Of a stretch of DNA of 64,000 nucleotides, positions 1 through 64,000 are shown one piece after another. Made by a program: the position numbers and the translations under genes. The notes beneath the pieces are model-generated. The model saw only the letters and a program-made list of their open reading frames with translations. It made no database searches and was not told where the DNA came from. The stretch's first letter is position 1, and each line of letters begins with the position of its first letter. This stretch comes from Streptomyces sp. NBC_00341 (GTDB lineage Bacteria > Actinomycetota > Actinomycetes > Streptomycetales > Streptomycetaceae), in contig NZ_CP108002.1 of the NCBI RefSeq assembly GCF_041435055.1, positions 6,882,001 to 6,946,000 of the forward strand, written 5' to 3'.

Positions 1-875
1 CGCAGCTCGGGGTCGGCGTAGAACGTCGCCGCGTTGTAGGACGCCTCGTAGGTCATGGCCAGCGTTCCCGACTGGAACATCTGGGTGGGGTCCGTGTCGG
101 TCATCTGCTGCAGGGACGGGGCGGCGCGGTAGCGGTGGATCAGGTCGATCCACAGCTGCAGCCCCTCCCGCGTGCGGTCGTCGGAGTAGCCGGAGCGCTC
201 CTTGTCCTGGGATATGACCCAGCCGCCGGCCTGGGGTATCGAGTTGTAGTAGTTCTCCTGTGCGCGGACCGGGGCCCCGACGCCGTAGATCCCGCGCTTG
301 CGGTCGGTGAGCCGCTGGGCGGTGGCGATCAGGTCCTGCCAGGTCCAGGAGGCGTCCGGGTAGTCGGCCTTGGCCCGGTCGAAGATCTCCTTGTTGAACC
401 ACAACGCGACCGTGTCGAAGTCCTTGGGGGCGCCGTACTGGGTGCCCTTCCAGCGGTAGAGGGAAACCAGGTCGGCCGGAAAGTCGGCGGGGCGCAGCAC
501 GGCGTCGGACCCCTCGGTCTCCAGCGGGAGAAGCTGCCCGGCATCGGCGTAGAGGCCGAAGTTGGGCCCGTTCATCCAGAAGACGTCCGGTGCGGCGCCG
601 CCGGTGCACGCCGTGCGCAGTTTGGTCCAGTACGTCCCGTTGGGGGTGAGCTGCACATCGACGGTGACCCCCGGCCGCGTGCGCTCGAACTCCCGCGCCG
701 CCCGGTTCATGGCCGGCACCTGGTAGACGTCCCAGACGCCGTAGGTGAGATGGCCGCGCCGGGAGCCGCTGCCCGAGGAGGGCGAGGGTGACGAGGAGGA
801 ACTGCAGCCGGACGCGAGCGGGGCCGCCGCGAGCGTCGTGGCGGCAGCCGCCGTGAGGAGGGAACGTCTGCGCAC
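1..875 (-). CDS. ABC transporter sugar-type substrate-binding lipoprotein (partial)
   Basis: The reading frame runs off the left edge, so only about the first 291 residues are present. It starts at a GTG (875) with AGGAAGG upstream. The N-terminus VRRRSLLTAAAATT is followed by a hydrophobic stretch and LASGC, a lipoprotein signal, then a Ser/Pro/Gly linker. The mature part (GHLTYGVWDVYQVPAMNRAA, later PDVFWMNGPNF and VALWFNKEIFD) is typical of family 1 extracellular solute-binding proteins for sugars or oligosaccharides. It would be anchored outside the membrane and feed a permease pair that should lie to the left of the window. The substrate cannot be told. Confidence 0.85.
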   Translation of the reverse strand, partial: MRRRSLLTAAAATTLAAAPLASGCSSSSSPSPSSGSGSRRGHLTYGVWDVYQVPAMNRAAREFERTRPGVTVDVQLTPNGTYWTKLRTACTGGAAPDVFWMNGPNFGLYADAGQLLPLETEGSDAVLRPADFPADLVSLYRWKGTQYGAPKDFDTVALWFNKEIFDRAKADYPDASWTWQDLIATAQRLTDRKRGIYGVGAPVRAQENYYNSIPQAGGWVISQDKERSGYSDDRTREGLQLWIDLIHRYRAAPSLQQMTDTDPTQMFQSGTLAMTYEASYNAATFYADPEL

Positions 876-1169
876 GCGGAGCCTTCCTGGGGTGGGGGGC
901 CGCAGCCTCACCGCGCGGGAGAAGCCATGGGAACCGACACGGTCCGTTCCGTGGGGGCCGCTGCCCTAAAACCGGAACGCCCAGACGCTATTTGCTCAAA
1001 GTTGTTGGGTCAAGGGTGTTTTGAATCATCTTTGCGCACTCCTCGATCCTCTATGAGCACCTTTCGCGGCATCGGAGCCGCGGCAAGGGCATCCGTGGAG
1101 GGTGGCGGGAAATGATGATCTCCGTTCATAGTTGTAGATACGGAGCCGTCCCCGGCAGTATCAGCAAGG

Positions 1170-1904
1170 TTGAATGCTCAGGTGGTGAACTGGGCACGGA
1201 TGTACGACTGCTACGGGGACGTCGACCGCGTCCCCGAGCTCTTGGTGCGGCTTGAGCGCGAGGATGATGCAGAGGCATGGGATGAGCTGGGGCACCGGCT
1301 GATCCTCGAAAACGACATGGTGTTCCCCGCCAGTTTCGCCGCCCTGCCGCGTCTGGTGTGTCTGGCGTCGCGGAGTGCGTCGGCGCGTGAGCTGGCTGGG
1401 GCGATCGTCCGGCGCGCCGCAGGGGGCCACGGCTGCGATGACCTGCTGGCGGGCTGTGTCGAAGCGCTCACGGAGTTCCGCGAGCTGCTGGATCTGCAGC
1501 TGCGGTCACGCCCGGACGACTACCTCGCTGTCTTCCGGGACCTGCTCGCGGTCGAGAGCCTCTACCACTGGAGTGCGGTCCTTGGGGACTTCTCGGATGA
1601 CTTCTACCAGGTCGCCTGCCCCCACTGCGCTGCAGAGGTGACGATCGCCATCGGCGGCTACGGACACTATTCAGCGATCCGGGACTGGAACCTGGGCGAC
1701 GTGGACCGACGGGACCTGAGGCCGGTGTCCCCCGAGACCCTATGCGGCCCCGGCCGTTGGATGTACGAGACCGCCGTCCGGGACGGGGAGGCGGCGCTCG
1801 CCGACGGATTGACCCATCTCCTCGGACATGCGGAATGCCCACGCTGTGCCAGCGTCTTCAACATCGCCGACGAGTACGCGTCTTCCCACCGTCCTCCCAT
1901 GTGA
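1170..1904 (+). CDS. Hypothetical protein with a C-terminal CxxC pair
   Basis: A 244-residue protein I do not recognise. The start at 1170 has AAGG just upstream; an ATG at 1200 is an alternative. The first half is helical and Leu/Arg rich. The second half carries two CxxC knuckles (ACPHCAAEV near residue 150 and ECPRCASVF near 223), which could form one zinc site. There is no signal peptide or membrane segment, so it is probably cytoplasmic. It stands alone between oppositely oriented genes, so context gives no function. Confidence 0.7.
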   Translation: MNAQVVNWARMYDCYGDVDRVPELLVRLEREDDAEAWDELGHRLILENDMVFPASFAALPRLVCLASRSASARELAGAIVRRAAGGHGCDDLLAGCVEALTEFRELLDLQLRSRPDDYLAVFRDLLAVESLYHWSAVLGDFSDDFYQVACPHCAAEVTIAIGGYGHYSAIRDWNLGDVDRRDLRPVSPETLCGPGRWMYETAVRDGEAALADGLTHLLGHAECPRCASVFNIADEYASSHRPPM

Positions 1905-1993
1905 GCGGCGTGCCGGAAGCGACCGGTTCCGCGGAGTGCGAGGCGGAGTGCGCGGTCGTTGTCCGGGCCGCGACCCGTGGCACGGGCCCGGAG

Positions 1994-2173
1994 ATGCGGC
2001 TCGTGGCAGCGGCAGCCAGCAACGGAGAGGTCATCGCCCTCGATGTGCAAGGGCGCCACGTGGAGGCTGAGGCGCTGGTCCGTAAGGCCCTGGCACGCGC
2101 GTCCACGGCACCGGACCCCGCTACGTCCGTCTCAGATCGGCCTGCACCAGATCGTGGTCCGAGTACGGGGTGA
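1994..2173 (+). pseudogene. Possible TPR-like fragment
   Basis: A 59-codon open frame contains ALDVQGRHVEAEALVRKALA, which fits the spacing of one tetratricopeptide repeat (G-x3-EAE-x-L-x3-AL). It has no convincing ribosome binding site and its tail overlaps the 3' end of the convergent nuclease-fold gene. It may be the debris of a longer TPR protein, or chance. Confidence 0.2.
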
Positions 2174-2963
2174 GATGCACGTCCTGCGTGAGCGGGGCGA
2201 AGCCGCGCAGGAAGATGTAGTCGAACTTGCTGCGCCAATCGGTGGTCGGCTCGCACGCACCGGTCGCCGAGGGACCGCACGCACGGTCCGCGTCCGAGGC
2301 CAGGCCCCACATCCCGGTGAGTTCGGCGGCATCCGGCACCGCGTTGAAGTCACCGAGAACGATGGTGCGGTCATGGCGGGCGACCGCCTTCGCCAGTACG
2401 GCGGTCTGCTTCGCGCGGAATGACTCCTGCCTCCGCTCGGCCAGGTGCGTGTTGAAGACCCGGACGGGCCGGCCGTCCACGAGGGTGGTGACGGCCAGGT
2501 ACCCGCGGTCCTCGGAACCCCCCTCGGGGTACTCCACGTTGACCTTGTCGGTCATCGGGGCGGCCGAGAGGATCGCCTGGCCGAAGCCCCCCGGGCTCCA
2601 CGGCACTCCGCCGCAGCGGCTCCAACTCCGCAGAACCGATCCGTACTCGACGTGGTAGACCAGCCCGTACATGTACTGCAGATGGTCCCGGATCCTCTCG
2701 ACATCACCCACGCACGCCTCTTGCAGGCCGATGACCTGAGGCGCGTACGTGGCGATCTCCGCCGCCCGGCCGATGTTCTGGCCGCTGCCCCTGCAGGGAT
2801 TGCAGATGTTCCACGTCATGACACGGCCCGGCACGACCGCCTCGGGGGCGTCGGCCGGCAGCGGATTGGCGATGTGGGCACTGTTCGGTGCACTGGGGCC
2901 GACGAGGAGCACGCAGGCCGCGATCAGCGCACCCGCGAGCCGGCGCGCGCCGGTTCCGGTCAC
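2121..2963 (-). CDS. Secreted endonuclease/exonuclease/phosphatase-family protein
   Basis: About 280 residues from a GTG at 2963, chosen because GGAGG lies 5 bases upstream and the protein then begins with a clean signal sequence (VTGTGARRLAGALIAACVLL). Longer upstream starts would bury the signal. Family motifs appear in order: MTWNICN, LQEACVGD, NTHLAERR, VLGDFNAVPD, FDYIFLRG and SDHDLVQADL. These supply the metal-binding Asn/Glu/Asp and catalytic His of the DNase I-like fold. It is exported and may cleave nucleic acid or a phosphodiester; the substrate is unknown. A strong hairpin at 3078-3106 separates it from the upstream methyltransferase. Confidence 0.88.
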   Translation of the reverse strand: MTGTGARRLAGALIAACVLLVGPSAPNSAHIANPLPADAPEAVVPGRVMTWNICNPCRGSGQNIGRAAEIATYAPQVIGLQEACVGDVERIRDHLQYMYGLVYHVEYGSVLRSWSRCGGVPWSPGGFGQAILSAAPMTDKVNVEYPEGGSEDRGYLAVTTLVDGRPVRVFNTHLAERRQESFRAKQTAVLAKAVARHDRTIVLGDFNAVPDAAELTGMWGLASDADRACGPSATGACEPTTDWRSKFDYIFLRGFAPLTQDVHLTPYSDHDLVQADLRRT

Positions 2964-3077
2964 CCTTGCCTCCTTGACGCAGAGACCCACGTCATCATGT
3001 GAGGTCTTCCCGCCCGAGGTTATGCGACGGGCCATATGCGGCACATGAGGTGACTGGATCTCATGGCGGCATCACAT

Positions 3078-3106
3078 CGGACGGTGCCGGACGCCGGCAC
3101 CGTCCG
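3078..3106 (-). terminator. Hairpin terminator after the methyltransferase
   Basis: Perfect inverted repeat with 13-bp arms (CGGACGGTGCCGG / CCGGCACCGTCCG) and a 3-base loop, about 75 bases past the methyltransferase stop and ahead of the nuclease-fold gene on the same strand. There is no U tract, as is usual in Streptomyces. Confidence 0.7.
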
Positions 3107-3182
3107 TCCAGCCTCGCCACGATTGGTCACGAGACTTGACGGGACCAGTCCGCCGGCCGTCACCGCGTGACGTATCGCTGTG

Positions 3183-3929
3183 TCAACAGGTAGCGACAGC
3201 CAGGCTGACCACGTAGTTCTCCTCGACCATCTCATTGGGGAAGACCTCGGCCAGGACGTCACGCTCCTTGGCCATGAAGGTGGTCGTCGCTTCCTTGCCG
3301 AGAACGAGGAAGTCGGAGTAGCTGGCGAGGTTGGCGAGATGCATGTCGAGAGGAACGCTCCGTTTCCATGGCAGATGCCGGTGAACGAAGCCGAGCTCGG
3401 CCGGTAGTCCGCGGAACCGGGCCGTGGGGTCGTGAGGGCTGTCGTCGGCACCGAAGAGCCGGCGCAAGCGCGCGTCCTGGCCGGCGATCCACGGAACGGT
3501 GCTGTCCGAGTCGTTCCACCAGAGAGCGAGTGCACCACCGGTGCGCAGAACCCGGAGAGCTTCCGGAACGGATCGGCGCTGGTCGGTCCAGTGCCAGGCT
3601 TGGGCATAGGTGAGGACGTCGATGGAGGCGGAGGCCAGCGGCAGGTTGTCGCCGTCCCCGATCACGAGGGGGACGTCGGGCAGGCCGAGACGGAACTGCG
3701 AGGCCATCCCCGGTCCGGGCTCGACAGCGATGACGTTCGCGCCGCGGTCCCGGAGAAGCATCGTCGCCAGTCCGGTGCCGGCCCCGATGTCGGCGACGCG
3801 GGCACCCTGCAAGGGGAAGCCGGCGAGTTCCTCGACCGCGTTGAGCAATTCGGACGGGTACGAAGGACGGTTCGCAGCGTAGTCGGCGGCAGCCGCGTCG
3901 AACGAGCGAGCCTGCGAAGTGATGGGCAT
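3183..3929 (-). CDS. Class I SAM-dependent methyltransferase
   Basis: A 248-residue cytoplasmic protein. The start MPITSQARSFDAAAADYAAN (3929) is chosen because this is where family members normally begin; the frame is open further upstream. The SAM-binding motif I is VADIGAGTGLATMLL, followed by VIAVEPGPGMASQF and a DVLTYAQAWHW segment at motif IV. The N-terminal ANRPSYP and the AWHW segment are typical of UbiE/type-11 methyltransferases acting on small molecules. The acceptor is unknown. It appears to be a single-gene unit. Confidence 0.82.
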   Translation of the reverse strand: MPITSQARSFDAAAADYAANRPSYPSELLNAVEELAGFPLQGARVADIGAGTGLATMLLRDRGANVIAVEPGPGMASQFRLGLPDVPLVIGDGDNLPLASASIDVLTYAQAWHWTDQRRSVPEALRVLRTGGALALWWNDSDSTVPWIAGQDARLRRLFGADDSPHDPTARFRGLPAELGFVHRHLPWKRSVPLDMHLANLASYSDFLVLGKEATTTFMAKERDVLAEVFPNEMVEENYVVSLAVATC

Positions 3930-4082
3930 ATGAACATTGTTGACGGTTGCAGGTACTGGCGCCGTACTTTCGTGCCGTTCTCCGAACGCGTTTCGGGAGG
4001 GCAGCCCCCGGTAGCGGATGATCGCCGGCATGCGGCTCAGCCGACTCGCCAAGCTGCCGATCGTCCTGATCCGGGTGGTGGG

Positions 4083-4118
4083 GCCGGGAGGGAGCCTCGC
4101 CGGTGGCTCCCTCCCGGC
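4083..4118 (-). terminator. Hairpin terminator of the P450 operon
   Basis: Perfect 14-bp inverted repeat (GCCGGGAGGGAGCC / GGCTCCCTCCCGGC) with an 8-base loop, 17 bases beyond the stop codon of the last gene of the ferredoxin-P450 operon. Confidence 0.8.
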
Positions 4119-4134
4119 GTACCGGGCAGGATGG

Positions 4135-5349
4135 TCAGCGGGTGACCATGAGCTTGCGGACTCCGTAGTTGGTGCCGGTGAAGTCCATGGGAACCTCCTC
4201 CAGCGGGGTGGCGAGGCGGAGGTTCGGGAAGCGCTGGAAGAGCTTGGGCAGGACGGTCCTGAGTTCGGCGCGGGCGACGTTCTGGCCGAGGCAGGCGTGG
4301 ACGCCGTAGCCGAAGCCCATGTGGCGGGCCATCTTGCGGTCGATGTCGAGGGTGTCGGGGTCCTGGAAGGCGCGCGGGTCGCGGTTGGCGGCGTTCATCG
4401 CGACGACGACGAGGTCACCCTTTTTGACCTGGGCGCCTGCGAGTTCGAGGTCCTCCTTGGCGACACGGCCCAGGCCGAACTGGACGATGGTGAGGTAGCG
4501 CATCAGCTCCTCGACCGTGGTGCCGGTCTTCTCTGGGTGGGCCAGCATCTGTTCGCGCTGCTCGTGGTGGGTGAGCAGGGTGAGGGTGGACAGGCCCATC
4601 ATGGCGGCCGTGGTGTCGTGTCCGGCGAACAGCAGCAGCACGCCGAGCCCGATGAGCTGCTTCTCGGTCAGGGCCGCGTCCTCGCCGTCGGTCTTGTTGA
4701 TGAGCTCGGCGAGGATGCCGTCGGTGGCGCCGGTACGGCGCTTGTCGGCGACGAGCCGGGTGATGTAGTCGATGAGCCAGTGGGCGCCCTTGTCGCGTTC
4801 CTCGCGGCTCTTGGCCATGTCCATGAGGTCGACGGTGGCCTCGTGGAAGCCGTCACGGTCCTCGTAGGGGACGCCGAGCAGCTCGCAGATCACCAGGCAG
4901 GGGATGGGCAGGGCCATGGCCTGGACGAAGTCGAACGTCTCGGGGCCCGCGGCGATGGCGTCCAGGTGCTCGTCGATGATCCTGTCGAGGTAGGGCTGGA
5001 GCTTGTTCTGGACGGCTTTGGGGGTGAAGCGGGCGGTGAGCAGGCGGCGGTAGGCACCGTGCTCGGGCTCATCCATCATCACGAAGCCGGCGTCGAAAGG
5101 AGCGTCCTCGCCCGCCTCGGAGACCTCGCCCTCCGGGGTGTCGTGGCGCGGGCGCCTGGCGCTGAGCCGCGGGTCGGTGAAGACCTGGCTGCCTTCCTCG
5201 AAGCGGGTGACGAGCCAGCCGGTCGAGCCGTTGGGAAAGCGGACCTTGACGATGGGCTGGTTCTCACGCAGCCCGGTGTACTCGGCAGGCGGGTCGAGAG
5301 GGGCCGCGGCTTCGCGGGTGACGGGCTGGTCGACGAGGGGCTCGGTCAT
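4135..5349 (-). CDS. Cytochrome P450
   Basis: A 404-residue soluble bacterial P450 monooxygenase. It starts at ATG 5349, whose ATGA overlaps the stop of the preceding fusion gene. The oxygen-binding I-helix (LLLFAGHDTTAAMM), K-helix ExxR (EELMR) and heme loop (FGYGVHACLGQNVAR) are all intact. It is the last gene of a four-gene operon that also encodes a [3Fe-4S] ferredoxin and a flavin reductase, giving a self-contained class I electron chain NAD(P)H to reductase to ferredoxin to P450. The substrate is not known; the neighbouring dehydrogenase/CMD fusion suggests further oxidation of the hydroxylated product. Confidence 0.93.
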   Translation of the reverse strand: MTEPLVDQPVTREAAAPLDPPAEYTGLRENQPIVKVRFPNGSTGWLVTRFEEGSQVFTDPRLSARRPRHDTPEGEVSEAGEDAPFDAGFVMMDEPEHGAYRRLLTARFTPKAVQNKLQPYLDRIIDEHLDAIAAGPETFDFVQAMALPIPCLVICELLGVPYEDRDGFHEATVDLMDMAKSREERDKGAHWLIDYITRLVADKRRTGATDGILAELINKTDGEDAALTEKQLIGLGVLLLFAGHDTTAAMMGLSTLTLLTHHEQREQMLAHPEKTGTTVEELMRYLTIVQFGLGRVAKEDLELAGAQVKKGDLVVVAMNAANRDPRAFQDPDTLDIDRKMARHMGFGYGVHACLGQNVARAELRTVLPKLFQRFPNLRLATPLEEVPMDFTGTNYGVRKLMVTR

Positions 5350-6602
5350 TTCTGCTCCTGTGCGGTGGGGGGCTGCGCGGCGGCGTGCGCGTCGATCGCG
5401 GCGGTGACGCCGGTGTGGGTGGCGGTGGCCTTGCACCAGCCGGTGTAGACGGCCAGGTGCAGGACGGTCTCGCGCAGCTGGTCGGCGGTCAGTTCGCCGT
5501 TGGTCAGGGCGCCGTTGGCGATGATCTGGACGAGTTCCGGCCGGCCGACGGTGGCGGCGACGCCGAGGGTCAGCAGTCGGCGGTCGCGGACGGACAGGCC
5601 CTCGCGGCCCCAGACCTGTGCGAAGAGGTAGTCGACGGTCTCGGTGGTGAAGGGGTCGCCGCCGCCTTGGACCGCGGTGCTGAAGCCGGGGCCGTACGCC
5701 TGGTCCATCATGTGCAGGCCGTAGGCGTGGACATCGTCCTTGGGGGGCGCCGGGGCCGGGGCCGGTTCGGCGTCCAGTTGGAGAGTGCGGCGGGCCTGAG
5801 TACGTACCGCCTCGACGAGGGGGGTCTGGACACCGAGGGCGGCGGCGAGGTCCCGGGCGGCATCGAGGTCCTTGGTCATCAGGGGTTCGACCTGCCGCCC
5901 GACGGCCTCGGGCAGGACGCCGTCGGTGTCCTGCATGCGCAGCAGTTGCAGCAGGGTGCGCCCCTCGGGGTCGGCCGCCTCGATGACCTCGGCGAGGCGG
6001 GCAGGGTCCACCCCGGCGGCGCGGGCCAGTGCGGAGGCTTCGGCGACCGTGCGCCAACTGCCGTAGGTGACAACGTTGCGGGCGATCTTGGTGGCCATGC
6101 CCGCGCCGGGCGGGCCGCAGTGCACCACCTTCTTCGCCCAGTCGGCGAGGACGGGCCCTGCCGCGTCCACGGTGCGCTGTTCTCCGCCGAGGATGGCGAC
6201 CATGCCGTTCTCGGCGGCCTTGTCGCCCGGGGTCACCCCGCAGTCGAGGAAGCCCACGCCCTGTTCGGCGCAGAGCGCGGCCAGTTCGTGGACGACGGGC
6301 AGGGCGACGGTGGCGAGCAGGACGATCGTCAGTCCCGGCCGGGCCGCCCGCAGCAGGCCGTCCTCACCGCCGATGACCTCGCGTGCCTGATCGGCGTTGA
6401 CCACCGCGACCATCACGACGTCGGACACCCTGGCCACCTCGGCGGGCGACCCGAGTGGTTCGGGCACACCGGCCAGGTCCGCGGCGGCGTCGTCGCGGAC
6501 GTCGTGGACCGCGGGGACGCGTCCGCTGCGGGCCAGGCTGACGGCCACACCGCCGCCGATCATTCCCAGGCCGATCACGCCGGCCCGGAGGGTGTCGCTC
6601 AT
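5346..6602 (-). CDS. NAD(P)-binding dehydrogenase fused to a carboxymuconolactone decarboxylase domain
   Basis: A 418-residue two-domain protein. Residues 1 to about 290 resemble the 3-hydroxyisobutyrate/6-phosphogluconate dehydrogenase family: Rossmann motif GVIGLGMIGGGVA, DCGVTPGDKAAENG at the substrate loop and KIARNVVTYG with the catalytic Lys. After an Ala/Pro linker, residues about 315-418 look like a carboxymuconolactone decarboxylase/AhpD-like domain (GPGFSTAVQGG, DRRLLTLGVAATVGRPELVQ, ETVLHLAVYTGW). No cysteine pair of the AhpD peroxidase type is visible. Start ATG 6602 overlaps the reductase stop and its own stop overlaps the P450 start. The fusion may carry out two successive steps on a P450 product. 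Confidence 0.85.
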   Translation of the reverse strand: MSDTLRAGVIGLGMIGGGVAVSLARSGRVPAVHDVRDDAAADLAGVPEPLGSPAEVARVSDVVMVAVVNADQAREVIGGEDGLLRAARPGLTIVLLATVALPVVHELAALCAEQGVGFLDCGVTPGDKAAENGMVAILGGEQRTVDAAGPVLADWAKKVVHCGPPGAGMATKIARNVVTYGSWRTVAEASALARAAGVDPARLAEVIEAADPEGRTLLQLLRMQDTDGVLPEAVGRQVEPLMTKDLDAARDLAAALGVQTPLVEAVRTQARRTLQLDAEPAPAPAPPKDDVHAYGLHMMDQAYGPGFSTAVQGGGDPFTTETVDYLFAQVWGREGLSVRDRRLLTLGVAATVGRPELVQIIANGALTNGELTADQLRETVLHLAVYTGWCKATATHTGVTAAIDAHAAAQPPTAQEQK

Positions 6603-7810
6603 GCTGCACTCCCGGTGAGAAGAGGGGCCGCCGCGGCGACCTGGGCCCGGTAGCCGCGCAGGGCTCGGGCCATGTTGATGCCGACCGCCGCGCAGGTCCG
6701 GCCGTTCCTGCCGTAGAGCGCGACCAACTTGCGCCCGGCCGTGCTGCCTTCGACGACGCGGACCTCGTCGGCGCCCCGGGTCCGGCCGTAGATCTGGATC
6801 TTCAGGTCGTACTGGTCGGACCACACGTAGGGCACCGGGTCGAAAGGCGTGGCACGCTCCGGGCCGGCCAGGATGTTGCGGGCGACGGCCAGGCCCTGCT
6901 CGGCGGCGTTCGTGCGGTGCTCGATACGCCAGGGCTCACCGGTGCGGGCGTTGAGCCAGCAGGCGACATCGCCCGCCGCCCACACTCCGGAGCCGGCATA
7001 CAGGGTGGCGTCGCACTCCACCCCGTTACCGACCGGAACGCCGCTGCCGGTGAGCCACTCGGTGTTGGGCCGGGCCCCGATGCCGACCAGGACGGCGTCC
7101 GCGGCGAGGGTGCGGCCGTCGGCGAGGCGCACCCCGCTCGCCCGCCCGCCGTCGGTGAGGACCTCATCGACGAGGACCCCGCTGTCGATCCGTACGCCGT
7201 GCTCATGGTGGACGGTGCGCAGCAGGGCGCCCAGTTCGTCGCCGAGGGCGTCGCCCATGGGCTGGGCGGTGTCGGTGACGAGGGTGACCTCGCAGCCCAG
7301 GCCGCAGGCCACGGCGGCAGCCTCGGCGCCGACGAAGCCACCGCCGACCACGACCAGGCGCGGCCTGGTGGCGAGGCCCTCGCGCAGCGCGACCGCGTCC
7401 TCCAGGGTGCGCAGTACGTGCACGCCGCGCACCGATTCGGTGCCCGGCAGCCGACGTGCCCGGGTGCCGGTGGCCACCACCAGGGCGTCGTAGCCGACAA
7501 GGCTTCCGTCGGCCACGGTGATCTCCCTCGTCCGGGTGTCCAGGGCGACGGCCGGTGAGCCCAGTCGCAGCTCCAGGCCGAGGGCCGCGATGTCGTCCTT
7601 GCCGCGCAGGCGGAGCCGGTCGGTGTCCCACGTGCCGGACAGCAGCTGCTTCGACAGCGGCGGCCGGTCGTAGGGGAGATGCGCCTCCTCGCCGATCAGC
7701 GTGAGCGACCCGGTGTAGCCCTCGCGCCGCAGTCCTTCAACGACGCTCAGTCCGGCGGCGGAAGCGCCGACCACGGCGATCCGCGACGGAGCGGCGGGCG
7801 CGGCACTCAC
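6599..7810 (-). CDS. NAD(P)H-dependent ferredoxin reductase
   Basis: A 403-residue FAD flavoprotein of the putidaredoxin-reductase type. It has the N-terminal FAD fold VVGASAAGLSVVEGLR, PYDRPPLSKQ, ATGTRARRLPG, the NAD(P) fold VVVGGGFVGAEAAA, and VWAAGDVACW for FAD ribityl binding. It starts at GTG 7810, overlapping the ferredoxin stop (GTGA), and ends overlapping the fusion gene start (ATGA). It should pass electrons to the ferredoxin encoded immediately upstream. Confidence 0.92.
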   Translation of the reverse strand: MSAAPAAPSRIAVVGASAAGLSVVEGLRREGYTGSLTLIGEEAHLPYDRPPLSKQLLSGTWDTDRLRLRGKDDIAALGLELRLGSPAVALDTRTREITVADGSLVGYDALVVATGTRARRLPGTESVRGVHVLRTLEDAVALREGLATRPRLVVVGGGFVGAEAAAVACGLGCEVTLVTDTAQPMGDALGDELGALLRTVHHEHGVRIDSGVLVDEVLTDGGRASGVRLADGRTLAADAVLVGIGARPNTEWLTGSGVPVGNGVECDATLYAGSGVWAAGDVACWLNARTGEPWRIEHRTNAAEQGLAVARNILAGPERATPFDPVPYVWSDQYDLKIQIYGRTRGADEVRVVEGSTAGRKLVALYGRNGRTCAAVGINMARALRGYRAQVAAAAPLLTGSAA

Positions 7811-8013
7811 ACCCGTACCTGGATCACGGCGGCCGGGCAGGCCGCCGCGGCCTGGACCACGTTCTCGGTCTGCCCGGCCGGCGGGTTGTCGTCGAGGAGG
7901 ACCACGACGCCGTCCTCGTCACGCTGGTCGAAGACCTCCGGCGCCGCCAGCACGCACTGTCCGGCACCGCAGCACTTGTCGAAGTCGATGGAGATGTCCA
8001 TGGGGGGATTCAC
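7807..8013 (-). CDS. [3Fe-4S] ferredoxin
   Basis: A 68-residue single-cluster ferredoxin. The ligands are in DKCCGAGQCVLAAPEVFD and AAAACPAAVI, the C-x5-C...C-P arrangement of P450-partner [3Fe-4S] ferredoxins, with a non-Cys residue where the fourth ligand of a [4Fe-4S] site would be. The frame opens at GTG 8013; an in-frame ATG at 8001 (MDISIDFDKC) is equally plausible because a GGAAG lies upstream of both. It is the first gene of the operon and the electron donor for the P450. Confidence 0.9.
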   Translation of the reverse strand: MNPPMDISIDFDKCCGAGQCVLAAPEVFDQRDEDGVVVLLDDNPPAGQTENVVQAAAACPAAVIQVRV

Positions 8014-8066
8014 TTCCGTCCAGCCCGCGGTAACGGGCGACGCGGGTCAGGCACCATATGGTTGCC

Positions 8067-8085
8067 CTAAGCACCTAACTTAGTT
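8067..8085. promoter_or_regulatory. Probable TetR operator ahead of the P450 operon
   Basis: An AT-richer patch in GC-rich DNA contains CTAAG-7-CTTAG and, within it, the palindrome AACTTAGTT. It lies about 55-70 bases upstream of the ferredoxin start and is a good candidate binding site for the TetR encoded just upstream on the same strand. Inference from position and symmetry only. Confidence 0.4.
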
Positions 8086-8229
8086 CAGCGGCGACTGTAC
8101 TCCTGCGGATGCGGGGCAGCAACCAGCCCTATGGGCAGGGTTGTTGAAGGAGTGAAGGATGTGTGCCCGTGGGGTGCCCGGATGTGCCGACCGGAGTCGG
8201 TTCCCCTCACCGCCGGGTGGCTGTCGCGA

Positions 8230-8949
8230 CTACTGCGGGCCGTTCGGCTCCGGACGGCTCCTGATTTCCCTGATCCGGCGCGACGCCTCGGTCTCGGATT
8301 CGCTTCCGGCGAGGAAAGGGGCGCCCTGGGCGCCGGCGACGAGCGAGTCGACCAGCCCGTCGGCGAGTTGCAGGACCAGCCCTTCCGAGGACTCGTCACG
8401 GTGGAGGCTGTGGTGCAGCGACACCATGCCGTGCAGACCGGCCCACAGCGTCTGCGCGGCCTGTTCCACCGGCAGGGACAGTCCGGCCCCGTCCACCGCG
8501 CACGCGTGCAGACCGGCGCGGAGGCCGGCCGAGATGCGGCGGGCGGGGTGGCCCCCGATCCTGCTCGGGTCCGCCGCCGGCTGGTGCACCTCGAACATGA
8601 GCCGGTAGTGGCCCGGACTGCTCATGGCGAACCGGCAGTACGCGTGGGCCTGCGCCCGGACCCGGCTCCGCGGATCCGCGTCGTCGTCGGCGCGGGCGGC
8701 GGCGGCCATCTGGGCGGCCAGTTCGCCGTATCGGTCCTCCAGCGCCGCCCACACCAGCTCCGTCTTGTCGCTGAAGTGCAGGTAGATGCTCGGTGCGGAG
8801 ATGCCCACCTCTTTGGCGACCGCGCGCATGGTCAGCCGGTCGGAGCTGCCCCATTCGCCGAGCAGCCGCTGGACCGCGGCCACGATCTCCCGGCGCCGCC
8901 GCGAGCCCTGCCCGTCCCGCTGACCGCCATCGGCCGGCTGTGTCTCCAT
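8230..8949 (-). CDS. TetR-family regulator
   Basis: A 239-residue repressor. ATG 8949 is preferred because GGGAAG lies 8 bases upstream; an in-frame GTG sits at 8958. The helix-turn-helix is TMRAVAKEVGISAPSIYLHF followed by KTELVWAALEDRY. The C-terminal ligand domain with WAGLHGMVSLHHSL is of the TetR_C/WHG type. It precedes the ferredoxin-P450 operon on the same strand, separated by a 216-base gap holding a palindrome, so it probably controls that operon and perhaps itself. Confidence 0.88.
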   Translation of the reverse strand: METQPADGGQRDGQGSRRRREIVAAVQRLLGEWGSSDRLTMRAVAKEVGISAPSIYLHFSDKTELVWAALEDRYGELAAQMAAAARADDDADPRSRVRAQAHAYCRFAMSSPGHYRLMFEVHQPAADPSRIGGHPARRISAGLRAGLHACAVDGAGLSLPVEQAAQTLWAGLHGMVSLHHSLHRDESSEGLVLQLADGLVDSLVAGAQGAPFLAGSESETEASRRIREIRSRPEPNGPQ

Positions 8950-9254
8950 GGAGTGCACTTCCCTTCCGGCTACAGGTTAAAGGGCCGCCCAGCGGGCCCC
9001 GCCCTCAGGACGCGGCACGGCGGGTCGTCCACCGAGGCCGACGGCGGCGCACCATGTCCTGATCGTCGGCGAGAAGTACGCGAATCATCACGACCGGCCA
9101 TTCTTCCAGCCGGGGACCACGACACCATCCGCTCCGCCCGCAGATCCGGTCGCGCTCCGGCAGCGTGCCGCGCCCCGTCCACCTGGCCGGTGTCCTGACA
9201 AGGCCGGACAGTAGAGTTCGGGTGCGTCAGCCCCCGAACACCGAGGTATCGTCC
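8950..9254. other. Intergenic region between tetR and cobL
   Basis: A 305-base divergent region between the TetR gene and cobL. I see no RNA structure, clear operator or small gene. A CTGACA...TAGAGT stretch near 9196-9218 has the wrong spacing for a standard promoter. No cobalamin riboswitch motif was found here, although cobL is a corrin gene. Confidence 0.5.
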
Positions 9255-10565
9255 GTGACTCCCGAACCCGCCGCGCCCCCCGTTCCGCCGCCCGTGAGCG
9301 TCGTGGGGATCGGAGCCGACGGATGGTCCGGGCTGCCCGACGCGTCGCGCTCCGCACTCATCGGCGCGCAGGTCCTGATCGGCGGTGAGCGTCAGCTCGG
9401 CCTGCTCCCGCCGCAGTGCGCGGGACGGCGCGTGGCCTGGCCCTCGCCGCTGCGGCCCGCGGTTCCCGGCCTGCTCGCCGCGCACGCCGGGAGCAGGATC
9501 GCGGTGCTGGCCAGCGGTGACCCGATGTTCTACGGGATCGGCCGGGCCCTCACCGAAGTGCTCGGCGCCGATGGGCTGCGGGTTCTGCCGCACCCCTCCT
9601 CCGTGTCCTACGCCTGCGCCCGGCTCTGCTGGCCCCTGGAGGACACCGAGGTCGTCACGCTGGTCGGCAGGCCCGCCGCCCGGCTCGCGGCCGCCCTGCA
9701 CGACGGCCGCCGGCTGCTGGTCCTCAGCGCGGACGCGGGCACCCCCGCCGTGGTCGCCGCACTGCTGCGGGAACACGGCTTCGGGCCGAGCACGCTGCGC
9801 GTCCTGGAACAGCTCGGCGGCGAGAGCGAAGCGAGCACCGACGGCACCGCGGACACCTGGGCGCACCCGCCGGGCGACCCGCTGAACGTGATCGCCGTCG
9901 AATGCCGCCGGGCCCCCGGCACCCCGCACCTCGGCGCCGCCCCCGGCCTGCCCGACGACGCGTACGAGCACGACGGCCAGCTGACCAAGCGCCACATCCG
10001 GGCCGCGACCCTCGGCGCGCTCGCACCGGCACCGGGCGAGCTGCTCTGGGACGTCGGCGGCGGCTCCGGGTCCGTGGCGATCGAGTGGATGCGCGTCCAC
10101 CCCTCGTGCCGCGCGATCAGCGTGGAGCGTGACCCCGTGCGGGCGGAGCGCATCACGCGCAACGCCGGACGGCTCGGGGTGCCCGCCCTGCGCGTGGTCA
10201 GCTGCGGGGCCCCCGACGGGCTGGCCGGACTGCCCGTGCCCGACGCCGTGTTCATCGGTGGCGGGCTGACCGTGCCCGGCCTGCTCGACGCCTGCTGGGA
10301 AGCGCTGCCGGACGGTGGCCGGCTGGTCGCCAACACCGTCACGCTGGAGTCGGAGGCGGTGCTCACCGAGTGGTACCGCCGGCACGGGGGCGAGCTGGTC
10401 CGCCTCGCCGTCGCGCACGCCGTGCCGGTCGGCGGCTTCACCGGCTGGCGGCAGGCCATGCCGGTGACCCAGTGGTCGGTTCGCAAGGCCTCGGCCGGTA
10501 CGAGCGCGGAATCCGCGGCGCACACCCGTACAGAGAATTCAGGACATTCAGGAGACAACAGATGA
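9255..10565 (+). CDS. cobL: Precorrin-6Y C5,15-methyltransferase (decarboxylating) CobL (CbiE-CbiT fusion)
   Basis: A 436-residue bifunctional enzyme. It methylates C5 and C15 of precorrin-6Y and decarboxylates the C12 acetate side chain to give precorrin-8. The N-terminal CbiE-like tetrapyrrole methylase domain shows SVVGIGADGW and ASGDPMFYGIG; the C-terminal CbiT-like domain shows KRHIRAATLG and the SAM loop WDVGGGSGSVAIEW. GTG 9255 is chosen for GAGG 8 bases upstream and the loss of an unrelated leader. Its stop overlaps the cobM start (ATGA), so the two are translationally coupled. Confidence 0.93.
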   Translation: MTPEPAAPPVPPPVSVVGIGADGWSGLPDASRSALIGAQVLIGGERQLGLLPPQCAGRRVAWPSPLRPAVPGLLAAHAGSRIAVLASGDPMFYGIGRALTEVLGADGLRVLPHPSSVSYACARLCWPLEDTEVVTLVGRPAARLAAALHDGRRLLVLSADAGTPAVVAALLREHGFGPSTLRVLEQLGGESEASTDGTADTWAHPPGDPLNVIAVECRRAPGTPHLGAAPGLPDDAYEHDGQLTKRHIRAATLGALAPAPGELLWDVGGGSGSVAIEWMRVHPSCRAISVERDPVRAERITRNAGRLGVPALRVVSCGAPDGLAGLPVPDAVFIGGGLTVPGLLDACWEALPDGGRLVANTVTLESEAVLTEWYRRHGGELVRLAVAHAVPVGGFTGWRQAMPVTQWSVRKASAGTSAESAAHTRTENSGHSGDNR

Positions 10566-11311
10566 CCGTGTACTTCATCGGCGCGGGTCCGGGCGCGGCC
10601 GACCTGATCACCGTGCGCGGCGCGCGGACGCTCGCCGCCTGCGGGGTGTGCCTGTACGCGGGCAGCCTGGTGCCCGCCGAACTCCTCGCGGAATGCCCCC
10701 CGGACGCCAGGCTGGTGGACACCGCGCAGCTCGACATCGACCGGATCACGGCCGAGCTGATCGGCGCGCACGAGGCCGGTCACGACGTGGCGCGGCTGCA
10801 CTCGGGCGACCCCTCGGTGTTCAGCGCGGTCAACGAGCAGATGCGGCGCCTCGACGAGGCGGGCGTGCCCTATGAGGTGATCCCGGGCGTGCCCGCGTTC
10901 GCGGCCGCCGCGGCGGCGCTCAAGCGGGAGCTGACCGTCCCCACGGTCGGCCAGACCGTCATCCTCACCCGGATCGCCAACCGGGCCACGGCGATGCCCG
11001 AGGGGGAGGACCTCGCGACGCTGGGCCGCAGCGGGGCCCTGATCGTCCTGCACCTGGCCGCCAGGTACGTGGACCGGGTCGTCGAGGAACTGCTGCCGCA
11101 CTACGGGGCCGACTGCCCCACCGCCGTCGTCGCCCTCGCCTCCCGCCCCGACGAGCTCATCCTGCGCGGACCTCTCGACGGCATCGCGGAACAGGTGAAG
11201 GCGGCGGGCGTGATCCGTACCGCCGTCATCATGGTCGGCCGCACGCTCGGCGCCGACCAGTTCCGCGACAGCCACCTCTACTCGCCCGGACGCGACCGGC
11301 ACGCCTGCTGA
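10562..11311 (+). CDS. cobM: Precorrin-4 C11-methyltransferase CobM
   Basis: A 249-residue tetrapyrrole methylase that adds the C11 methyl group to precorrin-4. It begins VYFIGAGPGAADLITVRGA, with the SAM-site HSGDPSVFSAVNEQM and the VIPGVPAFAAAAA segment. The start ATG 10562 overlaps the cobL stop. The length is normal for the family. It ends 30 bases before the convergent cbiD; no obvious hairpin lies in that gap. Confidence 0.94.
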   Translation: MTVYFIGAGPGAADLITVRGARTLAACGVCLYAGSLVPAELLAECPPDARLVDTAQLDIDRITAELIGAHEAGHDVARLHSGDPSVFSAVNEQMRRLDEAGVPYEVIPGVPAFAAAAAALKRELTVPTVGQTVILTRIANRATAMPEGEDLATLGRSGALIVLHLAARYVDRVVEELLPHYGADCPTAVVALASRPDELILRGPLDGIAEQVKAAGVIRTAVIMVGRTLGADQFRDSHLYSPGRDRHAC

Positions 11312-11341
11312 CGGCGCCCCGCGCCCCCTGCGGGCGGCCGG

Positions 11342-12457
11342 TCAGCGGACGCTGCTGCGCCCGACGACCGTGCCCGCCCGGTCGATGCAGATGACGTCGA
11401 CGGCGACCGGCGAGCCGCGCAGTACCGTCAGCGCCTCGTCCCGGGCGGCCACCGCCACCAGGTCCCCGAGGGGGACACCGGCCGCCTGGCAGGACCGGAG
11501 CGCCGCGAGACCCGTGTTCGCGGTGGCCACCTCGGCGGCCAGGGCCTCGTCCGCGCCGCCCCGCCGGGCCAGCCCGGCCAGGAAGGGCTTGTCGACCTGG
11601 GAACGGGCCGAGTGCAGATCGAGGTGGCCGGCGGCGAGCTTCGACAGCTTGGCGAACCCGCCGCAGATGGTCAGCCGGTCCACGGGATGGCGGCGCACGT
11701 ACTTCAGCACGGCGCCCGCGAAGTCCCCCATGTCGAGCAGGGCGATCTCCGGCAGCCCGTACTCGGCCACCACGGTCTTCTCGGACGTCGAACCCGTGCA
11801 GCCCGCCACATGGGTGTGGCCGGCCGCGCGGGCCACGTCCACGCCCCGGCGGATCGAGTCGATCCACGCCGAGCAGGAGTACGGCACCACGACACCGGTC
11901 GTGCCCAGGATCGACAGGCCGCCCAGGATGCCCAGGCGCGGGTTCCAGGTCGAGCGGGCGATCTCCTCGCCGTGGTCCACGGACACGGTGACCTCGACGT
12001 CCCCCGTCCCCCGGTGCGCCTCTGCGACCCGCGCGAGGTGGTCGCGGATCATCTGGCGGGGCACGGGGTTGATGGCGGGCTCGCCCACGTCGAGCGGCAG
12101 GCCGGGCAGGGTGACCGTGCCCACGCCGGGCCCCGCCCTGAACACCACACCGGAGCCCGGCGGCAGCCGCCGGACGGTGACGCGTACGAGAGCGCCGTGG
12201 GTGACGTCCGGGTCGTCCCCGGCGTCCTTGACCACACCGGCTGTCGCCCGCCCGCCGGCCAGCTCCTCCACCGCCAGCGCGAACGCCGGGGTCTGGCCCC
12301 GGGGGAGGGTGATGGTCACCGGGTCGGGGAAGTCGCCGGTCAGCAGGGCGGTGTACGCGGCCGTGGCCGCCGCGGTCGCGCAGGCACCGGTCGTCCAGCC
12401 GGGCCGCAGACCGGTGTGTTTGAGTTGGGCGCTGCGCCCGCCCTTCGCCTCACCCAC
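11342..12457 (-). CDS. cbiD: Cobalt-precorrin-5B/precorrin-5 C1-methyltransferase CbiD
   Basis: A 371-residue protein responsible for C1 methylation and ring handling at the precorrin-5 stage. Family signatures are LRPGWTTGACATAAATAA, NPRLGILGGLSILGTTG, AGCTGSTSEKTV and ICGGFAKLSKLA. CbiD is usually described from the early-cobalt pathway, but the oxygen-dependent cobG lies in the same cluster. The only reasonable start is GTG 12457, two bases from the divergent cobK start, so its control signals must lie within cobK. Confidence 0.93.
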   Translation of the reverse strand: MGEAKGGRSAQLKHTGLRPGWTTGACATAAATAAYTALLTGDFPDPVTITLPRGQTPAFALAVEELAGGRATAGVVKDAGDDPDVTHGALVRVTVRRLPPGSGVVFRAGPGVGTVTLPGLPLDVGEPAINPVPRQMIRDHLARVAEAHRGTGDVEVTVSVDHGEEIARSTWNPRLGILGGLSILGTTGVVVPYSCSAWIDSIRRGVDVARAAGHTHVAGCTGSTSEKTVVAEYGLPEIALLDMGDFAGAVLKYVRRHPVDRLTICGGFAKLSKLAAGHLDLHSARSQVDKPFLAGLARRGGADEALAAEVATANTGLAALRSCQAAGVPLGDLVAVAARDEALTVLRGSPVAVDVICIDRAGTVVGRSSVR

Positions 12458-12459
12458 GG

Positions 12460-13230
12460 ATGGACCTCATGCACGTACTCGTACTCGGCGGGACCACGGA
12501 GGCCCGTCGCCTCGCCGAGCTGCTGGTGGCGGCACTGCCCGAGGACGCCCGGGTGACCAGCTCGCTCGCGGGGCGCGTGGCCAGTCCCAGGCTCCCGCCG
12601 GGCGAGGTGCGCGTCGGCGGGTTCGGCGGCGCCGACGGCCTTGCCGCGTGGCTGTGTACGCACCAGGTGGACGCGCTCATCGACGCCACCCATCCTTTCG
12701 CCGGGACGATCAGTTTCAACGCGGCGACAGCCGCCTCGGCTGCCCATGTTCCCCTGCTGGCGCTGCGCCGGCCCGGCTGGGTGCCCGGCCGTGGCGACGA
12801 CTGGCACCCGGTCGGCTCCCTGGAGGAGGCCGCACGCGCACTGCCCGCGCTGGGGCGGCGGGTGTTCCTCACCACGGGACGCATGGGACTGGCCGCCTTC
12901 GCCGGGCTGGACGGGCTGTGGTTCCTGATGCGCTCGGTGGATGCCCCCGAGCCCCCGCATCCCGCCCGGATGGAGGTGCTCCTCGAACGGGGCCCGTTCA
13001 GCCTCGACGGGGAGCGGGAGCTGATCCGCCGGCACCGCGTCGACGTCCTCGTCACGAAGGACAGCGGCGGCGCCGCCACCGCCCCCAAGCTCGCCGCCGC
13101 CCGCGAGGCGGGCATCCCGGTGGTCGTGGTGCGCCGGCCACCGGTTCCCGAGGGGGTCGCGGTGGCCGGTACCCCGGAGCGGGCCCTCGACTGGCTGCGC
13201 GGGGGGCCCGGGGCTCAGCCCTCCGGGTAG
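12460..13230 (+). CDS. cobK: Precorrin-6A reductase CobK
   Basis: A 256-residue NAD(P)H-dependent reductase of the corrin macrocycle. It shows HVLVLGGTTEARRLAELL at the nucleotide fold, ALIDATHPFAGTIS and VTKDSGGAATAPKLAAA, all typical of CobK/CbiJ. ATG 12460 or the in-frame ATG 12469 could be used; the latter matches the usual N-terminus. There is no spacer to the divergent cbiD and its 3' end overlaps convergent cobIJ by 16 bases. Confidence 0.92.
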   Translation: MDLMHVLVLGGTTEARRLAELLVAALPEDARVTSSLAGRVASPRLPPGEVRVGGFGGADGLAAWLCTHQVDALIDATHPFAGTISFNAATAASAAHVPLLALRRPGWVPGRGDDWHPVGSLEEAARALPALGRRVFLTTGRMGLAAFAGLDGLWFLMRSVDAPEPPHPARMEVLLERGPFSLDGERELIRRHRVDVLVTKDSGGAATAPKLAAAREAGIPVVVVRRPPVPEGVAVAGTPERALDWLRGGPGAQPSG

Positions 13231-14720
13231 CGGCGCGGCGTCCAGACGATCTGGCGCCCGTCACCGCGCCGCACCCAGCGCGTCTGCGAGGACCCGACGA
13301 TCAGGATCGTGCGCATGTCGACCTCGGCCGGGTCGAGATCGGCCAGCCGCACCGTGCGTACGCTCTCGGCCGGTCCGCCGACGTCCCGGCCGAGCACCAC
13401 CGGGGTGTCCGGTGAGCGGTGCTCCAGGAGGAGGTCGCGCGCCTTGCCGACCTGCCAGGTCCGGCTGCGTGAGCCGGGGTTGTACAGCGCGAGCACCAGG
13501 TCCGCACAGGCCGCGGCGCGCAACCGCTCCGCGATGACCTCCCACGGCTTGAGCCGGTCGGAGAGCGAGATCGTGGCGTAGTCGTGGCCCAGCGGCGCCC
13601 CCGCCCGTGCGGCCGCCGCGTTGGCCGCCGTCACGCCCGGCAGCACCCGTACCGGCACGTCCGCGTACCGGTCCTGGGAGGCCGTCTCCAGGACGGCCGT
13701 CGCCATGGCGAAGACCCCGGGGTCTCCGCCGGACACCACTGCCACGCGCCGCCCGCGACGCGCCAGGTCCAGGGCGAATTCGGCGCGCTCCGACTCGACC
13801 TTGTTGTCCGAGCCGTGCCGGGACTGCCCCGGCCGGACCGGTACCCGGTCCAGATAGGTGGTGTAGCCCACCACGTCGTCGGCGGCGGCCAGCGCCCCGC
13901 GCGTCTCGGGCGTCAGCCACAGCGGTCCGGCGGGCCCGGTGCCGACCACGGCGACCTCACCGCCGCCCGGAGTGCCCTCGGGACGCGGCGCGTCGATCCT
14001 GCTGGGCAGCACCGCGACCGCGAAGTACGGTACGGAGCCGGCCTCGATTTCGGCCAGCTCGCCCGTGCGCTCCCCGGCCATCGTGGCGCGTTCCACGTAA
14101 CGGGCCTCCGGCAGCCGCCCCGACGCCTCGAAGGCGCGGCGCACCGCGGGGAACGTCCGGCCCAGCTTCATCACCACGGCGGTGTCCGTGGCGGCCAGCC
14201 GGGCGGTCAGCTCCTCCTCCGGCAGGGTGCCGGGCAGGATGGTCAGCACCTCCTCGCCCTCGACGAGCGGGGTGCCGAGCCGGGCGGCCGCCGCGCTGAC
14301 CGAGGTGACACCGGGGATCACCTCGGTGGGGTAGCGGTCGGCGAGCCGCTTGTGCATATGCATGTACGAGCCGTAGAAGAGCGGATCGCCCTCGGCGAGC
14401 ACGGCGACCGTGCGCCCCGCGTCGAGGTGGACCGCGAGCCGGGCCGCCGCCTCGGCGTAGAAGTCGTCCAGCGCGCCCCGGTAGCCGCCCGGATGGTCCG
14501 TGGTCTCCGTCGTGACGGGGTAGACCAGGGCCTCTTCGATGTGGTCGGGGCGGATGTACCCGGCCGCGATGGACCGGGCGATCGACCGTCCGTGCCGGGC
14601 GCTGTGATAGGCGACGACATCGGCCTCCGCGATGACCTGCACGGCGCGTACGGTCATCAGGGCCGGATCGCCGGGGCCCAGCCCGACTCCGTACAGCCGG
14701 CCGTTCTTCTGCTCGCTCAC
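13215..14720 (-). CDS. cobIJ: Fused precorrin-2 C20-methyltransferase / precorrin-3B C17-methyltransferase CobIJ
   Basis: A 501-residue fusion of two tetrapyrrole methylases. Residues 1 to about 245 are CobI (YGVGLGPGDPALMTVRAV, LAEGDPLFYGSYMHMH, VIPGVTSVSAAAAR). Residues about 255-501 are CobJ (VAVVGTGPAGPLWLTPE, VVSGGDPGVFAMATAVLE, ALYNPGSRSRTWQ). It methylates C20 of precorrin-2 and carries out ring contraction with C17 methylation. GTG 14720 follows the cobH stop by two bases with GAGGAAGAG upstream. The fusion is common in actinomycetes. Confidence 0.94.
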   Translation of the reverse strand: MSEQKNGRLYGVGLGPGDPALMTVRAVQVIAEADVVAYHSARHGRSIARSIAAGYIRPDHIEEALVYPVTTETTDHPGGYRGALDDFYAEAAARLAVHLDAGRTVAVLAEGDPLFYGSYMHMHKRLADRYPTEVIPGVTSVSAAAARLGTPLVEGEEVLTILPGTLPEEELTARLAATDTAVVMKLGRTFPAVRRAFEASGRLPEARYVERATMAGERTGELAEIEAGSVPYFAVAVLPSRIDAPRPEGTPGGGEVAVVGTGPAGPLWLTPETRGALAAADDVVGYTTYLDRVPVRPGQSRHGSDNKVESERAEFALDLARRGRRVAVVSGGDPGVFAMATAVLETASQDRYADVPVRVLPGVTAANAAAARAGAPLGHDYATISLSDRLKPWEVIAERLRAAACADLVLALYNPGSRSRTWQVGKARDLLLEHRSPDTPVVLGRDVGGPAESVRTVRLADLDPAEVDMRTILIVGSSQTRWVRRGDGRQIVWTPRRYPEG

Positions 14721-14722
14721 GC

Positions 14723-15349
14723 TTACTCTTCCTCGCTGGCGATCGCGTTGAGGGCGGCGGCCGCCATGGCGCTGCCGCCCCGCCGGCCGCGCACGATCAG
14801 ATGGTCGAGCCCGGACGCGTGTGCGGCCAGGGCGTCCTTGGACTCGGCCGCGCCGATGAAGCCGACCGGCACACCGATGACGGCGGCGGGGCGCGGCGCG
14901 CCCTCCTCGATCAGTTCGAGCAGCCGGAACAGGGCGGTGGGCGCGTTGCCGACGGCGACGACCGCGCCGTCCAGCCGGTCGCGCCACAGCTCCAGGGCGG
15001 CCGCGCTGCGGGTGGTGCCGAGTTCCGCCGCGAGAGCGGGCACCGCCGGGTCCGACAGGGTGCACACGACCTCGTTGCCGGCGGGCAGCCGCTTGCGGGT
15101 GACCCCGCTGGCGACCATGGCCACGTCGCACAGGATGGGCGCGCCGGCCCGCAGCGCCTCGCGGGCACGGGCCACCACGTCGGGGGTGAAGGCCAGATCG
15201 CGTACGAGGTCGACCATGCCGCAGGCGTGGATCATCCGGACCGCCACCTGGCTCACATCGGCGGGCAGTCCCGACAGATCGGCCTCCGCGCGGATCGTGG
15301 CGAAGGACTGGCGATAGATGGCCGGTCCGTCCTTCTCGTACTGGTGCAC
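14723..15349 (-). CDS. cobH: Precorrin-8X methylmutase CobH
   Basis: A 208-residue enzyme that moves a methyl group from C11 to C12, converting precorrin-8X to hydrogenobyrinate. The start [16 protein letters not shown] is standard for the family. The catalytic His is in [13 protein letters not shown], and [16 protein letters not shown] is the conserved C-terminal motif. It lies between cobG and cobIJ on the same strand, with two bases to cobIJ, so the three are likely co-transcribed. Confidence 0.94.
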
Positions 15350-15451
15350 AGTGCTGTCGCTCTCTTCATCGGGCGTGGAAAGGGTGGGCGTGGAAAGGGT
15401 CGGTCGGGTACGGGAACGGCCGGCCGGTGTGGAGCGGCCGGTGGGGGAAGG

Positions 15452-16816
15452 TCAGGTGCCGGGGCGCGGGGCGGGGCGCTGCCCGTCCGGGCCGCCCCGG
15501 GCCGCGGCCACCGCTGCCGCGAGCGCGGCCGGGCTGTCGGGGACGGCCAGTGGGGCGTGCCGTTCACCGTCGCGCACCAGGGAGACCCGGTAGCCGTCCG
15601 GGGCGGCGACGACGTCGACCCACGCGCCCCGCGGATGACCGCACCGGCGTTCGCACCCCGACCAGTACACCGGCAGCGCGCCCACGGGCCCCAGGGCCGC
15701 TGTCGCCCCGGCCCGGACATCGGCGAGGGACTTGGCGCAGCCGGGACGCCCGATGCAGGCCCCCACCCCGGTCCAGGGGGAGCGGGGCCCGGAGATCAGG
15801 CCGGCGGACCCCAGGGCCGCCAGCTCCGCCGCGGCCCGTTCGCGCTCCACGCCCGGTACGACGACGCCGCGCCAAGGGGTCAGCCGCAGTTCGCCGCCGC
15901 CACCCTCCCGTTGCCGGGCGGCGCGGGTCAGCGCCCGCCACTGTTCCGCGCCGATGCGGCCCAGGGGGACGCCGACGCACAGCGCGACCGTCTCGTACGG
16001 GCCGTCCACGACGCCGGGAACGGGAGCCGCGGACCGCGCGGGGTGTGTGGGGCCGGTGGTGCGCGTGGCTCGGATTCCGGCCTGTCGCAACCGCCGGACC
16101 ACCTGGTCCAGGAGGATCCCGCCGTCCGTGCGCAGGTCCGTCACCCGCCAGACGCCGGAGCCGCGTGCGACGTCCAGGAAGGTCTCGGCGGCGATCAACG
16201 CGGCCCGCGGAGCGTGCGCACCGGGTATCCGCAGTACGGATTCGGCCGGGCCGATCCGCAGAGCCGCGTCCCCGTCGGCCCGCGCCAGCAGCGTCACATC
16301 GGCGCCGAGCGGATCCACATCGCCGCGGCCGTCGTCGAGCGCGAACAGGAACCGGCCCGACAGTTCCGTCGTCAGGTCACTCGCGCACACCAGCTCGTCC
16401 AACGCCGACAGCCACGGGCGGACGTCCCGCTGTCCCAGGCCGTCGAGCCCGGAGAGCGGGGAGGCCACGATATTGCGGACGCGCTCGTGGCGCTCCGAGG
16501 GCAGCAGCCCCGACTCACCCATGCGGGAGGCCAGTTCGCCGCCGCAGTCGGGGCGCAGACCGCGCAGCTGCACATTGCCGCGCGAAGTGAGATGCAGCTC
16601 ACCATCGCCGAGCCGCTCCGCCAACTCCCCCAGCACGTCCGCCTGCGCCGTGCTCAGTACCCCCCCGGGGATCCGGACCCGGGCCAGCGCACCGTCGTCC
16701 GCCCGGTGCAGCCGCAGCGTGCCGGGGCAGGCGTCACCGCGGTCACGGACGGACGCGGCTCCTGTGGGCACGGGCAAAGTGGCTGGCGGGGGCATGGCGG
16801 CGAGCATACCGACCAT
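15452..16816 (-). CDS. cobG: Precorrin-3B synthase CobG
   Basis: A 454-residue oxygen-dependent enzyme of the nitrite/sulfite reductase-like family that makes precorrin-3B. Ferredoxin-like half domains are visible (GELHLTSRGNVQLRGL, GRIGAEQWRAL). Cluster ligands occur in GACIGRPGCAKSL and YWSGCERRCGHPRGAW. Three in-frame ATGs (16816, 16807, 16795) lie close together without a strong binding site, so the exact start is uncertain. It diverges from cobN across the riboswitch leader. Its presence indicates the aerobic (late cobalt insertion) route. Confidence 0.9.
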   Translation of the reverse strand: MVGMLAAMPPPATLPVPTGAASVRDRGDACPGTLRLHRADDGALARVRIPGGVLSTAQADVLGELAERLGDGELHLTSRGNVQLRGLRPDCGGELASRMGESGLLPSERHERVRNIVASPLSGLDGLGQRDVRPWLSALDELVCASDLTTELSGRFLFALDDGRGDVDPLGADVTLLARADGDAALRIGPAESVLRIPGAHAPRAALIAAETFLDVARGSGVWRVTDLRTDGGILLDQVVRRLRQAGIRATRTTGPTHPARSAAPVPGVVDGPYETVALCVGVPLGRIGAEQWRALTRAARQREGGGGELRLTPWRGVVVPGVERERAAAELAALGSAGLISGPRSPWTGVGACIGRPGCAKSLADVRAGATAALGPVGALPVYWSGCERRCGHPRGAWVDVVAAPDGYRVSLVRDGERHAPLAVPDSPAALAAAVAAARGGPDGQRPAPRPGT

Positions 16817-16904
16817 CTCATCAGATCCGTATGCCTCCCAGTTCTTGACCGCCCCTTACTATGCCTAGTGCCGCGTCAGCACGGGAAAACCCTGGCCGAG
16901 GCGG

Positions 16905-17060
16905 TACAGGCGGGCCAGCCGGCCCGTCGTCGCCACCGACGGCGACAAGGGGAGGAAGCCCGGTGCGATTCCGGCGCGGTCCCGCCACTGTGATCCCGGC
17001 CCCACCGGCCGGGTGAGTCAGGAACTCCCTTCCCCGTGCCACTCGGCCCGTCCGAGCAGG
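16905..17060 (+). ncRNA. Cobalamin riboswitch ahead of cobN
   Basis: The cobN leader carries the conserved aptamer core: GGAAGCCCGGTGCGATTCC (16954-16972), the B12 box CGCCACTGTGA (16983-16993) and GAGTCAGGA (17014-17022), in the right order and spacing. The segment 17080-17118 can form a GC-rich stem (CCCGGGGCG with nearby CCCC runs) close to the cobN ribosome binding site GAGGAAGG, suggesting translational control. Adenosylcobalamin should reduce cobN expression. Outer boundaries are approximate. Confidence 0.9.
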
Positions 17061-17118
17061 GGAGTCCCATTCCGACACCGCCCGGGGCGTGGATACCCCG
17101 AGGAAGGCCAGACGCCGC

Positions 17119-20100
17119 ATGATCCTGCTCCTGTCGACGTCAGACACCGACCTGCTCAGCGCCCGCGCCTGTGAGGGCCCGGTCGCCTACCGCTACGCGA
17201 ACCCCTCCCGGCTCCCGCTCCAGGACCTCCCGCAGCTCCTGGACGGCACAGAGCTGGTCGTCGTACGCCTGCTCGGCGGGGTCCGCGCCTGGCAGGACGG
17301 CCTCGACCAGGTGCTTGCCACCGGCCGCCCCGTCGTCGTCCTCACCGGGGAACAGGCCCCCGACGCCCAGCTGATGGCCGCCTCCACCGTCCCGATCGGC
17401 ATCGCCGCGGAGGCCCACGCCTATCTGGCGCACGGCGGCCCCGGCAACCTGGAGCAGCTCGCCCGCTTCCTCTCCGACACCGTCCTGCTCACCGGCCACG
17501 GCTTCGAACCGCCCGCCCCGGCACCCTCCTGGGGCCCGCTGGAGCGCACGCCCCGCGCGACGGACGGCCCCACCATCGCGGTGCTCTACTACCGCGCCCA
17601 CCACATGAGCGGCAACACCGCGTTCATCGACGCCCTGTGCGGCGCCGTCGAGGACGCCGGCGGCCGCGCCCTGCCGCTGTTCGTCGCCTCGCTGCGCACA
17701 CCGGAGCCCGAGCTGATCGACGCCCTGCGGGCCGCCGACGCGATCGTGACCACGGTGCTCGCCGCGGGCGGTACCCGGCCCGCGGAGGCGTCGGCCGGCG
17801 GTGACGACGAGTCCTGGGACGCCGGCGCCCTCACCGGCCTCGACGTGCCCATCCTCCAGGCGCTCTGCCTCACCTCCTCCCGGTCCGACTGGGAGGACAA
17901 CGACGAGGGCGTCTCGCCGCTGGACGCCGCGAGCCAGATCGCCGTCCCCGAGTTCGACGGCCGTCTGATCACCGTCCCGTTCTCGTTCAAGGAGATCGAC
18001 GAGGACGGCCTCCCCGCGTACGTGGCCGACGCCGAGCGCGCCGCCCGGGTCGCCGGGACCGCGGTGCGCCACGCGCGCCTCCGCCACATCCCGAACGCCG
18101 ACAAACGCCTCGCCCTGGTGCTGTCCGCGTACCCGACCAAGCACTCCCGGATCGGCAACGCCGTCGGACTCGACACCCCGGCGAGCGCCGTCGCCGTGCT
18201 GCGCCGACTCCGCGCCGAGGGGTACGACTTCGGTGACGAGGAGGTGCCGGGGCTCGCCTCCGGTGACGGCGACGAGCTGATCTACGCGCTGATCGAGGCG
18301 GGCGGTCACGACCAGGAGTGGCTGACGGAGGAGCAGTTGGCCCGCAACCCGGTCCGCATCCCGGCCGCCGACTACCGGCGCTGGTACGCGACGCTGCCGG
18401 CCGGACTCCGCGCGGCCGTCGAGGAGCACTGGGGCCCCGCTCCGGGCGAGATGTTCGTGGACCGCTCGCGCAACCCCGAGGGCGATATCGTCCTGGCCGC
18501 CCTGCGCCGGGGCAATCTGCTCATCCTCATCCAGCCGCCGCGCGGCTTCGGCGAGAACCCGATCGCGATCTACCACGACCCCGACCTGCCGCCCTCGCAC
18601 CACTACCTGGCCGCCTACCGCTGGATCGCGGCCGCCGCGGACGACAACGGCTTCGGCGCCGACGCGATGATCCACCTGGGCAAGCACGGCAACCTGGAGT
18701 GGCTGCCCGGGAAGAACGCCGGGCTGTCCGCCGCGTGCGGGCCCGACGCGGCGCTGGGTGATCTCCCGCTCGTCTACCCGTTCCTGGTCAACGACCCGGG
18801 CGAGGGCACGCAGGCCAAGCGCCGCGTCCACGCCACCCTGGTGGACCACCTCGTACCGCCGATGGCCCGCGCGGAGAGCTACGGCGACGTGGCCCGGCTG
18901 GAACAGCTGCTGGACGAGCACGCCCAGATCGCGGCGATGGACCCGGCGAAGCTCCCGGCCATCAGGGCCCAGATCTGGACCCTGATCCAGGCCGCGAAGC
19001 TCGACCACGACCTGGGTCTCGAAGACCGTCCGGAGGACGAGGGCTTCGACGAGTTCATCATGCATCTCGACGGCTGGCTCTGTGAGATCAAGGACGCCCA
19101 GATCCGCGACGGACTGCACGTCCTGGGCGGCGCGCCCGCCGGCGCCGACCGGGTCAACCTGGTCCTGGCGATCCTGCGCGCCCGCCAGATCTGGGGCGGC
19201 ACCACCTCCCTGCCCGGCCTGCGCGAGGCGCTCGGCCTCGACGAGTCGGCGGCCACCCGCACCACCGCCGACGAGGTGGAGGAGCAGGCCCGCACCCTGG
19301 TCCAGGCGATGGAGGACGCGCACTGGGCGCCGCAGGCCGTTGCCGGGGTCGCCGCCGGACACCCCGGTTCCGTCGCCGACATCCTCGACTTCGCGGCCCG
19401 CGAGGTCGTGCCCCGGCTGGCGGCCACCACCGACGAACTCGACCACACCGTGCACGCGCTGAACGGCGGCTTCGTTCCCGCCGGCCCCTCCGGCTCCCCG
19501 CTCCGCGGACTGGTCAACGTCCTGCCGACGGGCCGCAACTTCTACTCCGTCGACCCCAAGGCGGTGCCCTCCCGGCTGGCCTGGGAGACCGGACAGGCGC
19601 TGGCCGACTCGCTGCTGGAGCGCTACCGGACCGACAACGGCGACTGGCCCACCTCGGTCGGCCTGTCCCTGTGGGGCACCAGCGCGATGCGTACCGCCGG
19701 CGACGACGTCGCGGAGGCCTTCGCGCTGCTCGGCGTCCGCCCGGTCTGGGACGACGCCTCGCGCCGGGTCACCGGCCTGGAGGCGATCCCGGCCGCCGAA
19801 CTGGGGCGCCCGCGCATCGATGTGACGCTCCGCATCAGCGGCTTCTTCCGCGACGCGTTCCCGCACACCATCGGCCTCCTGGACGACGCGGTCCGCCTCG
19901 CGGCCTCGCTGGAGGAGCCCGCCGAGCAGAACTACGTACGGGCGCACACCCAGGCGGACCTGGCCGCCCACGGCGACGAACGCCGCGCCACCACCCGTAT
20001 CTTCGGCTCCCGCCCCGGCACCTACGGCGCCGGACTGCTCCAGCTCATCGACTCGCGGGACTGGCGTACGGACGCGGACCTGGCAGAGGTCTACACCGTC

Positions 20101-20715
20101 TGGGGCGGCTACGCCTACGGCCGCGAACTCGACGGGCGCCCGGCCCGCGAGGAGATGGAGACGGCGTACAAGCGCATCGAGGTCGCGGCCAAGAACACCG
20201 ACACCCGCGAGCACGACATCGCGGACTCGGACGACTACTTCCAGTACCACGGCGGCATGGTGGCCACCGTGCGCGCGCTCAAGGGCACCGCCCCCGCGGC
20301 GTACATCGGGGACTCCACCCGGCCGGAGACCGTCCGGACCCGCACCCTGGTCGAGGAGACCTCGCGCGTCTTCCGGGCCCGCGTCGTCAACCCCAAGTGG
20401 ATCGAGGCGATGCGCCGCCACGGCTACAAGGGCGCCTTCGAGCTGGCCGCCACCGTCGACTACCTCTTCGGCTACGACGCCACGACGGGGGTGGTCGCCG
20501 ACTGGATGTACGACAAGCTCACCGAGACCTACGTCCTGGACCCGGAGAACCGCGAGTTCCTCCAGCGGGCCAACCCCTGGGCCCTCCACGGCATCGCGGA
20601 ACGCCTCCTGGAGGCCGAGTCGCGCGGGATGTGGGAGAAGCCCGACCCGGAGATCCTCGCCGGTCTGCGGCAGGTCTTCCTGGAGACCGAGGGTGACCTG
20701 GAGGGCGAGGACTGA
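17119..20715 (+). CDS. cobN: Cobaltochelatase large subunit CobN
   Basis: A 1198-residue subunit that inserts Co2+ into hydrogenobyrinic acid a,c-diamide with an AAA+ partner. The usual length and motifs are present: HMSGNTAFIDAL, KHSRIGNAVGLD, HLGKHGNLEWLPGKN and the VLPTGRNFYSVDPKAV box shared with ChlH/BchH. ATG 17119 with AGGAAGG upstream is preferred over GTG 17089, which lies inside the riboswitch expression region. CobS/CobT or Chl-type partners are not in the window. The 3' end is followed by an IS element placed inside the probable terminator. Confidence 0.95.
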   Translation: MILLLSTSDTDLLSARACEGPVAYRYANPSRLPLQDLPQLLDGTELVVVRLLGGVRAWQDGLDQVLATGRPVVVLTGEQAPDAQLMAASTVPIGIAAEAHAYLAHGGPGNLEQLARFLSDTVLLTGHGFEPPAPAPSWGPLERTPRATDGPTIAVLYYRAHHMSGNTAFIDALCGAVEDAGGRALPLFVASLRTPEPELIDALRAADAIVTTVLAAGGTRPAEASAGGDDESWDAGALTGLDVPILQALCLTSSRSDWEDNDEGVSPLDAASQIAVPEFDGRLITVPFSFKEIDEDGLPAYVADAERAARVAGTAVRHARLRHIPNADKRLALVLSAYPTKHSRIGNAVGLDTPASAVAVLRRLRAEGYDFGDEEVPGLASGDGDELIYALIEAGGHDQEWLTEEQLARNPVRIPAADYRRWYATLPAGLRAAVEEHWGPAPGEMFVDRSRNPEGDIVLAALRRGNLLILIQPPRGFGENPIAIYHDPDLPPSHHYLAAYRWIAAAADDNGFGADAMIHLGKHGNLEWLPGKNAGLSAACGPDAALGDLPLVYPFLVNDPGEGTQAKRRVHATLVDHLVPPMARAESYGDVARLEQLLDEHAQIAAMDPAKLPAIRAQIWTLIQAAKLDHDLGLEDRPEDEGFDEFIMHLDGWLCEIKDAQIRDGLHVLGGAPAGADRVNLVLAILRARQIWGGTTSLPGLREALGLDESAATRTTADEVEEQARTLVQAMEDAHWAPQAVAGVAAGHPGSVADILDFAAREVVPRLAATTDELDHTVHALNGGFVPAGPSGSPLRGLVNVLPTGRNFYSVDPKAVPSRLAWETGQALADSLLERYRTDNGDWPTSVGLSLWGTSAMRTAGDDVAEAFALLGVRPVWDDASRRVTGLEAIPAAELGRPRIDVTLRISGFFRDAFPHTIGLLDDAVRLAASLEEPAEQNYVRAHTQADLAAHGDERRATTRIFGSRPGTYGAGLLQLIDSRDWRTDADLAEVYTVWGGYAYGRELDGRPAREEMETAYKRIEVAAKNTDTREHDIADSDDYFQYHGGMVATVRALKGTAPAAYIGDSTRPETVRTRTLVEETSRVFRARVVNPKWIEAMRRHGYKGAFELAATVDYLFGYDATTGVVADWMYDKLTETYVLDPENREFLQRANPWALHGIAERLLEAESRGMWEKPDPEILAGLRQVFLETEGDLEGED

Positions 20716-20744
20716 GCAACCGGCCGCACCGGCCGCCGGATGTC

Positions 20745-20768
20745 AGGAGGGCCCCACCGCTGCGCGAC
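20745..20768. terminator. Left half of a split bidirectional terminator
   Basis: AGGAGGGCCCCACCGCTGCG after the cobN stop is complementary to the sequence at 22598-22624 on the far side of the IS element (shared core GGGCCCCACC, with TGCGC following). Without the IS the two arms would lie together as a hairpin between the convergent cobN and aminotransferase genes. Confidence 0.65.
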
Positions 20769-20790
20769 GCTGACTCTGTCGGGGATCTTG
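20769..20790 (+). repeat. Left terminal inverted repeat of the IS element
   Basis: The 22 bases beginning GCTGACTCTGTC and ending GGGGATCTTG match the right end exactly in inverse orientation. Just inside, GGGGATC-TTGAG-GATCCCC forms a small hairpin, which may shield the transposase from outside transcription. Confidence 0.92.
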
Positions 20791-20823
20791 AGGATCCCCG
20801 GCGGGGCAGCATGATCAACGGGC

Positions 20824-22566
20824 ATGCTCGACTCTGTCCAAGGACCAATGCAGTTGTCGAGGTGCCCGTTGTCGCTCCACGCCCGTTCTGGTGAGCAAGT
20901 CCCTTCTCTGACCGTGCAGATGGCGCGGGCGAGCAATCCGGGTGGTACGACGGCGATGTGGGTGAGAGACCGCCTGGGCGGGCTGTGGCGTGACGAGGAC
21001 TTCGCGGACTGGTATCCGCGTGACGGCCGCCCCGGGCTCTCGCCCGCTCAGCTGGCCACCGTGTGTGTGCTGCAGTTCCTGCTCGGTCTGTCGGACCGGC
21101 AGGCCGCCGAGGCGGTTCGCTGCCGCATCGATTTCAAGTACGCGCTGGCCATGGAGCTGAACGATCCCGGATTCCACCACAGCGTGCTGGGCGACTTCCG
21201 CGAGCGTCTCACCGAGGACGACCGCGCCGACCGTCTCCTTGACCTCACGCTTGCGCGCCTGAAGGAGGCCGGTCTCGTGCGCGAGCGCACCACTCAGCGC
21301 ACGGACTCCACCCACGTCCTGGCCGCGGTGCGCGACCTGACCCGGCTGGAACTGGTCACCGAGGCCGTCCGCGCCGCCCTGGAAGAGCTGGCCGGCACCG
21401 CTCCGCACCTGCTGGCCGACCTGGTAGACGAGGAGTGGGGGCGTCGTTACGGCCGCCCGGTCCGCCTGGGCAAGAACCCCACCCGCCCCAAGACCAGGAT
21501 CCTCGCCACCGGTGGTGACGCCGTCCGGCTGCTGGAGCACGTCGCAGAGCATGCGGCGGATCGCCTGTCCGGGCCCCGGGCCCAGGCCCTGCGGCAGATC
21601 ATGGTGCAGAACTACTACCGCGACGGGGCCGGCCGTCTGCGCTGGCGCACCGCCGATGACGGCGGGCTGCCGCCCTCAGCGGTCGCGGTCGTCTCGCCCT
21701 ACGACCCGACGGCCCGTTACGCGCGCCGCGGACACGTCACCCGTTGGAAAGGGTTCGTCGCGCATCTCACCGAGACCTGTGATCCTGAAGGCGTCAACGT
21801 GATCACGGATGTGGCCACCACCGACGCCACCGGCTACGACGCGAAGGCTCTGCCCGGTATCCACACCCGGCTGGGGCGTCGCGGGCTGCTGCCCGCCGAG
21901 CATCTGGTCGACGGCGGCTACACCTCCCTGGTCCATCTCGAACAGGCGGCCCGGGAACACCAGGTCACGGTCACCGGACCACTGCCGGTCAACACCACCC
22001 GCCAGAACCGCAGGAACAACGGCTTCGGCCGCGACGACTTCCACATCGACTTCGACCGCCGACAGGTCACCTGCCCGCAGGGCGAGACCAGCGCGGGATG
22101 GCACGGCCCCTACCCGACCTCCTCACCCACCGCAGCACCTCTGATCGTGGCACGGTTCACCAAGAGCCAGTGCCGTCCCTGCCCGGTCCGCACCCGCTGC
22201 ACGACCACCGCCGACAGCGCCCGGAGCGTGGGCTTTCCCCCGCGAGAACTCCGTGACCTGCAACTCCGAGTCCGCGCCGAGCAGCAGACACCCGAATGGC
22301 AGGCCCGCTACGCGGTCCGCTCCGGAGTGGAAGGCACCATCAACGAGCTCGCCCACGGACACGGCATGCGCCGCTGTCGCTACCGGGGACAGCACAAAGC
22401 CCACTTACAGCACGTGTTCACAGCCATCGCCGCAAACATCGAGCGCCTCAGCCGGCGGCCGCCGACCGGAGAACCACCTCCGTCCCGGCCGCCGACCGCA
22501 TTCCAGAACTACCTGGACCAGCACGGAATCACCCGGCCGAGGTCTTGGCGGTCCGCCAGAGACTGA
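20824..22566 (+). CDS. IS1182-family transposase
   Basis: A DDE transposase of up to 580 residues. Catalytic regions look intact: [13 protein letters not shown] (first Asp), [13 protein letters not shown] (second Asp) and [20 protein letters not shown] (Glu). A CPQG...[10 protein letters not shown] zinc-ribbon insert and the C-terminal [20 protein letters not shown] are typical of the family. The N-terminal domain with [24 protein letters not shown] matches the DUF772-like region. The true start may be up to about 25 codons inside the frame. It is the only gene of the element. Confidence 0.9.
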
Positions 22567-22575
22567 GCAGACCGC

Positions 22576-22597
22576 CAAGATCCCCGACAGAGTCAGC
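22576..22597 (-). repeat. Right terminal inverted repeat of the IS element
   Basis: Exact inverse copy of the left end (CAAGATCCCC...GAGTCAGC), starting 10 bases after the transposase stop codon. Confidence 0.92.
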
Positions 22598-22624
22598 GTC
22601 CTGCGCGGGTGGGGCCCTTCCTCC
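22598..22624. terminator. Right half of the split terminator
   Basis: CTGCGCGGGTGGGGCCCTTC adjoins the stop codon of the aminotransferase gene and is the complement of 20745-20768. With the IS in place this arm has lost its near partner, so termination of both convergent genes may be changed. Confidence 0.65.
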
Positions 22625-23959
22625 TCACAGGACGCCGAAGGCGCCTTCCACGGCTTCGCACGTGGCGTCCAGTTCGTCCTCCGTGACAGCCGCGGCGACG
22701 AACCAGCAGGCCATGCCGTAGGCGTTGGTGTGGATTCCGCGTTTGAGGAGTTCGTGGCGGTACGCGTCGTAGCGGGCCTGGTCGGTCAGCTGGAGGTCGC
22801 GGTACTGCCGGGTCGGTGCGCCGTCAGCGGTGAACACCGTCTGGAACATGGCGCCCACGCCCTGCACCGAGCAGGGGATGTGCCGGTCATGGGCGGCCCG
22901 GCGAATCGTCTCCATGATGCGGCGACCGCTCTTGTCGATCCGTTCGGTGACCTCCGGCCGGTTCAGCTGCCGGAGGGTCACCAGGGCGGCGGTCGCGCAC
23001 AGCGGTGAGGCGTTGTAGGTTCCGCCGTGCTTGACCTGCCCCTGTGCCAGGGGTTCCATCACGTGCCGCAGTCCGGCGAAGGCCGCGATCGGGACGCCGC
23101 CGCCCAGGGCCTTGGAGAAGACGGCGATGTCCGGCACGACCCCGAACATCGTCTGGGCTCCCCCGGGACCGGTCCGGAATCCGGTACAGACCTCGTCGAA
23201 GACGAGCACGATCTCGCGGCGCGTGCACTCCTCGCGCAGCAGGTCCAGGAATCCCGGCTCGGGCATGGTGCAGGCGTTGTTGGCGACGATGGGCTCGCAG
23301 ATGACAGCGGCGAACTCCCCGCGATGGGCGTCCAGGACGGCGCGGAGCGCGGCGGGATCGTTCCACGGGCTGACGACCACGTCGTTGACGACCCCCGCCG
23401 GAATGCCGGGGGAGTGGGGCACGGGGTACGGGGTGGCGTAGGGGCCGGCCTCGGAGGCGGAGGGGCGGTTGGATATCGCCAGGCTGTCGGTCCAGCCGTG
23501 GTAGTGGCCCTCGAACTTGAGGATCTTCGAGCGGCCGGTGTACCCGCGGGCGGCGCGCACCGCTCCTTGCACCGCTTCGCTCCCCGAGTTGGCGAAGCGG
23601 ACGAGCTCGGCACACGGCACCATGTCGCAGATCAACTCGGCGAGTTCCACCTCGGTGGTGTTGCAGGTGCCGAACATCGTGCCGGTGTGCAGGACCGCGG
23701 TGAGCGCCTCGGCGAGCTGCGGACTGGCGTGTCCCAGTACCGCGCTGCCGTAGGAGATCAGGTAGTCGAGGTACTCGTTGCCGTCGACGTCCCGGATGCG
23801 CGCACCGGCCCCCTCGGCCATGTAGAGCGGATAGGGGTGCGGGCCGGTCGATGTCAGCCGGGAGGAGGAACTGATGCCACCGGCCAGTGATGCCTGAGCA
23901 CGGGCGAACCAGGCCCGGCTGCCGTCGGACCCGCCCAACGCCGTTATATGGCCATTCAT
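22625..23959 (-). CDS. Glutamate-1-semialdehyde 2,1-aminomutase-like class III aminotransferase
   Basis: A 444-residue PLP enzyme. ATG 23959 is preceded by GGAG 6 bases upstream. Fold signatures are SYGSAVLGHASPQLAEAL, FANSGSEAVQGAVRAARG, KFEGHYHGWTDSL, LVFDEVCTGFRTGPGG (cofactor Asp) and VFSKALGGGVPIAAF (PLP Lys), with KHGGTYNASPL. It resembles HemL, but HemL for tetrapyrroles normally sits with heme genes; relatives of this type often serve as amino-group transferases or mutases in specialised metabolism. It diverges from an SDR 87 bases away and lies beside a dioxygenase pair, which supports a biosynthetic role. The substrate is unknown. Confidence 0.85.
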   Translation of the reverse strand: MNGHITALGGSDGSRAWFARAQASLAGGISSSSRLTSTGPHPYPLYMAEGAGARIRDVDGNEYLDYLISYGSAVLGHASPQLAEALTAVLHTGTMFGTCNTTEVELAELICDMVPCAELVRFANSGSEAVQGAVRAARGYTGRSKILKFEGHYHGWTDSLAISNRPSASEAGPYATPYPVPHSPGIPAGVVNDVVVSPWNDPAALRAVLDAHRGEFAAVICEPIVANNACTMPEPGFLDLLREECTRREIVLVFDEVCTGFRTGPGGAQTMFGVVPDIAVFSKALGGGVPIAAFAGLRHVMEPLAQGQVKHGGTYNASPLCATAALVTLRQLNRPEVTERIDKSGRRIMETIRRAAHDRHIPCSVQGVGAMFQTVFTADGAPTRQYRDLQLTDQARYDAYRHELLKRGIHTNAYGMACWFVAAAVTEDELDATCEAVEGAFGVL

Positions 23960-24046
23960 GTGCGGCTCCTGTTTGGTAGATGGGTGCTCGGGCACGCTCG
24001 GAGAGCCCTTCATGCGGAGAGTTCCTGAGGAGAGGTCGGGTGGGTC

Positions 24047-24796
24047 GTGGCTGGGAGAACGGCTGTCGTCACGGGCGCCGGAAGCGGGATCGGGCGGGCG
24101 TGCGCGCTGGGTCTGCTGGAGGACGGCTGGACGGTGATCCTGGTGGGCCGGCGCGAGGAGCCGCTGGGGGAGACCGTGATGCTCACCCCCGCCGACGGTC
24201 GTGCCCGCGCGGTCCCGTTCTCCGCCGACATCACCGACCCCGTGGCCGTGGACAGGCTGTTCGGACATGTCGTGGACCGGTTCGGGCGGCTGGACGTGCT
24301 GTTCAACAACGCCGCCGACACCATGCCGTACACCCCGACCGAGGACGTGGGCGTCGAGGAATGGCACCGCGTCATGGACTCCATCGCCACCGGTACCTTC
24401 CTATGCTCCCGCGCGGCCTTCCGCGTGATGAAGGAGCAGACACCGTGCGGCGGACGGATCATCAACAACGGCGCACCCTCCGCCCAGGCCCCCCGGCCCG
24501 ACTCCATCGCGTTCACCGCCGCCAAGCACGCGGTGGCCGGGATGACCCGCTCGCTGTCCCTGGACGGCCGGCGCTACGACATCTCCTGCGGCCAGATCGA
24601 CATCGGCAACGTCACCCCGCAGGACAGGCCCCAGCCGGCCGTCCTGCAGGCCGACGGGTCACGTCGGGTGGAACCCACCATGGACGTGCGGCACGTCGTC
24701 GACCTGGTGCGAGCCATGGCCTGCCTGCCTCTCGGAGTGAACATCCAGTCCGTCCTGGTCATGCCCAGCGCCATGCCCTACGTGGGCCGGGGATAG
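24047..24796 (+). CDS. Short-chain dehydrogenase/reductase family protein with degenerate catalytic site
   Basis: A 249-residue Rossmann protein. Cofactor features are good: VVTGAGSGIGRACALGL, an R-R-E stretch after the second strand suggesting NADPH preference, and LFNNAAD. The catalytic tetrad is not: the YxxxK tyrosine is Phe (AFTAAKHAV, codon ttc), the Ser 13 residues before it is Ala (GAPSAQAPRPD), and the tetrad Asn before TGTF is Ile by alignment; only the Lys remains. It may bind a nucleotide without normal dehydrogenase chemistry, or catalyse something else. It starts at GTG 24047 after AGGAGAGG. Its 3' end overlaps the convergent gene by 138 bases. Confidence 0.85.
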   Translation: MAGRTAVVTGAGSGIGRACALGLLEDGWTVILVGRREEPLGETVMLTPADGRARAVPFSADITDPVAVDRLFGHVVDRFGRLDVLFNNAADTMPYTPTEDVGVEEWHRVMDSIATGTFLCSRAAFRVMKEQTPCGGRIINNGAPSAQAPRPDSIAFTAAKHAVAGMTRSLSLDGRRYDISCGQIDIGNVTPQDRPQPAVLQADGSRRVEPTMDVRHVVDLVRAMACLPLGVNIQSVLVMPSAMPYVGRG

Positions 24797-25309
24797 CCCG
24801 GCCACGTACGCCTCGAACCAGTTGCCGGGCTCCAGGTGCCCGGCCATGGACCAGGCGAGCATGCGATGCAGCCCGTCCAGGTGGATCAGTCCCTCGCGGA
24901 CCGCGAGGGACTCGTAGTCACGCCCCCGCACGGCCCGGGTGGTCAGGAACAGGGCGAGGCGATCAGCCGTGCCCTGACGGTCGAGTTTGGACGCGCACAA
25001 CGGATTGGTACGCGCGTACGAGCTGTTGAGCGAGGTGAGCCGGTCCACCGCCTCGGCCACGGTCAGGCCGGTCCTGGGGATGAGTTCCACCTCGCCGTCC
25101 TCGCCCAGGTGCCAGGGCAGCACCACGTTCCGGACCTCCGGCCCTTCCAGCAGGACCCGGTGCCAACGGCCCCGCTGCTCCAGCTCGGCGTTGCGGATGT
25201 GCCCCTCGGCCTCGTCATTCGAATTGGCCTGGTCGGACGGGTCGAAGGGGTGCTCCTTCTCGAAGAGCTCCATGATCGCCTCGAACCGCACTGCTTCCAG
25301 AACTCTCAT
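24659..25309 (-). CDS. Protein of unknown function with a ParB/sulfiredoxin-like DGxHR motif
   Basis: A 216-residue protein I cannot place firmly; it may be a DUF6309-type protein, from recollection. ATG 25309 overlaps the stop of the dioxygenase gene, so the two are coupled. The segment LIHLDGLHRMLAWSMAG resembles the DGxHR-A core of ParB/sulfiredoxin nucleotide-binding domains; WHRVLLEGPEVRNVVLPWHL and ELIPRTGLTVAEAVDRL are also distinctive. Residues after about 170 (from GLSPAHVGHGAG on) are His/Gly-rich and are read from the antisense of the SDR gene, so the original stop codon was probably lost. Confidence 0.7.
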   Translation of the reverse strand: MRVLEAVRFEAIMELFEKEHPFDPSDQANSNDEAEGHIRNAELEQRGRWHRVLLEGPEVRNVVLPWHLGEDGEVELIPRTGLTVAEAVDRLTSLNSSYARTNPLCASKLDRQGTADRLALFLTTRAVRGRDYESLAVREGLIHLDGLHRMLAWSMAGHLEPGNWFEAYVAGLSPAHVGHGAGHDQDGLDVHSERQAGHGSHQVDDVPHVHGGFHPT

Positions 25310-26106
25310 CGGCTGTGCCTCTCCGCCCTTTCGTACTCGCTGAAGTGTCTCTCCGCGAAGAGCTCCGGCCACCCCGCTCCCAGACCACGCGACCGGGCCA
25401 CTGCCAGTACCTGTCGCCAGTAGGGCTTGACCGGTGGCCACAGTGCCCCTGTGCGGCAGTAGGAGCCGTCGATCATGTAACGCGGGCCGCTGTCCGCATG
25501 GGGCGCGGCTGCCGCCCGACGGGTGTGGAAGAGCGCCGAGTGGAGTACGACGGTCGTCCCTGGAGGCACATCGTCGATGACCACTTCACCCGGGAGCGTG
25601 TCCGTGCCCAGGTGGCTGCGGGCGTCCTTCTCGGCGATCTCCAGGTGCGAGCCCGGCAGCACTGCCAGGCCACCCAGTTCCGGCTGAATTCCGCCTATAT
25701 AATGTAACGCGTGGATCATGGGTAAGTGCCTTTTTTCCTGCGGCTGTTGCTCGTAATCGTGATGCCAGCTCTTGCCGGCTCCGCCGGCCGTTCTCCGGTC
25801 GCTGTGCAGGTGGTGGAACACGAAGGATTCGCCGAGTAGCGCGGGGCTGCTGAGCAGGTCCAGCAGCGGCGGATGGACCGCGAGCTCACCGTGCGCCTCA
25901 AGGTCCAGCTCGACCATGCGGGGCGGCTCGGCCTCCGCACGCAGACAGGCGTCGATGGACTTCTGACGCCACCCCGCCTCCACCCACTCGTCCACCTCCG
26001 GCACGAGACGCTCGACAAGCGTGCCGGGCAGGAAGCCGGGCAGTACCAGGAATCCCTCCTTGGTGAAGCCTTCCGCCTGGGCCTCGATGGTGCGGGTATC
26101 TCTCAC
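25306..26106 (-). CDS. Phytanoyl-CoA dioxygenase (PhyH)-like Fe(II)/2-oxoglutarate oxygenase
   Basis: A 266-residue non-heme iron enzyme. The 2-His-1-carboxylate ligands are in GKSWHHDYEQQ (HxD type) and LHSALFHTRR (distal His), with an Arg for 2-oxoglutarate close by. FTKEGFLVLPGFLPGTLVERL is the usual N-terminal helix-strand and GGLAVLPGSHLE is the conserved turn. It likely hydroxylates a small molecule, perhaps an amino acid or a carrier-bound intermediate. It starts at GTG 26106 with a weak binding site and is coupled to the downstream DGxHR protein. Confidence 0.85.
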   Translation of the reverse strand: MRDTRTIEAQAEGFTKEGFLVLPGFLPGTLVERLVPEVDEWVEAGWRQKSIDACLRAEAEPPRMVELDLEAHGELAVHPPLLDLLSSPALLGESFVFHHLHSDRRTAGGAGKSWHHDYEQQPQEKRHLPMIHALHYIGGIQPELGGLAVLPGSHLEIAEKDARSHLGTDTLPGEVVIDDVPPGTTVVLHSALFHTRRAAAAPHADSGPRYMIDGSYCRTGALWPPVKPYWRQVLAVARSRGLGAGWPELFAERHFSEYERAERHSR

Positions 26107-26418
26107 GTGCTGGAACCCCCCGGTTCACTCGGCTGTTGCCGCACGGATGCCGCTGCGGGCGGCGTCTTTCTGTCCCAGGTTCATGCGAGTCATACCGAAG
26201 GCGTGGCTATATGGCCAAAAGTGGGTGGCTCGGCAGGGCCATTGCCGCATGTTCGACGGTGAACGGCGCCGGGTGTCATGGCGGCACGCACGGGGCGTGC
26301 CCCGGCGGATGCGAGCCAATGATCGAAGAGGCCCGTGATCGAGCGCCCAACTCCGTTGTCAGTGCCTCCCCATAGAGTTCAGTTATCACTCGGGGAGCTT
26401 CGGAGAAGGAGCAGAAAC
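26107..26418. other. Intergenic region upstream of the dioxygenase and VWA genes
   Basis: A 312-base divergent region with lower GC than its surroundings. It holds GGCTATATGGCC (about 26203-26214), a 12-base near-perfect palindrome in an AT-rich spot, a possible operator or -10 region. AAGGAG at 26406-26411 is the binding site of the VWA gene. No RNA gene or small ORF is convincing. Confidence 0.4.
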
Positions 26419-27477
26419 GTGTCCGCCAACAGGATTCAGCACAAGGTGAATCACGTCGCGCTGGTCGTCGACTGTTCAGGTTCCATGCGTCCGCACCAGG
26501 GCCAGCTCATTCGTGTCGTGGACGAGTTCGTGGCCGGCCTGAAGGCCGAATCGGACAGCCTCGGCCATGAGACCCGGATCAGTCTCTATTCCTTCGATCA
26601 CAGGGTGGAGAACCTCGTCTGGGACATGGACGTGAAGCATCTGCCGTCCATGCGCGGTCTGTACAGGGTCAACAACGGCGCCACGGCCCTTATCGAGGCC
26701 TCCTTGAAGTCCCTGGACGATCTGGGCCATATCTGGGAGGAGTACGGGGAGCACAGCTTCCTGCAGATCGTGGTGACGGACGGCGAGGAGAACGCCTCCG
26801 GCGGCGACCGGCGGCACGACGGCGACATGGCCGTCCTCGGGCCCTGGCTCGACAGGATCGCGGCGAAGATGGGCGGGCTCCCGGGCCACTGGACGTCCGC
26901 GATCCTGGTGCCGAACTCGCTGGCGAAGCGCACCGCTCAGAACTACGGCTTCCCCGCGGGGAACATCGCCATCTGGGACGCGGACTCCCAGGAGGGCGTC
27001 GAGGAGGCGATCGGCACCGTGCGCGCCGCCGCCACCAGCTTCCTGCGGGGCCGCGAGCAGGGCGTGCGCGGCACAAAGAATCTGTTCGCCGTGGGGCAGG
27101 ACATATCCGTTGACGAGGTACGGGCGAATCTCGAACCGATACCGGCCGACAAATACCGGCTCCTGAAGGTCGACAAGGAGATCGAGATCCGGCCCTTCGT
27201 CGATTCGCATCCGGGTGTGACCTACGAACGCGGCTCGTGCTACTACCAATTGGGTGCCCGGGTCCAGGTTCAGCCCGACAAGGAAGTCGTCGTGGTCGAG
27301 AAGGACACCGATCGCGCCTATACGGGTGACGCGGCGCGCAGTCTCCTCTTCGGCACGGGTATCCACGGGACGGTCTCGGTGAAGGCGGGGAACAATCCCG
27401 AGCTGGAGGTCTATGTGCAGAGCCGCTCCGTGAACAGGAAGCTCAAGCCGAAGACGCGTCTGCTCATCATGCTCTGA
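26419..27477 (+). CDS. von Willebrand factor A domain protein
   Basis: A 352-residue protein starting at GTG 26419, with AAGGAG 7 bases upstream. The N-terminal 200 residues form a VWA domain with a complete metal-ion-dependent adhesion site: DCSGSM (DxSxS), the GATALIE Thr and VVTDGEE. The C-terminal part (about 210-352) is beta-rich with no motif I recognise. There is no signal peptide or membrane helix, so it acts inside the cell, perhaps as a scaffold. Neighbours do not explain it. Confidence 0.8.
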   Translation: MSANRIQHKVNHVALVVDCSGSMRPHQGQLIRVVDEFVAGLKAESDSLGHETRISLYSFDHRVENLVWDMDVKHLPSMRGLYRVNNGATALIEASLKSLDDLGHIWEEYGEHSFLQIVVTDGEENASGGDRRHDGDMAVLGPWLDRIAAKMGGLPGHWTSAILVPNSLAKRTAQNYGFPAGNIAIWDADSQEGVEEAIGTVRAAATSFLRGREQGVRGTKNLFAVGQDISVDEVRANLEPIPADKYRLLKVDKEIEIRPFVDSHPGVTYERGSCYYQLGARVQVQPDKEVVVVEKDTDRAYTGDAARSLLFGTGIHGTVSVKAGNNPELEVYVQSRSVNRKLKPKTRLLIML

Positions 27478-27530
27478 GGTCGTCATGCTCTGAGATTCTC
27501 GTTCGGCTCATGCGGTTCAGAGTCTGAGAA

Positions 27531-27546
27531 ATACCCCGGGGGGTAT
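27531..27546. promoter_or_regulatory. CstR-type operator 1 ahead of the persulfide dioxygenase gene
   Basis: ATACCCCGGGGGGTAT, a perfect 7-2-7 palindrome of the kind bound by CsoR/CstR repressors. It lies where the -35 region of a promoter with a TACAGT-like -10 (about 27553-27558) would be. Confidence 0.85.
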
Positions 27547-27567
27547 CACTGTTACAGTGAAAGGAAG

Positions 27568-27583
27568 ATACCCCCCGGGGTAC
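27568..27583. promoter_or_regulatory. CstR-type operator 2 ahead of the persulfide dioxygenase gene
   Basis: ATACCCCCCGGGGTAC, a second 7-2-7 site 37 bp (centre to centre) from operator 1 and 22 bases upstream of the start codon. Together they bracket the probable -10 element, so binding would block RNA polymerase. Confidence 0.85.
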
Positions 27584-27605
27584 ATCGCTATGGAGGGAGA
27601 CGGCC

Positions 27606-28976
27606 GTGTTCTTCGTGGACACCCTGGAGACCGAGGGACTGGGCAACCGCAGCTATCTCGCGGGCGGGGCGGCGGTGGCGGTGGCCGTCGACCCGCCGCG
27701 CGATGTGGAACGGGTCCTGGCGGCGGCTGCCGGGCGCGGGGTGCGGATCGGGTACGTGGTGGAGACGCACATACACAACGACTACGTGACCGGCGGCCTG
27801 GAGCTCGCCCGGCTGACGGGTGCGCGGTATCTGGTGCCCGCGTCGGCCCGGGTCTCCTTCGACCGGGTGCCGGTCGAGGACGGCGACAGCTTCGCCGTCG
27901 ACACCGGCCTCGATCTGCGGGCGCTGGCCACTCCCGGTCACACCCCGCACCACACCGCCTACGTGCTGGCCGAGGACGGACGGGAGGTGGCCGCGTTCAC
28001 CGGCGGGTCGCTGCTGATCGGCACGGTGGGCCGTCCCGATCTGGTCGAGCCGAGGCTGACCGAGCAGCTGGCCCGCTCCCAGCACGCCTCCGCCCACCGG
28101 CTGGCCGGGGAACTCCACGACGACGTGCGGGTGCTGCCCACCCATGGCTTCGGCAGCTTCTGCTCCGCCTCCCCGGCCGGGGGCGATGCCACCACCATCG
28201 GCAAGGAGCGGGCCGGGAACGACGCCCTGAACCAGGACGTCGACGCCTTTGTGGCGCAGATGCTCGCCGGGCTGGAGGACGTGCCCGCCTACTACGCGCA
28301 CATGGGCCCGGTGAACGCGGAAGGGCCAGGCCCGGTGGACCTGACCCCGCCCCGGACGGCCGACGGCGAGGAGATCGCGCAGCGCCTGGCCGCCGGGGAG
28401 TGGGTGGTCGACCTGCGCAGTCGTACCGCGTTCTCCCGGGGCCATGTCGCCGGGACGTTCAACTTCGAGGCCGGGGGCAAGCTCGCCACCTATCTGGCCT
28501 GGCTGATCCCGTGGGGCAAGCCCGTCACCCTCCTCGCCGCATCCGCCGGTCAGCTCGCGAAGGCCCAGCGGGAGCTGGTGCGGGTCGGCATCGAGCGACC
28601 GGCTGCCGCCGCCACGGGCGAGCCGTCCTCCTGGCTGCGGACGGGGCAGGACCTGCGCTCCTTCCCCCGCGCGGACTTCGCCGCCCTGAAGCAGGCGCTC
28701 GACGGTGGTGAGGACGTCGTGGTGCTCGATGTGCGCAGGGACTCCGAGCGGGCCGGTGAGTACGTACGGGGATCGGTGCACGTTCCCCTGCACGAGCTGC
28801 GCGAGCGCGCCGCCGAGGTTCCGGCCGGAGTGGTGTGGGTGCACTGCGCGGGCGGGATGCGTGCCGCGATCGCCGCGTCCCTGCTCGACGCCGAAGGCCG
28901 TGAGGTGGTCGCCGTCGACGACGGTTTCGACGCCGCCCGGAGCGCCGGTCTGACCGTGGCGTACGCACCGGCTTGA
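27606..28976 (+). CDS. CstB-like persulfide dioxygenase fused to two rhodanese domains
   Basis: A 456-residue fusion. Residues 1 to about 250 are a metallo-beta-lactamase-fold persulfide dioxygenase (THIHNDYVTGG, TPGHTPHHTAYVL, VLPTHGFGSFC). Residues about 260-350 form a rhodanese fold without the catalytic Cys (LLAASAGQL). Residues about 360-456 form an active rhodanese (VHCAGGMRAAIAAS). This order matches CstB of Staphylococcus, which oxidises glutathione/CoA persulfides and releases thiosulfate. The start is GTG 27606 after GGAGGGAG. Two CstR-type operators in its promoter indicate induction by reactive sulfur species. Confidence 0.88.
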   Translation: MFFVDTLETEGLGNRSYLAGGAAVAVAVDPPRDVERVLAAAAGRGVRIGYVVETHIHNDYVTGGLELARLTGARYLVPASARVSFDRVPVEDGDSFAVDTGLDLRALATPGHTPHHTAYVLAEDGREVAAFTGGSLLIGTVGRPDLVEPRLTEQLARSQHASAHRLAGELHDDVRVLPTHGFGSFCSASPAGGDATTIGKERAGNDALNQDVDAFVAQMLAGLEDVPAYYAHMGPVNAEGPGPVDLTPPRTADGEEIAQRLAAGEWVVDLRSRTAFSRGHVAGTFNFEAGGKLATYLAWLIPWGKPVTLLAASAGQLAKAQRELVRVGIERPAAAATGEPSSWLRTGQDLRSFPRADFAALKQALDGGEDVVVLDVRRDSERAGEYVRGSVHVPLHELRERAAEVPAGVVWVHCAGGMRAAIAASLLDAEGREVVAVDDGFDAARSAGLTVAYAPA

Positions 28977-29030
28977 CCCGCGTGCGTACGCACGGCGGCC
29001 GTGCGTCGCCAGGCGCGGGGCCGTGCGCCG

Positions 29031-29351
<321 letters not shown>

Positions 29352-29404
29352 CTACCGTGTCCAGGGCCACCGGCCCGGCCCGCACAGAAACGGAAACACC
29401 GCAT

Positions 29405-29992
29405 ATGACCGCCCCCGCCTCCACCCCCGCCCCTGCCGCAGTCCTCCCCGCCCAGGCGGCGGCCCGGCTCGGCCAGTTCGCCGTCATCGACGTCCGCACC
29501 CCCGGCGAATACGCCTCCGGACATCTTCCCGGCGCCCACAACATCCCCCTGGACCGGATACGTGCGGCACTTCCCGCGCTGAGTGCCGCCGCTGCCCGCG
29601 GCGACCTGCTGATGGTCTGCGCCTCCGGCAGCCGCTCCGCCACCGCCTGCGGCGAACTGGCCGCGGCCGGTATCGCCGCGGCCACCCTCACCGGAGGCAC
29701 CACCGCCTGGGCGGAGCAGGGTCACGCTCTCGACCGGCCCGCAGACGCCTCCCGGGTCTGGGCCATGGAACGCCAGGTCCGGCTCGCCGCCGGGTCCCTC
29801 GTCGTCCTCGGTCTCGCCGTCGGCACCCGCTACCGCCGCGGCCGCGCCCTCTCGGCCGCCGTCGGCGGCGGCCTGGTCTTCTCCGCCCTCACCAACACCT
29901 GCGGCATGGCCGCCGTCCTCGCCCGGCTGCCGCACAACCGTCCCTGCCACACCGACCTCGACGCCACCCTCGCCGCGCTGCACCAGCGTTAG
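29405..29992 (+). CDS. Membrane-anchored rhodanese (YgaP-like, rhodanese-DUF2892)
   Basis: A 195-residue protein. The N-terminal rhodanese domain has VIDVRTPGEYASGHLPGA and the catalytic loop MVCASGSRSA. The C-terminus has two hydrophobic segments (LAAGSLVVLGLAVG and AVGGGLVFSALTNTCGMAAV) followed by LARLPHN, the DUF2892 pattern. It should transfer sulfane sulfur at the inner face of the membrane. ATG 29405 is preferred to an upstream start because it begins just ahead of the domain. It belongs to the persulfide regulon through operator 29335-29350. Confidence 0.88.
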   Translation: MTAPASTPAPAAVLPAQAAARLGQFAVIDVRTPGEYASGHLPGAHNIPLDRIRAALPALSAAAARGDLLMVCASGSRSATACGELAAAGIAAATLTGGTTAWAEQGHALDRPADASRVWAMERQVRLAAGSLVVLGLAVGTRYRRGRALSAAVGGGLVFSALTNTCGMAAVLARLPHNRPCHTDLDATLAALHQR

Positions 29993-30028
29993 CCGAGGAG
30001 CCGAGGAGCCGAGGAGCCGAGGAGCCGA
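29992..30028. repeat. 8-bp tandem repeat after the membrane rhodanese gene
   Basis: Four exact copies of GCCGAGGA plus a partial copy, beginning at the last base of the rhodanese stop codon. A simple slippage repeat with no evident function. Confidence 0.85.
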
Positions 30029-30193
30029 CGCAGTCAGGTCGGCCCGGAGCTTCGACTCCGTGCGTACGGGCACCCGGTGCGCGCCCGCCGGCACGGCGCA
30101 TGCCGGACACCGGAGTCGCCAGAGGCGGGGGGCCGCCGGACCGCCCCCCGCCCAGGTGTGCCGTCGGAGGGGCAGCGCCCCCGGCGCCCCCGG

Positions 30194-31426
30194 TCAGGCG
30201 GTGGCCGGCCGCAGCCGGACGGGCAGGGTCTGGTGGCCGTTGCTGATGAGGGAGTGCAGCGGCTTCAGCTCGGCCGCCGGCACGGCGAGTTCGAGGTCGG
30301 GGAAGCGCTCGAACAGCAGGCGCAGGGACGCGGCGATCTCCATACGGGCGAGCGGGGCACCGAGGCAGAAGTGCACGCCGTGCCCGAAGGCGAGGTGCTC
30401 GGAGGACGGCCGGGTGATGTCGAAGCGGTCGGCGGACTCGCCGTGCCAGTCGGGGTGGCGGTTGGCTGCCGCGTAGGAGACGAGGATCGCCTCGCCGGCC
30501 CGGATGACCTGTCCGTCGGGCAGCGGCAGGTCCTCCAGCGCGCAGCGCAGCGGGAGGTGCTTGACGGCGGGCTCGTACCGCAGGGTCTCCTCGACGACAT
30601 CGCTCCAGTTGGCCCGGCCGGCACGGATGTGGGCGAGCTGCTCGGGGTCGGTGAGCAGGGCCGTGATGCCGTGGTCGATCCCGTTGACCGTCGTCTCGTA
30701 CCCGGCGCTGATCATCAGCAGCAGCGTGTCGCGCAGTTCGTCGTCGTCCATCGCGCCGCCGTCGCCCTCGGTGTCCCGGGCGGCGATGAGGAGCGAGGTC
30801 ATGTCGTCGCCCGGTGTGGCGCGCTTGGTGTCGATCAGTTCGTCGAGCAGCTTGTACAGGGCGGCCGTGTTCGCGGCGGCCTCGTCGGCGGCGAGCGCGG
30901 TGGAGAAGACTCCGTCGACCACGCTGCGGAAGCCCTGGCGATGGTCGTCGGGGACGCCCATGAGCCGCCCGATCACGGCGATCGGCAGGGGATAGGCAAG
31001 CTCCTCGCGGAGGTCGACGCTCTCCCCGGCCGGCCTGGACCCGATGGAGTCGAGGAGGGCCGTGACGATCGCCTCGACGGTGGCCTCCATGGTCTGGACC
31101 CGGCGGGCGCTGAACGCCGGGGCGACCATGCGCCTGAGCCGCCGGTGGTCACCGCCGTACGCGGTGAACATGTTGTTCACCGCGATCCACAGGGCCAGGG
31201 GCCAGGTGGAGACGGCGTCGGCGAAGCCGGGCCAGTGGGCGCGGGTGTCCTTGGAGACCCGCGCGTCCGTCAGGAGTTCCTTGAGGAGAGCGGGGTCGGT
31301 GACGGACCAGGCGGTGACCCCGAGGATGTCGACACGGGTGGCCGGTCCGCGGGAGCGCAGGGCCTCGTGTTCGGCGTGGTGGTCCGCCGCGGAGGGGTCC
31401 AGCACGAGGATCGGGTGTTCGGGCAC
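30194..31426 (-). CDS. Cytochrome P450 (CYP154-like) of a conservon
   Basis: A 410-residue P450. All landmarks are present: I-helix LLLMISAGYETTVN, K-helix ETLR and heme loop FGHGVHFCLGAPLAR. It starts at GTG 31426, 9 bases after the stop of the CYP157-like gene, with GAGGAG. In Streptomyces conservons a CYP154 enzyme often follows a CYP157; this is the same order. It is the last gene of the operon. Redox partners are not encoded in the operon. Confidence 0.9.
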   Translation of the reverse strand: MPEHPILVLDPSAADHHAEHEALRSRGPATRVDILGVTAWSVTDPALLKELLTDARVSKDTRAHWPGFADAVSTWPLALWIAVNNMFTAYGGDHRRLRRMVAPAFSARRVQTMEATVEAIVTALLDSIGSRPAGESVDLREELAYPLPIAVIGRLMGVPDDHRQGFRSVVDGVFSTALAADEAAANTAALYKLLDELIDTKRATPGDDMTSLLIAARDTEGDGGAMDDDELRDTLLLMISAGYETTVNGIDHGITALLTDPEQLAHIRAGRANWSDVVEETLRYEPAVKHLPLRCALEDLPLPDGQVIRAGEAILVSYAAANRHPDWHGESADRFDITRPSSEHLAFGHGVHFCLGAPLARMEIAASLRLLFERFPDLELAVPAAELKPLHSLISNGHQTLPVRLRPATA

Positions 31427-31435
31427 GGGTGCTCC

Positions 31436-32650
31436 TCAGCGAGTGGCAGGGAAGACGACAGGGAGTGATTCCAGGGCACGGTGGAAGGGGCCGGGCCGCC
31501 AGCGCACCTCGTCGGCGGGTACCGCGAGGTCCATTTCCGGGAAGGCGTCGGCGAGGAAGGTGATGGCCGTCTCGGCGATGAGGTAGGCGTGGGAGCGGGC
31601 CGGACAGGTGTGCGGTCCGGTGCTCCAGGACAGATGGGCCCGGTTGCCGACGAAGGCTTCCGGCGGGAGTCCGCCCGTGAGCGCCGGGTCGTTGTTGCAG
31701 GCGGCCATGGAGATGACGACCGGCTGGTGGGCCGGCAGCAGGGTGCCGTCCACGTCCGCGTCGTAACGCGGATAGCTGATGCAGTAGTTCGCCATGGGCG
31801 GGTCCGTGTACAGGACGGTGTCGAGGGCGTCGCGGATCGTGGACTCGGCGGAGTGCAGCGTGGCCGAGAACTCCTCGTCCGTGAGGATCTTCCACCAGGT
31901 GTTGACGATGAGGTTGGTCAGCGGTTCGATGCCGGCGCCGTACAGGGTGACGATCTGGTGGCCCATCTCCTCGTCACTCAGCCCCGCGGGGTGAGCTATC
32001 AGACGGGACGTCACATCGTCCGCCGGATGCTGCCTGCGCAGGCTCACGAGGTCGGTGACCGCCTGCCCGAGGATCTCGTTGCCCCGGGCGGCGTCGGTGG
32101 TCTCGAAGATGCGCGACATGCCGTCGGCGATCCGGGCGCCGATCTCGTCGGGGCAGCCCAGCATCGAGCTCAGGACGCGGAAGGCGATCGGGAAGGCGTA
32201 CTGAGTGGCGAGATCCGCACGGCCGGTGGCGCCGAAGCCGGTCACGGCGTCCGCGGCGACCCTCTCCACCAGGGCCCGCAGTTCGTGCTGGTCGGTCGCG
32301 TCGATACTGGCGGTGTTGGCCGAGCGGTAGCGGGAGTGCTCGGTGCCACCGCTGCGCAGGGCGTTGGGCCGCCACTCCATCATCGGCCGCACCGGGCACG
32401 ACGCCGGCACCGTCTGCTCCCACACCCGGGGATCGGCGGGGAAGCGCAGCGGATCGTTGAGGATGCCGCGCGCCTGGAAGTAGCCGATCACCAGGGTGGC
32501 GGGGATTCCGGGGGACAGCTCGACCGGCACGAACGGGCCGAAGGTGCTGCGCATCCGCTCGTACGCGCCGTGCGGGTCGGCGGCGAACTCGGGTCCGTAC
32601 AGGGGGAACCGGGCCGACCCGGACAGTGGCTCGGTGCTGACGGGATTCAT
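31436..32650 (-). CDS. cvnE: Conservon cytochrome P450 lacking the ExxR motif (CYP157-like)
   Basis: A 404-residue P450-fold protein. The heme region HLSWSTGPHTCPARSHAYLI keeps the Cys ligand. The K-helix ExxR is absent; the segment reads RDALDTVLYTDPPMANYC. Loss of ExxR is a published feature of the CYP157 family. The I-helix (VTLYGAGIEPLTNL) also departs from AGxDTT. ATG 32650 overlaps the cvnD stop (ATGA). It probably forms part of the membrane-associated conservon complex rather than acting as a standard monooxygenase. Confidence 0.87.
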   Translation of the reverse strand: MNPVSTEPLSGSARFPLYGPEFAADPHGAYERMRSTFGPFVPVELSPGIPATLVIGYFQARGILNDPLRFPADPRVWEQTVPASCPVRPMMEWRPNALRSGGTEHSRYRSANTASIDATDQHELRALVERVAADAVTGFGATGRADLATQYAFPIAFRVLSSMLGCPDEIGARIADGMSRIFETTDAARGNEILGQAVTDLVSLRRQHPADDVTSRLIAHPAGLSDEEMGHQIVTLYGAGIEPLTNLIVNTWWKILTDEEFSATLHSAESTIRDALDTVLYTDPPMANYCISYPRYDADVDGTLLPAHQPVVISMAACNNDPALTGGLPPEAFVGNRAHLSWSTGPHTCPARSHAYLIAETAITFLADAFPEMDLAVPADEVRWRPGPFHRALESLPVVFPATR

Positions 32651-33285
32651 CGCAGGGGCTCCAGGGGCTCCAGGGGCTCCGGTGGTGCGGCTGGTCGTTG
32701 CTCCACAAGGTGGTCCATCAGGGCGACGAGTGCGTGGAGCGAAGAGGTGCGGTCGCGGGCGTCGCAGGTGATGAGCGGGGTGGCGGCGTCCAGGGCGAGG
32801 GCCTGGCGGAGTTCGCCCAGGTCGTAGGCGGGGGCCCCGGGGAAGGTGTTGATGGCGACGGCGTAGGGGATGGACTGGGCCTCCAGCAGGCCCAGCGCGC
32901 CGTGGCAGGCGTCGAGGTCGCGCGTGTCGGCCAGGACCAGGCATCCGAGCGCGCCTTCGGCCATGTCCTCCCAGAGCAGGTGGAAGCGCTCCTGCCCGGG
33001 CAGCCCGAACAGATAGAGGGCCAGACGGCCGGCGGCCAGATGAATGCGGCCGAAGTCCATGCCCACGGTCGTCGTGGCCTTCGCGGGCGTCCCGCTGAGG
33101 TCGTCCACATCCGCGCTGTCGATGGTGATGGGCTCTTCCATCCGCAGCGGAGTCACCTCGGACACGCTGCCGATGAGGGTCGTCTTGCCCACGCCGAAGC
33201 CCCCGGCGACCACGATCTTGGCGGACTCGGTCACCGCGGCCGGTACATAGGTGACGTCTGTGTCAGACCAGGTCTCGGAGGCCAT
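32647..33285 (-). CDS. cvnD: Conservon GTPase CvnD
   Basis: A 212-residue small Ras-like GTPase of the MglA-like actinomycete type. The P-loop is VVAGGFGVGKTTLIGSVSE, the switch II segment is LFGLPGQERF (DxxG degenerated to LPG) and VAINTF stands at the usual NKxD place. Residues about 1-20 are an extension. The C-terminus ends in PEPLEPLEPLR, encoded by a 9-bp direct repeat. It overlaps cvnC by 23 bases and the P450 by 4. In conservons it switches a G-protein-like membrane complex with CvnA, CvnB and CvnC. Confidence 0.93.
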   Translation of the reverse strand: MASETWSDTDVTYVPAAVTESAKIVVAGGFGVGKTTLIGSVSEVTPLRMEEPITIDSADVDDLSGTPAKATTTVGMDFGRIHLAAGRLALYLFGLPGQERFHLLWEDMAEGALGCLVLADTRDLDACHGALGLLEAQSIPYAVAINTFPGAPAYDLGELRQALALDAATPLITCDARDRTSSLHALVALMDHLVEQRPAAPPEPLEPLEPLR

Positions 33286-33616
33286 CGCGCACCCTTCGCA
33301 GGAGATCGGATTCGGGTCGGTCGGGTTCGGCCGCGACCGGGCTGGTCAGATGGCCGGTGTCCATCAGGGTGGAGACGAGGATGCGCACCGTGGAGGGCGG
33401 CATCTGCAACGCGGCGGCGATGTCCGCGACGGCGAGGCCGCCGTGGCCGCCGGCGAACAGGCTCATTAACCTCTGTGCGTCGGGGACAAGGGTGTTCGTC
33501 GGGCCGGTCGCGGCGATGACCACGCTCTCCAGGCGCACGTCCTGTCGCGGACGGACCCGTCCTCCGGTGCGTACGTACGGCCTGACCAGATCCGCGTCAC
33601 GCCGCGGCCCGCTCAT
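33263..33616 (-). CDS. cvnC: Conservon DUF742 protein CvnC
   Basis: A 117-residue winged-helix-like DUF742 protein. It starts MSGPRRDADLVRPYVRTGGR and has LAVADIAAALQMPPSTVRIL as the helix-turn-helix-like part and the C-terminal LLRRVRDGLRDL. ATG 33616 overlaps the cvnB stop. It is known to interact with the other conservon proteins. Confidence 0.93.
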   Translation of the reverse strand: MSGPRRDADLVRPYVRTGGRVRPRQDVRLESVVIAATGPTNTLVPDAQRLMSLFAGGHGGLAVADIAAALQMPPSTVRILVSTLMDTGHLTSPVAAEPDRPESDLLRRVRDGLRDLV

Positions 33617-34035
33617 GCCGCGGAGCCGCCGTCCGTCTGTGACGGAACCCGTTCCGCGGTGCCCAGCTGCCTGCCCACCTTCACCGCGAGCTGCGCCATC
33701 TCGCGGCTGATCAGACCCACGTCCGCGTGCGGGCCGGTGGTACAGACCGACAGCATCGTGTTGTCCCCGGCAGCCGTCGTCAGGCCTATGTTGTCGATGC
33801 ACTCGATCATCTGCTGGCGGACCCCGCCACCACCGGTGAAGTCGTCCCACGCCTTTCCGGCGGCTCGCATCGCGGCCGTCAGCGCGGCGAACTTCTCGCC
33901 CTCCTCCTGGCTCATCGTTCTCGTGCGTGCCTTCAACAGGCCGTCGCTGCTCATCAGTACGGCGAAGCGGACGCCCTCGATCTCACCGAGGTGCTCGTCC
34001 AGCAGCCAGCCAAGGGAGTTGATGGTGGTCGACAT
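33613..34035 (-). CDS. cvnB: Conservon roadblock/LC7 protein CvnB
   Basis: A 140-residue roadblock/LC7 protein (MglB-like), with LGWLLDEHLGEIEGVRFAVL, MSSDGLLKARTRTM and MLSVCTTGPHADVGLISREM. It probably acts on the CvnD GTPase. It starts two bases after the cvnA stop and overlaps cvnC by four bases. Confidence 0.93.
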   Translation of the reverse strand: MSTTINSLGWLLDEHLGEIEGVRFAVLMSSDGLLKARTRTMSQEEGEKFAALTAAMRAAGKAWDDFTGGGGVRQQMIECIDNIGLTTAAGDNTMLSVCTTGPHADVGLISREMAQLAVKVGRQLGTAERVPSQTDGGSAA

Positions 34036-34037
34036 GG

Positions 34038-35486
34038 TCAACGTCCTTCGGTCTCGGGGGGAGTGCTCGGTGTGTCGCGGACGCTGCGGGCACCGTTCAG
34101 CCAGGCGGTGGCCACCTCGGGCCGACCGGGTTCCACGGGCACCGCGGTGGCGGCGTGGCGGCGGGAGGGCGGCGCGGACCGCCGGCGGACCGTGAGTCCG
34201 CTCACCGTGGTCGAGGGCTCCGCCCGCTCCGGTTCGGCAGCCTGCCCCGGGGCGGCGGCAGGGGCCGGAACCGGCGCCTCGGCGGTCTCCGGCCGGACGA
34301 CGGCGGCCGGCGCGGCCGGAGGGGCCGGAGGGGCCGGTGCGGCAACCGGAGCGGGGGCCTGCCGGCGACGGGACGCGGGCGGGGTGGCCGGGACGGCGGG
34401 CTGCGGGGCGGGAGGTGTGGTGAGCAGCTTCTGCGGCAGGACGATGAAGGCGCGGGTACCGCCGTACACGTTGGGGGCCGTCACCTCGACGCGGTATCCG
34501 TAGGACGCGGCGAGGGCACCGGCCACGCGCAGGCCGGTCTGCGGGTAGGCACCCAGTTTCGTGATGTCGTCCCGCTCCTCGCTGGACATCACCCGGCGGG
34601 CCCACTCCAGCCGCTCGTCCTCCATGCGCAGCCCCGCGTCGTCCACGATCAGGAAGACCGCGTCGTTGCCGTGCTCGAGGGAGACGTGCACCCGGGTGTT
34701 CGGCGCCGAATAGCGCAGGGCGTTGTCCAGCAGAATCGCCAGTGTGTGGATGACCGCTTCCACGGCCCGGCCCTCCACCCCGAAGGTGTTCACGTCCGCG
34801 TGCTGCACTCGCTGGAAGCCCTCGACCCGGCCCATCGCGGAGCGCACGATCTCGCCGAGCGCGGTCACCGGATGACGCCGTGAGAGCTTGTCGCCCGCCA
34901 GCACCGCGTACCCGCTGGCCGTCAGCAGCATTTGCTGGGCCAGGTGGTCGATCTCGACCAGGGTCTCGTACGCGTCGTCCGAGACGTGCTGACGTACGCC
35001 GGCACTGACCTTGGTGCCCAGCTTCGACGCCCGGTGGACCGTGCCCGCGGCGAAGGACCGCACCGCCGCCCGTGCGACGTCGACGGCCTCCTTGCGTGCA
35101 TGAGCGACCTGTTCGTCGGCTTCGCGGCGGGCCAGGGCCACTTGTTCCTCGGCCGTTCTCCCCGCCACCTTGACGGCGAAGGAGAACTGTCCGGCCAGCG
35201 CTCCGACGGCCTCGGCGACGGGGCTGCCCGCCAGCTGAGGCGGAACGGTCACGCCGATACCGCCGGCCGGGCCCGCCCCGGCCCCGCCGGCGGGGGCCGG
35301 GACGGCGGTGGTCGCCAGGTGCCTCACGAAGTGCTCGGTCATCTGCATCTGCTGGGTGAGGCGCTCGGCGTGCTCGTGCAGTTGCCCGGCCCGTTGCTCG
35401 GCCCGGCGTGCCGCGCGGCGGAACCGGACCGCCAGCACCGATCCGGCTACCGCCAGCAGCGCGAGAACCAGTGTCAGCGCGAGCAT
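34038..35486 (-). CDS. cvnA: Conservon sensor histidine-kinase-like protein CvnA
   Basis: A 482-residue membrane protein. One N-terminal transmembrane helix (LALTLVLALLAVAGSVLAV) is followed by a coiled stretch (RRAARRAEQRAGQLHEHAER) and an ATPase domain with LLDNALRYSAPNTRV (N-box), DDAGLRMEDERL and a GLRVAGALAASYG segment. The last ~110 residues are Pro/Ala-rich and disordered. It heads the conservon operon and is thought to respond to a signal at the membrane. Confidence 0.92.
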   Translation of the reverse strand: MLALTLVLALLAVAGSVLAVRFRRAARRAEQRAGQLHEHAERLTQQMQMTEHFVRHLATTAVPAPAGGAGAGPAGGIGVTVPPQLAGSPVAEAVGALAGQFSFAVKVAGRTAEEQVALARREADEQVAHARKEAVDVARAAVRSFAAGTVHRASKLGTKVSAGVRQHVSDDAYETLVEIDHLAQQMLLTASGYAVLAGDKLSRRHPVTALGEIVRSAMGRVEGFQRVQHADVNTFGVEGRAVEAVIHTLAILLDNALRYSAPNTRVHVSLEHGNDAVFLIVDDAGLRMEDERLEWARRVMSSEERDDITKLGAYPQTGLRVAGALAASYGYRVEVTAPNVYGGTRAFIVLPQKLLTTPPAPQPAVPATPPASRRRQAPAPVAAPAPPAPPAAPAAVVRPETAEAPVPAPAAAPGQAAEPERAEPSTTVSGLTVRRRSAPPSRRHAATAVPVEPGRPEVATAWLNGARSVRDTPSTPPETEGR

Positions 35487-36225
35487 CGGACCCCCGAGAT
35501 CGTGACGGAAACGGCTGCCTGGCCGGAGCCCCGGCGGCGGAGCCGACCGGTCCGGACGGCGTCACGGACGGGCACTCCGGTCTGCGCGTCGCCGGTCAGG
35601 AGGTGCTGCTCGATACACGGGAGATGGCGTTTCATGATGTCCGTACTCCGTAGTGCCGGGATTACCGGATCTGTGGGCAGGGGCCGTCGGGACGGCCCGC
35701 GGGTGGCACGGTGCCGGCGCACGGCTCGGTGGCCGGCTTCCTCGCACGCGCGGTCGTCGTGAGCCTCCCGGGCTCCGCACCCCGAGAATCCAGGGGCCGC
35801 GGACAGGGAGCGGCGGGAGGCCTGGCGTGGCGTGACCGTGCGGCGGTCGGGGGCATCACAATCTCCGCGGGGTGCGATCAGCCGGCGTCCGGCGGGCGGC
35901 AGAGCGAGCCCTCAGGACCTCACAGCGATGAGCCGCTGCGCGGTTGCTCGTAGGGTGGCCCATCGCGGAAGTCCTTGGGGTGGAGGCAATCGACACCAGT
36001 TCACTCGAACGGGTTCCAAGTGGCCTGTGTTTCTACCGAGGTTTCTGCCGAGTTGGAGTATGGCCCTGGATCTCTCTCCGTGTAACGCTCGCCGCGTAAG
36101 TGTCCGCATGAGCGTTGCGTACACGGGCGCGGCGGCAGCGAAATCCCGGTGCCGCACTGTAACTTCCTTGTGGCTGATACGCGTTGGCGGGTAATCCGGG
36201 GCGGCATGTCCAAGGGGGTAGTGCC
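35487..36225. other. Long intergenic region between the conservon and XRE gene
   Basis: A 739-base divergent region with no convincing gene; the open frames are out of step with normal codon bias. From about 36000 on it becomes less GC-rich, as expected for the XRE promoter, and AGGGGG precedes the XRE start. The proximal part must hold the conservon promoter. I saw no RNA motif. Confidence 0.45.
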
Positions 36226-37134
36226 ATGACCGAAGGGCTGACGGTGCCGGCCGGGGCTGCGGAGCCCTCCGGCGGAATGGGCCCGATAACGCGGCGGCGT
36301 CAGCTGGGCGTTCGACTGCTCGCCCTGCGCGATACATGCGGACTGTCGGCCGAGGAGGCCGGCGAGCGGGCCGGGGTGTCGAAGGCGACCGTCAGCCGGT
36401 ACGAGCGGGCCAAGGGGAACGTGCGGTGGAACCAGGTCGACCAGCTCTGCCGCGCGTACGGGGCCTCGGACAAGGAGCGTCATCTCCTCGTCGAACTGGC
36501 CAAGAACAGCAGGGACAACGAGGTCTGGTGGATTCCGTTCGCCGGGATGCTGCCCGATCAGATGCGGATGCTGCTGGCCCTGGAGAACGAGGCGCCGTGG
36601 ATCAGCCACCACACCGTGGGTGTGGTGCCCGGCCTGCTCCAGACACTGGGGTACGCCCAGGAGATCAGAGCCACCCCGGGGAACGCCCTTCCGTCACAGG
36701 AGTTGCAGGAGTTCCTGAGGATGCGCATGCTGCGTCAGCGGATTCTGGACCGTGCGGCGCCACCGGTGTACCACGTCATCCTGGACGAAGCGGTTGTCCG
36801 GCGCAGGGTCGGGAGCGGTCAGGTCATGTCCGCTCAGCTCGACCATCTGCTCGCCCGGGGGCGGGAACCGAGCATCAGCATCCAGGTACTGCCGTTCTCG
36901 GCCGGGGCGTACAGCGCCGCCCTCAGCACGTTCATCGTCTTCGGCGGCCCGGACCCGTCCCTGGACGTCGTCTTTCTGGAGAATCAGACCGGCTCCTTGT
37001 TCCTGGAGGAACCCCCGGCGCTGAAGTGCTACACCGACGCCATGGCCTTCCTGCGCCAGGAGGCACTGGACACGACCACCTCCGCCGAACTGATCGCCGA
37101 GGCGAGCAGGACGCACCTGCGAAACCGGAAGTAA
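36226..37134 (+). CDS. XRE-family regulator with DUF5753-like domain
   Basis: A 302-residue actinomycete regulator. The helix-turn-helix is LSAEEAGERAGVSKATVSRYERAKG, read here in two parts as LSAEEAGERAGVSK and ATVSRYERAKG. The C-terminal DUF5753-like part shows ISHHTVGVVPGLLQTLGYAQ, ILDEAVVRRRVG and ISIQVLPFSAGAY. It is followed 13 bases later by a DUF397 gene, the usual pair. Such pairs modulate development or specialised metabolism; a specific target cannot be read. ATG 36226 is chosen for AGGGGG upstream. Confidence 0.92.
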   Translation: MTEGLTVPAGAAEPSGGMGPITRRRQLGVRLLALRDTCGLSAEEAGERAGVSKATVSRYERAKGNVRWNQVDQLCRAYGASDKERHLLVELAKNSRDNEVWWIPFAGMLPDQMRMLLALENEAPWISHHTVGVVPGLLQTLGYAQEIRATPGNALPSQELQEFLRMRMLRQRILDRAAPPVYHVILDEAVVRRRVGSGQVMSAQLDHLLARGREPSISIQVLPFSAGAYSAALSTFIVFGGPDPSLDVVFLENQTGSLFLEEPPALKCYTDAMAFLRQEALDTTTSAELIAEASRTHLRNRK

Positions 37135-37147
37135 CGGGGAATTGCGC

Positions 37148-37351
37148 ATGGCACGACAGATCCGGCCCGAGTTCTTCAAGAGCAGCTACAGCGCCAATGC
37201 CAACGGCGAGTGCGTCGAGTGCGCGGAACGGCGGTACGCGTTCCTCGTGCGCGACTCGAAGACCGCCGACGGCGCGGTCCTCAGCTTCACGCACCCGGCG
37301 TGGCGGGAGTTCACCGCGTCCCTGCGCGGCGACGGCACCGAACCCCGCTGA
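37148..37351 (+). CDS. DUF397 protein
   Basis: A 67-residue partner of the upstream XRE regulator. The family pattern FFKSSYSANANGECVECAE, VRDSKTADGAVLSFTHPAWREF is clear. It begins at ATG 37148 (a TTG at 37142 is also open). It is probably co-transcribed with and antagonistic to the regulator. Confidence 0.92.
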   Translation: MARQIRPEFFKSSYSANANGECVECAERRYAFLVRDSKTADGAVLSFTHPAWREFTASLRGDGTEPR

Positions 37352-37571
37352 CCTGCCACCGACCCGACCCGACCCGACCGGCTGGGCGGAGCAGGCAGTC
37401 AACGCCCTTACCGGATGCGGCCGTTCGCCCCGCTCCTGCCGAGAACACCTTGTGCGGTCGCCTGGCTACAGTATTCAGTCCGAGGAGGACATGGCCGGGG
37501 CAGAGAGCAGCGTCGGCCGATGATGATGCAGACAGTCCGCAGCCGCGACAGCTGTCCGCATCAAGGCGCCG

Positions 37572-38888
37572 ATGGAAGAGGAAATGCCGCAGAAGCCGAA
37601 GTCCCTGGACGACACCAAGTCCGCACGCGCCTGGTGGGGCAAGGAGCTCCGCAACTGGCGCAACGTCAGATCGCTGTCCTCGAAGGGGCTGGGGAAGAGA
37701 GTCCACCTCAGCGGCACGATGATCGAGCGCATCGAGAAGAACGAGCGCCTGTGCGACGCCGGGCTGGCCCGAAGGCTCGACGACGCCCTGGATGCCGGTG
37801 GGGCGCTGCGGCGGCTGTGGCGTCTGGTCGAGGAAGAGGCGGCCGGGCAGTCCGGTGATGCGGACAGTCCAGCTCCGGCCCGGCTGTCGGCAGGGAAGGC
37901 CGCACAGGCCACGTGGGGGCTCGACGGACTTCCCCCGGGCCTCATCGATCCGGGACGTGCCGACCCTCCCGCTGTCGTACGCCCCGACGACATCGCTCAG
38001 ATACTCGACGCTGCCACGGTCATCGCCGAGTGGGACAACCTCTACGGGGGCGCCGGCATCGTGCGCAGCTCCCTTTACGGCCAACTGCTCTGGGCGCGGG
38101 GCCTGCTCGCAGCCCAGTGCCCGCCCGCACTCGAAGCGGACCTGTTCGCCGCGGTCGGACGCCTGGCCATCGTGATGGGGGCGAGCGCCTTCGACGCGTA
38201 CGAGCACGAGGACGCGACCCGGCTCCTGCGCTTCGGCCGCCGGTGCGCCGAACGGGCCGATGACTGGCACCTGAGGGCAGCCGCACTCAACTGGCTTGCC
38301 CGGCAGTCCATTTGGTGCGGCATGCCGGACGAAGGACTCACCCACGCGGAGGACGGGCTGGTGCGCGCCGACCGCCTCACGCCCCGCGAACAGGCGATGC
38401 TGCACAACGCCCGTGCCAGGGCCTGGGCGAAGATGGGGCGCCCCGGCCAGGCCCTGGCGGCCATCGGCCGGTCCGACGAGGTCTTCGGCCCGGCCAAGGG
38501 GGACGAGGACGCGGTCTGGATGAGCTTCTACGACGATGCCCAGCATCACGGCGACACCGGGCACGCCGCCTTCGATCTGGCGCTGCTCTCCGGGCAGTCG
38601 CCCGCGGTGGCGGTGGCCAGACTCACGAAGGCGGTTGACGGGTACGCCGACGCCTATGTGCGCTCGCGCGCGCTCTCCGGCACGAAGCTCGCCACCCTGA
38701 TCATGGCGACCGGGGACCCGGAGGAGGCGTTACCGGTGGCTCACCGGGCCCTGGACGAGGTGGGACGCCTCCGGTCCAGCCGTGCGGTCGAGGACGTGAT
38801 GAACCTGTCGAAGGAGTGCCGGCGGTATGCCGACGACGCGGAAGTCGCCGCGCTGCGCGAACGGATCGCGTCCGCCGTGCGTTTATGA
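37572..38888 (+). CDS. XRE-type helix-turn-helix regulator with TPR-like C-terminus
   Basis: A 438-residue protein. Residues about 20-75 form an XRE-like helix-turn-helix (NVRSLSSKGLGKRVHLSGTM, IERIEKNERLCD). The rest is helical with repeats such as ADDWHLRAAALNWLARQS, LTHAEDGLVRADRLTPREQA and ALPVAHRALDEVGRL, which fit TPR units. This layout is common in Streptomyces regulators that sense a peptide or protein partner. The start is ATG 37572 with AAGG upstream; ATG 37584 is possible. It is followed by an FAD monooxygenase about 200 bases away. Confidence 0.85.
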   Translation: MEEEMPQKPKSLDDTKSARAWWGKELRNWRNVRSLSSKGLGKRVHLSGTMIERIEKNERLCDAGLARRLDDALDAGGALRRLWRLVEEEAAGQSGDADSPAPARLSAGKAAQATWGLDGLPPGLIDPGRADPPAVVRPDDIAQILDAATVIAEWDNLYGGAGIVRSSLYGQLLWARGLLAAQCPPALEADLFAAVGRLAIVMGASAFDAYEHEDATRLLRFGRRCAERADDWHLRAAALNWLARQSIWCGMPDEGLTHAEDGLVRADRLTPREQAMLHNARARAWAKMGRPGQALAAIGRSDEVFGPAKGDEDAVWMSFYDDAQHHGDTGHAAFDLALLSGQSPAVAVARLTKAVDGYADAYVRSRALSGTKLATLIMATGDPEEALPVAHRALDEVGRLRSSRAVEDVMNLSKECRRYADDAEVAALRERIASAVRL

Positions 38889-39090
38889 CCGCCCCGCACA
38901 CCACGCCGGGTGCGCGCGGCTCACCTGCCTACGGCCCCTGGAATAGGATTCCGTCCGTGCCCTGCCCAAGGACTGTCCCGTGGCGAATCGGCACAACGAG
39001 CCCGGATGCTTATGGATTTTCGACCGGTCGAGTCGAGGCGGCAGAGCCCACGAACCGCGACCGGAAAGCCAAGTGAGTGGAGAACCAGTC

Positions 39091-40308
39091 ATGCGTGGAG
39101 GCAGCGTAGCCGTGGTCGGCGGCAGCATAGCGGGGTGTGCCACGGCCCTGGCCGCATCGCGCGGGGGCGCCGGAAAGGTCACCGTCTTCGAGCGCGCGGA
39201 TGCCGAACTCCGGGACCGCGGCGTGGGCATCGCCCTGCACAGCGACCGCTACGACGAGCTGAGGGAAGCCGGCTACGTGGCCCCCGAGATGCCCTGGGCA
39301 CCGCTGGACCGGCGCGTGTGGAGCGCGCGCGACGGCGACGCGGAGCACGGACGGGTCATCGGCGAGCAGCCGTTTCCCTTCCGCGCCTACAACTGGGGCT
39401 CCCTGTGGAGCGAGCTGCGCCGACGGGTCCCCGAGGGCGTCACGTACCACTCCGGTGCCGTGGTCACCGGTGTGGAGCCGGACGATGACGGGGTGACGCT
39501 GCGTCTGGCCGACGGGTACGAGGAGCACTTCGACCTCGTGATCGGCGCCGACGGCTACCGTTCCGTCGTCCGCGAGGCCATGTTCCCCGGCATCACGCCC
39601 TCGTACGCCGGGTACATCGGCTGGCGCGGCACCTCGTCCGATGTCGAGGGCCTGCCCTCGGACGGGCGGTCCGCGCACAACGTCGTCTTCCCCGGCGGCC
39701 ACTGCATGATCTACCGCATCCCGGACGGTGACGGCGGGTACCGGCTCAACTGGGTGCTCTACACCGTGCCCCCACAGGTCGACGGTCTCCACCCCGACCT
39801 GCGGACCCCGACCTCGCTTCCGCCGGGCAGGCTCAACGCGGAACTCACCGCACACCTGCGCGCACTTGTGGCGGAGAACTTTCCCTCGTACTGGGCGGCC
39901 AGAGTCCTGCGCACCCCCGCCGAGACCACCTTCATACAGCCGATCTACGACCTGGAGGTCCCGCACTACATCTCCGGGCGGATGGCGCTCGTCGGCGACG
40001 CGGCGAGCGTGGCCCGGCCGCACATCGGCGGCGGCAGCGTGAAGGCGCTCCAGGACGCCACCGCGCTGGAGGCCGCCTGGGTGGCGGGTGAGAGCTGGAA
40101 GGAGGTCCTGGCGCGGTACGACGCCGGCCGCGGCGCGGTCGGGGCCGCCATGGTCGCGCTCGCCCGCCGCATGGGCAGTGCCCAGGTCGAGAACACTCCG
40201 GACTGGTCGGCCATGGAGCAGCCGGAGTTCGACGGGTGGTGGCAGGACCAGAACAGCGGCTCCGACCGGCGCAGCGGCTTCGGCGGCCACAGCCTGAAGG
40301 TCAAGTAG
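39091..40308 (+). CDS. FAD-dependent aromatic-type monooxygenase
   Basis: A 405-residue class A flavoprotein monooxygenase. The N-terminal FAD fold is VAVVGGSIAGCATALAAS, DLVIGADGYRSVVREAMF is the DG motif, and LVGDAASVARPHIGGGSVKA is the GD motif. ATG 39091 has GGAGAA 7 bases upstream. It resembles enzymes for 2-polyprenylphenol or 2,6-dihydroxypyridine hydroxylation, but the substrate is unknown. A strong hairpin follows the stop. Confidence 0.9.
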   Translation: MRGGSVAVVGGSIAGCATALAASRGGAGKVTVFERADAELRDRGVGIALHSDRYDELREAGYVAPEMPWAPLDRRVWSARDGDAEHGRVIGEQPFPFRAYNWGSLWSELRRRVPEGVTYHSGAVVTGVEPDDDGVTLRLADGYEEHFDLVIGADGYRSVVREAMFPGITPSYAGYIGWRGTSSDVEGLPSDGRSAHNVVFPGGHCMIYRIPDGDGGYRLNWVLYTVPPQVDGLHPDLRTPTSLPPGRLNAELTAHLRALVAENFPSYWAARVLRTPAETTFIQPIYDLEVPHYISGRMALVGDAASVARPHIGGGSVKALQDATALEAAWVAGESWKEVLARYDAGRGAVGAAMVALARRMGSAQVENTPDWSAMEQPEFDGWWQDQNSGSDRRSGFGGHSLKVK

Positions 40309-40315
40309 GACCAAG

Positions 40316-40359
40316 CACGGCGGGGGCGGTGGCCGTAACCGGTCATCGCCCCCGCCGTG
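40316..40359. terminator. Bidirectional terminator
   Basis: Perfect 13-bp inverted repeat (CACGGCGGGGGCG / CGCCCCCGCCGTG) between the convergent monooxygenase and LivF genes, 7 and 8 bases from their stop codons. Confidence 0.88.
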
Positions 40360-40367
40360 TCGTGCGC

Positions 40368-41096
40368 TCAGCGCCCCGTCGGCGCGAGTTCGAGCGCGGC
40401 GTGCAGGGCGGAGGCGTCGGTACGGGCGTCCGCGCCGTCCTGCCGCAGCGCCACCCGCCCAGAGGTCAGCACCGTGAGCGTGTCGGCGCACTCGGCCGCC
40501 CGGTCCGGACTCGGGGACACCAGCAGGACGGCGATGCCCTCGGCGGCCAGCGTGGTCACCAGTTCGTGGACCTGGCGGACGAGGGCGGGCGCGAGGCCCT
40601 CGGTCGGCTCGTCGAGCAGCAGCACGCTGGGGGAGCCGAGCAGCGCGCGGGCCAGGGCCAGCATCTGCTGCTCGCCGCCGGACAGATCCGCCCCCCGGTT
40701 GCCCCGGCGCTCGCCCAGCCTGGGCAGCAGCTCCAGGACCCGCGCGGGCGTCCACACACTGGGGCGCCCGGTGTCGCCCCGGCGCGGCGGCCGGTGGGAC
40801 AGCCGCAGGTGCTCGGCGACGGTGAGGCCCGCGAAGACCCGGCGGCCCTGCGGGACGAGCCCGATCCCGGCGCGCGCGATCCGGTGCGCGGGCTGCCCCG
40901 TCACGTCCCGGCCGCCGAGCCGTACCGTCCCCGCGTCGGGGCGCATCAGTCCGGCGACGGTGTGCACGAGGGTGGTCTTGCCCGCGCCGTTGTGGCCGAC
41001 GACGGCGTGGACCGTACCGGCGGGGACCGACAGGTCGAGGCCGTGGAGGACGGTGCCGCCCTGGTAGCCGGCGGTCAGGCCGGTGATTTCGAGCAT
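40368..41096 (-). CDS. livF: Branched-chain-type ABC transporter ATPase LivF
   Basis: A 242-residue ATPase: Walker A VVGHNGAGKTTL, signature LSGGEQQMLALARAL, Walker B VLLLDEPTEGLAP and GLVPQGRRVFAGLTVAEHL, which is specific to LivF. The usual VEQN after Walker B reads LVSPSPDRAAEC here. ATG 41096 follows the LivG stop by 10 bases. It drives uptake with LivG, LivHM and LivK. Confidence 0.92.
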   Translation of the reverse strand: MLEITGLTAGYQGGTVLHGLDLSVPAGTVHAVVGHNGAGKTTLVHTVAGLMRPDAGTVRLGGRDVTGQPAHRIARAGIGLVPQGRRVFAGLTVAEHLRLSHRPPRRGDTGRPSVWTPARVLELLPRLGERRGNRGADLSGGEQQMLALARALLGSPSVLLLDEPTEGLAPALVRQVHELVTTLAAEGIAVLLVSPSPDRAAECADTLTVLTSGRVALRQDGADARTDASALHAALELAPTGR

Positions 41097-41106
41097 CGTG
41101 GGCCGG

Positions 41107-41931
41107 TCATCCTCTCGCGTCGGTGGTGGGCGGGCCGGCGGCGGGTTCGGCACCTGAGATGGCGCCGGTGGTGTGGTAGGCGTCGCGGACCTCGGGGTGG
41201 GCGAGCGCCTCCCGGGTCGGGCCGGTGACCAGGACCCGCCCGGCGGCCAGCACGGTGACCGACGTGGCGAGTTGGGCGACGACCTCGACATGGTGCTCGA
41301 CCAGGATGATCGCCATGCTGTCCGGCAGACCGCCGAGGATGGCGAGCAGCCGGCCGATGTCGCCGTCGGTCAGCCCGGCCGCCGGCTCGTCCAGCAGCAG
41401 CAGCCGGGGCTCGCCGGCCAGCGCGGCGGCGAGGTCCAGCATGCGCCGCTGGCCGTGCGAGAGCGTGGCGGCCGGCCGGTGGGCGAGGTCCGCGAGCCCG
41501 ACCGTCTCCAGATGGCGGGCCGCGGACTCCTCGTGCAGCCGGTAGCGCGAGGGGCTGCGCCAGGCGCCCCGGCGCTCGGGGTGGTGCGGCCAGCCCGCCA
41601 GGACGACGTTGTCCAGCACCGTCAGTTCGGAGATCACCGACGGCTGCTGGAAGCTGCGGGCGATCCCGAGCCGGCTGCGCTTCGCGGTGGCCGTCCGGGT
41701 GATGTCCGTGCCGTTCAGCGCGATGGCGCCCCGGTCGGGCCGGTCAGTGCCCGCGATCAGGTTGAGCAGCGTGGTCTTCCCGGCGCCGTTGGGGCCGATG
41801 ACGGCGTGCCGGGCACCCGCGGGGAGCCGCAGGCTGACGTCGTCGACGGCGGTGAGGCTGCCGTACCGGCGGGTGAGGTGGTCGAGGTCCAGCACGGGCG
41901 GTGCCGGTGCCCCGGCGTGCGCGGGCGTCAT
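41107..41931 (-). CDS. livG: Branched-chain-type ABC transporter ATPase LivG
   Basis: A 274-residue ATPase: Walker A VIGPNGAGKTTLLNLI, Q-loop RSFQQPSVISELTVLDNV, signature LSHGQRRMLDLAAAL, Walker B LLLLDEPAAGL and H-loop ILVEHHVEVV. The start ATG 41931 overlaps the LivHM stop (ATGA). It forms the ATPase pair with LivF. Confidence 0.92.
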   Translation of the reverse strand: MTPAHAGAPAPPVLDLDHLTRRYGSLTAVDDVSLRLPAGARHAVIGPNGAGKTTLLNLIAGTDRPDRGAIALNGTDITRTATAKRSRLGIARSFQQPSVISELTVLDNVVLAGWPHHPERRGAWRSPSRYRLHEESAARHLETVGLADLAHRPAATLSHGQRRMLDLAAALAGEPRLLLLDEPAAGLTDGDIGRLLAILGGLPDSMAIILVEHHVEVVAQLATSVTVLAAGRVLVTGPTREALAHPEVRDAYHTTGAISGAEPAAGPPTTDARG

Positions 41932-43922
41932 GGGGCGGCCTTCCCGGTGGACAGGGGCAGGGGTGCGGCCGGGCGCGGGGTGCCGCGCAGACCGGCCAGA
42001 CCGCGCGGCAGCAGATACACGGCGGCGATGAACAGCGCCCCGAGGAGCAGCGGTCCGTGTCCGGGCCAGGAACCGGCGACCCAGTCCCGGGTGAAGACGA
42101 TGAGTCCGGCGCCCAGCAGGGCGCCGATGACGGACGTCGTGCCGCCGATGACGGCCGCCAGCAGTGCGAACGCGGCGATCTCGAAGCCGACGTCGGCGGG
42201 GGAGAGGTACTGCTGCACGCTGACCATCAGCGAGCCGCCGACCCCGGCCAGCGCACCGGCGCAGATGTGCGCCACCAGCAGATAGCGCCCCACCGGATGC
42301 CCGGAGGCACGCATCCGCGCCTCCGCGCCCCGGGTGCCGGTCAGCAGCTTCCCGGCCGGGGAGCGCAGCACCAGCAGGGTGACGGCGACGGCGACGACCG
42401 CGACGACGAGCGCGTAGGTGTAGAGCTCGCTCTCGTCGGCCATCTCCTCGCCGCCCCACAGCGCCCGGGTGGCGGGGAAGCCGACGAGGCCGTCGGCGCC
42501 ACCGGTGACGGACTTGAACTGGTTGATGACCGCACTGGCCAGCTCACCGACCGCGAGCGTGATCATCAGCACGGTGGTGCCGCGGGCCCGGATCACGGCG
42601 GGTCCGGTCACCGCGGAGAACACGGCGGCCGCGAGCGCCGAAAGGACGATCTGGACCGGGCCCACCGTCCAGCCGGCGTCCGCCAGATTGGCGGTGGCGT
42701 ACGCGCCGACGGCGAACGGCGCGGTCTGCCCGAGCGTGGGCAGCCCCGCGTAGCCGGTCAGGATCGTGACACTGACCGCGAGGAGCCCGAGGGCCAGGGC
42801 GGAGCCGGCCAGCGAGATGCTGTACGAGTCGAGCAGCCCCGGCAGCGCGATCAGCACCACGAGCAGGACGAGCAGCGGGGCCGCCCGGCGCCACGCGGCC
42901 CCGCGCACCCACGCCCCGAACCCGCCGGACGGCTGTGCGGGAACCTCCTGCGCAGGGGCCTCATGGGGACGTGCTCCGAGGCGCTTCCCCAGCCGCTCCG
43001 TGAGGAGGCGGCGGAGCCGGGTCACCGGGTCCGCCGACTGGCCCTCTGAGCCGTGCGCCGCCGCCGGTTCCGCGAAGCGGGAGCGGAACACCAGCACCGC
43101 CGCCATCGCGGCGAACAGCAGATACGGCGCCAGCTCCGGCAGCACCGAGACGCCCAGTGTCTGGACCTCGCCCACGGCGACCGCCGCCGCGAGCGTGGCC
43201 CACAGGGAGCGGAGCCCGCCCAGGACCACCACGACGAGGGAGAGCATCAGCACGTTCTCGGACGTGCCGGGGCCGGGCCCGATGATGGGTGCCCCGAGCA
43301 CTCCCGCGGCACCGGCCAGCGCCCCCGCCGCCGCGAGGACGCCGGTGTGCACCGCCCGGGGGTTGTGGCCGGTGGCCGCGAGCATCTGCGGATCGTCGGC
43401 GGAGGCCCGTACCGCCGCCCCCACGCGGGTGCGGGTGAGCACCCAGGTACCGGACCCCGCCAGCAGCACGGCCATCACGATGAAGCCGAGCCGGTAGGCG
43501 GGGTAGCGGTGGCCCAGCAGGTGGACCGAGGTGTCGAGCGCCCCGGGGACGCGTACCGGCAGCTCGTCCGCGCCGAAGAGCTGGATGAGCAGATCACCGC
43601 CGACCAGGGCGATCCCGAAGGTCAGCAGTGCCTGAGCGAGATGCCCGCGCCGGGCGAGCGGAACCGTCGCGGCGGACAGCCCCGCCCCGGCGAGGGCGGC
43701 CGCGGCGGTACCCGCGGCCAGCCCGAGGACGAGGCCGCCCCAGGTTCCGTCGCTCAGCTCGGCGCCCGTGTAGGCGCCGATCGCGTACAGCGTGCCGTGC
43801 GACAGGTTCAGCACGCCGGCCGTGCCGAACGCGAGACTCAGGCCGGCGGCGACCACGAACAGCAGCAGCCCGTAGGCCACGCCGTCCACCGCCGGCACGA
43901 GGTGGGCATCGAGAAGCTCCAT
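41928..43922 (-). CDS. Fused LivH-LivM permease
   Basis: A 664-residue fusion of both permeases of a hydrophobic-amino-acid (HAAT) transporter. Residues 1 to about 290 correspond to LivH (GVAYGLLLFVVAAGLSLAFG, VLNLSHGTLYAIGAY, ILAAAGALAGAAGVLGAP) and about 330-664 to LivM (LPTLGQTAPFAVGAYATANL and later AGVGGSLMVSVQQYLSPADV). Many membrane helices are visible. The linker near 285-325 is charged and polar. It starts at ATG 43922, one base after the LivK stop. Confidence 0.92.
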   Translation of the reverse strand: MELLDAHLVPAVDGVAYGLLLFVVAAGLSLAFGTAGVLNLSHGTLYAIGAYTGAELSDGTWGGLVLGLAAGTAAAALAGAGLSAATVPLARRGHLAQALLTFGIALVGGDLLIQLFGADELPVRVPGALDTSVHLLGHRYPAYRLGFIVMAVLLAGSGTWVLTRTRVGAAVRASADDPQMLAATGHNPRAVHTGVLAAAGALAGAAGVLGAPIIGPGPGTSENVLMLSLVVVVLGGLRSLWATLAAAVAVGEVQTLGVSVLPELAPYLLFAAMAAVLVFRSRFAEPAAAHGSEGQSADPVTRLRRLLTERLGKRLGARPHEAPAQEVPAQPSGGFGAWVRGAAWRRAAPLLVLLVVLIALPGLLDSYSISLAGSALALGLLAVSVTILTGYAGLPTLGQTAPFAVGAYATANLADAGWTVGPVQIVLSALAAAVFSAVTGPAVIRARGTTVLMITLAVGELASAVINQFKSVTGGADGLVGFPATRALWGGEEMADESELYTYALVVAVVAVAVTLLVLRSPAGKLLTGTRGAEARMRASGHPVGRYLLVAHICAGALAGVGGSLMVSVQQYLSPADVGFEIAAFALLAAVIGGTTSVIGALLGAGLIVFTRDWVAGSWPGHGPLLLGALFIAAVYLLPRGLAGLRGTPRPAAPLPLSTGKAAP

Positions 43923-43923
43923 A

Positions 43924-45138
43924 TCAGCCGCCGAGCGTCGCCAGGTCCTGGACCATGACGTTGGCCAGCTGGTTGCCGTCGGGACGCACCTGGCGCAGGT
44001 ACCAGCTCTGCACCGGGGAGTGCGCCTTCTCGCCGAACTCCCAGGCGCCGCGCGGGCTGTCGATCTGGCCCAGTCCCGCGATGGCCGTGTTGATGGTCTC
44101 CGGCGTCACGTCGCCCTTCTTCGCGGCGTCGGCGATCGCCTTGTCCAGCACGGCGGCCGCGTCGTACGACGACATCGCGTACGTAGTCGGCTGGGAGTCG
44201 TGCGCGGCCGTCCAGTCGGCGGCGAACTTGCGGTTGGCCGTGTTGTCGAGGTCGGGGGCGTAGTTCAGGACCGAGTAGATGTCCTTGGCCGCGTCGCCCT
44301 GCGCCTGGAGCACGCTGCCCTCGGTGACGAAGGCCGTGTACAGCGGCAGGTCGGCGACGTCGGACTGCGCGTACTGCTTGGCGAAGTCGATAGCGGCCTT
44401 GCCGGCGTAGAAGGAGTAGACCGCCTTCGCGTCCGTCTTGGCGATGTCGGCGAAGTACGGCATGAAGTTCGTGGTCTTCGGGAACGGCGTCCAGGTCGTC
44501 TTGCCGTTCGGGTTGGCGAGCTTGCCCTTGATGCGCTTGAACTCGTCCGTGAAGCCGCGCAGTTCGTCGTACCCGCCCTGGTAGTCCGGGCCGATCGCGT
44601 ATACCGGGCCGTTCACCTTCTCCTTGACGTACGGGGCGATGGCCTTGCCCGGCTCGTCGGACATGAAGCTCGTCGTCCAGACGTACTTGAGGTCCTTGAC
44701 CGGCGGGCGGGCGTTCGACCCGAGGAAGGGGATCTTGGCCTGGTTGACCAACGGCATCACCGCGGCGACCGAGCCACCGCTGACGAGGCCCGTCAGCACG
44801 TCGACCTTGTCCTTCTTGACCAGCTTGGTGGCGGCGGGGACGGCGGTGGGCGGACCGTCGCCCTCGTCCGCGACGATCAGCTCGACCTTGCGGCCGCCGA
44901 GCTTGTTGCCGTGCGTCTTCAGGTACAGCTCGAAGCCGGCGCGCAGGTCGGTACCGACCGGCTTGTAGGTGCCGGACAGGGAGGCCACCAGGCCGACCTT
45001 CACGGTCTCGTCGCCGGTGCCGCTGTCGCTGCTGCACCCGGTGACGGCTGCCAGCCCGAGGGCGAGGGCGGCAGCGCCCACCGGCCGGATTCTGCGGGGG
45101 CGTGGACGGGATATGTCGAAGAACATGAGGGCTCTCAT
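43924..45138 (-). CDS. livK: Branched-chain-type ABC transporter substrate-binding lipoprotein LivK
   Basis: A 404-residue periplasmic-binding-protein type 1 lipoprotein. The signal AAALALGLAAVTGCSS has a lipobox, followed by VKVGLVASLSGTYKPVG, ELIVADEGDGPPTAV and YAIGPDYQGGYDELRGF. The substrate is not certain; relatives bind amino acids or urea and short-chain amides. It starts at ATG 45138, 86 bases downstream of the partial conservon gene pair. Confidence 0.92.
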   Translation of the reverse strand: MRALMFFDISRPRPRRIRPVGAAALALGLAAVTGCSSDSGTGDETVKVGLVASLSGTYKPVGTDLRAGFELYLKTHGNKLGGRKVELIVADEGDGPPTAVPAATKLVKKDKVDVLTGLVSGGSVAAVMPLVNQAKIPFLGSNARPPVKDLKYVWTTSFMSDEPGKAIAPYVKEKVNGPVYAIGPDYQGGYDELRGFTDEFKRIKGKLANPNGKTTWTPFPKTTNFMPYFADIAKTDAKAVYSFYAGKAAIDFAKQYAQSDVADLPLYTAFVTEGSVLQAQGDAAKDIYSVLNYAPDLDNTANRKFAADWTAAHDSQPTTYAMSSYDAAAVLDKAIADAAKKGDVTPETINTAIAGLGQIDSPRGAWEFGEKAHSPVQSWYLRQVRPDGNQLANVMVQDLATLGG

Positions 45139-45224
45139 CGGGGGAGTAATGGGCGGAACGGGGTGACCCGGCCGCCGAGCGGAGCGGACGGACGGGCCGG
45201 TGGCGGTCGGGGGACCGCCGGCAC

Positions 45225-45629
45225 TCAGTGGGTGGGCGAGATGCCCGGGGTACGGACGTGGGGAGACAGCGCGTCGCCGACCTGGTTGATCAGTTCGGAC
45301 ATCATGTAGCTGACCTCGCCGATGTCCGCGTCCCTGGTGGTGGTCACCAGGAGCGAGGCGCCGCTGGAGACGGCCATCGAGAACATGTAGCCGCCCTCCA
45401 TCGCGGTGAGGCTGTGCTCGACGGGGTCGGTGTTCGTCAACTGGGCCGCGGCGGAGAGCAGGTTGACGACCCCGGAGGCGATGGCCGCCAGCCGGTCGGC
45501 ATCGTCACGCTCCACACCGGTGTAGGCCAGCGCGAGTCCGTCCACGGACACGGCTATCGCCTGGGTGACCTCCGGAATGCGTCCGGCGAAGTCGCTCAGG
45601 ATCCAGCTCAGGTCGGTGGGTGAGGTCAT
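45225..45629 (-). CDS. Roadblock/LC7 domain protein (conservon-like)
   Basis: A 134-residue CvnB-like protein: SWILSDFAGRIPEVTQAIAV, SVDGLALAYTGVERDDADRL and SYMMSELINQVGDALSPHV. ATG 45629 overlaps the stop of the sensor kinase (ATGA). Unlike the 30-35 kb conservon there is no DUF742 or GTPase gene next to it; the next genes encode the Liv transporter on the same strand. Confidence 0.9.
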   Translation of the reverse strand: MTSPTDLSWILSDFAGRIPEVTQAIAVSVDGLALAYTGVERDDADRLAAIASGVVNLLSAAAQLTNTDPVEHSLTAMEGGYMFSMAVSSGASLLVTTTRDADIGEVSYMMSELINQVGDALSPHVRTPGISPTH

Positions 45630-47980
45630 TTCTTGGTCCGTTCGGTGTTGTCGTCGGTGGCGGAACGCCCACGGGTGTTCGAGCTCCGATTGATCCCCTG
45701 GGCGTAGGCCGCGAGGACGTCGGAGACCTGCCGGGAGTCCCGGCGGCGGGGCGACGGGCGCGGTGCGGAGGCGCCGGACCGCTGATCGGTGCCGCCCCGC
45801 TTGCCCAGGGTGGGCCACTGCTGGGGCGTGTTGCGCTGCCTCAGGGGCAGGCCCGAGGAGCTGACTCCGGCCACGCGTGAGACGGGTTCGTCCTGCACGG
45901 GATGCGGAGCCGCGGTGGTGGCGCGCTCCCGCCCGCCGGTGACGGAGCCAGCGCCGACGGGCCGGGCCGGCCGCCCGGTCACTTCGCCCGGCTGCCTGCG
46001 GACGGACTGTCCGTGTGCGGAGACGGGACGGGGCGCCTCGTAGCGGACATCGTTGCCACGTTCCTCGCCGGGCGCGCCCGGCGGGGTCTCCTGCGGGATC
46101 TCGGTCAGTACGTTGGCCGGCAGGGTGACCTCGGCGATGGTGCCGGGGCCGGAGGAGTCACGCAGTTCGACCGCGATGCCGTGGCGTGCGGAGAGCCGGG
46201 CCACCACGTGCAGACCCATGGAGCGGACGTCTCCGATTCCGGCCTTCGGCTCGCGCAGCGCGGCATTGTGGACGGCGCGGCGTTCGGGCGGGATCCCCAC
46301 TCCCTCGTCGACGATCTGCACGACGACCCGGTCCCACAGCCGCCATACGGCGACCCCGACCTGTGCGTCGGGAGGCGAGAACCGGGTGGCGTTGTCGAGG
46401 AGTTCCGCCAGGATGTGTGCCACGTCGTGCACGGCACGGGCGGCGATGCCGATGCCCGATTCGATGACACCGAGGGACACGCGGTCGAAGCGCTCGATCT
46501 GCTGGGCCGCCGCAACGATGACCGTGGAGCAGCCGATGTCGGACGAACGCACCCGGGCGTTGCCGTAACCACCCAGTACCAGAAGGTTGTTGGTGTTGCG
46601 CTCCATGCGGATGGCGAGGTGGTCGAGGGCGAACAGCGTCTGCATGCGGTCGGGGTCGGCCTCGTCGCGCTGCACCGTGTCGAGCTCGGACACCATGACA
46701 CTGGTCAGCTGAGCTCCCCGTCGGGCGACACGGACCAGCGTCTCGGCGAACTGCTCGTGCACCCGGGCCTGTTGGGCGGCCAGCCGGACGGCCTCGTGGT
46801 GGACGGCGTTGAACGCCTCGCCCACCTCGCCGATCTCGTCCCCGCCCGTCGTCCCGACCGGGTTGCCCGACCGCTCCGCGACCTCTTCGGGTGTGGAGGC
46901 GCTCAGCCCGCCCGGCTGGGACAACTCGCGCATCACGGCGGGGAGTCCGGTGTGGGCGACCTCGTGCGCGGCGTTACGCAGATCGCGCAGCCGGCGGATC
47001 ATGACGCGCCCGAGGCGGACGGCGAGGACGACGGCACCCACGAGGGTCAGCAGCACCAGGGCGACCTCGGCGCCCGCGGTCCACATGAGGCTGGTGCGCT
47101 CCTCTGAGACCGTCACGATGACGGATGCGTCGATCCTCTTCTCCACGGAGCGCAGCAGCCTCTGACGGTCGTCGGAGGCCTTCTGCCACTCCTGCGCGGT
47201 GACGTCGATGCTCCTGCTGGTGCCCGTACGCCCGATCGTGTCCTCCAGTTGCCGGGCCGCCAGCGCCTTCGGGCCGGAGAGAGTGCGCTCCAGCCAGGTC
47301 CGCCACTCGGCGGGACCGAGGCCGAACATGACACCGGTCGACTCCGTGTAGCCCAGCCGGCCGGCGTCGAAAGTCCGCTGCGAGGCGATGGTGAAACCGC
47401 CCGCGGCCTGCGCTCTCGCCACGGTGACCTGCTGTTGAGCCGTGTGTTCCGCGGCCTCGGACAGGGCGGCTGCGGCGCGGATGCGGTCCGCGATGTCGGC
47501 GTCGACTCCGTCGGCCAGCGCGATGCCGTCGCGGTAGCCGTTGAGGTCGGCGATGACGATCCGGTAGCCGAAGGCGAGCGCGGAGATGGTGCTGCTGCCC
47601 GAGCGCACCTGGGCACGCAGGGCCGGCAGCTCTTCCGTGAAGCGCTGGATGCGGGTCAGTGCGGTCTGCGCGCTGCCGGGTACCTCGGACAGCGGGGAGG
47701 TTCTGCTGTTGAAGGCGGCGATGCTCTTGTCGGTCGCGTTGGAACTCGCGAGGAAGGCGTCGGGAGTTCCCTGCTTGGAGACCAGCGCGGTGGCGGTGGC
47801 TCGCTCGCGCTGTAGCTGATAGGTCAGATCACCTGCGGCGGCGGCGACATCGACCATCTTCGTCAGCCGGTAGGCCTGGAGTGCCTGGCTGGTCGCGGGT
47901 GCGAGGGCGAGAACCGAGAAGGTGACCGCAACCGTGAGGGGTGCGCTGACGAGCAGGACAAGACGACGATTGATTTTCAC
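45626..47980 (-). CDS. NIT-domain sensor histidine-kinase-like protein
   Basis: A 784-residue membrane sensor. Transmembrane helices at about residues 7-28 and 305-325 enclose an extracellular helical domain resembling the nitrate/nitrite-sensing (NIT) domain (YQLQRERATATALVSKQGTP, SLSEVPGSAQTAL-like segments). A HAMP-like linker, a helical dimer region and a HATPase domain (ILAELLDNATRFSPPDAQ, DEGVGIPPERR, GLHVVARLSARHGI) follow, then a long disordered Pro/Arg-rich tail. There is no phosphoacceptor His box of classical type. It is coupled to the roadblock gene. Confidence 0.88.
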   Translation of the reverse strand: MKINRRLVLLVSAPLTVAVTFSVLALAPATSQALQAYRLTKMVDVAAAAGDLTYQLQRERATATALVSKQGTPDAFLASSNATDKSIAAFNSRTSPLSEVPGSAQTALTRIQRFTEELPALRAQVRSGSSTISALAFGYRIVIADLNGYRDGIALADGVDADIADRIRAAAALSEAAEHTAQQQVTVARAQAAGGFTIASQRTFDAGRLGYTESTGVMFGLGPAEWRTWLERTLSGPKALAARQLEDTIGRTGTSRSIDVTAQEWQKASDDRQRLLRSVEKRIDASVIVTVSEERTSLMWTAGAEVALVLLTLVGAVVLAVRLGRVMIRRLRDLRNAAHEVAHTGLPAVMRELSQPGGLSASTPEEVAERSGNPVGTTGGDEIGEVGEAFNAVHHEAVRLAAQQARVHEQFAETLVRVARRGAQLTSVMVSELDTVQRDEADPDRMQTLFALDHLAIRMERNTNNLLVLGGYGNARVRSSDIGCSTVIVAAAQQIERFDRVSLGVIESGIGIAARAVHDVAHILAELLDNATRFSPPDAQVGVAVWRLWDRVVVQIVDEGVGIPPERRAVHNAALREPKAGIGDVRSMGLHVVARLSARHGIAVELRDSSGPGTIAEVTLPANVLTEIPQETPPGAPGEERGNDVRYEAPRPVSAHGQSVRRQPGEVTGRPARPVGAGSVTGGRERATTAAPHPVQDEPVSRVAGVSSSGLPLRQRNTPQQWPTLGKRGGTDQRSGASAPRPSPRRRDSRQVSDVLAAYAQGINRSSNTRGRSATDDNTERTKK

Positions 47981-48646
47981 TGCACGGCTCCATCACCGGA
48001 ACCGGCGCTGAGTATCGGTGACACACAGATACCTGTTAACGGGGTGTGGGGGGAGTCTGTACGGACATGGGTGCATCGTGTGCACAGTTGCAGATGGGAC
48101 AGGAGGGGCGGACGGGACCCCGGTGGCGCGGCCTGATCCTATGCCGTGCCACGGAACTACCGATGCGTAGATCGGTGAAACTTTGTGTGCAGACAGCGAT
48201 GTTGATGCGGTCCGACTCGATCAATATCGCTCAAAGGGCGAGATCCGCGAGGGTAAGCGGAATCTCGCGACTTCCCCAGTCGGAACACCGTGACCAGCGT
48301 GGAGTGCGCCGACGACGAGTAGTTGTATCCCTTTACGGAATGAGCGTGTGCCGCATCTCGCCCGGCGTCGCGTCGCCCGGGCAAGGTTCGGGGTCGTCGT
48401 TGCGGAATGGTTAGATCCGATGAGCGATGACGACGGTTTCGGACAGCCCCTCCGTCCGTCGGCGCCTGTGGCGATCGGCGTCCGGCGCGGGTGTAGTCGC
48501 CGGAGTGCAAGTCTCTTACGGCAAAGGTTCGGTGTGGGTGCGACAGGTTCCGTCACGAATCGTGGGCGATGCCGTGTGCGCCTGGAGTGACCCTGCTGAG
48601 CGGGTGTGCTTGAGCGGTTGTGGCCGATCGCAACGGGCTCGCCGCC
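47981..48646. other. Long non-coding region upstream of the NIT sensor gene
   Basis: About 670 bases without a gene I can support. Segments near 48150-48260 are AT-richer (CGATCAATATCGCTC) and may hold promoters for the sensor gene. A 57-codon frame from ATG 48420 (MSDDDGFGQPLRPS) has no binding site and no recognisable family. No RNA motif was found. Confidence 0.4.
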
Positions 48647-48714
48647 CCGGTGGGGCGGGGGCGGCGGAGCCCGGTGGGGCGGGGGCGGCGGAGCCCGGTG
48701 GGGCGGGGGCGGCC
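48647..48714. repeat. 24-bp G-rich tandem repeat
   Basis: Nearly three copies of a 24-base unit (CCGGTGGGGCGGGG then GCGGCGGAGC), ending exactly at the stop codon of the convergent methyltransferase gene. The plus strand has many runs of three or more G and could form a quadruplex; in the methyltransferase mRNA it is C-rich. Confidence 0.9.
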
Positions 48715-49530
48715 CTACGGCTTGCGGCCCACCGCCACGTATCCCGCGCTGATGATGTCGTCCTGGCCCGGGACCGGTTCGCCGAGCTCGGGGTGCCATG
48801 CCTCGGCTGCCACGATGCCGGGCTCGACGATCTCCAGTCCGTCGAAGAAGGCGGCGAACTGCTGACGGTTGCGCGGGGCCAGCGTGAGGGTGTTGGCCTT
48901 GTACATCTCGTCGACCTTCCGGGCCTCCTCCGGGTGGAAGTCGGCGGTGAGGTGCGAGATCACCATGTGGCTGCCCGGCGCCAGCACGTCGCAGAGCCTG
49001 CTGGTCAGCTCGTAGGCGCCGTCCTCGTCGCTCACGAAGTGCAGCAGTGAGATCAGTGAGAGCGCGACCGGCTTGCTGAAGTCCAGCGTCTTGCCTGCGT
49101 GTTCGAGAATGGCTTCCACGTCGCGCGCGTCGGCCTGCACGTAGTCGATCGCGCCCTGCGGGGTGCCGCTCAGCAGGGCTTCGGCGTGGGCCAGCACGAT
49201 CGGGTCGTTGTCGCAGTAGACGACCCGGGTGGCGGGCTCGGAACTCTGGGCCACCTGATGCAGGTTCGGCTCGGTGGGTATGCCCGTACCGATGTCGAGG
49301 AACTGCCGGATGCCCTGGCTCGAGAGCCAGCGGGTGGCGCGGTGCATGAAGGCCCGGTTCACCTTCGCCATCACCGGGATGCTCGGTTCGAGTGCGAGCA
49401 TCTGGCGTCCCATCGCCTCGTCCACCGGGTAGTTGTCCTTGCCGCCGAGGAACCAGTCGTACATCCGCGCGGGGTGCGGCTTGCTGGTGTCGATGTGCAG
49501 GGAGGTGGCGTCGTTCCCCGGTACGGACAT
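48715..49530 (-). CDS. SAM-dependent methyltransferase of the DUF574 type
   Basis: A 271-residue protein of a family abundant in Streptomyces. Family landmarks: SKPHPARMYDWFLGGKDNYP near the N-terminus, FLDIGTGIPTEPNLHQVAQ as the SAM site, VVYCDNDPIVLAHAEALL, and LISLLHFVSDEDGAYEL. It is of normal length. The acceptor is unknown for the whole group. The start ATG 49530 fits the family N-terminus. Confidence 0.92.
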   Translation of the reverse strand: MSVPGNDATSLHIDTSKPHPARMYDWFLGGKDNYPVDEAMGRQMLALEPSIPVMAKVNRAFMHRATRWLSSQGIRQFLDIGTGIPTEPNLHQVAQSSEPATRVVYCDNDPIVLAHAEALLSGTPQGAIDYVQADARDVEAILEHAGKTLDFSKPVALSLISLLHFVSDEDGAYELTSRLCDVLAPGSHMVISHLTADFHPEEARKVDEMYKANTLTLAPRNRQQFAAFFDGLEIVEPGIVAAEAWHPELGEPVPGQDDIISAGYVAVGRKP

Positions 49531-49655
49531 GGTGAACTCCAGAGTGCGTGAGGCGTTGGGTGATCAGCTGGCCCCAAGAATAGGCAACGCGCGCGCCAGG
49601 AAAGCCCAGTTCATCCGCGCACCCGGTCCCATCGCCGCACGGGGAATGGTTACCG

Positions 49656-49697
49656 CAGCGTAACTTACTGACGGGTTACCCTCGGTAAGTTCCGCTG
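49656..49697. promoter_or_regulatory. Large inverted repeat upstream of the lipase gene
   Basis: Arms CAGCGTAACTTAC and GTAAGTTCCGCTG pair over 12 of 13 positions around a 16-base centre, 47 bases ahead of the lipase start and inside a divergent region. It could be an operator, or an mRNA stem-loop in the lipase leader. The centre contains GGGTTACCC, itself a palindrome. Confidence 0.6.
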
Positions 49698-49743
49698 CTA
49701 GCTTGCGCTCACCCGTATATCGGAGCAGAGCGAGGAGTGAGCT

Positions 49744-51186
49744 GTGAGCCGCAAGAACACCCGTTCGCGTTCCACCTTCAGGACCGCGGAGCCGGATACA
49801 TCGGTTACATCGGCTGTGTCGGTTACGTCGGTTGCGTCCCAAGGCCGGCCGCGACGTGCCGGCGCCGCACGAGCGCTGGCCGTCGCCGTGACGGCGACCG
49901 CCTGCGCGATCACGTGCGCCGTACCCGCCACGGCCGCCGAGGGGGCGGAGCCCGTGGTGTCCCGGGGTGTGACGATCCCCGACTTCTACACCCCGCCCAC
50001 CGAACTCCCCCCGGCGAACGGCGCGTTGATCCGCCATGAGCCGCTCCCTCTGGGGCTGAGCATTCCGGGCCTCGACGGCCGCCCGATGCCCGGCACGGCC
50101 ACCCGGCTGATGTACAGGTCGACCGACTCCAACGGGCAGCCGGTCGCGGTGACCGGCGCCTACATCGAGCCGTCCGCCGCCTGGAAGCGCGGAGGCCCCC
50201 GGCCGCTGGTGGCGGTGGCCGCCGGCACGATGGGCCAGGGCGACCAGTGCGCGCCCTCGATGGCGCTCCAGTACCCGCTGACCCTGAACGGCGAGACGGT
50301 GTCGGTCGGTTACGAGGCCCTGGCCATCTACCGGCTGCTCGCCGCCGGTACCGCGGTCGTCGTCACCGACTACGTCGGACTCGGCGCGACCGACCGGCTG
50401 CACACCTACGTCAACCGGGTCGACGAGGGACACGCACTGCTGGACGCGGCCCGCGCCGCGCACGCCGTGCCAGGCGCGTCCATCACGACCGGCTCGCGCA
50501 CGGGTCTGTACGGATACAGCCAGGGCGGCGGGGCCAGCGCCTCGGCCGCCGAGCTGCAGCCCTCCTACGCGCCCGACGTCGAACTGTCCGGCACCTATTC
50601 GGGGGCGCCGCCCGCAGATCTGACCGCCGTCATGAAGGGCATCGACGGCAGCGCCCTCGCCGGTGCGCTGGCCTGGTCGATCAACGGCTTCGCCCAGTCC
50701 GACACCGACGTCCGGGACGTCGTCGAGGCCAACATCAACGCCGCGGGCAAGGCGGCGCTGAAGGACGCCTCGACCATGTGCGTGGGCGACGCGATCCTCG
50801 GCTACGGCTTCGCCAAGAGCAACAAGTGGACCAACAGCGGCGCGTCCATAGGTGACGTCATCGCTGCCGAGCCCCGCGCGCGGGCCGCCCTCGACAAGCA
50901 GCGCATCGGCACCCTCAAGCCGGCCGGACCGGTGCGCCTGGCGACCGGCGTCCAGGACGACATCGTCCCGCACGGACAGGCCCGGCAACTGGCCGTGGAC
51001 TGGTGCCGCAAGGGCGCCGACGTCACCTACGACGCCATCATCCTGCCCAACCTGGGCGACAAGCTCCTCACCAACCACGTGGTGCCGCTCATCACCGACC
51101 AGGGCGACGCGATCTCATGGCTGACCGACCGGCTCGCGGGCCGGCCGGCCACGTCCAACTGCTGGAGCATGCCGATCCAGCCCTGA
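49744..51186 (+). CDS. Secreted LIP-type lipase/esterase
   Basis: A 480-residue exported alpha/beta-hydrolase. A long, Ser/Thr/Val-rich N-terminus (TSVTSAVSVTSVASQ) precedes an Arg-rich region and a hydrophobic signal (ARALAVAVTATACAITCAVP-ATA). The hydrolase core has PLVAVAAGTMGQGDQC, VVVTDYVGLGATDR, the nucleophile GLYGYSQGGGASASAAEL, Asp in GVQDDIVPHGQA and a His near TNHVVPLI. It belongs to the secretory triacylglycerol lipase group. GTG 49744 is probably followed by a later start closer to the signal. Confidence 0.85.
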   Translation: MSRKNTRSRSTFRTAEPDTSVTSAVSVTSVASQGRPRRAGAARALAVAVTATACAITCAVPATAAEGAEPVVSRGVTIPDFYTPPTELPPANGALIRHEPLPLGLSIPGLDGRPMPGTATRLMYRSTDSNGQPVAVTGAYIEPSAAWKRGGPRPLVAVAAGTMGQGDQCAPSMALQYPLTLNGETVSVGYEALAIYRLLAAGTAVVVTDYVGLGATDRLHTYVNRVDEGHALLDAARAAHAVPGASITTGSRTGLYGYSQGGGASASAAELQPSYAPDVELSGTYSGAPPADLTAVMKGIDGSALAGALAWSINGFAQSDTDVRDVVEANINAAGKAALKDASTMCVGDAILGYGFAKSNKWTNSGASIGDVIAAEPRARAALDKQRIGTLKPAGPVRLATGVQDDIVPHGQARQLAVDWCRKGADVTYDAIILPNLGDKLLTNHVVPLITDQGDAISWLTDRLAGRPATSNCWSMPIQP

Positions 51187-51219
51187 CCCGGCCCGTCCGT
51201 CCCGGGGCGGCGTCGCGGG

Positions 51220-51426
51220 TCAGTACGCATCCCGTTCCGCCGCCTCCGCGACGCGCTTGATGTGCGCCAGCCGCCGGTCCGGGGTGCTGTTGCCCTCGCC
51301 CGGCTCCACCCCCGGGAACGCCCTGGCCCAGCGGTACGCCAGATACGTCGGCGGCTCGACCTTCTCCACCCGTACCGGGAAATCGCCGTACTCGGAGTTC
51401 TTCAGGGTTGCACGTAAAGCCTCGGG
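51220..51426 (-). pseudogene. Remnant of an SRPBCC (AHSA1-like) gene
   Basis: The frame encodes FPVRVEKVEPPTYLAYRWAR-AFPGVEPGEGNST, a recognisable middle segment of SRPBCC/AHSA1 domain proteins, then jumps to PDRRLAHIKRVAEAAERD without the rest of the domain. Upstream of about residue 56 the frame no longer resembles the family. It is far too short (usual about 150 residues) and has lost both its beginning and a large internal part. Confidence 0.6.
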
Positions 51427-51536
51427 GGCAACCGGCGGGTTGCGCGTTGCTGTGTCGAAAGCCCGTTGTCCCGGCGGGGCGATGGGCGCGATCATGGGCC
51501 CGTCCCGCCCATCACTTGTCTCGTGAGGAGTCGCGC

Positions 51537-52178
51537 ATGTCAGTGCCGGCCGACCCGACGGTGCTCCACCCGATGCCCGGCCAGCCACGCGTCGTGCAGC
51601 TCAGACCACTGGTGAAGTCCCCGCTGATCGAGGTGGGGGAGTACTCGTACTATGACGACCCGGACGAGCCCACCGCGTTCGAGACGCGCAATGTGCTCTA
51701 CCACTACGGCCCGGAGAAGCTGGTCATCGGCAGGTTCTGCGCGCTCGGCACCGGGGTGCGGTTCATCATGAACGGTGCCAACCACCGTATGGACGGCCCC
51801 TCCACCTTCCCGTTCCCGACCATGGGCGGATCGTGGACGGACCACTTCGACCTGCTGACCGGACTGCCGGGCCGGGGCGACACCGTCGTCGGCAATGACG
51901 TCTGGTTCGGGCACAGCGCCACCGTGCTGCCCGGGGTGCGCATCGGGCACGGCGCGATCATCGGCAGCGGCTCCGTGGTCACCAAGGACGTGCCCGACTA
52001 CGGGATCGTCGGCGGCAACCCGGCGCGTCTCCTGCGGACCCGCTACAGCGAACGGGACATCGCCCGGCTGCTCGCGGTGGCCTGGTGGGACTGGCCGGCG
52101 GAGCACATCACCGAGCACGTGCGGACGCTGATGTCGGGCAGTGTCGACGAACTGGAGGCCGCGGCCCCGCCCGTGTGA
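51537..52178 (+). CDS. CatB/Vat-like xenobiotic acetyltransferase (hexapeptide repeat)
   Basis: A 213-residue left-handed beta-helix acetyltransferase. Hexapeptide repeats are visible in VIGRFCALGTGVRFIMNGAN and VVGNDVWFGHSATVLPGVRI-GHGAIIGSGSVVTKDVPDYG. The catalytic His lies in NGANHRMDG. It ends with the GNPARLLRTRYS motif of CatB/Vat enzymes, which acetylate chloramphenicol or streptogramin A with acetyl-CoA. The start ATG 51537 has GAGGAG 6 bases upstream. It lies beside a macrolide-type glycosyltransferase, which suggests antibiotic modification. Confidence 0.88.
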   Translation: MSVPADPTVLHPMPGQPRVVQLRPLVKSPLIEVGEYSYYDDPDEPTAFETRNVLYHYGPEKLVIGRFCALGTGVRFIMNGANHRMDGPSTFPFPTMGGSWTDHFDLLTGLPGRGDTVVGNDVWFGHSATVLPGVRIGHGAIIGSGSVVTKDVPDYGIVGGNPARLLRTRYSERDIARLLAVAWWDWPAEHITEHVRTLMSGSVDELEAAAPPV

Positions 52179-52250
52179 CATCCGGAGCGTTCCCTCTGTC
52201 GCGCCACCGTTGCGCGGCGGCGGACCGCGGCACGCGGAATACTCGTGTGC

Positions 52251-52292
52251 GGGGGCCGGGGGCCGGGGGCCGGGGGCCGGGGGCCGGGGGCG
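52251..52292. repeat. 7-bp G-tract tandem repeat upstream of the leader ORF
   Basis: Five exact copies of GGGGGCC and one partial copy. Six runs of five G on the coding strand within 42 bases could form a G-quadruplex in DNA or RNA, 18 bases before a tiny ORF in the glycosyltransferase leader. Confidence 0.9.
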
Positions 52293-52310
52293 CGGGCTAG
52301 GGTTTGCGTC

Positions 52311-52337
52311 ATGCACATTGTTCAGATCTACGGCTGA
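52311..52337 (+). CDS. Possible leader peptide MHIVQIYG of the glycosyltransferase gene
   Basis: An eight-codon ORF, 136 bases ahead of the glycosyltransferase start codon. AGGG lies about 9 bases before its ATG. Seven bases after its stop is a perfect hairpin at 52344-52358. A short hydrophobic leader ahead of a macrolide-inactivating enzyme is the layout of drug-responsive ribosome-stalling attenuators. This is inference; no sequence match to a known leader is claimed. Confidence 0.45.
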   Translation: MHIVQIYG

Positions 52338-52343
52338 CGCCGA

Positions 52344-52358
52344 CGGGGCAGTGCCCCG
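52344..52358 (+). promoter_or_regulatory. Hairpin after the leader ORF
   Basis: CGGGGC-AGT-GCCCCG, a 6-bp perfect stem with a 3-base loop, starting 7 bases after the leader peptide stop codon. It could act as an attenuator or as part of a switch with the downstream leader. Confidence 0.5.
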
Positions 52359-52472
52359 CCCGCGTCCGGCATGACCGTTGCGCGCGTCCACGACCCGGCA
52401 GATCCGCCGGGGTGGCCGACGCGCCGGTCTGTCGTGTCCATTCCGCCGTAGACCCGAAATGAGTGATCCTCC

Positions 52473-53657
52473 ATGTCCCGTCCCCGTCCCCATTCCCGCG
52501 CCCACATCGCGATGGTCGGTGTCTCCGCCGTCAGCCACGTGCTGCCGAGCCTTGAGGTCATCCGCGAACTGGTGGCCCGCGGCCACCGGGTGACCTACGC
52601 CAACGCCCCGATGGTGGCCGACCGGATCAAGGCCACCGGAGCAGAGCTGGTCCCGTGCGCGACCGTACTGCCGGCCGACAACATCTGGCCCGACGACCCC
52701 ATCGCCGCGATGAGCCTCTTCTTCGAAGACTCCGTCCAGGCCCTCCCACAGCTGCGGGCCTTCTACGACGAGGACCCCGCGGACCTCTATCTGTACGACA
52801 TCGGCGCGTACGCCGCGCGTGCGCTGGCCGAATCGCAGAACCGCCCCCTCATGCAACTGTCCCCGGCCATCGTCGGCTGGGAGGGCTACGGAGAGGACGT
52901 GGCGGCGCAGCTCTGGAAGCTTCCCGGCGCCGACGCGTACCGGGCGGGGTTCAGCCGGTGGCTCGCCGAGTGCGGTGCCACCACCACCGACATGGACGTC
53001 TTCTGCAGCCGCCCCGCGAACACCCTCGCCCTGATCCCCCGGGCGATGCAGCCGCACGGCGACGACGTCGACACGGACACGGTGACGTTCGTCGGCTCGT
53101 GCACCGGCCCGCGTGACGGCGAGCAGACCTGGACCCGGCCCGCGGACGCGGAGCGGGTCCTGCTGGTCTCGCTCGGTTCGGCGTACACCGACCGGCCCGA
53201 GTTCTACCGCCAGTGCCTGGCCGCGTACGGCGACCTGCCGGGCTGGCACGTGGTGCTCCAGGTCGGCAGGCACACCGACCGGCGCGAGCTCGGTGACATC
53301 CCGTCCAACGTCGAAGTGCACTCCTGGGTGCCCCAGCCGTCGATCCTGGAGCAGGCCGATGCCTTCGTGACCCACGCGGGCATGGGCGGCAGTTCCGAGG
53401 GGCTCTTCGCCGGCGTCCCGATGATCGCCGTCCCCCAGGGCGTCGATCAGTTCATGAACGCCGACCGGCTCGTGGAGCTCGGCGTGGCCCGCCGTATCGA
53501 CACGGAGGACGCCACGGCCGACGCGCTGCGGACCGCCCTCGTCGAGCTGGTCGACGATCCGGTGGTCGCGCGTCGTTCGGCGCGGCTGCGCGCGGAGGTG
53601 AGGTCCGAGGGCGGCACCATGAGGGCCGCGGACCTCATCGAGGAGCTGCTGGCCTGA
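52473..53657 (+). CDS. Macrolide-type GT-B glycosyltransferase (MGT/OleD-like)
   Basis: A 394-residue GT1 enzyme. The N-terminal acceptor domain has VSAVSHVLPSLEVIRELVAR with the general-base His, as in OleD (AxxGHxxP). The C-terminal donor domain has VLLVSLGSAYTDRPEFYRQC and the PSPG-like loop WVPQPSILEQADAFVTHAGM-GGSSEGLFAGVPMIAVPQ. OleD, OleI and MgtA, the nearest known types, glycosylate macrolides and inactivate them with UDP-glucose. The role here is probably resistance or detoxification. There is no strong ribosome binding site before ATG 52473, in keeping with regulated translation. Confidence 0.88.
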   Translation: MSRPRPHSRAHIAMVGVSAVSHVLPSLEVIRELVARGHRVTYANAPMVADRIKATGAELVPCATVLPADNIWPDDPIAAMSLFFEDSVQALPQLRAFYDEDPADLYLYDIGAYAARALAESQNRPLMQLSPAIVGWEGYGEDVAAQLWKLPGADAYRAGFSRWLAECGATTTDMDVFCSRPANTLALIPRAMQPHGDDVDTDTVTFVGSCTGPRDGEQTWTRPADAERVLLVSLGSAYTDRPEFYRQCLAAYGDLPGWHVVLQVGRHTDRRELGDIPSNVEVHSWVPQPSILEQADAFVTHAGMGGSSEGLFAGVPMIAVPQGVDQFMNADRLVELGVARRIDTEDATADALRTALVELVDDPVVARRSARLRAEVRSEGGTMRAADLIEELLA

Positions 53658-53681
53658 ACTCCCGGACGCACGCGGTGGGGT

Positions 53682-53706
53682 GACGAGCGGCGCCCCGCCG
53701 CTCGTC
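53682..53706. terminator. Bidirectional terminator
   Basis: Perfect 10-bp inverted repeat (GACGAGCGGC / GCCGCTCGTC) with a 5-base loop between the convergent glycosyltransferase and SDR genes. Confidence 0.85.
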
Positions 53707-53718
53707 GTCGTCGGGCGG

Positions 53719-54540
53719 TCAGCCCGGGGCCTTGCGGCTGAGGGCCTCCCATGCCTCGTAGAGCCCGGTCCTGGCCCGGTTCAGTTCCTGGACCTGGTCA
53801 TAGGACTGGGCGCCTACGACGAGCCGTCGGGGCGGGTCCGGCAGCGCGGCCAGCTCCATGAGCACGGGCGCGGCCGTGGCCGGGGGCGGTCCGGTCTCGT
53901 CGCCCCACATCTCGGACAGCTCGGCGCGCAGGGCTTCGTAGTGCGGGAGGGCCTCGGTCATCGTGGTGCCCTGGGTGAACAGGCCGGTGTCGTAGCCGCC
54001 CATCTCCACGACGGTGACCTTGATGCCGAACCGCTCGACCTCCATCGCCAGCGCCTCGCTGACCGAACTGAGCGCCGCCTTGCCCGCACCGTAGAAACCG
54101 ACCGACGCCATGCCGCCGCCGGCCCCCATCGAGGTGATCTGCAGGATGCGGCCGGAGCCCTGTGCTCGCAGATGGGGCAGGACGGCCTGGGTGACCCAGA
54201 CGGCACCGAAGAGGTTGACGTCCAGATGCGCCCGGATCTGTTCCTCCGTGGCTTCCTCCACCATTCCGTAGAGCATGCCGCCGGCGTTGTTGACCACGAC
54301 GTCGAGCCGGCCGAAGGCCGCGGCCGCGAGGTCCGCTGCGTCGAACACGGCCCTGCGGTCGGAGACGTCCAGCGGCAACCGGACGAGAGTGTCCGGGTAC
54401 GCCTCGGCCAGGGCCGTGAGCGGTTCGACGTCGCGGGCCGAGGCCACGACACGGTCCCCGGCGGCCAGGGCCGCCTCAGTGAACGCTCTGCCCAGGCCCC
54501 GTGAAGCGCCGGTGATGAACCAGACTTTGGCGGTCGTCAT
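53719..54540 (-). CDS. Short-chain dehydrogenase/reductase
   Basis: A 273-residue classical SDR: WFITGASRGLGRAFTEAAL, VVNNAGGMLYG, catalytic Ser in ILQITSMGAGGG and YGAGKAAL with intact Tyr and Lys. It is divergent from a TetR gene, with matching palindromes between them, so it is likely the main target of that repressor. The substrate is unknown. Confidence 0.9.
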   Translation of the reverse strand: MTTAKVWFITGASRGLGRAFTEAALAAGDRVVASARDVEPLTALAEAYPDTLVRLPLDVSDRRAVFDAADLAAAAFGRLDVVVNNAGGMLYGMVEEATEEQIRAHLDVNLFGAVWVTQAVLPHLRAQGSGRILQITSMGAGGGMASVGFYGAGKAALSSVSEALAMEVERFGIKVTVVEMGGYDTGLFTQGTTMTEALPHYEALRAELSEMWGDETGPPPATAAPVLMELAALPDPPRRLVVGAQSYDQVQELNRARTGLYEAWEALSRKAPG

Positions 54541-54560
54541 CGAATCCCATCCGTCGAAGC

Positions 54561-54575
54561 GAGACGGTGCGTCTC
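54561..54575. promoter_or_regulatory. TetR operator between SDR and tetR
   Basis: Palindrome GAGACG-GTG-CGTCTC. A second related half site, GAACCGGTCCGTCTCGTT, lies about 40 bases further on, close to the TetR start. Both sit in the shared promoter region. Confidence 0.65.
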
Positions 54576-54654
54576 GTCTCGGTAGAGTGTGCAGGCTTCC
54601 CATGACCTTGTCAACACGAACCGGTCCGTCTCGTTGAGGTGGTACCTTGCCCCC

Positions 54655-55254
54655 ATGTCCCAGTCCATACAGCCGGACCGCTCCCGGCGAAGCGAACATT
54701 CGCGGCGGGCGATCCTCGAGGCGACCCGCGCGCTGGTCTCCGAGGTCGGGTACGGCAAGGTGGCGATCGAGACCATCGCCGCTCGGGCCGGTGTCGGCAA
54801 GCAGACGATCTACCGCTGGTGGCCGTCCAAGGGTGCGGTGATCTTCGATGCCTTTCTGGCGCTCAGTGAGGGCGCCGAGGGGCAGGGCGCGGCGCTGCCG
54901 GACACCGGCGACATCGAGGCCGACCTGCGCGCGGTCATGCGGACGACGGCGGCCGAGTTCGCCGACCCGGAGTTCGAGAAGCCGGTCCGGGCGCTCAACA
55001 ACGAGATCAGCAACGACCCCGAGCTCGCCGCGCAGTACCGCGAGAAGCTGGCCGGGCCGGTGGACGAGGCCAAGAAGGAGCGGCTGCGCAGCGCGCAACG
55101 GGCCGGTCAGCTGGCCGCCGACGCCGATCTCGACCTGGTCCTGGAGGTGCTCTACGCGCCGCTGTTCCAGCGCTGGCTGCATCGCTCGGGCCCGCTGACC
55201 GACGAGTACGCCGACGCGCTCGTCGATGTCGCGCTCAGGGCCTTCCGGCCGTGA
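54655..55254 (+). CDS. TetR-family regulator
   Basis: A 199-residue regulator with HTH AIETIAARAGVGKQTIYRWW and PSKGAVIFDAFLAL. The C-terminal domain (VRALNNEISNDPELAAQYRE) belongs to the TetR_C_16-like group. ATG 54655 has GAGGTGG upstream. It is divergent from an SDR gene. Confidence 0.9.
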   Translation: MSQSIQPDRSRRSEHSRRAILEATRALVSEVGYGKVAIETIAARAGVGKQTIYRWWPSKGAVIFDAFLALSEGAEGQGAALPDTGDIEADLRAVMRTTAAEFADPEFEKPVRALNNEISNDPELAAQYREKLAGPVDEAKKERLRSAQRAGQLAADADLDLVLEVLYAPLFQRWLHRSGPLTDEYADALVDVALRAFRP

Positions 55255-55275
55255 GCGCGTTCGAAGACAGAGCTG

Positions 55276-55309
55276 CGGGGCCGCGCGGTGTGTTCACCGT
55301 GCGGCCCCG
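55276..55309. terminator. Bidirectional terminator between tetR and etfA
   Basis: Long stem CGGGGCCGCGCGGTG / CACCGTGCGGCCCCG with one mismatch and a 4-base loop, between the convergent TetR and EtfA genes. Confidence 0.85.
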
Positions 55310-55338
55310 GGCCGTTGGACTGTGGTGCGGGTGAGGGG

Positions 55339-56301
55339 TCAGCCCTTGCGGGCGGTGACCTCGTCGGTCAGCTGCGGCACGACGTTGAAGAGGTCACCCA
55401 CCACGCCGTAGTCGACGAGGTCGAAGATCGGCGCCTCCGCGTCCTTGTTGATCGCGACGATCGTCTTCGACGTCTGCATCCCGGCCCGGTGCTGGATCGC
55501 ACCCGAGATACCCGACGCGATGTACAGCTGCGGCGAGACGGACTTACCGGTCTGGCCGACCTGGTTGGTGTGCGGGTACCAGCCCGCGTCCACCGCCGCC
55601 CGTGAGGCACCGACCGCCGCACCCAGCGAGTCCGCGAGCGCCTCGATCACCGCGAAGTTCTCCGCACCGTTGACACCCCGGCCACCCGAGACCACGATCG
55701 CGGCCTCCGTCAGCTCCGGACGCCCCGTCGACTCACGCGGGGTCCGGGAGACGACCTTCGTACCCGTGGCCTGCGCCGAGAACGACACCGTCAGGGCCTC
55801 GACGGCACCGGCCGCCGCAGCCGCCTCGACCGGGGCCGAGTTCGGCTTGACCGTGACAACCGGGACACCCCTGGAAACACGGGACCTGGTGGTGTACGAG
55901 GCGGCGAACGCGGCCTGCGTGGCAACCGGGCCCTGATCCCCGGCCTCCAGATCGACGGCGTCGGTGATGACGCCCGACCCGATCCGGACCGCGAGACGGG
56001 CCGCGATCTCCTTGGCCTCCGCCGAGGACGGCAGCAGCACCGCGGCCGGCGACACCGCGTCGAAGGCGGCCTGCAGCGCGTCCACCTTCGGCACGACCAG
56101 GTAGTCGGCGAACTCCGAGGCATCCGCCGTCAGCACCTTGACCGCACCGTGCTCGGCGAGCGTGGCGGCGGTGTCCGCGGCACCCCGGCCCAGGGCGACA
56201 GCGACGGGCTCACCGATACGCCGGGCGAGCGTCAGCAGCTCCAGCGTGGGCTTGCGGACGGCACCGTCCACATGGTCGACATAGACAAGAACTTCAGTCA
56301 T
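55339..56301 (-). CDS. etfA: Electron transfer flavoprotein alpha subunit
   Basis: A 320-residue FAD-binding subunit. The C-terminal domain has VVSGGRGVNGAENFAVIEAL, YPHTNQVGQTGKSVSPQLYI, GISGAIQHRAGM and AINKDAEAPIFDLVDYGVVG, all FAD contacts. It passes electrons from acyl-CoA dehydrogenases to the quinone pool. It lies 60 bases downstream of etfB, in one operon. Confidence 0.96.
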   Translation of the reverse strand: MTEVLVYVDHVDGAVRKPTLELLTLARRIGEPVAVALGRGAADTAATLAEHGAVKVLTADASEFADYLVVPKVDALQAAFDAVSPAAVLLPSSAEAKEIAARLAVRIGSGVITDAVDLEAGDQGPVATQAAFAASYTTRSRVSRGVPVVTVKPNSAPVEAAAAAGAVEALTVSFSAQATGTKVVSRTPRESTGRPELTEAAIVVSGGRGVNGAENFAVIEALADSLGAAVGASRAAVDAGWYPHTNQVGQTGKSVSPQLYIASGISGAIQHRAGMQTSKTIVAINKDAEAPIFDLVDYGVVGDLFNVVPQLTDEVTARKG

Positions 56302-56361
56302 GGGTCTTCAATCTCCTGCGTGTACGAGAGAGGCGGGGGAGGCGAGGGGGACAGCCGGAAC

Positions 56362-57147
56362 TCAGATGAACTTCTGGCCGGCCAGGAACTCCGCCAGCGC
56401 CTTGCCGCCCTCGCCCTCGTCCTTCACGATCGTGCCCGCGGTACGGGCCGGACGCGCATCCGCGGAATCGACCACGGTCCAGGAACCGCCCAGACCCACC
56501 TCACCGGCCTCGATCCCCAGATCATCCAGATCCAGCGACTCGACCGGCTTCTTCTTCGCCGCCATGATCCCCTTGAACGACGGATACCGCGCCTCGCCCG
56601 ACTGGTCGGTCACCGACACCACCGCCGGCAACGACGCCTCCAACTGCTCAGAGGCCGTGTCACCGTCCCGACGACCCCGCACGACACCGCCCTCGACCGA
56701 CACCTCCGACAGCAGCGTCACCTGCGGCACCCCCAGCCGCTCCGCGAGCAGCGCCGGAACCACACCCATCGTGCCGTCCGTCGACGCCATCCCCGCGATC
56801 ACCAGGTCGTAACCGGTCTTCTCGACCGCCTTCGCCAGCACCAACGACGTACCGATCACATCCGTGCCGTGCAGATCGTCGTCCTCGACGTGAACAGCCT
56901 TGTCCGCACCCATCGACAACGCCTTGCGCAACGCGTCCTTGGCATCCTCCGGACCCACCGTCAACACGGTGACCTCCGCGTCATCGACCCCGGCCGCGAT
57001 CTGCAACGCCTGCTCGACCGCGTACTCATCCAGCTCCGACAACAGCCCGTCGACATCCTCACGATCCAACGTCAGGTCATCGGCGAAATGCCGGTCACCG
57101 GTCGCGTCGGGCACGTACTTCACACAGACAACGATCCTCAAGCTCAC
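56362..57147 (-). CDS. etfB: Electron transfer flavoprotein beta subunit
   Basis: A 261-residue AMP-binding subunit: LRIVVCVKYVPDATGDRHF, VIAGMASTDGTMGVVPALLA and ARYPSFKGIMAAKKKPVESL. GTG 57147 is chosen for GAGGAG 7 bases upstream. The promoter region is shared with a divergent TetR gene and contains two 13-bp palindromes. Confidence 0.96.
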   Translation of the reverse strand: MSLRIVVCVKYVPDATGDRHFADDLTLDREDVDGLLSELDEYAVEQALQIAAGVDDAEVTVLTVGPEDAKDALRKALSMGADKAVHVEDDDLHGTDVIGTSLVLAKAVEKTGYDLVIAGMASTDGTMGVVPALLAERLGVPQVTLLSEVSVEGGVVRGRRDGDTASEQLEASLPAVVSVTDQSGEARYPSFKGIMAAKKKPVESLDLDDLGIEAGEVGLGGSWTVVDSADARPARTAGTIVKDEGEGGKALAEFLAGQKFI

Positions 57148-57188
57148 GCCGGCTCTCCTCACTGATGCGGTTCGTGATCCGACTCTAT

Positions 57189-57223
57189 GGCACTCAGTAC
57201 CCTGAGTAAAGGTACGCAGTGCC
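57189..57223. promoter_or_regulatory. Paired TetR sites between etfB and tetR
   Basis: Two 13-bp near-palindromes, GGCACTCAGTACC (57189-57201) and GGTACGCAGTGCC (57211-57223), 22 bp apart. Consensus GGYACTNAGTRCC. The same sites recur at 57992-58027. Confidence 0.75.
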
Positions 57224-57254
57224 GGACGGCTGCTTCTGGTGCTACGTTTCCGCC

Positions 57255-57959
57255 ATGACCGATGACCGCGGACCGGCCAAGAAGCCGCCCATGCGTGACG
57301 TGCTCGCGGAGGCTGCCTTCGGGCTCTTCATGGAGCGCGGGTTCGAGCGGACCACGGTGGACGACATCGTCGCCAGGGCGGGGGTCGGGCGGCGGTCCTT
57401 CTTCCGCTACTTCCCGTCGAAGGAGGACGCGGTCTTCCCCGATCACGAGCGGTGCCTCGCGGACATGACCGCGTTCCTGGAGGCAGCCGGTGACGGCGAT
57501 CCGGTGGACACGGTGTGCGACGCGGCCCGGCTCGTCCTGCGGATGTACGCGGTGAACCCGGAGTTCTCCGTGCAGCGTTACCGGCTCACCCGGGAGGTGC
57601 CCGGTCTGCGCACCTATGAACTCTCCGTCGTACGCCGCTACGAACGGACCCTCGCCGGCTACCTGGAGCGGCGCGGCGACGGCACCAGGGAGGCCGCGCT
57701 GCGCGCCGAGGTGATCGCCGCCTCCGTGGTCGCGGCGCACAACAACGGCCTCCGGTCCTGGCTGCGTTCGGGCGGGCAGGGCGATGCGGGCGCCGAGGTG
57801 GACCGGGCGCTCGAACTCGTCCGCACGGTGTGGGGACAGGCGTCCGCACGGCCCGCCGCGACCACTGCCGAGGACGAGGTGATCGTGATGGTCGCCGCGA
57901 AGGGCGCCCCCATGTGGCGCGTGGTGCAGCGCATCGAATCCGCTCTCGGCCAGGACTGA
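57255..57959 (+). CDS. TetR-family regulator
   Basis: A 234-residue regulator: TVDDIVARAGVGRRSFFRYF is the helix-turn-helix, PSKEDAVF follows, and the ligand domain is helical. ATG 57255 fits the family N-terminus. It is flanked on both sides by pairs of the same 13-bp palindrome, so it likely represses itself and its neighbours. With etfBA and a DUF35 protein on either side, an acyl-CoA ligand is a reasonable guess. Confidence 0.9.
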   Translation: MTDDRGPAKKPPMRDVLAEAAFGLFMERGFERTTVDDIVARAGVGRRSFFRYFPSKEDAVFPDHERCLADMTAFLEAAGDGDPVDTVCDAARLVLRMYAVNPEFSVQRYRLTREVPGLRTYELSVVRRYERTLAGYLERRGDGTREAALRAEVIAASVVAAHNNGLRSWLRSGGQGDAGAEVDRALELVRTVWGQASARPAATTAEDEVIVMVAAKGAPMWRVVQRIESALGQD

Positions 57960-57991
57960 GCGGCCGACGGGGCGACGCTTCGGCAAGTTTC

Positions 57992-58027
57992 GGCACTCAG
58001 TACCTTTACGTGCTGGCACTAAGTGCC
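57992..58027. promoter_or_regulatory. Paired TetR sites ahead of the DUF35 gene
   Basis: GGCACTCAGTACC (57992-58004), identical to the first site at 57189, and the fully symmetrical GGCACTAAGTGCC (58015-58027), 23 bp apart. They lie about 65 bases upstream of the DUF35 gene start. Confidence 0.75.
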
Positions 58028-58091
58028 ATACGGTGCCGGTGTGCCGTCGCCGGCGGTGCGGCGCACCCAGTCGAGCGCGGGAGGCCGAGAC

Positions 58092-58493
58092 GTGTTCAGT
58101 ACCGGAACCGATGTGGGGCGGACGGCCTGCGACCCGGCGGATCCGCATACCGTGGAGGGGCTGGTCTACCAGCTGTGCCGATGGTGCGGCACCGCCTCGT
58201 TCCGCAAACTGCTGTGCCCCGTCTGCGCGTCGAGCGATCTCGAACCGGAACGGAGCGACGGTCACGGCGTCGTCGTACGGTCCAGCGTCGTGAACCGCTA
58301 TTCGCGGGTGATGCGGAACGAGTCGCTGGTCCGCTTCCCGGAGGGATTTGTGTACCGGTGCCGGATCGTGGGAGCGGCGCCCCACCTGGTGAGCGTCGGT
58401 GACCGGGTCCGGCCCGTGGGCGGCACGACCTCGGAGGCGGGCGAGGTGGTCCTCGAACTCTGCGACCCGCCCCTCACGGCGGGCTGGTACTGA
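58092..58493 (+). CDS. DUF35 zinc-ribbon/OB-fold acyl-CoA-associated protein
   Basis: A 133-residue protein. A rubredoxin-like zinc ribbon (LCRWCGTASFRKLLCPVC) is followed by an OB-fold (VVVRSSVVNRYSRVM, GFVYRCRIVGAAPHLVSVGD). Relatives bind acyl-CoA and act with thiolase-like or hydratase partners. GTG 58092 has GGGAGG upstream. Its partner thiolase is not adjacent, so it may act with a distant enzyme. Its promoter holds the paired 13-bp palindromes. Confidence 0.87.
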   Translation: MFSTGTDVGRTACDPADPHTVEGLVYQLCRWCGTASFRKLLCPVCASSDLEPERSDGHGVVVRSSVVNRYSRVMRNESLVRFPEGFVYRCRIVGAAPHLVSVGDRVRPVGGTTSEAGEVVLELCDPPLTAGWY

Positions 58494-58520
58494 CGCCGCG
58501 GCGGCCCGGCAGGCCCCGTT

Positions 58521-59477
58521 TCACTCGACCCGCAGAACGTGTTTGCCGCGTACGCCGCCCGCTTCGAGGGCGCGGTGGGCGTCCGCGATGTCCGCGAGGG
58601 GGCGGACGGTGTCCACGACATGGCGGATGCTGCCGTCCTCGGCGTACCGGGCCAGCCGGGTGAGCAGCCCGGTGTCCGGGTTGCCGCTGAAGAACCGCAC
58701 GCGCCCGGAGCCGTGGCGGATCGAGGTGAGGAGGTAGGAGAGCGAGCGGAGGGTGTTCTCGATGTCGAAGGACACGGCCACCATGCGCCCGCCCGGGGCC
58801 AACAGCCGCCGGAAGTCGCGGTGCCGGGTGCCGACCGTGTCCAGGACGACGTCGAAGGCGCCCAGTTCCGCGGGGCCGGTCGTCCGGTAGTCGAAGGCCT
58901 CGTCGGCTCCCAGGCCGCGGACGAAGCCGAGGTTCTTCGCCCCCGCGAGAGCGGTGACACGGGCGCCGAGCAACTTGCCGACCTGGACCCCGATGCTGCC
59001 GACCCCGCCACTGCCTCCGCGTACCAGAAGCCGCTCACCGGGTCTGAGGGCGGCCTTGTCGGTCAGCGCGGTCAGGCTCGTCGTGCCGCCTGCCAGCAGG
59101 GAGACGGCCTGTTCGGGCGTCAGGTTCTCCGGGGCGGGCGAGATGTTCCGGGTGGTGACGGCGACGTACTCCGCCGCGCTGCCCAGCCGCCGCGGCAGCA
59201 CACCCCACACGCGTTCGCCCGCGCGCACCCCGGTCACGGACGGACCCAGCGCGGCGATCTCGCCCGCGAAGTCGATCCCGGTGCGCTGGGGGAAACGACG
59301 CCCCGTCACCAGGCGTACCTTTCCGGCCCGGCCGTACAGCTCACCGCCGTTCACCCCGACCGCCCGGACGCGGACCAGCACCTCGCCGGGCTTGACGTCC
59401 GGCACGGGCACCTTGCCCACGTACAGCACCTCCGGAGGGCCGTACCGGTCGTAGAGGGCCGCGCGCATCTCGTCCAC
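58521..59477 (-). CDS. Zinc-independent quinone oxidoreductase-like alcohol dehydrogenase (MDR family)
   Basis: A 318-residue medium-chain dehydrogenase/reductase with ALYDRYGPPEVLYVGKVPVP, GIDFAGEIAALGPSVTG and the NADPH loop VRGGSGGVGSIGVQVGKLLG. No zinc-binding Cys/His cluster is visible, as in quinone oxidoreductases. It starts at GTG 59477, or ATG 59468. It is divergent from a TetR gene, with two large palindromes between them. Confidence 0.9.
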   Translation of the reverse strand: MDEMRAALYDRYGPPEVLYVGKVPVPDVKPGEVLVRVRAVGVNGGELYGRAGKVRLVTGRRFPQRTGIDFAGEIAALGPSVTGVRAGERVWGVLPRRLGSAAEYVAVTTRNISPAPENLTPEQAVSLLAGGTTSLTALTDKAALRPGERLLVRGGSGGVGSIGVQVGKLLGARVTALAGAKNLGFVRGLGADEAFDYRTTGPAELGAFDVVLDTVGTRHRDFRRLLAPGGRMVAVSFDIENTLRSLSYLLTSIRHGSGRVRFFSGNPDTGLLTRLARYAEDGSIRHVVDTVRPLADIADAHRALEAGGVRGKHVLRVE

Positions 59478-59508
59478 GTGTCCTGTCCTGCTCTGCCTCG
59501 GGAACCGT

Positions 59509-59530
59509 AAGCGGAATCATGTTTCCGCTT
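59509..59530. promoter_or_regulatory. TetR operator 1 between the oxidoreductase and tetR
   Basis: AAGCGGAA-TCATGT-TTCCGCTT, perfect 8-bp arms around a 6-base centre, 31 bases from the oxidoreductase start. Confidence 0.75.
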
Positions 59531-59553
59531 CCTTCTCCTCGAAGCTAACAGGC

Positions 59554-59577
59554 TAAGTGGATGGTGCCTTCCACTTA
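59554..59577. promoter_or_regulatory. TetR operator 2 next to the tetR start
   Basis: TAAGTGGA-TGGTGCCT-TCCACTTA, perfect 8-bp arms, 16 bases before the TetR start codon. Its arms resemble operator 1 (AAGYGGA), so both sites may bind the same dimer. Confidence 0.75.
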
Positions 59578-59593
59578 CCGTAAAGTGAGAGAC

Positions 59594-60283
59594 ATGCCTG
59601 CTCAGCCCTCTCGGAAGCGCCCCTCCGCGGCCGGTGAAGCCTCGGCGTCCGCCGCCCCGGCCGGTCTGCGGGCCGACGCCCGGCACAACCGTGACCGCAT
59701 CCTCGAAGCCGCCCGGGAGGCCTACGCGGCCCAGGGCATCGACGTGCCGGTCACCACGATCGCCCGGCGGGCCGGTGTCGGGGTCGCCACGCTCTACCGG
59801 CGCTTCCCCACGCGCGCCGCCCTCGTCACGGAGGCCTTCTCCGAGCAGCTCGCCGTGTGCGTCGCGGCCCTCGACTCGGCGCTGCGAGACCCCGACCCCT
59901 GGCGCGGCTTCTGCTCGCTCATCGAGAAGGTGTGCGCGATGCAGGCCACCGACCGGGGATTCACCGCCGCGTTCCTCTCCCGGTTCCCCGACGCCGTGGA
60001 CCTCGACGGCGAGCGGGTCCGCGCGGAGGAGGGAATCGCCCGACTGGTGCGGCGCGCGCAGGAGTCGGGGCAGCTCCGCGCCGACTTCGACCCCAGCGAC
60101 GTCACGCTCCTGCTGCTGGCGAACAACGGCGTCGCCGGGGACTCACCGGAGATCTCGGCGGCCGCGTCCCGGCGCCTGACCGGCTATCTGCTCCAGTCCT
60201 TCCGGGCCGGGCACGCCGCGCCCCTCCCGCCGCCCGCCCCGCTGGAACTGAACCGCATCCACCGGCTCCCGACAGGTCCGTGA
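59594..60283 (+). CDS. TetR-family regulator
   Basis: A 229-residue regulator: RDRILEAAREAYAAQGIDVP, VTTIARRAGVGVATLYRRFP and TRAALVTEAF form the DNA-binding domain. It diverges from the oxidoreductase gene; the two palindromes between them make autoregulation and control of the oxidoreductase likely. ATG 59594 follows GAGAG. Confidence 0.9.
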   Translation: MPAQPSRKRPSAAGEASASAAPAGLRADARHNRDRILEAAREAYAAQGIDVPVTTIARRAGVGVATLYRRFPTRAALVTEAFSEQLAVCVAALDSALRDPDPWRGFCSLIEKVCAMQATDRGFTAAFLSRFPDAVDLDGERVRAEEGIARLVRRAQESGQLRADFDPSDVTLLLLANNGVAGDSPEISAAASRRLTGYLLQSFRAGHAAPLPPPAPLELNRIHRLPTGP

Positions 60284-60383
60284 CTCGGCCGGCCCGCTCA
60301 TCCGCCTGTGCCGACCGCCCGAACCGGCCGGGTGAACACGGTCTTACTGGCCCCGTACAGGTTCGTCGGCCATACTGCCCGCC

Positions 60384-60938
60384 GTGGAGCAGCGCATAGA
60401 TCCGAACACTCAGCCCGCGTACGCCGCAGGGACAGACCCGGCGTACATCCCTGGTCTCACGGCCCCCCGAGCCACCGGAAAGGCGGACGAGGAGCCGGAG
60501 CGGACCGAGGAGCCCGCACCAGAGGACGCCGTGCCCGAGGACGCCGCGCCCGCCGAGGCGGAGGCCGCGTCCGAGGGCGCGGAATCCGGCGGCGAGGCCG
60601 TCGCAGAGGCGGCGGACGACGAGGAGGACGAGGACGAGAAGGCGAACACGGACGAGGACGGTCCCGCGTTCGAGGTGAGCGACCGCCGCGGCTCGATCAC
60701 CGCGGACCGTGCGGGCATCCGGTTCACGCTGGACGACCAGGAGGCCGACTTCCGCTGGGACGAGATCGGCGCGGTGGAGCTGAAGCCGGCCCGGTTCGGC
60801 CGCCGGTTCACGATCACGGTCCACATGTCGAGCATGCGGTGGTTCAACGCCGAGGTCGAGGCGGCGGCCAGGAGCAGCCTCAAGGAGTGGACGGAAGGCT
60901 TCGACGCGGTCCTGGACGCCTACTTCGAGGAGTCCTGA
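60384..60938 (+). CDS. Acidic protein with disordered N-terminus and PH-like C-terminal domain
   Basis: A 184-residue protein starting at GTG 60384. Residues about 32-95 are almost only Glu, Asp, Ala and Pro (EEDEDEKANTDEDG). The C-terminal 90 residues (ITADRAGIRFTLDDQEADFR, WDEIGAVELKPARFGRRFTI) form a predicted beta-rich unit that looks like a PH/bacterial PH-like fold. Proteins of this type are widespread but uncharacterised in Streptomyces. The last 19 bases overlap the convergent hydrolase gene. Confidence 0.8.
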   Translation: MEQRIDPNTQPAYAAGTDPAYIPGLTAPRATGKADEEPERTEEPAPEDAVPEDAAPAEAEAASEGAESGGEAVAEAADDEEDEDEKANTDEDGPAFEVSDRRGSITADRAGIRFTLDDQEADFRWDEIGAVELKPARFGRRFTITVHMSSMRWFNAEVEAAARSSLKEWTEGFDAVLDAYFEES

Positions 60939-61918
60939 CCGGCGGCGGCCGACGCGGAGTCCTGACCGGTGCCTGACGCGGAGTCCTGACCGGTGGCCGG
61001 CGCGGCCGGGCCCGTACCGGGACGCGGGCCGGGGCCGAGGAGCGCGCGGCGGATGTGCGGCCAGGCGGCCGCTCCGAGCGCCGCGTCGGCCGCCGGTGAG
61101 CCGCCGTGCCGGAAGGTGCCGGACGCGGGCACGGCCCCCTCGCCGGGCAGCCGCGGCCGGTGTCCCGCGTCGGCGCGGGTGACCAGCCGGACGGGGAGGC
61201 CTGCCGCCCGCCGCCGGGCGGCCAGTTCCCGCGCGTACCGGAGCGAGGGCCACATCAGGTCGTCCCCGCCCGCGACCAGCACGAGTTCGGTGGCGGACCT
61301 CTCGACCGGGATGGCCGCGGCGGGAACCCGGTCCGGGCGGGCCCGCACGCTCTGTTCGTACCAGCCGAGGACCGAGACCGGGGCGCCCGCCGGCTCGGAG
61401 GCCGTCCAGCCGGTGTCGTAGGGAACGAACGGCAGCGGCTGCCCGCGCCAGGTCCAGGAGGACCGGTGGGGCGTCGTCGAACCGTCCCGGCCGGGGCCGA
61501 TGTTCGCCCAGGTCAGCGAGGTGGGGGAGAGCGCCACCACGGCGTCGATGCCGGGCTGGAGCACGGACAGGTGCAGTGCGGCCTCCGCGCCCTTGGAGAC
61601 GCCCAGGACACTGATGCGGCGGGCCCCCTCCGCGCGGAGCCGGTCGAGCGCGGAGGCGAAGGTCTCCAGCGGGACTTCGCAGATGCCCGGCGGCTGTCCG
61701 GGGCCGCCGAACCAGCGGATCGAGAGGGCGGCCAAGCCCTCCCGGGCCAGCAGCCGGCACCGCTCGTCCTCGATCCGCCCGCTGGACCCGGAGAGCACGA
61801 GCACCCCGGCGTCGCCGCCGTGCGCGGGCGCGGCGCGGAAACCCGTCCAGGCATCCGCGCCGCGCCCGCCCGCGGCATCCGCGCCGCCCTCGACGATGTC
61901 AGGCACAGGCACAGGCAC
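60920..61918 (-). CDS. BAAT-type acyl-CoA thioester hydrolase-like alpha/beta-hydrolase
   Basis: A 332-residue alpha/beta-hydrolase. The nucleophile elbow is ISVLGVSKGAEAALHLSVL, followed by VVALSPTSLTWANIG and the C-terminal LVAGGDDLMWPSLRYARELA (Asp) and TRADAGHRPRLPGEG (His), as in the BAAT C-terminal family. The last 24 residues (TGQDSASG type) are an 8-residue repeat read from the 24-bp repeat below. It lies 4 bases from the SIS gene on the same strand, so the two may be co-transcribed. Confidence 0.8.
   Translation of the reverse strand: MPVPVPDIVEGGADAAGGRGADAWTGFRAAPAHGGDAGVLVLSGSSGRIEDERCRLLAREGLAALSIRWFGGPGQPPGICEVPLETFASALDRLRAEGARRISVLGVSKGAEAALHLSVLQPGIDAVVALSPTSLTWANIGPGRDGSTTPHRSSWTWRGQPLPFVPYDTGWTASEPAGAPVSVLGWYEQSVRARPDRVPAAAIPVERSATELVLVAGGDDLMWPSLRYARELAARRRAAGLPVRLVTRADAGHRPRLPGEGAVPASGTFRHGGSPAADAALGAAAWPHIRRALLGPGPRPGTGPAAPATGQDSASGTGQDSASAAAGQDSSK
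60927..60998. repeat. 24-bp tandem repeat at the 3' ends of two convergent genes
   Basis: Three copies (the first degenerate) of a 24-base unit containing GCGGAGTCCTGACCGG. It encodes the TGQDSAS tail of the hydrolase and includes the stop codon of the acidic protein, so copy-number change would alter the hydrolase tail. Confidence 0.8.
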
Positions 61919-61922
61919 AGGC

Positions 61923-62807
61923 CTAGGCGTCGGCCAGCACCACGGAACGGGTGAGGTGGCGCGGGCTGTCCGGGTCGAGGCCGCGGGCGGCGGCGCGGGC
62001 GATGGCCAGGCGCTGGACGCGGACCAGTTCGGCCAGCGGGTCCAGACCGCTCTCCACCCAGCGGGCGCCGGTCTCCTCGACCTGCTCGCGCAGGCCCTCG
62101 GGGGCGGTGCCGAACATCCAGGTCGCGGTGCCCGTGGTGGCGATGCTGATGGGGCCGTGGCGGTACTCCATCGCGGCGTACGCCTCCGTCCAGGACAGCG
62201 AGGCCTCCTTCATCTTCAGCGCGGCCTCGTTGGCGAGACCGGCCGTCCAGCCGCGGCCGAGGAAGGTGAACTGGGTGCAGTCCAGCAGCCCTTCGGGCAG
62301 CGGTTCGGCCAGCGCGGTCTCCGCGTCGCGGACCACGGCGTCGGTGTGCAGACCGAGGTGGGCACGGAGCAGGGTCAGCAGCGTGGTCGCGAAGCGGGTC
62401 TGCACGACGGACTGCTCATCGGCGAAGTCGAGCACCACGACCGCGTCCGCGGATGTCATCACCGGGGTCTGCGGGTCACCGGTGATGGCCACTGTCGGGG
62501 TGACGCCGCGCAGCCGGTCGAGGAGTTCGAGCACCTCGGTCGTGGTGCCGGAACGGGTGAGGGCCACGACCCGGTCGTAGCGGCGGCCGAACGGGAACTC
62601 CGAGGCGGCGAAGGCATCGGTCTCGCCCTGGCCGGAGTCCTCACGGAGCGAGGCGTATGCCTGAGCCATGTAGAACGAGGTGCCGCAGCCGACCACGGCG
62701 ATGCGCTCGCCGGACGCGGGCAGTACGGCCGCCTGGCTCTGCGCCAGATCCGCGGCGCGACGCCAGCAGTCCGGCTGACTGGCTGTCTCGATCTCGACAA
62801 ATGACAC
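61923..62807 (-). CDS. SIS-domain sugar isomerase/deaminase-like protein
   Basis: A 294-residue protein with two SIS domains: VVGCGTSFYMAQAYASL, LTRSGTTTEVLELLDRL, FLGRGWTAGLANEAALKMKE and the Glu/His motif TEAYAAMEYRHGP. It resembles AgaS, FrlB and the isomerase half of GlmS, which act on amino-sugar or glycated-amine phosphates. GTG 62807 has GGAGTG 7 bases upstream. It is divergent from a DeoR repressor; together they indicate an amino-sugar or related uptake pathway. Confidence 0.87.
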   Translation of the reverse strand: MSFVEIETASQPDCWRRAADLAQSQAAVLPASGERIAVVGCGTSFYMAQAYASLREDSGQGETDAFAASEFPFGRRYDRVVALTRSGTTTEVLELLDRLRGVTPTVAITGDPQTPVMTSADAVVVLDFADEQSVVQTRFATTLLTLLRAHLGLHTDAVVRDAETALAEPLPEGLLDCTQFTFLGRGWTAGLANEAALKMKEASLSWTEAYAAMEYRHGPISIATTGTATWMFGTAPEGLREQVEETGARWVESGLDPLAELVRVQRLAIARAAARGLDPDSPRHLTRSVVLADA

Positions 62808-62861
62808 TTTTGCACTCCGTACTGGTGATGGGATGCTCGTAAACGCACGGTATACGGGATG

Positions 62862-62890
62862 TGCAAGCATTATCAAGCATTTTTCTTGCA
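62862..62890. promoter_or_regulatory. Probable DeoR operator between the SIS and deoR genes
   Basis: Two direct CAAGCAT copies 10 bp apart (62864 and 62874) inside an outer TGCAAG...CTTGCA inverted repeat, in the AT-richest part of the divergent region. A related TGCTTG...CAAGCA pair occurs at 63918-63941. Confidence 0.65.
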
Positions 62891-62992
62891 GGTGACTTGA
62901 CTCGCGAGGGCCTTGTGCGACGCTTGCGCGAGCCCGGTGATTGGTGCCCAAGGGGATGGGCGCACGCGGCCGGACCTGTGAGGAGAGTGCAC

Positions 62993-63793
62993 GTGTCCAG
63001 GGATACCCGGTGGAACTCACTGCTGGAGCTCGTAGGCAAGCATGGCCGGGTGGACGTCGAGGACGCCGCGAAGGTGCTGGATGTCTCGGCGGCGACCATC
63101 CGCCGAGATCTGGACCAGCTCGCCGACCAGCAGCTGCTCACCCGTACGCGGGGCGGCGCGGTCGCGCACGGGGTCAGTTACGAGCTGGCGCTGCGGTACA
63201 AGACGGGGCGCAACGCCCCGGAGAAGCAGGCCATCGGCCGCGCCGTGGCCGAACTGGTCGCGGTCGGTGAAGTGGTGGGGCTGACCGGCGGCACCACCAT
63301 CACCGAGGTGGCCCGCGCGCTCGCCGTCCGCTCCGACCTGGTGGGGGACGCCGCCGCGGGGGCGGCCGGGCAGCCGACCCTGACCGTGGTCACCAACGCC
63401 CTCAACATCGCCAACGAGCTGGTGATCCGGCCGCAGATAAAGATCGTGGTGACCGGCGGGGTGGCCAGGCCCCAGTCGTACGAGCTGACGGGCCCGCTGG
63501 CCAGTGGCGTACTCGGTGAGATCACGCTGGATGTCGCTGTGCTGGGGGTCAACGCCATCGACACCGAACGCGGCGCGTACGTCCACCACGAGGGCGAGGC
63601 CAGCATCAACCGGCTGCTCGCCCAGCAGGCCCAGCGGGTGGTGGTGGCGGCCGACTCCTCGAAGATCGGCAAGCGGGCCTTCGCCCGGGTCTTCGACCTC
63701 GGGCTGATCGACTTCCTGGTCACCGACAAGGGCATCCCGGCCGAGGCGACGGCCCGTTTCACGGAGGCCGGCGTCACCGTCATCGCCGTCTGA
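62993..63793 (+). CDS. DeoR/AgaR-family sugar-responsive repressor
   Basis: A 266-residue regulator. HTH VEDAAKVLDVSAATIRRDL (DeoR type) is followed by LTRTRGGAVAHG and a sugar-phosphate-binding DeoRC domain (GLTGGTTITEVARALAV, VVAADSSKIGKRAFARV). GTG 62993 has GAGGAG 7 bases upstream. It is divergent from the SIS gene and likely represses it until a sugar phosphate appears. Confidence 0.92.
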   Translation: MSRDTRWNSLLELVGKHGRVDVEDAAKVLDVSAATIRRDLDQLADQQLLTRTRGGAVAHGVSYELALRYKTGRNAPEKQAIGRAVAELVAVGEVVGLTGGTTITEVARALAVRSDLVGDAAAGAAGQPTLTVVTNALNIANELVIRPQIKIVVTGGVARPQSYELTGPLASGVLGEITLDVAVLGVNAIDTERGAYVHHEGEASINRLLAQQAQRVVVAADSSKIGKRAFARVFDLGLIDFLVTDKGIPAEATARFTEAGVTVIAV

Positions 63794-63824
63794 ACCTTCT
63801 GTACCGAGCTGAACGAGTCGGCCG

Positions 63825-63868
63825 AACGGCGGGCCGCCCCACCCGAAGGGTGCGGGCGGCCCGCCGTT
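63825..63868 (+). terminator. Terminator after the deoR gene
   Basis: Perfect 15-bp inverted repeat (AACGGCGGGCCGCCC / GGGCGGCCCGCCGTT) with a 14-base loop, 31 bases past the DeoR stop codon. Confidence 0.9.
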
Positions 63869-63917
63869 TCGCGTGCCCTGGACCGCGTCCGGCAGTGCTG
63901 GAACATGCGCTTACGCG

Positions 63918-63941
63918 TGCTTGATCGATCACAACCAAGCA
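63918..63941. promoter_or_regulatory. Second DeoR-like operator at the window edge
   Basis: TGCTTG-12-CAAGCA, the same half sites as upstream of the deoR gene, after the terminator. It probably controls a gene just beyond the right edge, perhaps the transporter or kinase of the same sugar pathway. Confidence 0.5.
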
Positions 63942-64000
63942 TGCAGAGACCGGATTTGAGGGGTTGGCAGCGTCGGCTGCGGTCGCTTCACGACCACCTT

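What the first reader, a model, noticed from the sequence alone, without database searches (positions are those of the whole stretch)
22625..26106. Four-gene locus of unknown product: HemL-like enzyme, defective SDR, PhyH oxygenase and a coupled DGxHR protein
The four genes sit together beside an IS element and are not part of a pathway I know. The oxygenase and DGxHR genes overlap by ATGA, and the aminomutase and SDR genes diverge from one 87-base region. A PLP aminotransferase/mutase plus an Fe/2OG oxygenase is a typical amino-acid-modifying pair in specialised metabolism. No peptide synthetase, ligase or transporter is present, so the product could be a small modified amino acid or a tailoring module for a remote scaffold.
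Basis: partly seen in the sequence, partly recalled or inferred. Interest (0 to 1): 0.72.

Follow-up and report, generated by a model that had tools for sequence, protein, structure and literature searches.

The report
Relocating four-gene amino-acid-tailoring cassette
Four neighbouring Streptomyces genes without an assigned product turn out to be a conserved unit found at different places in different genomes, most likely making a small modified amino acid, and they include a reductase-like protein that has lost its catalytic residues in every member examined.

Summary
In detail: four intact genes at 22625-26106 (HemL-like PLP enzyme, SDR, DUF6309 = the 'DGxHR' protein, PhyH-type Fe/2OG oxygenase). 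They form a unit: of 42 DUF6309 loci classified, 19 carry all four genes (14 of 20 in the window's genus), flanks differing except among near relatives. In 295 same-genus genomes the HemL-like clade occurs in 12, in all 12 with the PhyH at the same locus. It is not the housekeeping HemL, which lies elsewhere. Seventeen loci (14 in one other genus) carry a larger relative: PhyH, DUF6309, an A-T-E-R-like synthetase with an aspartate-like code, another class-III aminotransferase, TauD, SDR, usually a methyltransferase. The SDR is not randomly defective: its tetrad is N-S-Y-K in 17/17 sampled core homologues, (I/T/V)-A-Y-K in 15/15 NRPS-type and (I/V)-A-F-K in 23/23 cassette SDRs, under purifying selection: a fixed pseudo-SDR. 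The DUF6309 model weakly resembles the ParB/sulfiredoxin fold, which includes free-serine kinases. Best reading: a compact pathway that hydroxylates and (trans)aminates a small amino acid, DUF6309 perhaps activating the hydroxyl. Substrate, product and kinase activity are inference.

The parts
22625..23959 (-). HemL-like class-III PLP aminotransferase/mutase (444 aa); PLP lysine K283 kept, position of the HemL C-terminal Glu is Ala417
23960..24046 (.). 87-bp divergent intergenic region between AT and SDR; an AGGAG-like site precedes the AT start here and in most aligned relatives
24047..24796 (+). pseudo-SDR (249 aa): TGAGSGIG kept; tetrad N-S-Y-K reads I113-A143-F156-K160
24659..25309 (-). 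DUF6309 protein (216 aa), PF19828; LPWH 64-67 and HxDGLHR 143-149 (H143, D145-R149) invariant in 49 aligned sequences; weak ParB/sulfiredoxin-like fold match
24659..24796 (.). 138-nt convergent (antisense) overlap of the DUF6309 and SDR 3' ends
25306..26106 (-). PhyH-type Fe(II)/2-oxoglutarate oxygenase (266 aa); H115, D117 and H194 invariant in 46 aligned sequences; overlaps DUF6309 by ATGA
20748..22618 (+). IS1182-family element (transposase 20824-22566) beside the unit; bystander, not part of it

Best explanation
A functional, compact biosynthetic cassette for a small modified amino acid, found at different genomic places. SHOWN by sequence: four genes kept together in fixed order in 19 of 42 DUF6309 loci; Fe/2OG ligands and PLP lysine intact; an SDR that keeps its nucleotide-binding motif and Lys but has lost Asn, Ser and Tyr throughout its clade; purifying selection; a sister NRPS-bearing form that shares PhyH, DUF6309 and the sister SDR lineage and also uses a class-III PLP enzyme. 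INFERRED: PhyH hydroxylates a small amino acid or a derivative; DUF6309, perhaps a ParB/sulfiredoxin-fold nucleotide-using enzyme, acts on the new hydroxyl (for example phosphorylates it, as SerK does with free serine); the HemL-like enzyme adds or moves an amino group on an aldehyde or ketone intermediate; the pseudo-SDR does non-redox chemistry or serves as a nucleotide-bound partner. In the NRPS form the A domain (aspartate-like code) with E-like and reductase domains would hand an aspartate-derived amino-aldehyde to the aminotransferase; the compact form may take a ready-made amino-aldehyde or keto substrate from primary metabolism.
Confidence: 0.6

Rival explanations
1. Precursor or tailoring module for a scaffold made elsewhere in the genome: the cassette supplies an unusual amino acid to a distant NRPS or PKS.
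For: No scaffold enzyme in the cassette; the sister form has an NRPS in cis. A strain recalled as a macrolactam producer (ML694-90F3) has both a PhyH and a DUF6309 protein of this kind on record.
Against: No conserved partner gene within about 10 kb of the cassettes; a remote partner was not searched for.
Confidence: 0.3
2. DUF6309 is a ParB-like nucleotide switch, regulator or chaperone of the oxygenase, not an enzyme.
For: The ParB fold often serves as a CTP switch (passages of PMC12704722); EdeB, a ParB-family protein, is called a pathway-specific activator of edeine biosynthesis (title and abstract start only); translational coupling to PhyH suggests a stoichiometric partner; 3 of 49 DUF6309 members gave a weak winged-helix match (PF24410, best E 0.0054).
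Against: The window's protein shows no Pfam domain besides DUF6309; the fold matches cover nearly the whole ordered part, residues 9-176, leaving no room for a separate DNA-binding domain.
Confidence: 0.25
3. Decaying remnant of the NRPS-type cluster, the SDR being a pseudogene in progress.
For: NRPS, TauD and methyltransferase are missing; decayed relatives exist (G175, G265; L009).
Against: No gene is disrupted here; dN/dS 0.16-0.29 for AT and SDR; the same tetrad loss in 23 of 23 distinct SDRs; the HemL-like AT is only about 30% identical to the NRPS-type AT, so it was exchanged rather than inherited as a relic.
Confidence: 0.06
4. Housekeeping HemL copy plus chance neighbours.
For: The aminotransferase passes the HemL subfamily model PRK00062 (408.9 bits, cut-off 398).
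Against: It fails the HemL equivalog cut-off while the genome's other copy passes it; the neighbours co-occur.
Confidence: 0.02

Closest known systems
NRPS-type DUF6309 loci (PhyH, DUF6309, A-T-E-R-like NRPS, class-III AT, TauD, SDR, usually MT)
   Same: PhyH-DUF6309 pair, SDR of the sister clade, a class-III PLP enzyme
   Different: NRPS, TauD and methyltransferase present; another AT subfamily; SDR keeps the catalytic Tyr. No description met in the searches (listings only; hits not opened)
Glutamate-1-semialdehyde 2,1-aminomutase (HemL/GSAM); GntE transaminase of guanitoxin biosynthesis
   Same: Class-III family, PLP Lys and R34 kept; passes the broad subfamily model PRK00062
   Different: 382.5 against 527.3 bits for HemL, 385.6 against 525 for GntE; HemL Glu is Ala
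ParB/sulfiredoxin superfamily: SerK (free serine kinase), SbnI, sulfiredoxin
   Same: Model aligns to them over about 75-82 residues; a DGxHR-type motif (analogy recalled)
Classical SDR oxidoreductases (core Streptomyces SDR; PDB 9x6i, 4dyv)
   Same: Core homologues are roughly 53-59% identical; Rossmann motif kept
   Different: Asn, Ser and Tyr of the tetrad replaced by Ile, Ala and Phe
PhyH-type Fe/2OG oxygenases: ectoine hydroxylase, proline hydroxylase H11, SnoN, HygX, MysH
   Same: Fold and HxD...H ligands
   Different: 11-21% identity in the structural rows; substrate cannot be read from them

Membership tests
HemL (glutamate-1-semialdehyde 2,1-aminomutase) | Score above the TIGR00713 equivalog cut-off | tested here: not met
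   382.5 against 527.3 bits; the genome's other copy 590.6
HemL (glutamate-1-semialdehyde 2,1-aminomutase) | Score above the broader subfamily model PRK00062 | tested here: met
   408.9 against 398 bits
HemL (glutamate-1-semialdehyde 2,1-aminomutase) | C-terminal Glu of GSAM (Glu406 of the Synechococcus enzyme; number and role recalled) | tested here: not met
   Ala417 here and Ala in the 8 other cassette ATs aligned; Glu in the genome's own HemL
Class-III PLP aminotransferase family | PF00202 match and PLP-binding Lys | tested here: met
   225 bits; K283 invariant in 11 aligned sequences
Active classical SDR | Rossmann TGxxxGxG | tested here: met
   TGAGSGIG
Active classical SDR | Asn-Ser-Tyr-Lys catalytic tetrad | tested here: not met
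   I-A-F-K (22) or V-A-F-K (1) in 23 of 23 distinct cassette SDRs
PhyH-type Fe(II)/2OG oxygenase | Fold and HxD...H iron ligands | tested here: met
DUF6309 (PF19828) | Score above the Pfam gathering cut-off | tested here: met
   242.6 against 25 bits
ParB/sulfiredoxin fold | Confident structural or sequence match | tested here: inconclusive
Free amino-acid kinase (SerK/SbnI type) | Nucleotide-dependent phosphorylation of a free amino acid | not testable with these tools
   Needs an enzyme assay

The most novel reading that the evidence does not exclude
DUF6309 is a new family of small-molecule kinases (or other nucleotide-using enzymes) on a ParB/sulfiredoxin-like fold that acts on a hydroxyl installed by its translationally coupled PhyH partner, in a pathway in which a conserved pseudo-SDR, stripped first of Asn and Ser and then of Tyr, has been retained for non-redox chemistry on a vicinal diamino or amino-hydroxy acid.
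Probability: 0.22. Interest if true: 0.75.

Novelty: new variant of a known kind. Interest (0 to 1): 0.55.

Why it matters
If true, it defines a compact, easily cloned biosynthetic unit for a new amino acid, gives the uncharacterised Pfam family DUF6309 a testable role beside an oxygenase, and offers a clean natural series (N-S-Y-K, then x-A-Y-K, then x-A-F-K) for studying how a redox enzyme is turned into something else while staying under selection.

Tried and rejected
Tried, negative or uninformative: literature search for DUF6309, 0 papers; composition searches gave one listing, none and five listings, none opened, none with a title that fits; aminocarnitine biosynthesis gave two unrelated listings. 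An empty insertion site was not shown: in three cassette-free genomes with a close copy of the vWA gene (G002, G012, G021) no cobN lies within 1.5 kb of it. No Rfam match at 20000-30000; no tRNA in the window. Profile search of DUF6309 against PDB gave one chance-level hit; a Pfam scan of 49 members gave no ParB family, but a weak winged-helix match in 3. Of the VIA-align rows, 4 of 31 do not name the ParB/Srx superfamily (4ovb, 1vk1, 2hwj, 8cmr). A product guess not adopted: a 3,4-diaminobutanoate (aminocarnitine-like) product of the NRPS form, from the recalled meaning of the A-domain code; untested.

Rejected: housekeeping HemL; random pseudogene SDR; IS element as part of the unit.

Limits: neighbourhood genes come from my own GC3-based caller, not a standard one; locus classes rest on identity thresholds of my choice; dN/dS is a simple pairwise NG86 estimate on four comparisons. 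The tetrad counts use 55 distinct sequences: 23 cassette, 15 NRPS type, and 17 core homologues, the last being only those for which one search returned loci, out of 243 of 295 genomes with an SDR match at E 1e-55. Overlap lengths were wrong for some loci because tblastn reads through stops; one search replaces them.
Full report
What is there. The window lies in a 9.06-Mb genome of three contigs; all nine named loci found with its DUF6309 protein are Streptomyces, so I take the genus to be Streptomyces. Between a cobN gene with further cobalamin genes on one side and a VWA-like gene on the other (VWA_2 at E 0.0007, below its cut-off) sit four complete genes: HemL-like AT (22625-23959, minus), SDR (24047-24796, plus), DUF6309 (24659-25309, minus) and PhyH (25306-26106, minus). 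Lengths, the ATGA overlap and the 87-bp gap were recomputed. The cassette is 68.7% G+C against 71.3% for the window, 74.3% for 10 kb to its left, 71.1% for 10 kb to its right and 64.4% for the VWA-like gene next to it, so low G+C is not peculiar to the cassette. An IS1182-family element ends six bases from the AT stop. It has four identical copies in this genome, and relative L042 has AT and cobN side by side without it, so it is a bystander.

Is it a unit? In a sample of 295 same-genus genomes, DUF6309 occurs in 15, the PhyH clade in 19 at E 1e-30 and the HemL-like clade in 12 at E 1e-150. Of these 12, all have the PhyH, 11 have DUF6309 (not G161) and 11 have the cassette-type SDR (not G077, rows at 77% identity or more). 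The HemL-like clade was thus not seen outside the unit in this sample. The PhyH occurs without DUF6309 in six genomes: G161 is the cassette variant; four of the other five stand in a different shared neighbourhood (L147, L148, L150, L151) and the fifth is a short contig (L149). In a family-wide sample of 394 genomes DUF6309 occurs in 26. Pooling both samples, 42 DUF6309 loci in 39 genomes were classified by tblastn: 19 full cassettes, 17 NRPS type and 6 partial. The partial ones are G077 (no SDR), G474 (no NRPS, no AT), G409 (contig end), G487 (DUF6309 and TauD only) and two remnants, G175 and G265. In the window's genus 14 of 20 loci are full cassettes; 14 of the 17 NRPS-type loci are in one other genus (g14). 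Two calls rest on short contigs or stretches: G476a (NRPS type from 4% of the NRPS at a contig end) and G476b (cassette, 3.5 kb). Three genomes hold both types (G066, G465, G476). Flanking genes are shared only among near relatives; ABC-type ATPase genes lie within 10 kb of several loci but at no fixed place. This fits relocation; an empty site was not demonstrated.

The SDR. The four catalytic columns read N-S-Y-K in 17 of 17 core homologues sampled, (I/T/V)-A-Y-K in 15 of 15 NRPS-type and (I/V)-A-F-K in 23 of 23 cassette SDRs, all distinct sequences. The nucleotide-binding motif and the Lys remain. In a quick maximum-likelihood tree rooted on the core set each group is one clade, cassette and NRPS groups sister (SH-aLRT 97 and 99, core 100). 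The simplest history is loss of Asn and Ser in the common ancestor and of Tyr on the cassette branch. With dN/dS of 0.19-0.29 outside the antisense overlap the protein is constrained, so pseudo-SDR rather than pseudogene. That a protein without these residues is no ordinary dehydrogenase is general knowledge of the SDR family, not tested here.

The PLP enzyme. It passes the broad HemL subfamily model but neither the HemL nor the GntE equivalog cut-off; the genome has a separate HemL that passes. K283 and R34 are conserved, but where the genome's HemL has its C-terminal Glu all nine aligned cassette enzymes have Ala. The NRPS-type loci use another class-III enzyme, about 30% identical. A class-III PLP enzyme is thus a constant role filled by two different proteins.

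The NRPS sister. The synthetase reads AMP-binding, carrier, condensation-superfamily and reductase domains in the three proteins scanned. The motif HHLV(V/I)DGLSWR and a GG(D/E)SI carrier motif in the three looked at suggest an epimerisation rather than a condensation domain (motif meaning recalled). The specificity code was DLTK(L/I)GHVGK in 14 of 14 proteins read, of 17 loci, and resembles recalled aspartate and asparagine codes. With a class-III aminotransferase next door this suggests an aspartate-derived amino-aldehyde that is aminated. By analogy the compact cassette would act on a related amino-aldehyde or keto acid; this step is inference.

Known or new? No paper in the held library holds the word DUF6309, and no described cluster of this composition was met; most subscription journals are not held and the few listings were not opened. 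A PhyH and a DUF6309 protein of Streptomyces sp. ML694-90F3 are on record; that this strain makes incednine is recalled. Listings and passages of PMC11284099 were seen, none of which mentions these proteins.

Verdict. Observation confirmed; the locus is a conserved unit and a relative of an NRPS cluster; a small modified amino acid is the likeliest product class; the chemistry is unproven.

Noticed in passing
L147, L148, L150, L151: Relatives of the PhyH without DUF6309 share another neighbourhood: a polysaccharide-deacetylase-like protein (scored in L150), a FAD lactone-oxidase-like protein (scored in L147) and, in three of the four, an SDR; the others were matched by similarity or by eye only.
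   Followed up: partly
L076-L086, L038, L040, L041: NRPS-type DUF6309 cluster with an A-T-E-R-like synthetase and aspartate-like code; no description met in the papers searched; a candidate pathway in its own right.
   Followed up: partly
L009: Streptomyces sp. AW19M42 has the same site with DUF6309 but, by tblastn, only fragments of PhyH and SDR, no AT, and an IS1182-like fragment: a decayed copy.
   Followed up: no
26419-27477: The VWA-like gene beside the cassette is 97-98% identical to its counterparts in L009, L010 and L042; against L010 and L042 its dN/dS is 0.037, yet its synonymous divergence is higher than that of AT and SDR, hinting at a different history.
   Followed up: no
20748-22618: IS1182-family element with 43-nt, 88% complementary ends; four identical copies and three relatives at 43-44% identity in the genome.
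   Followed up: partly
L015, L035, L036, L039, L043, L044, L087: The convergent DUF6309/SDR overlap is 48 or 72 nt in these loci instead of 138, so the DUF6309 stop has moved along the antisense frame.
   Followed up: partly
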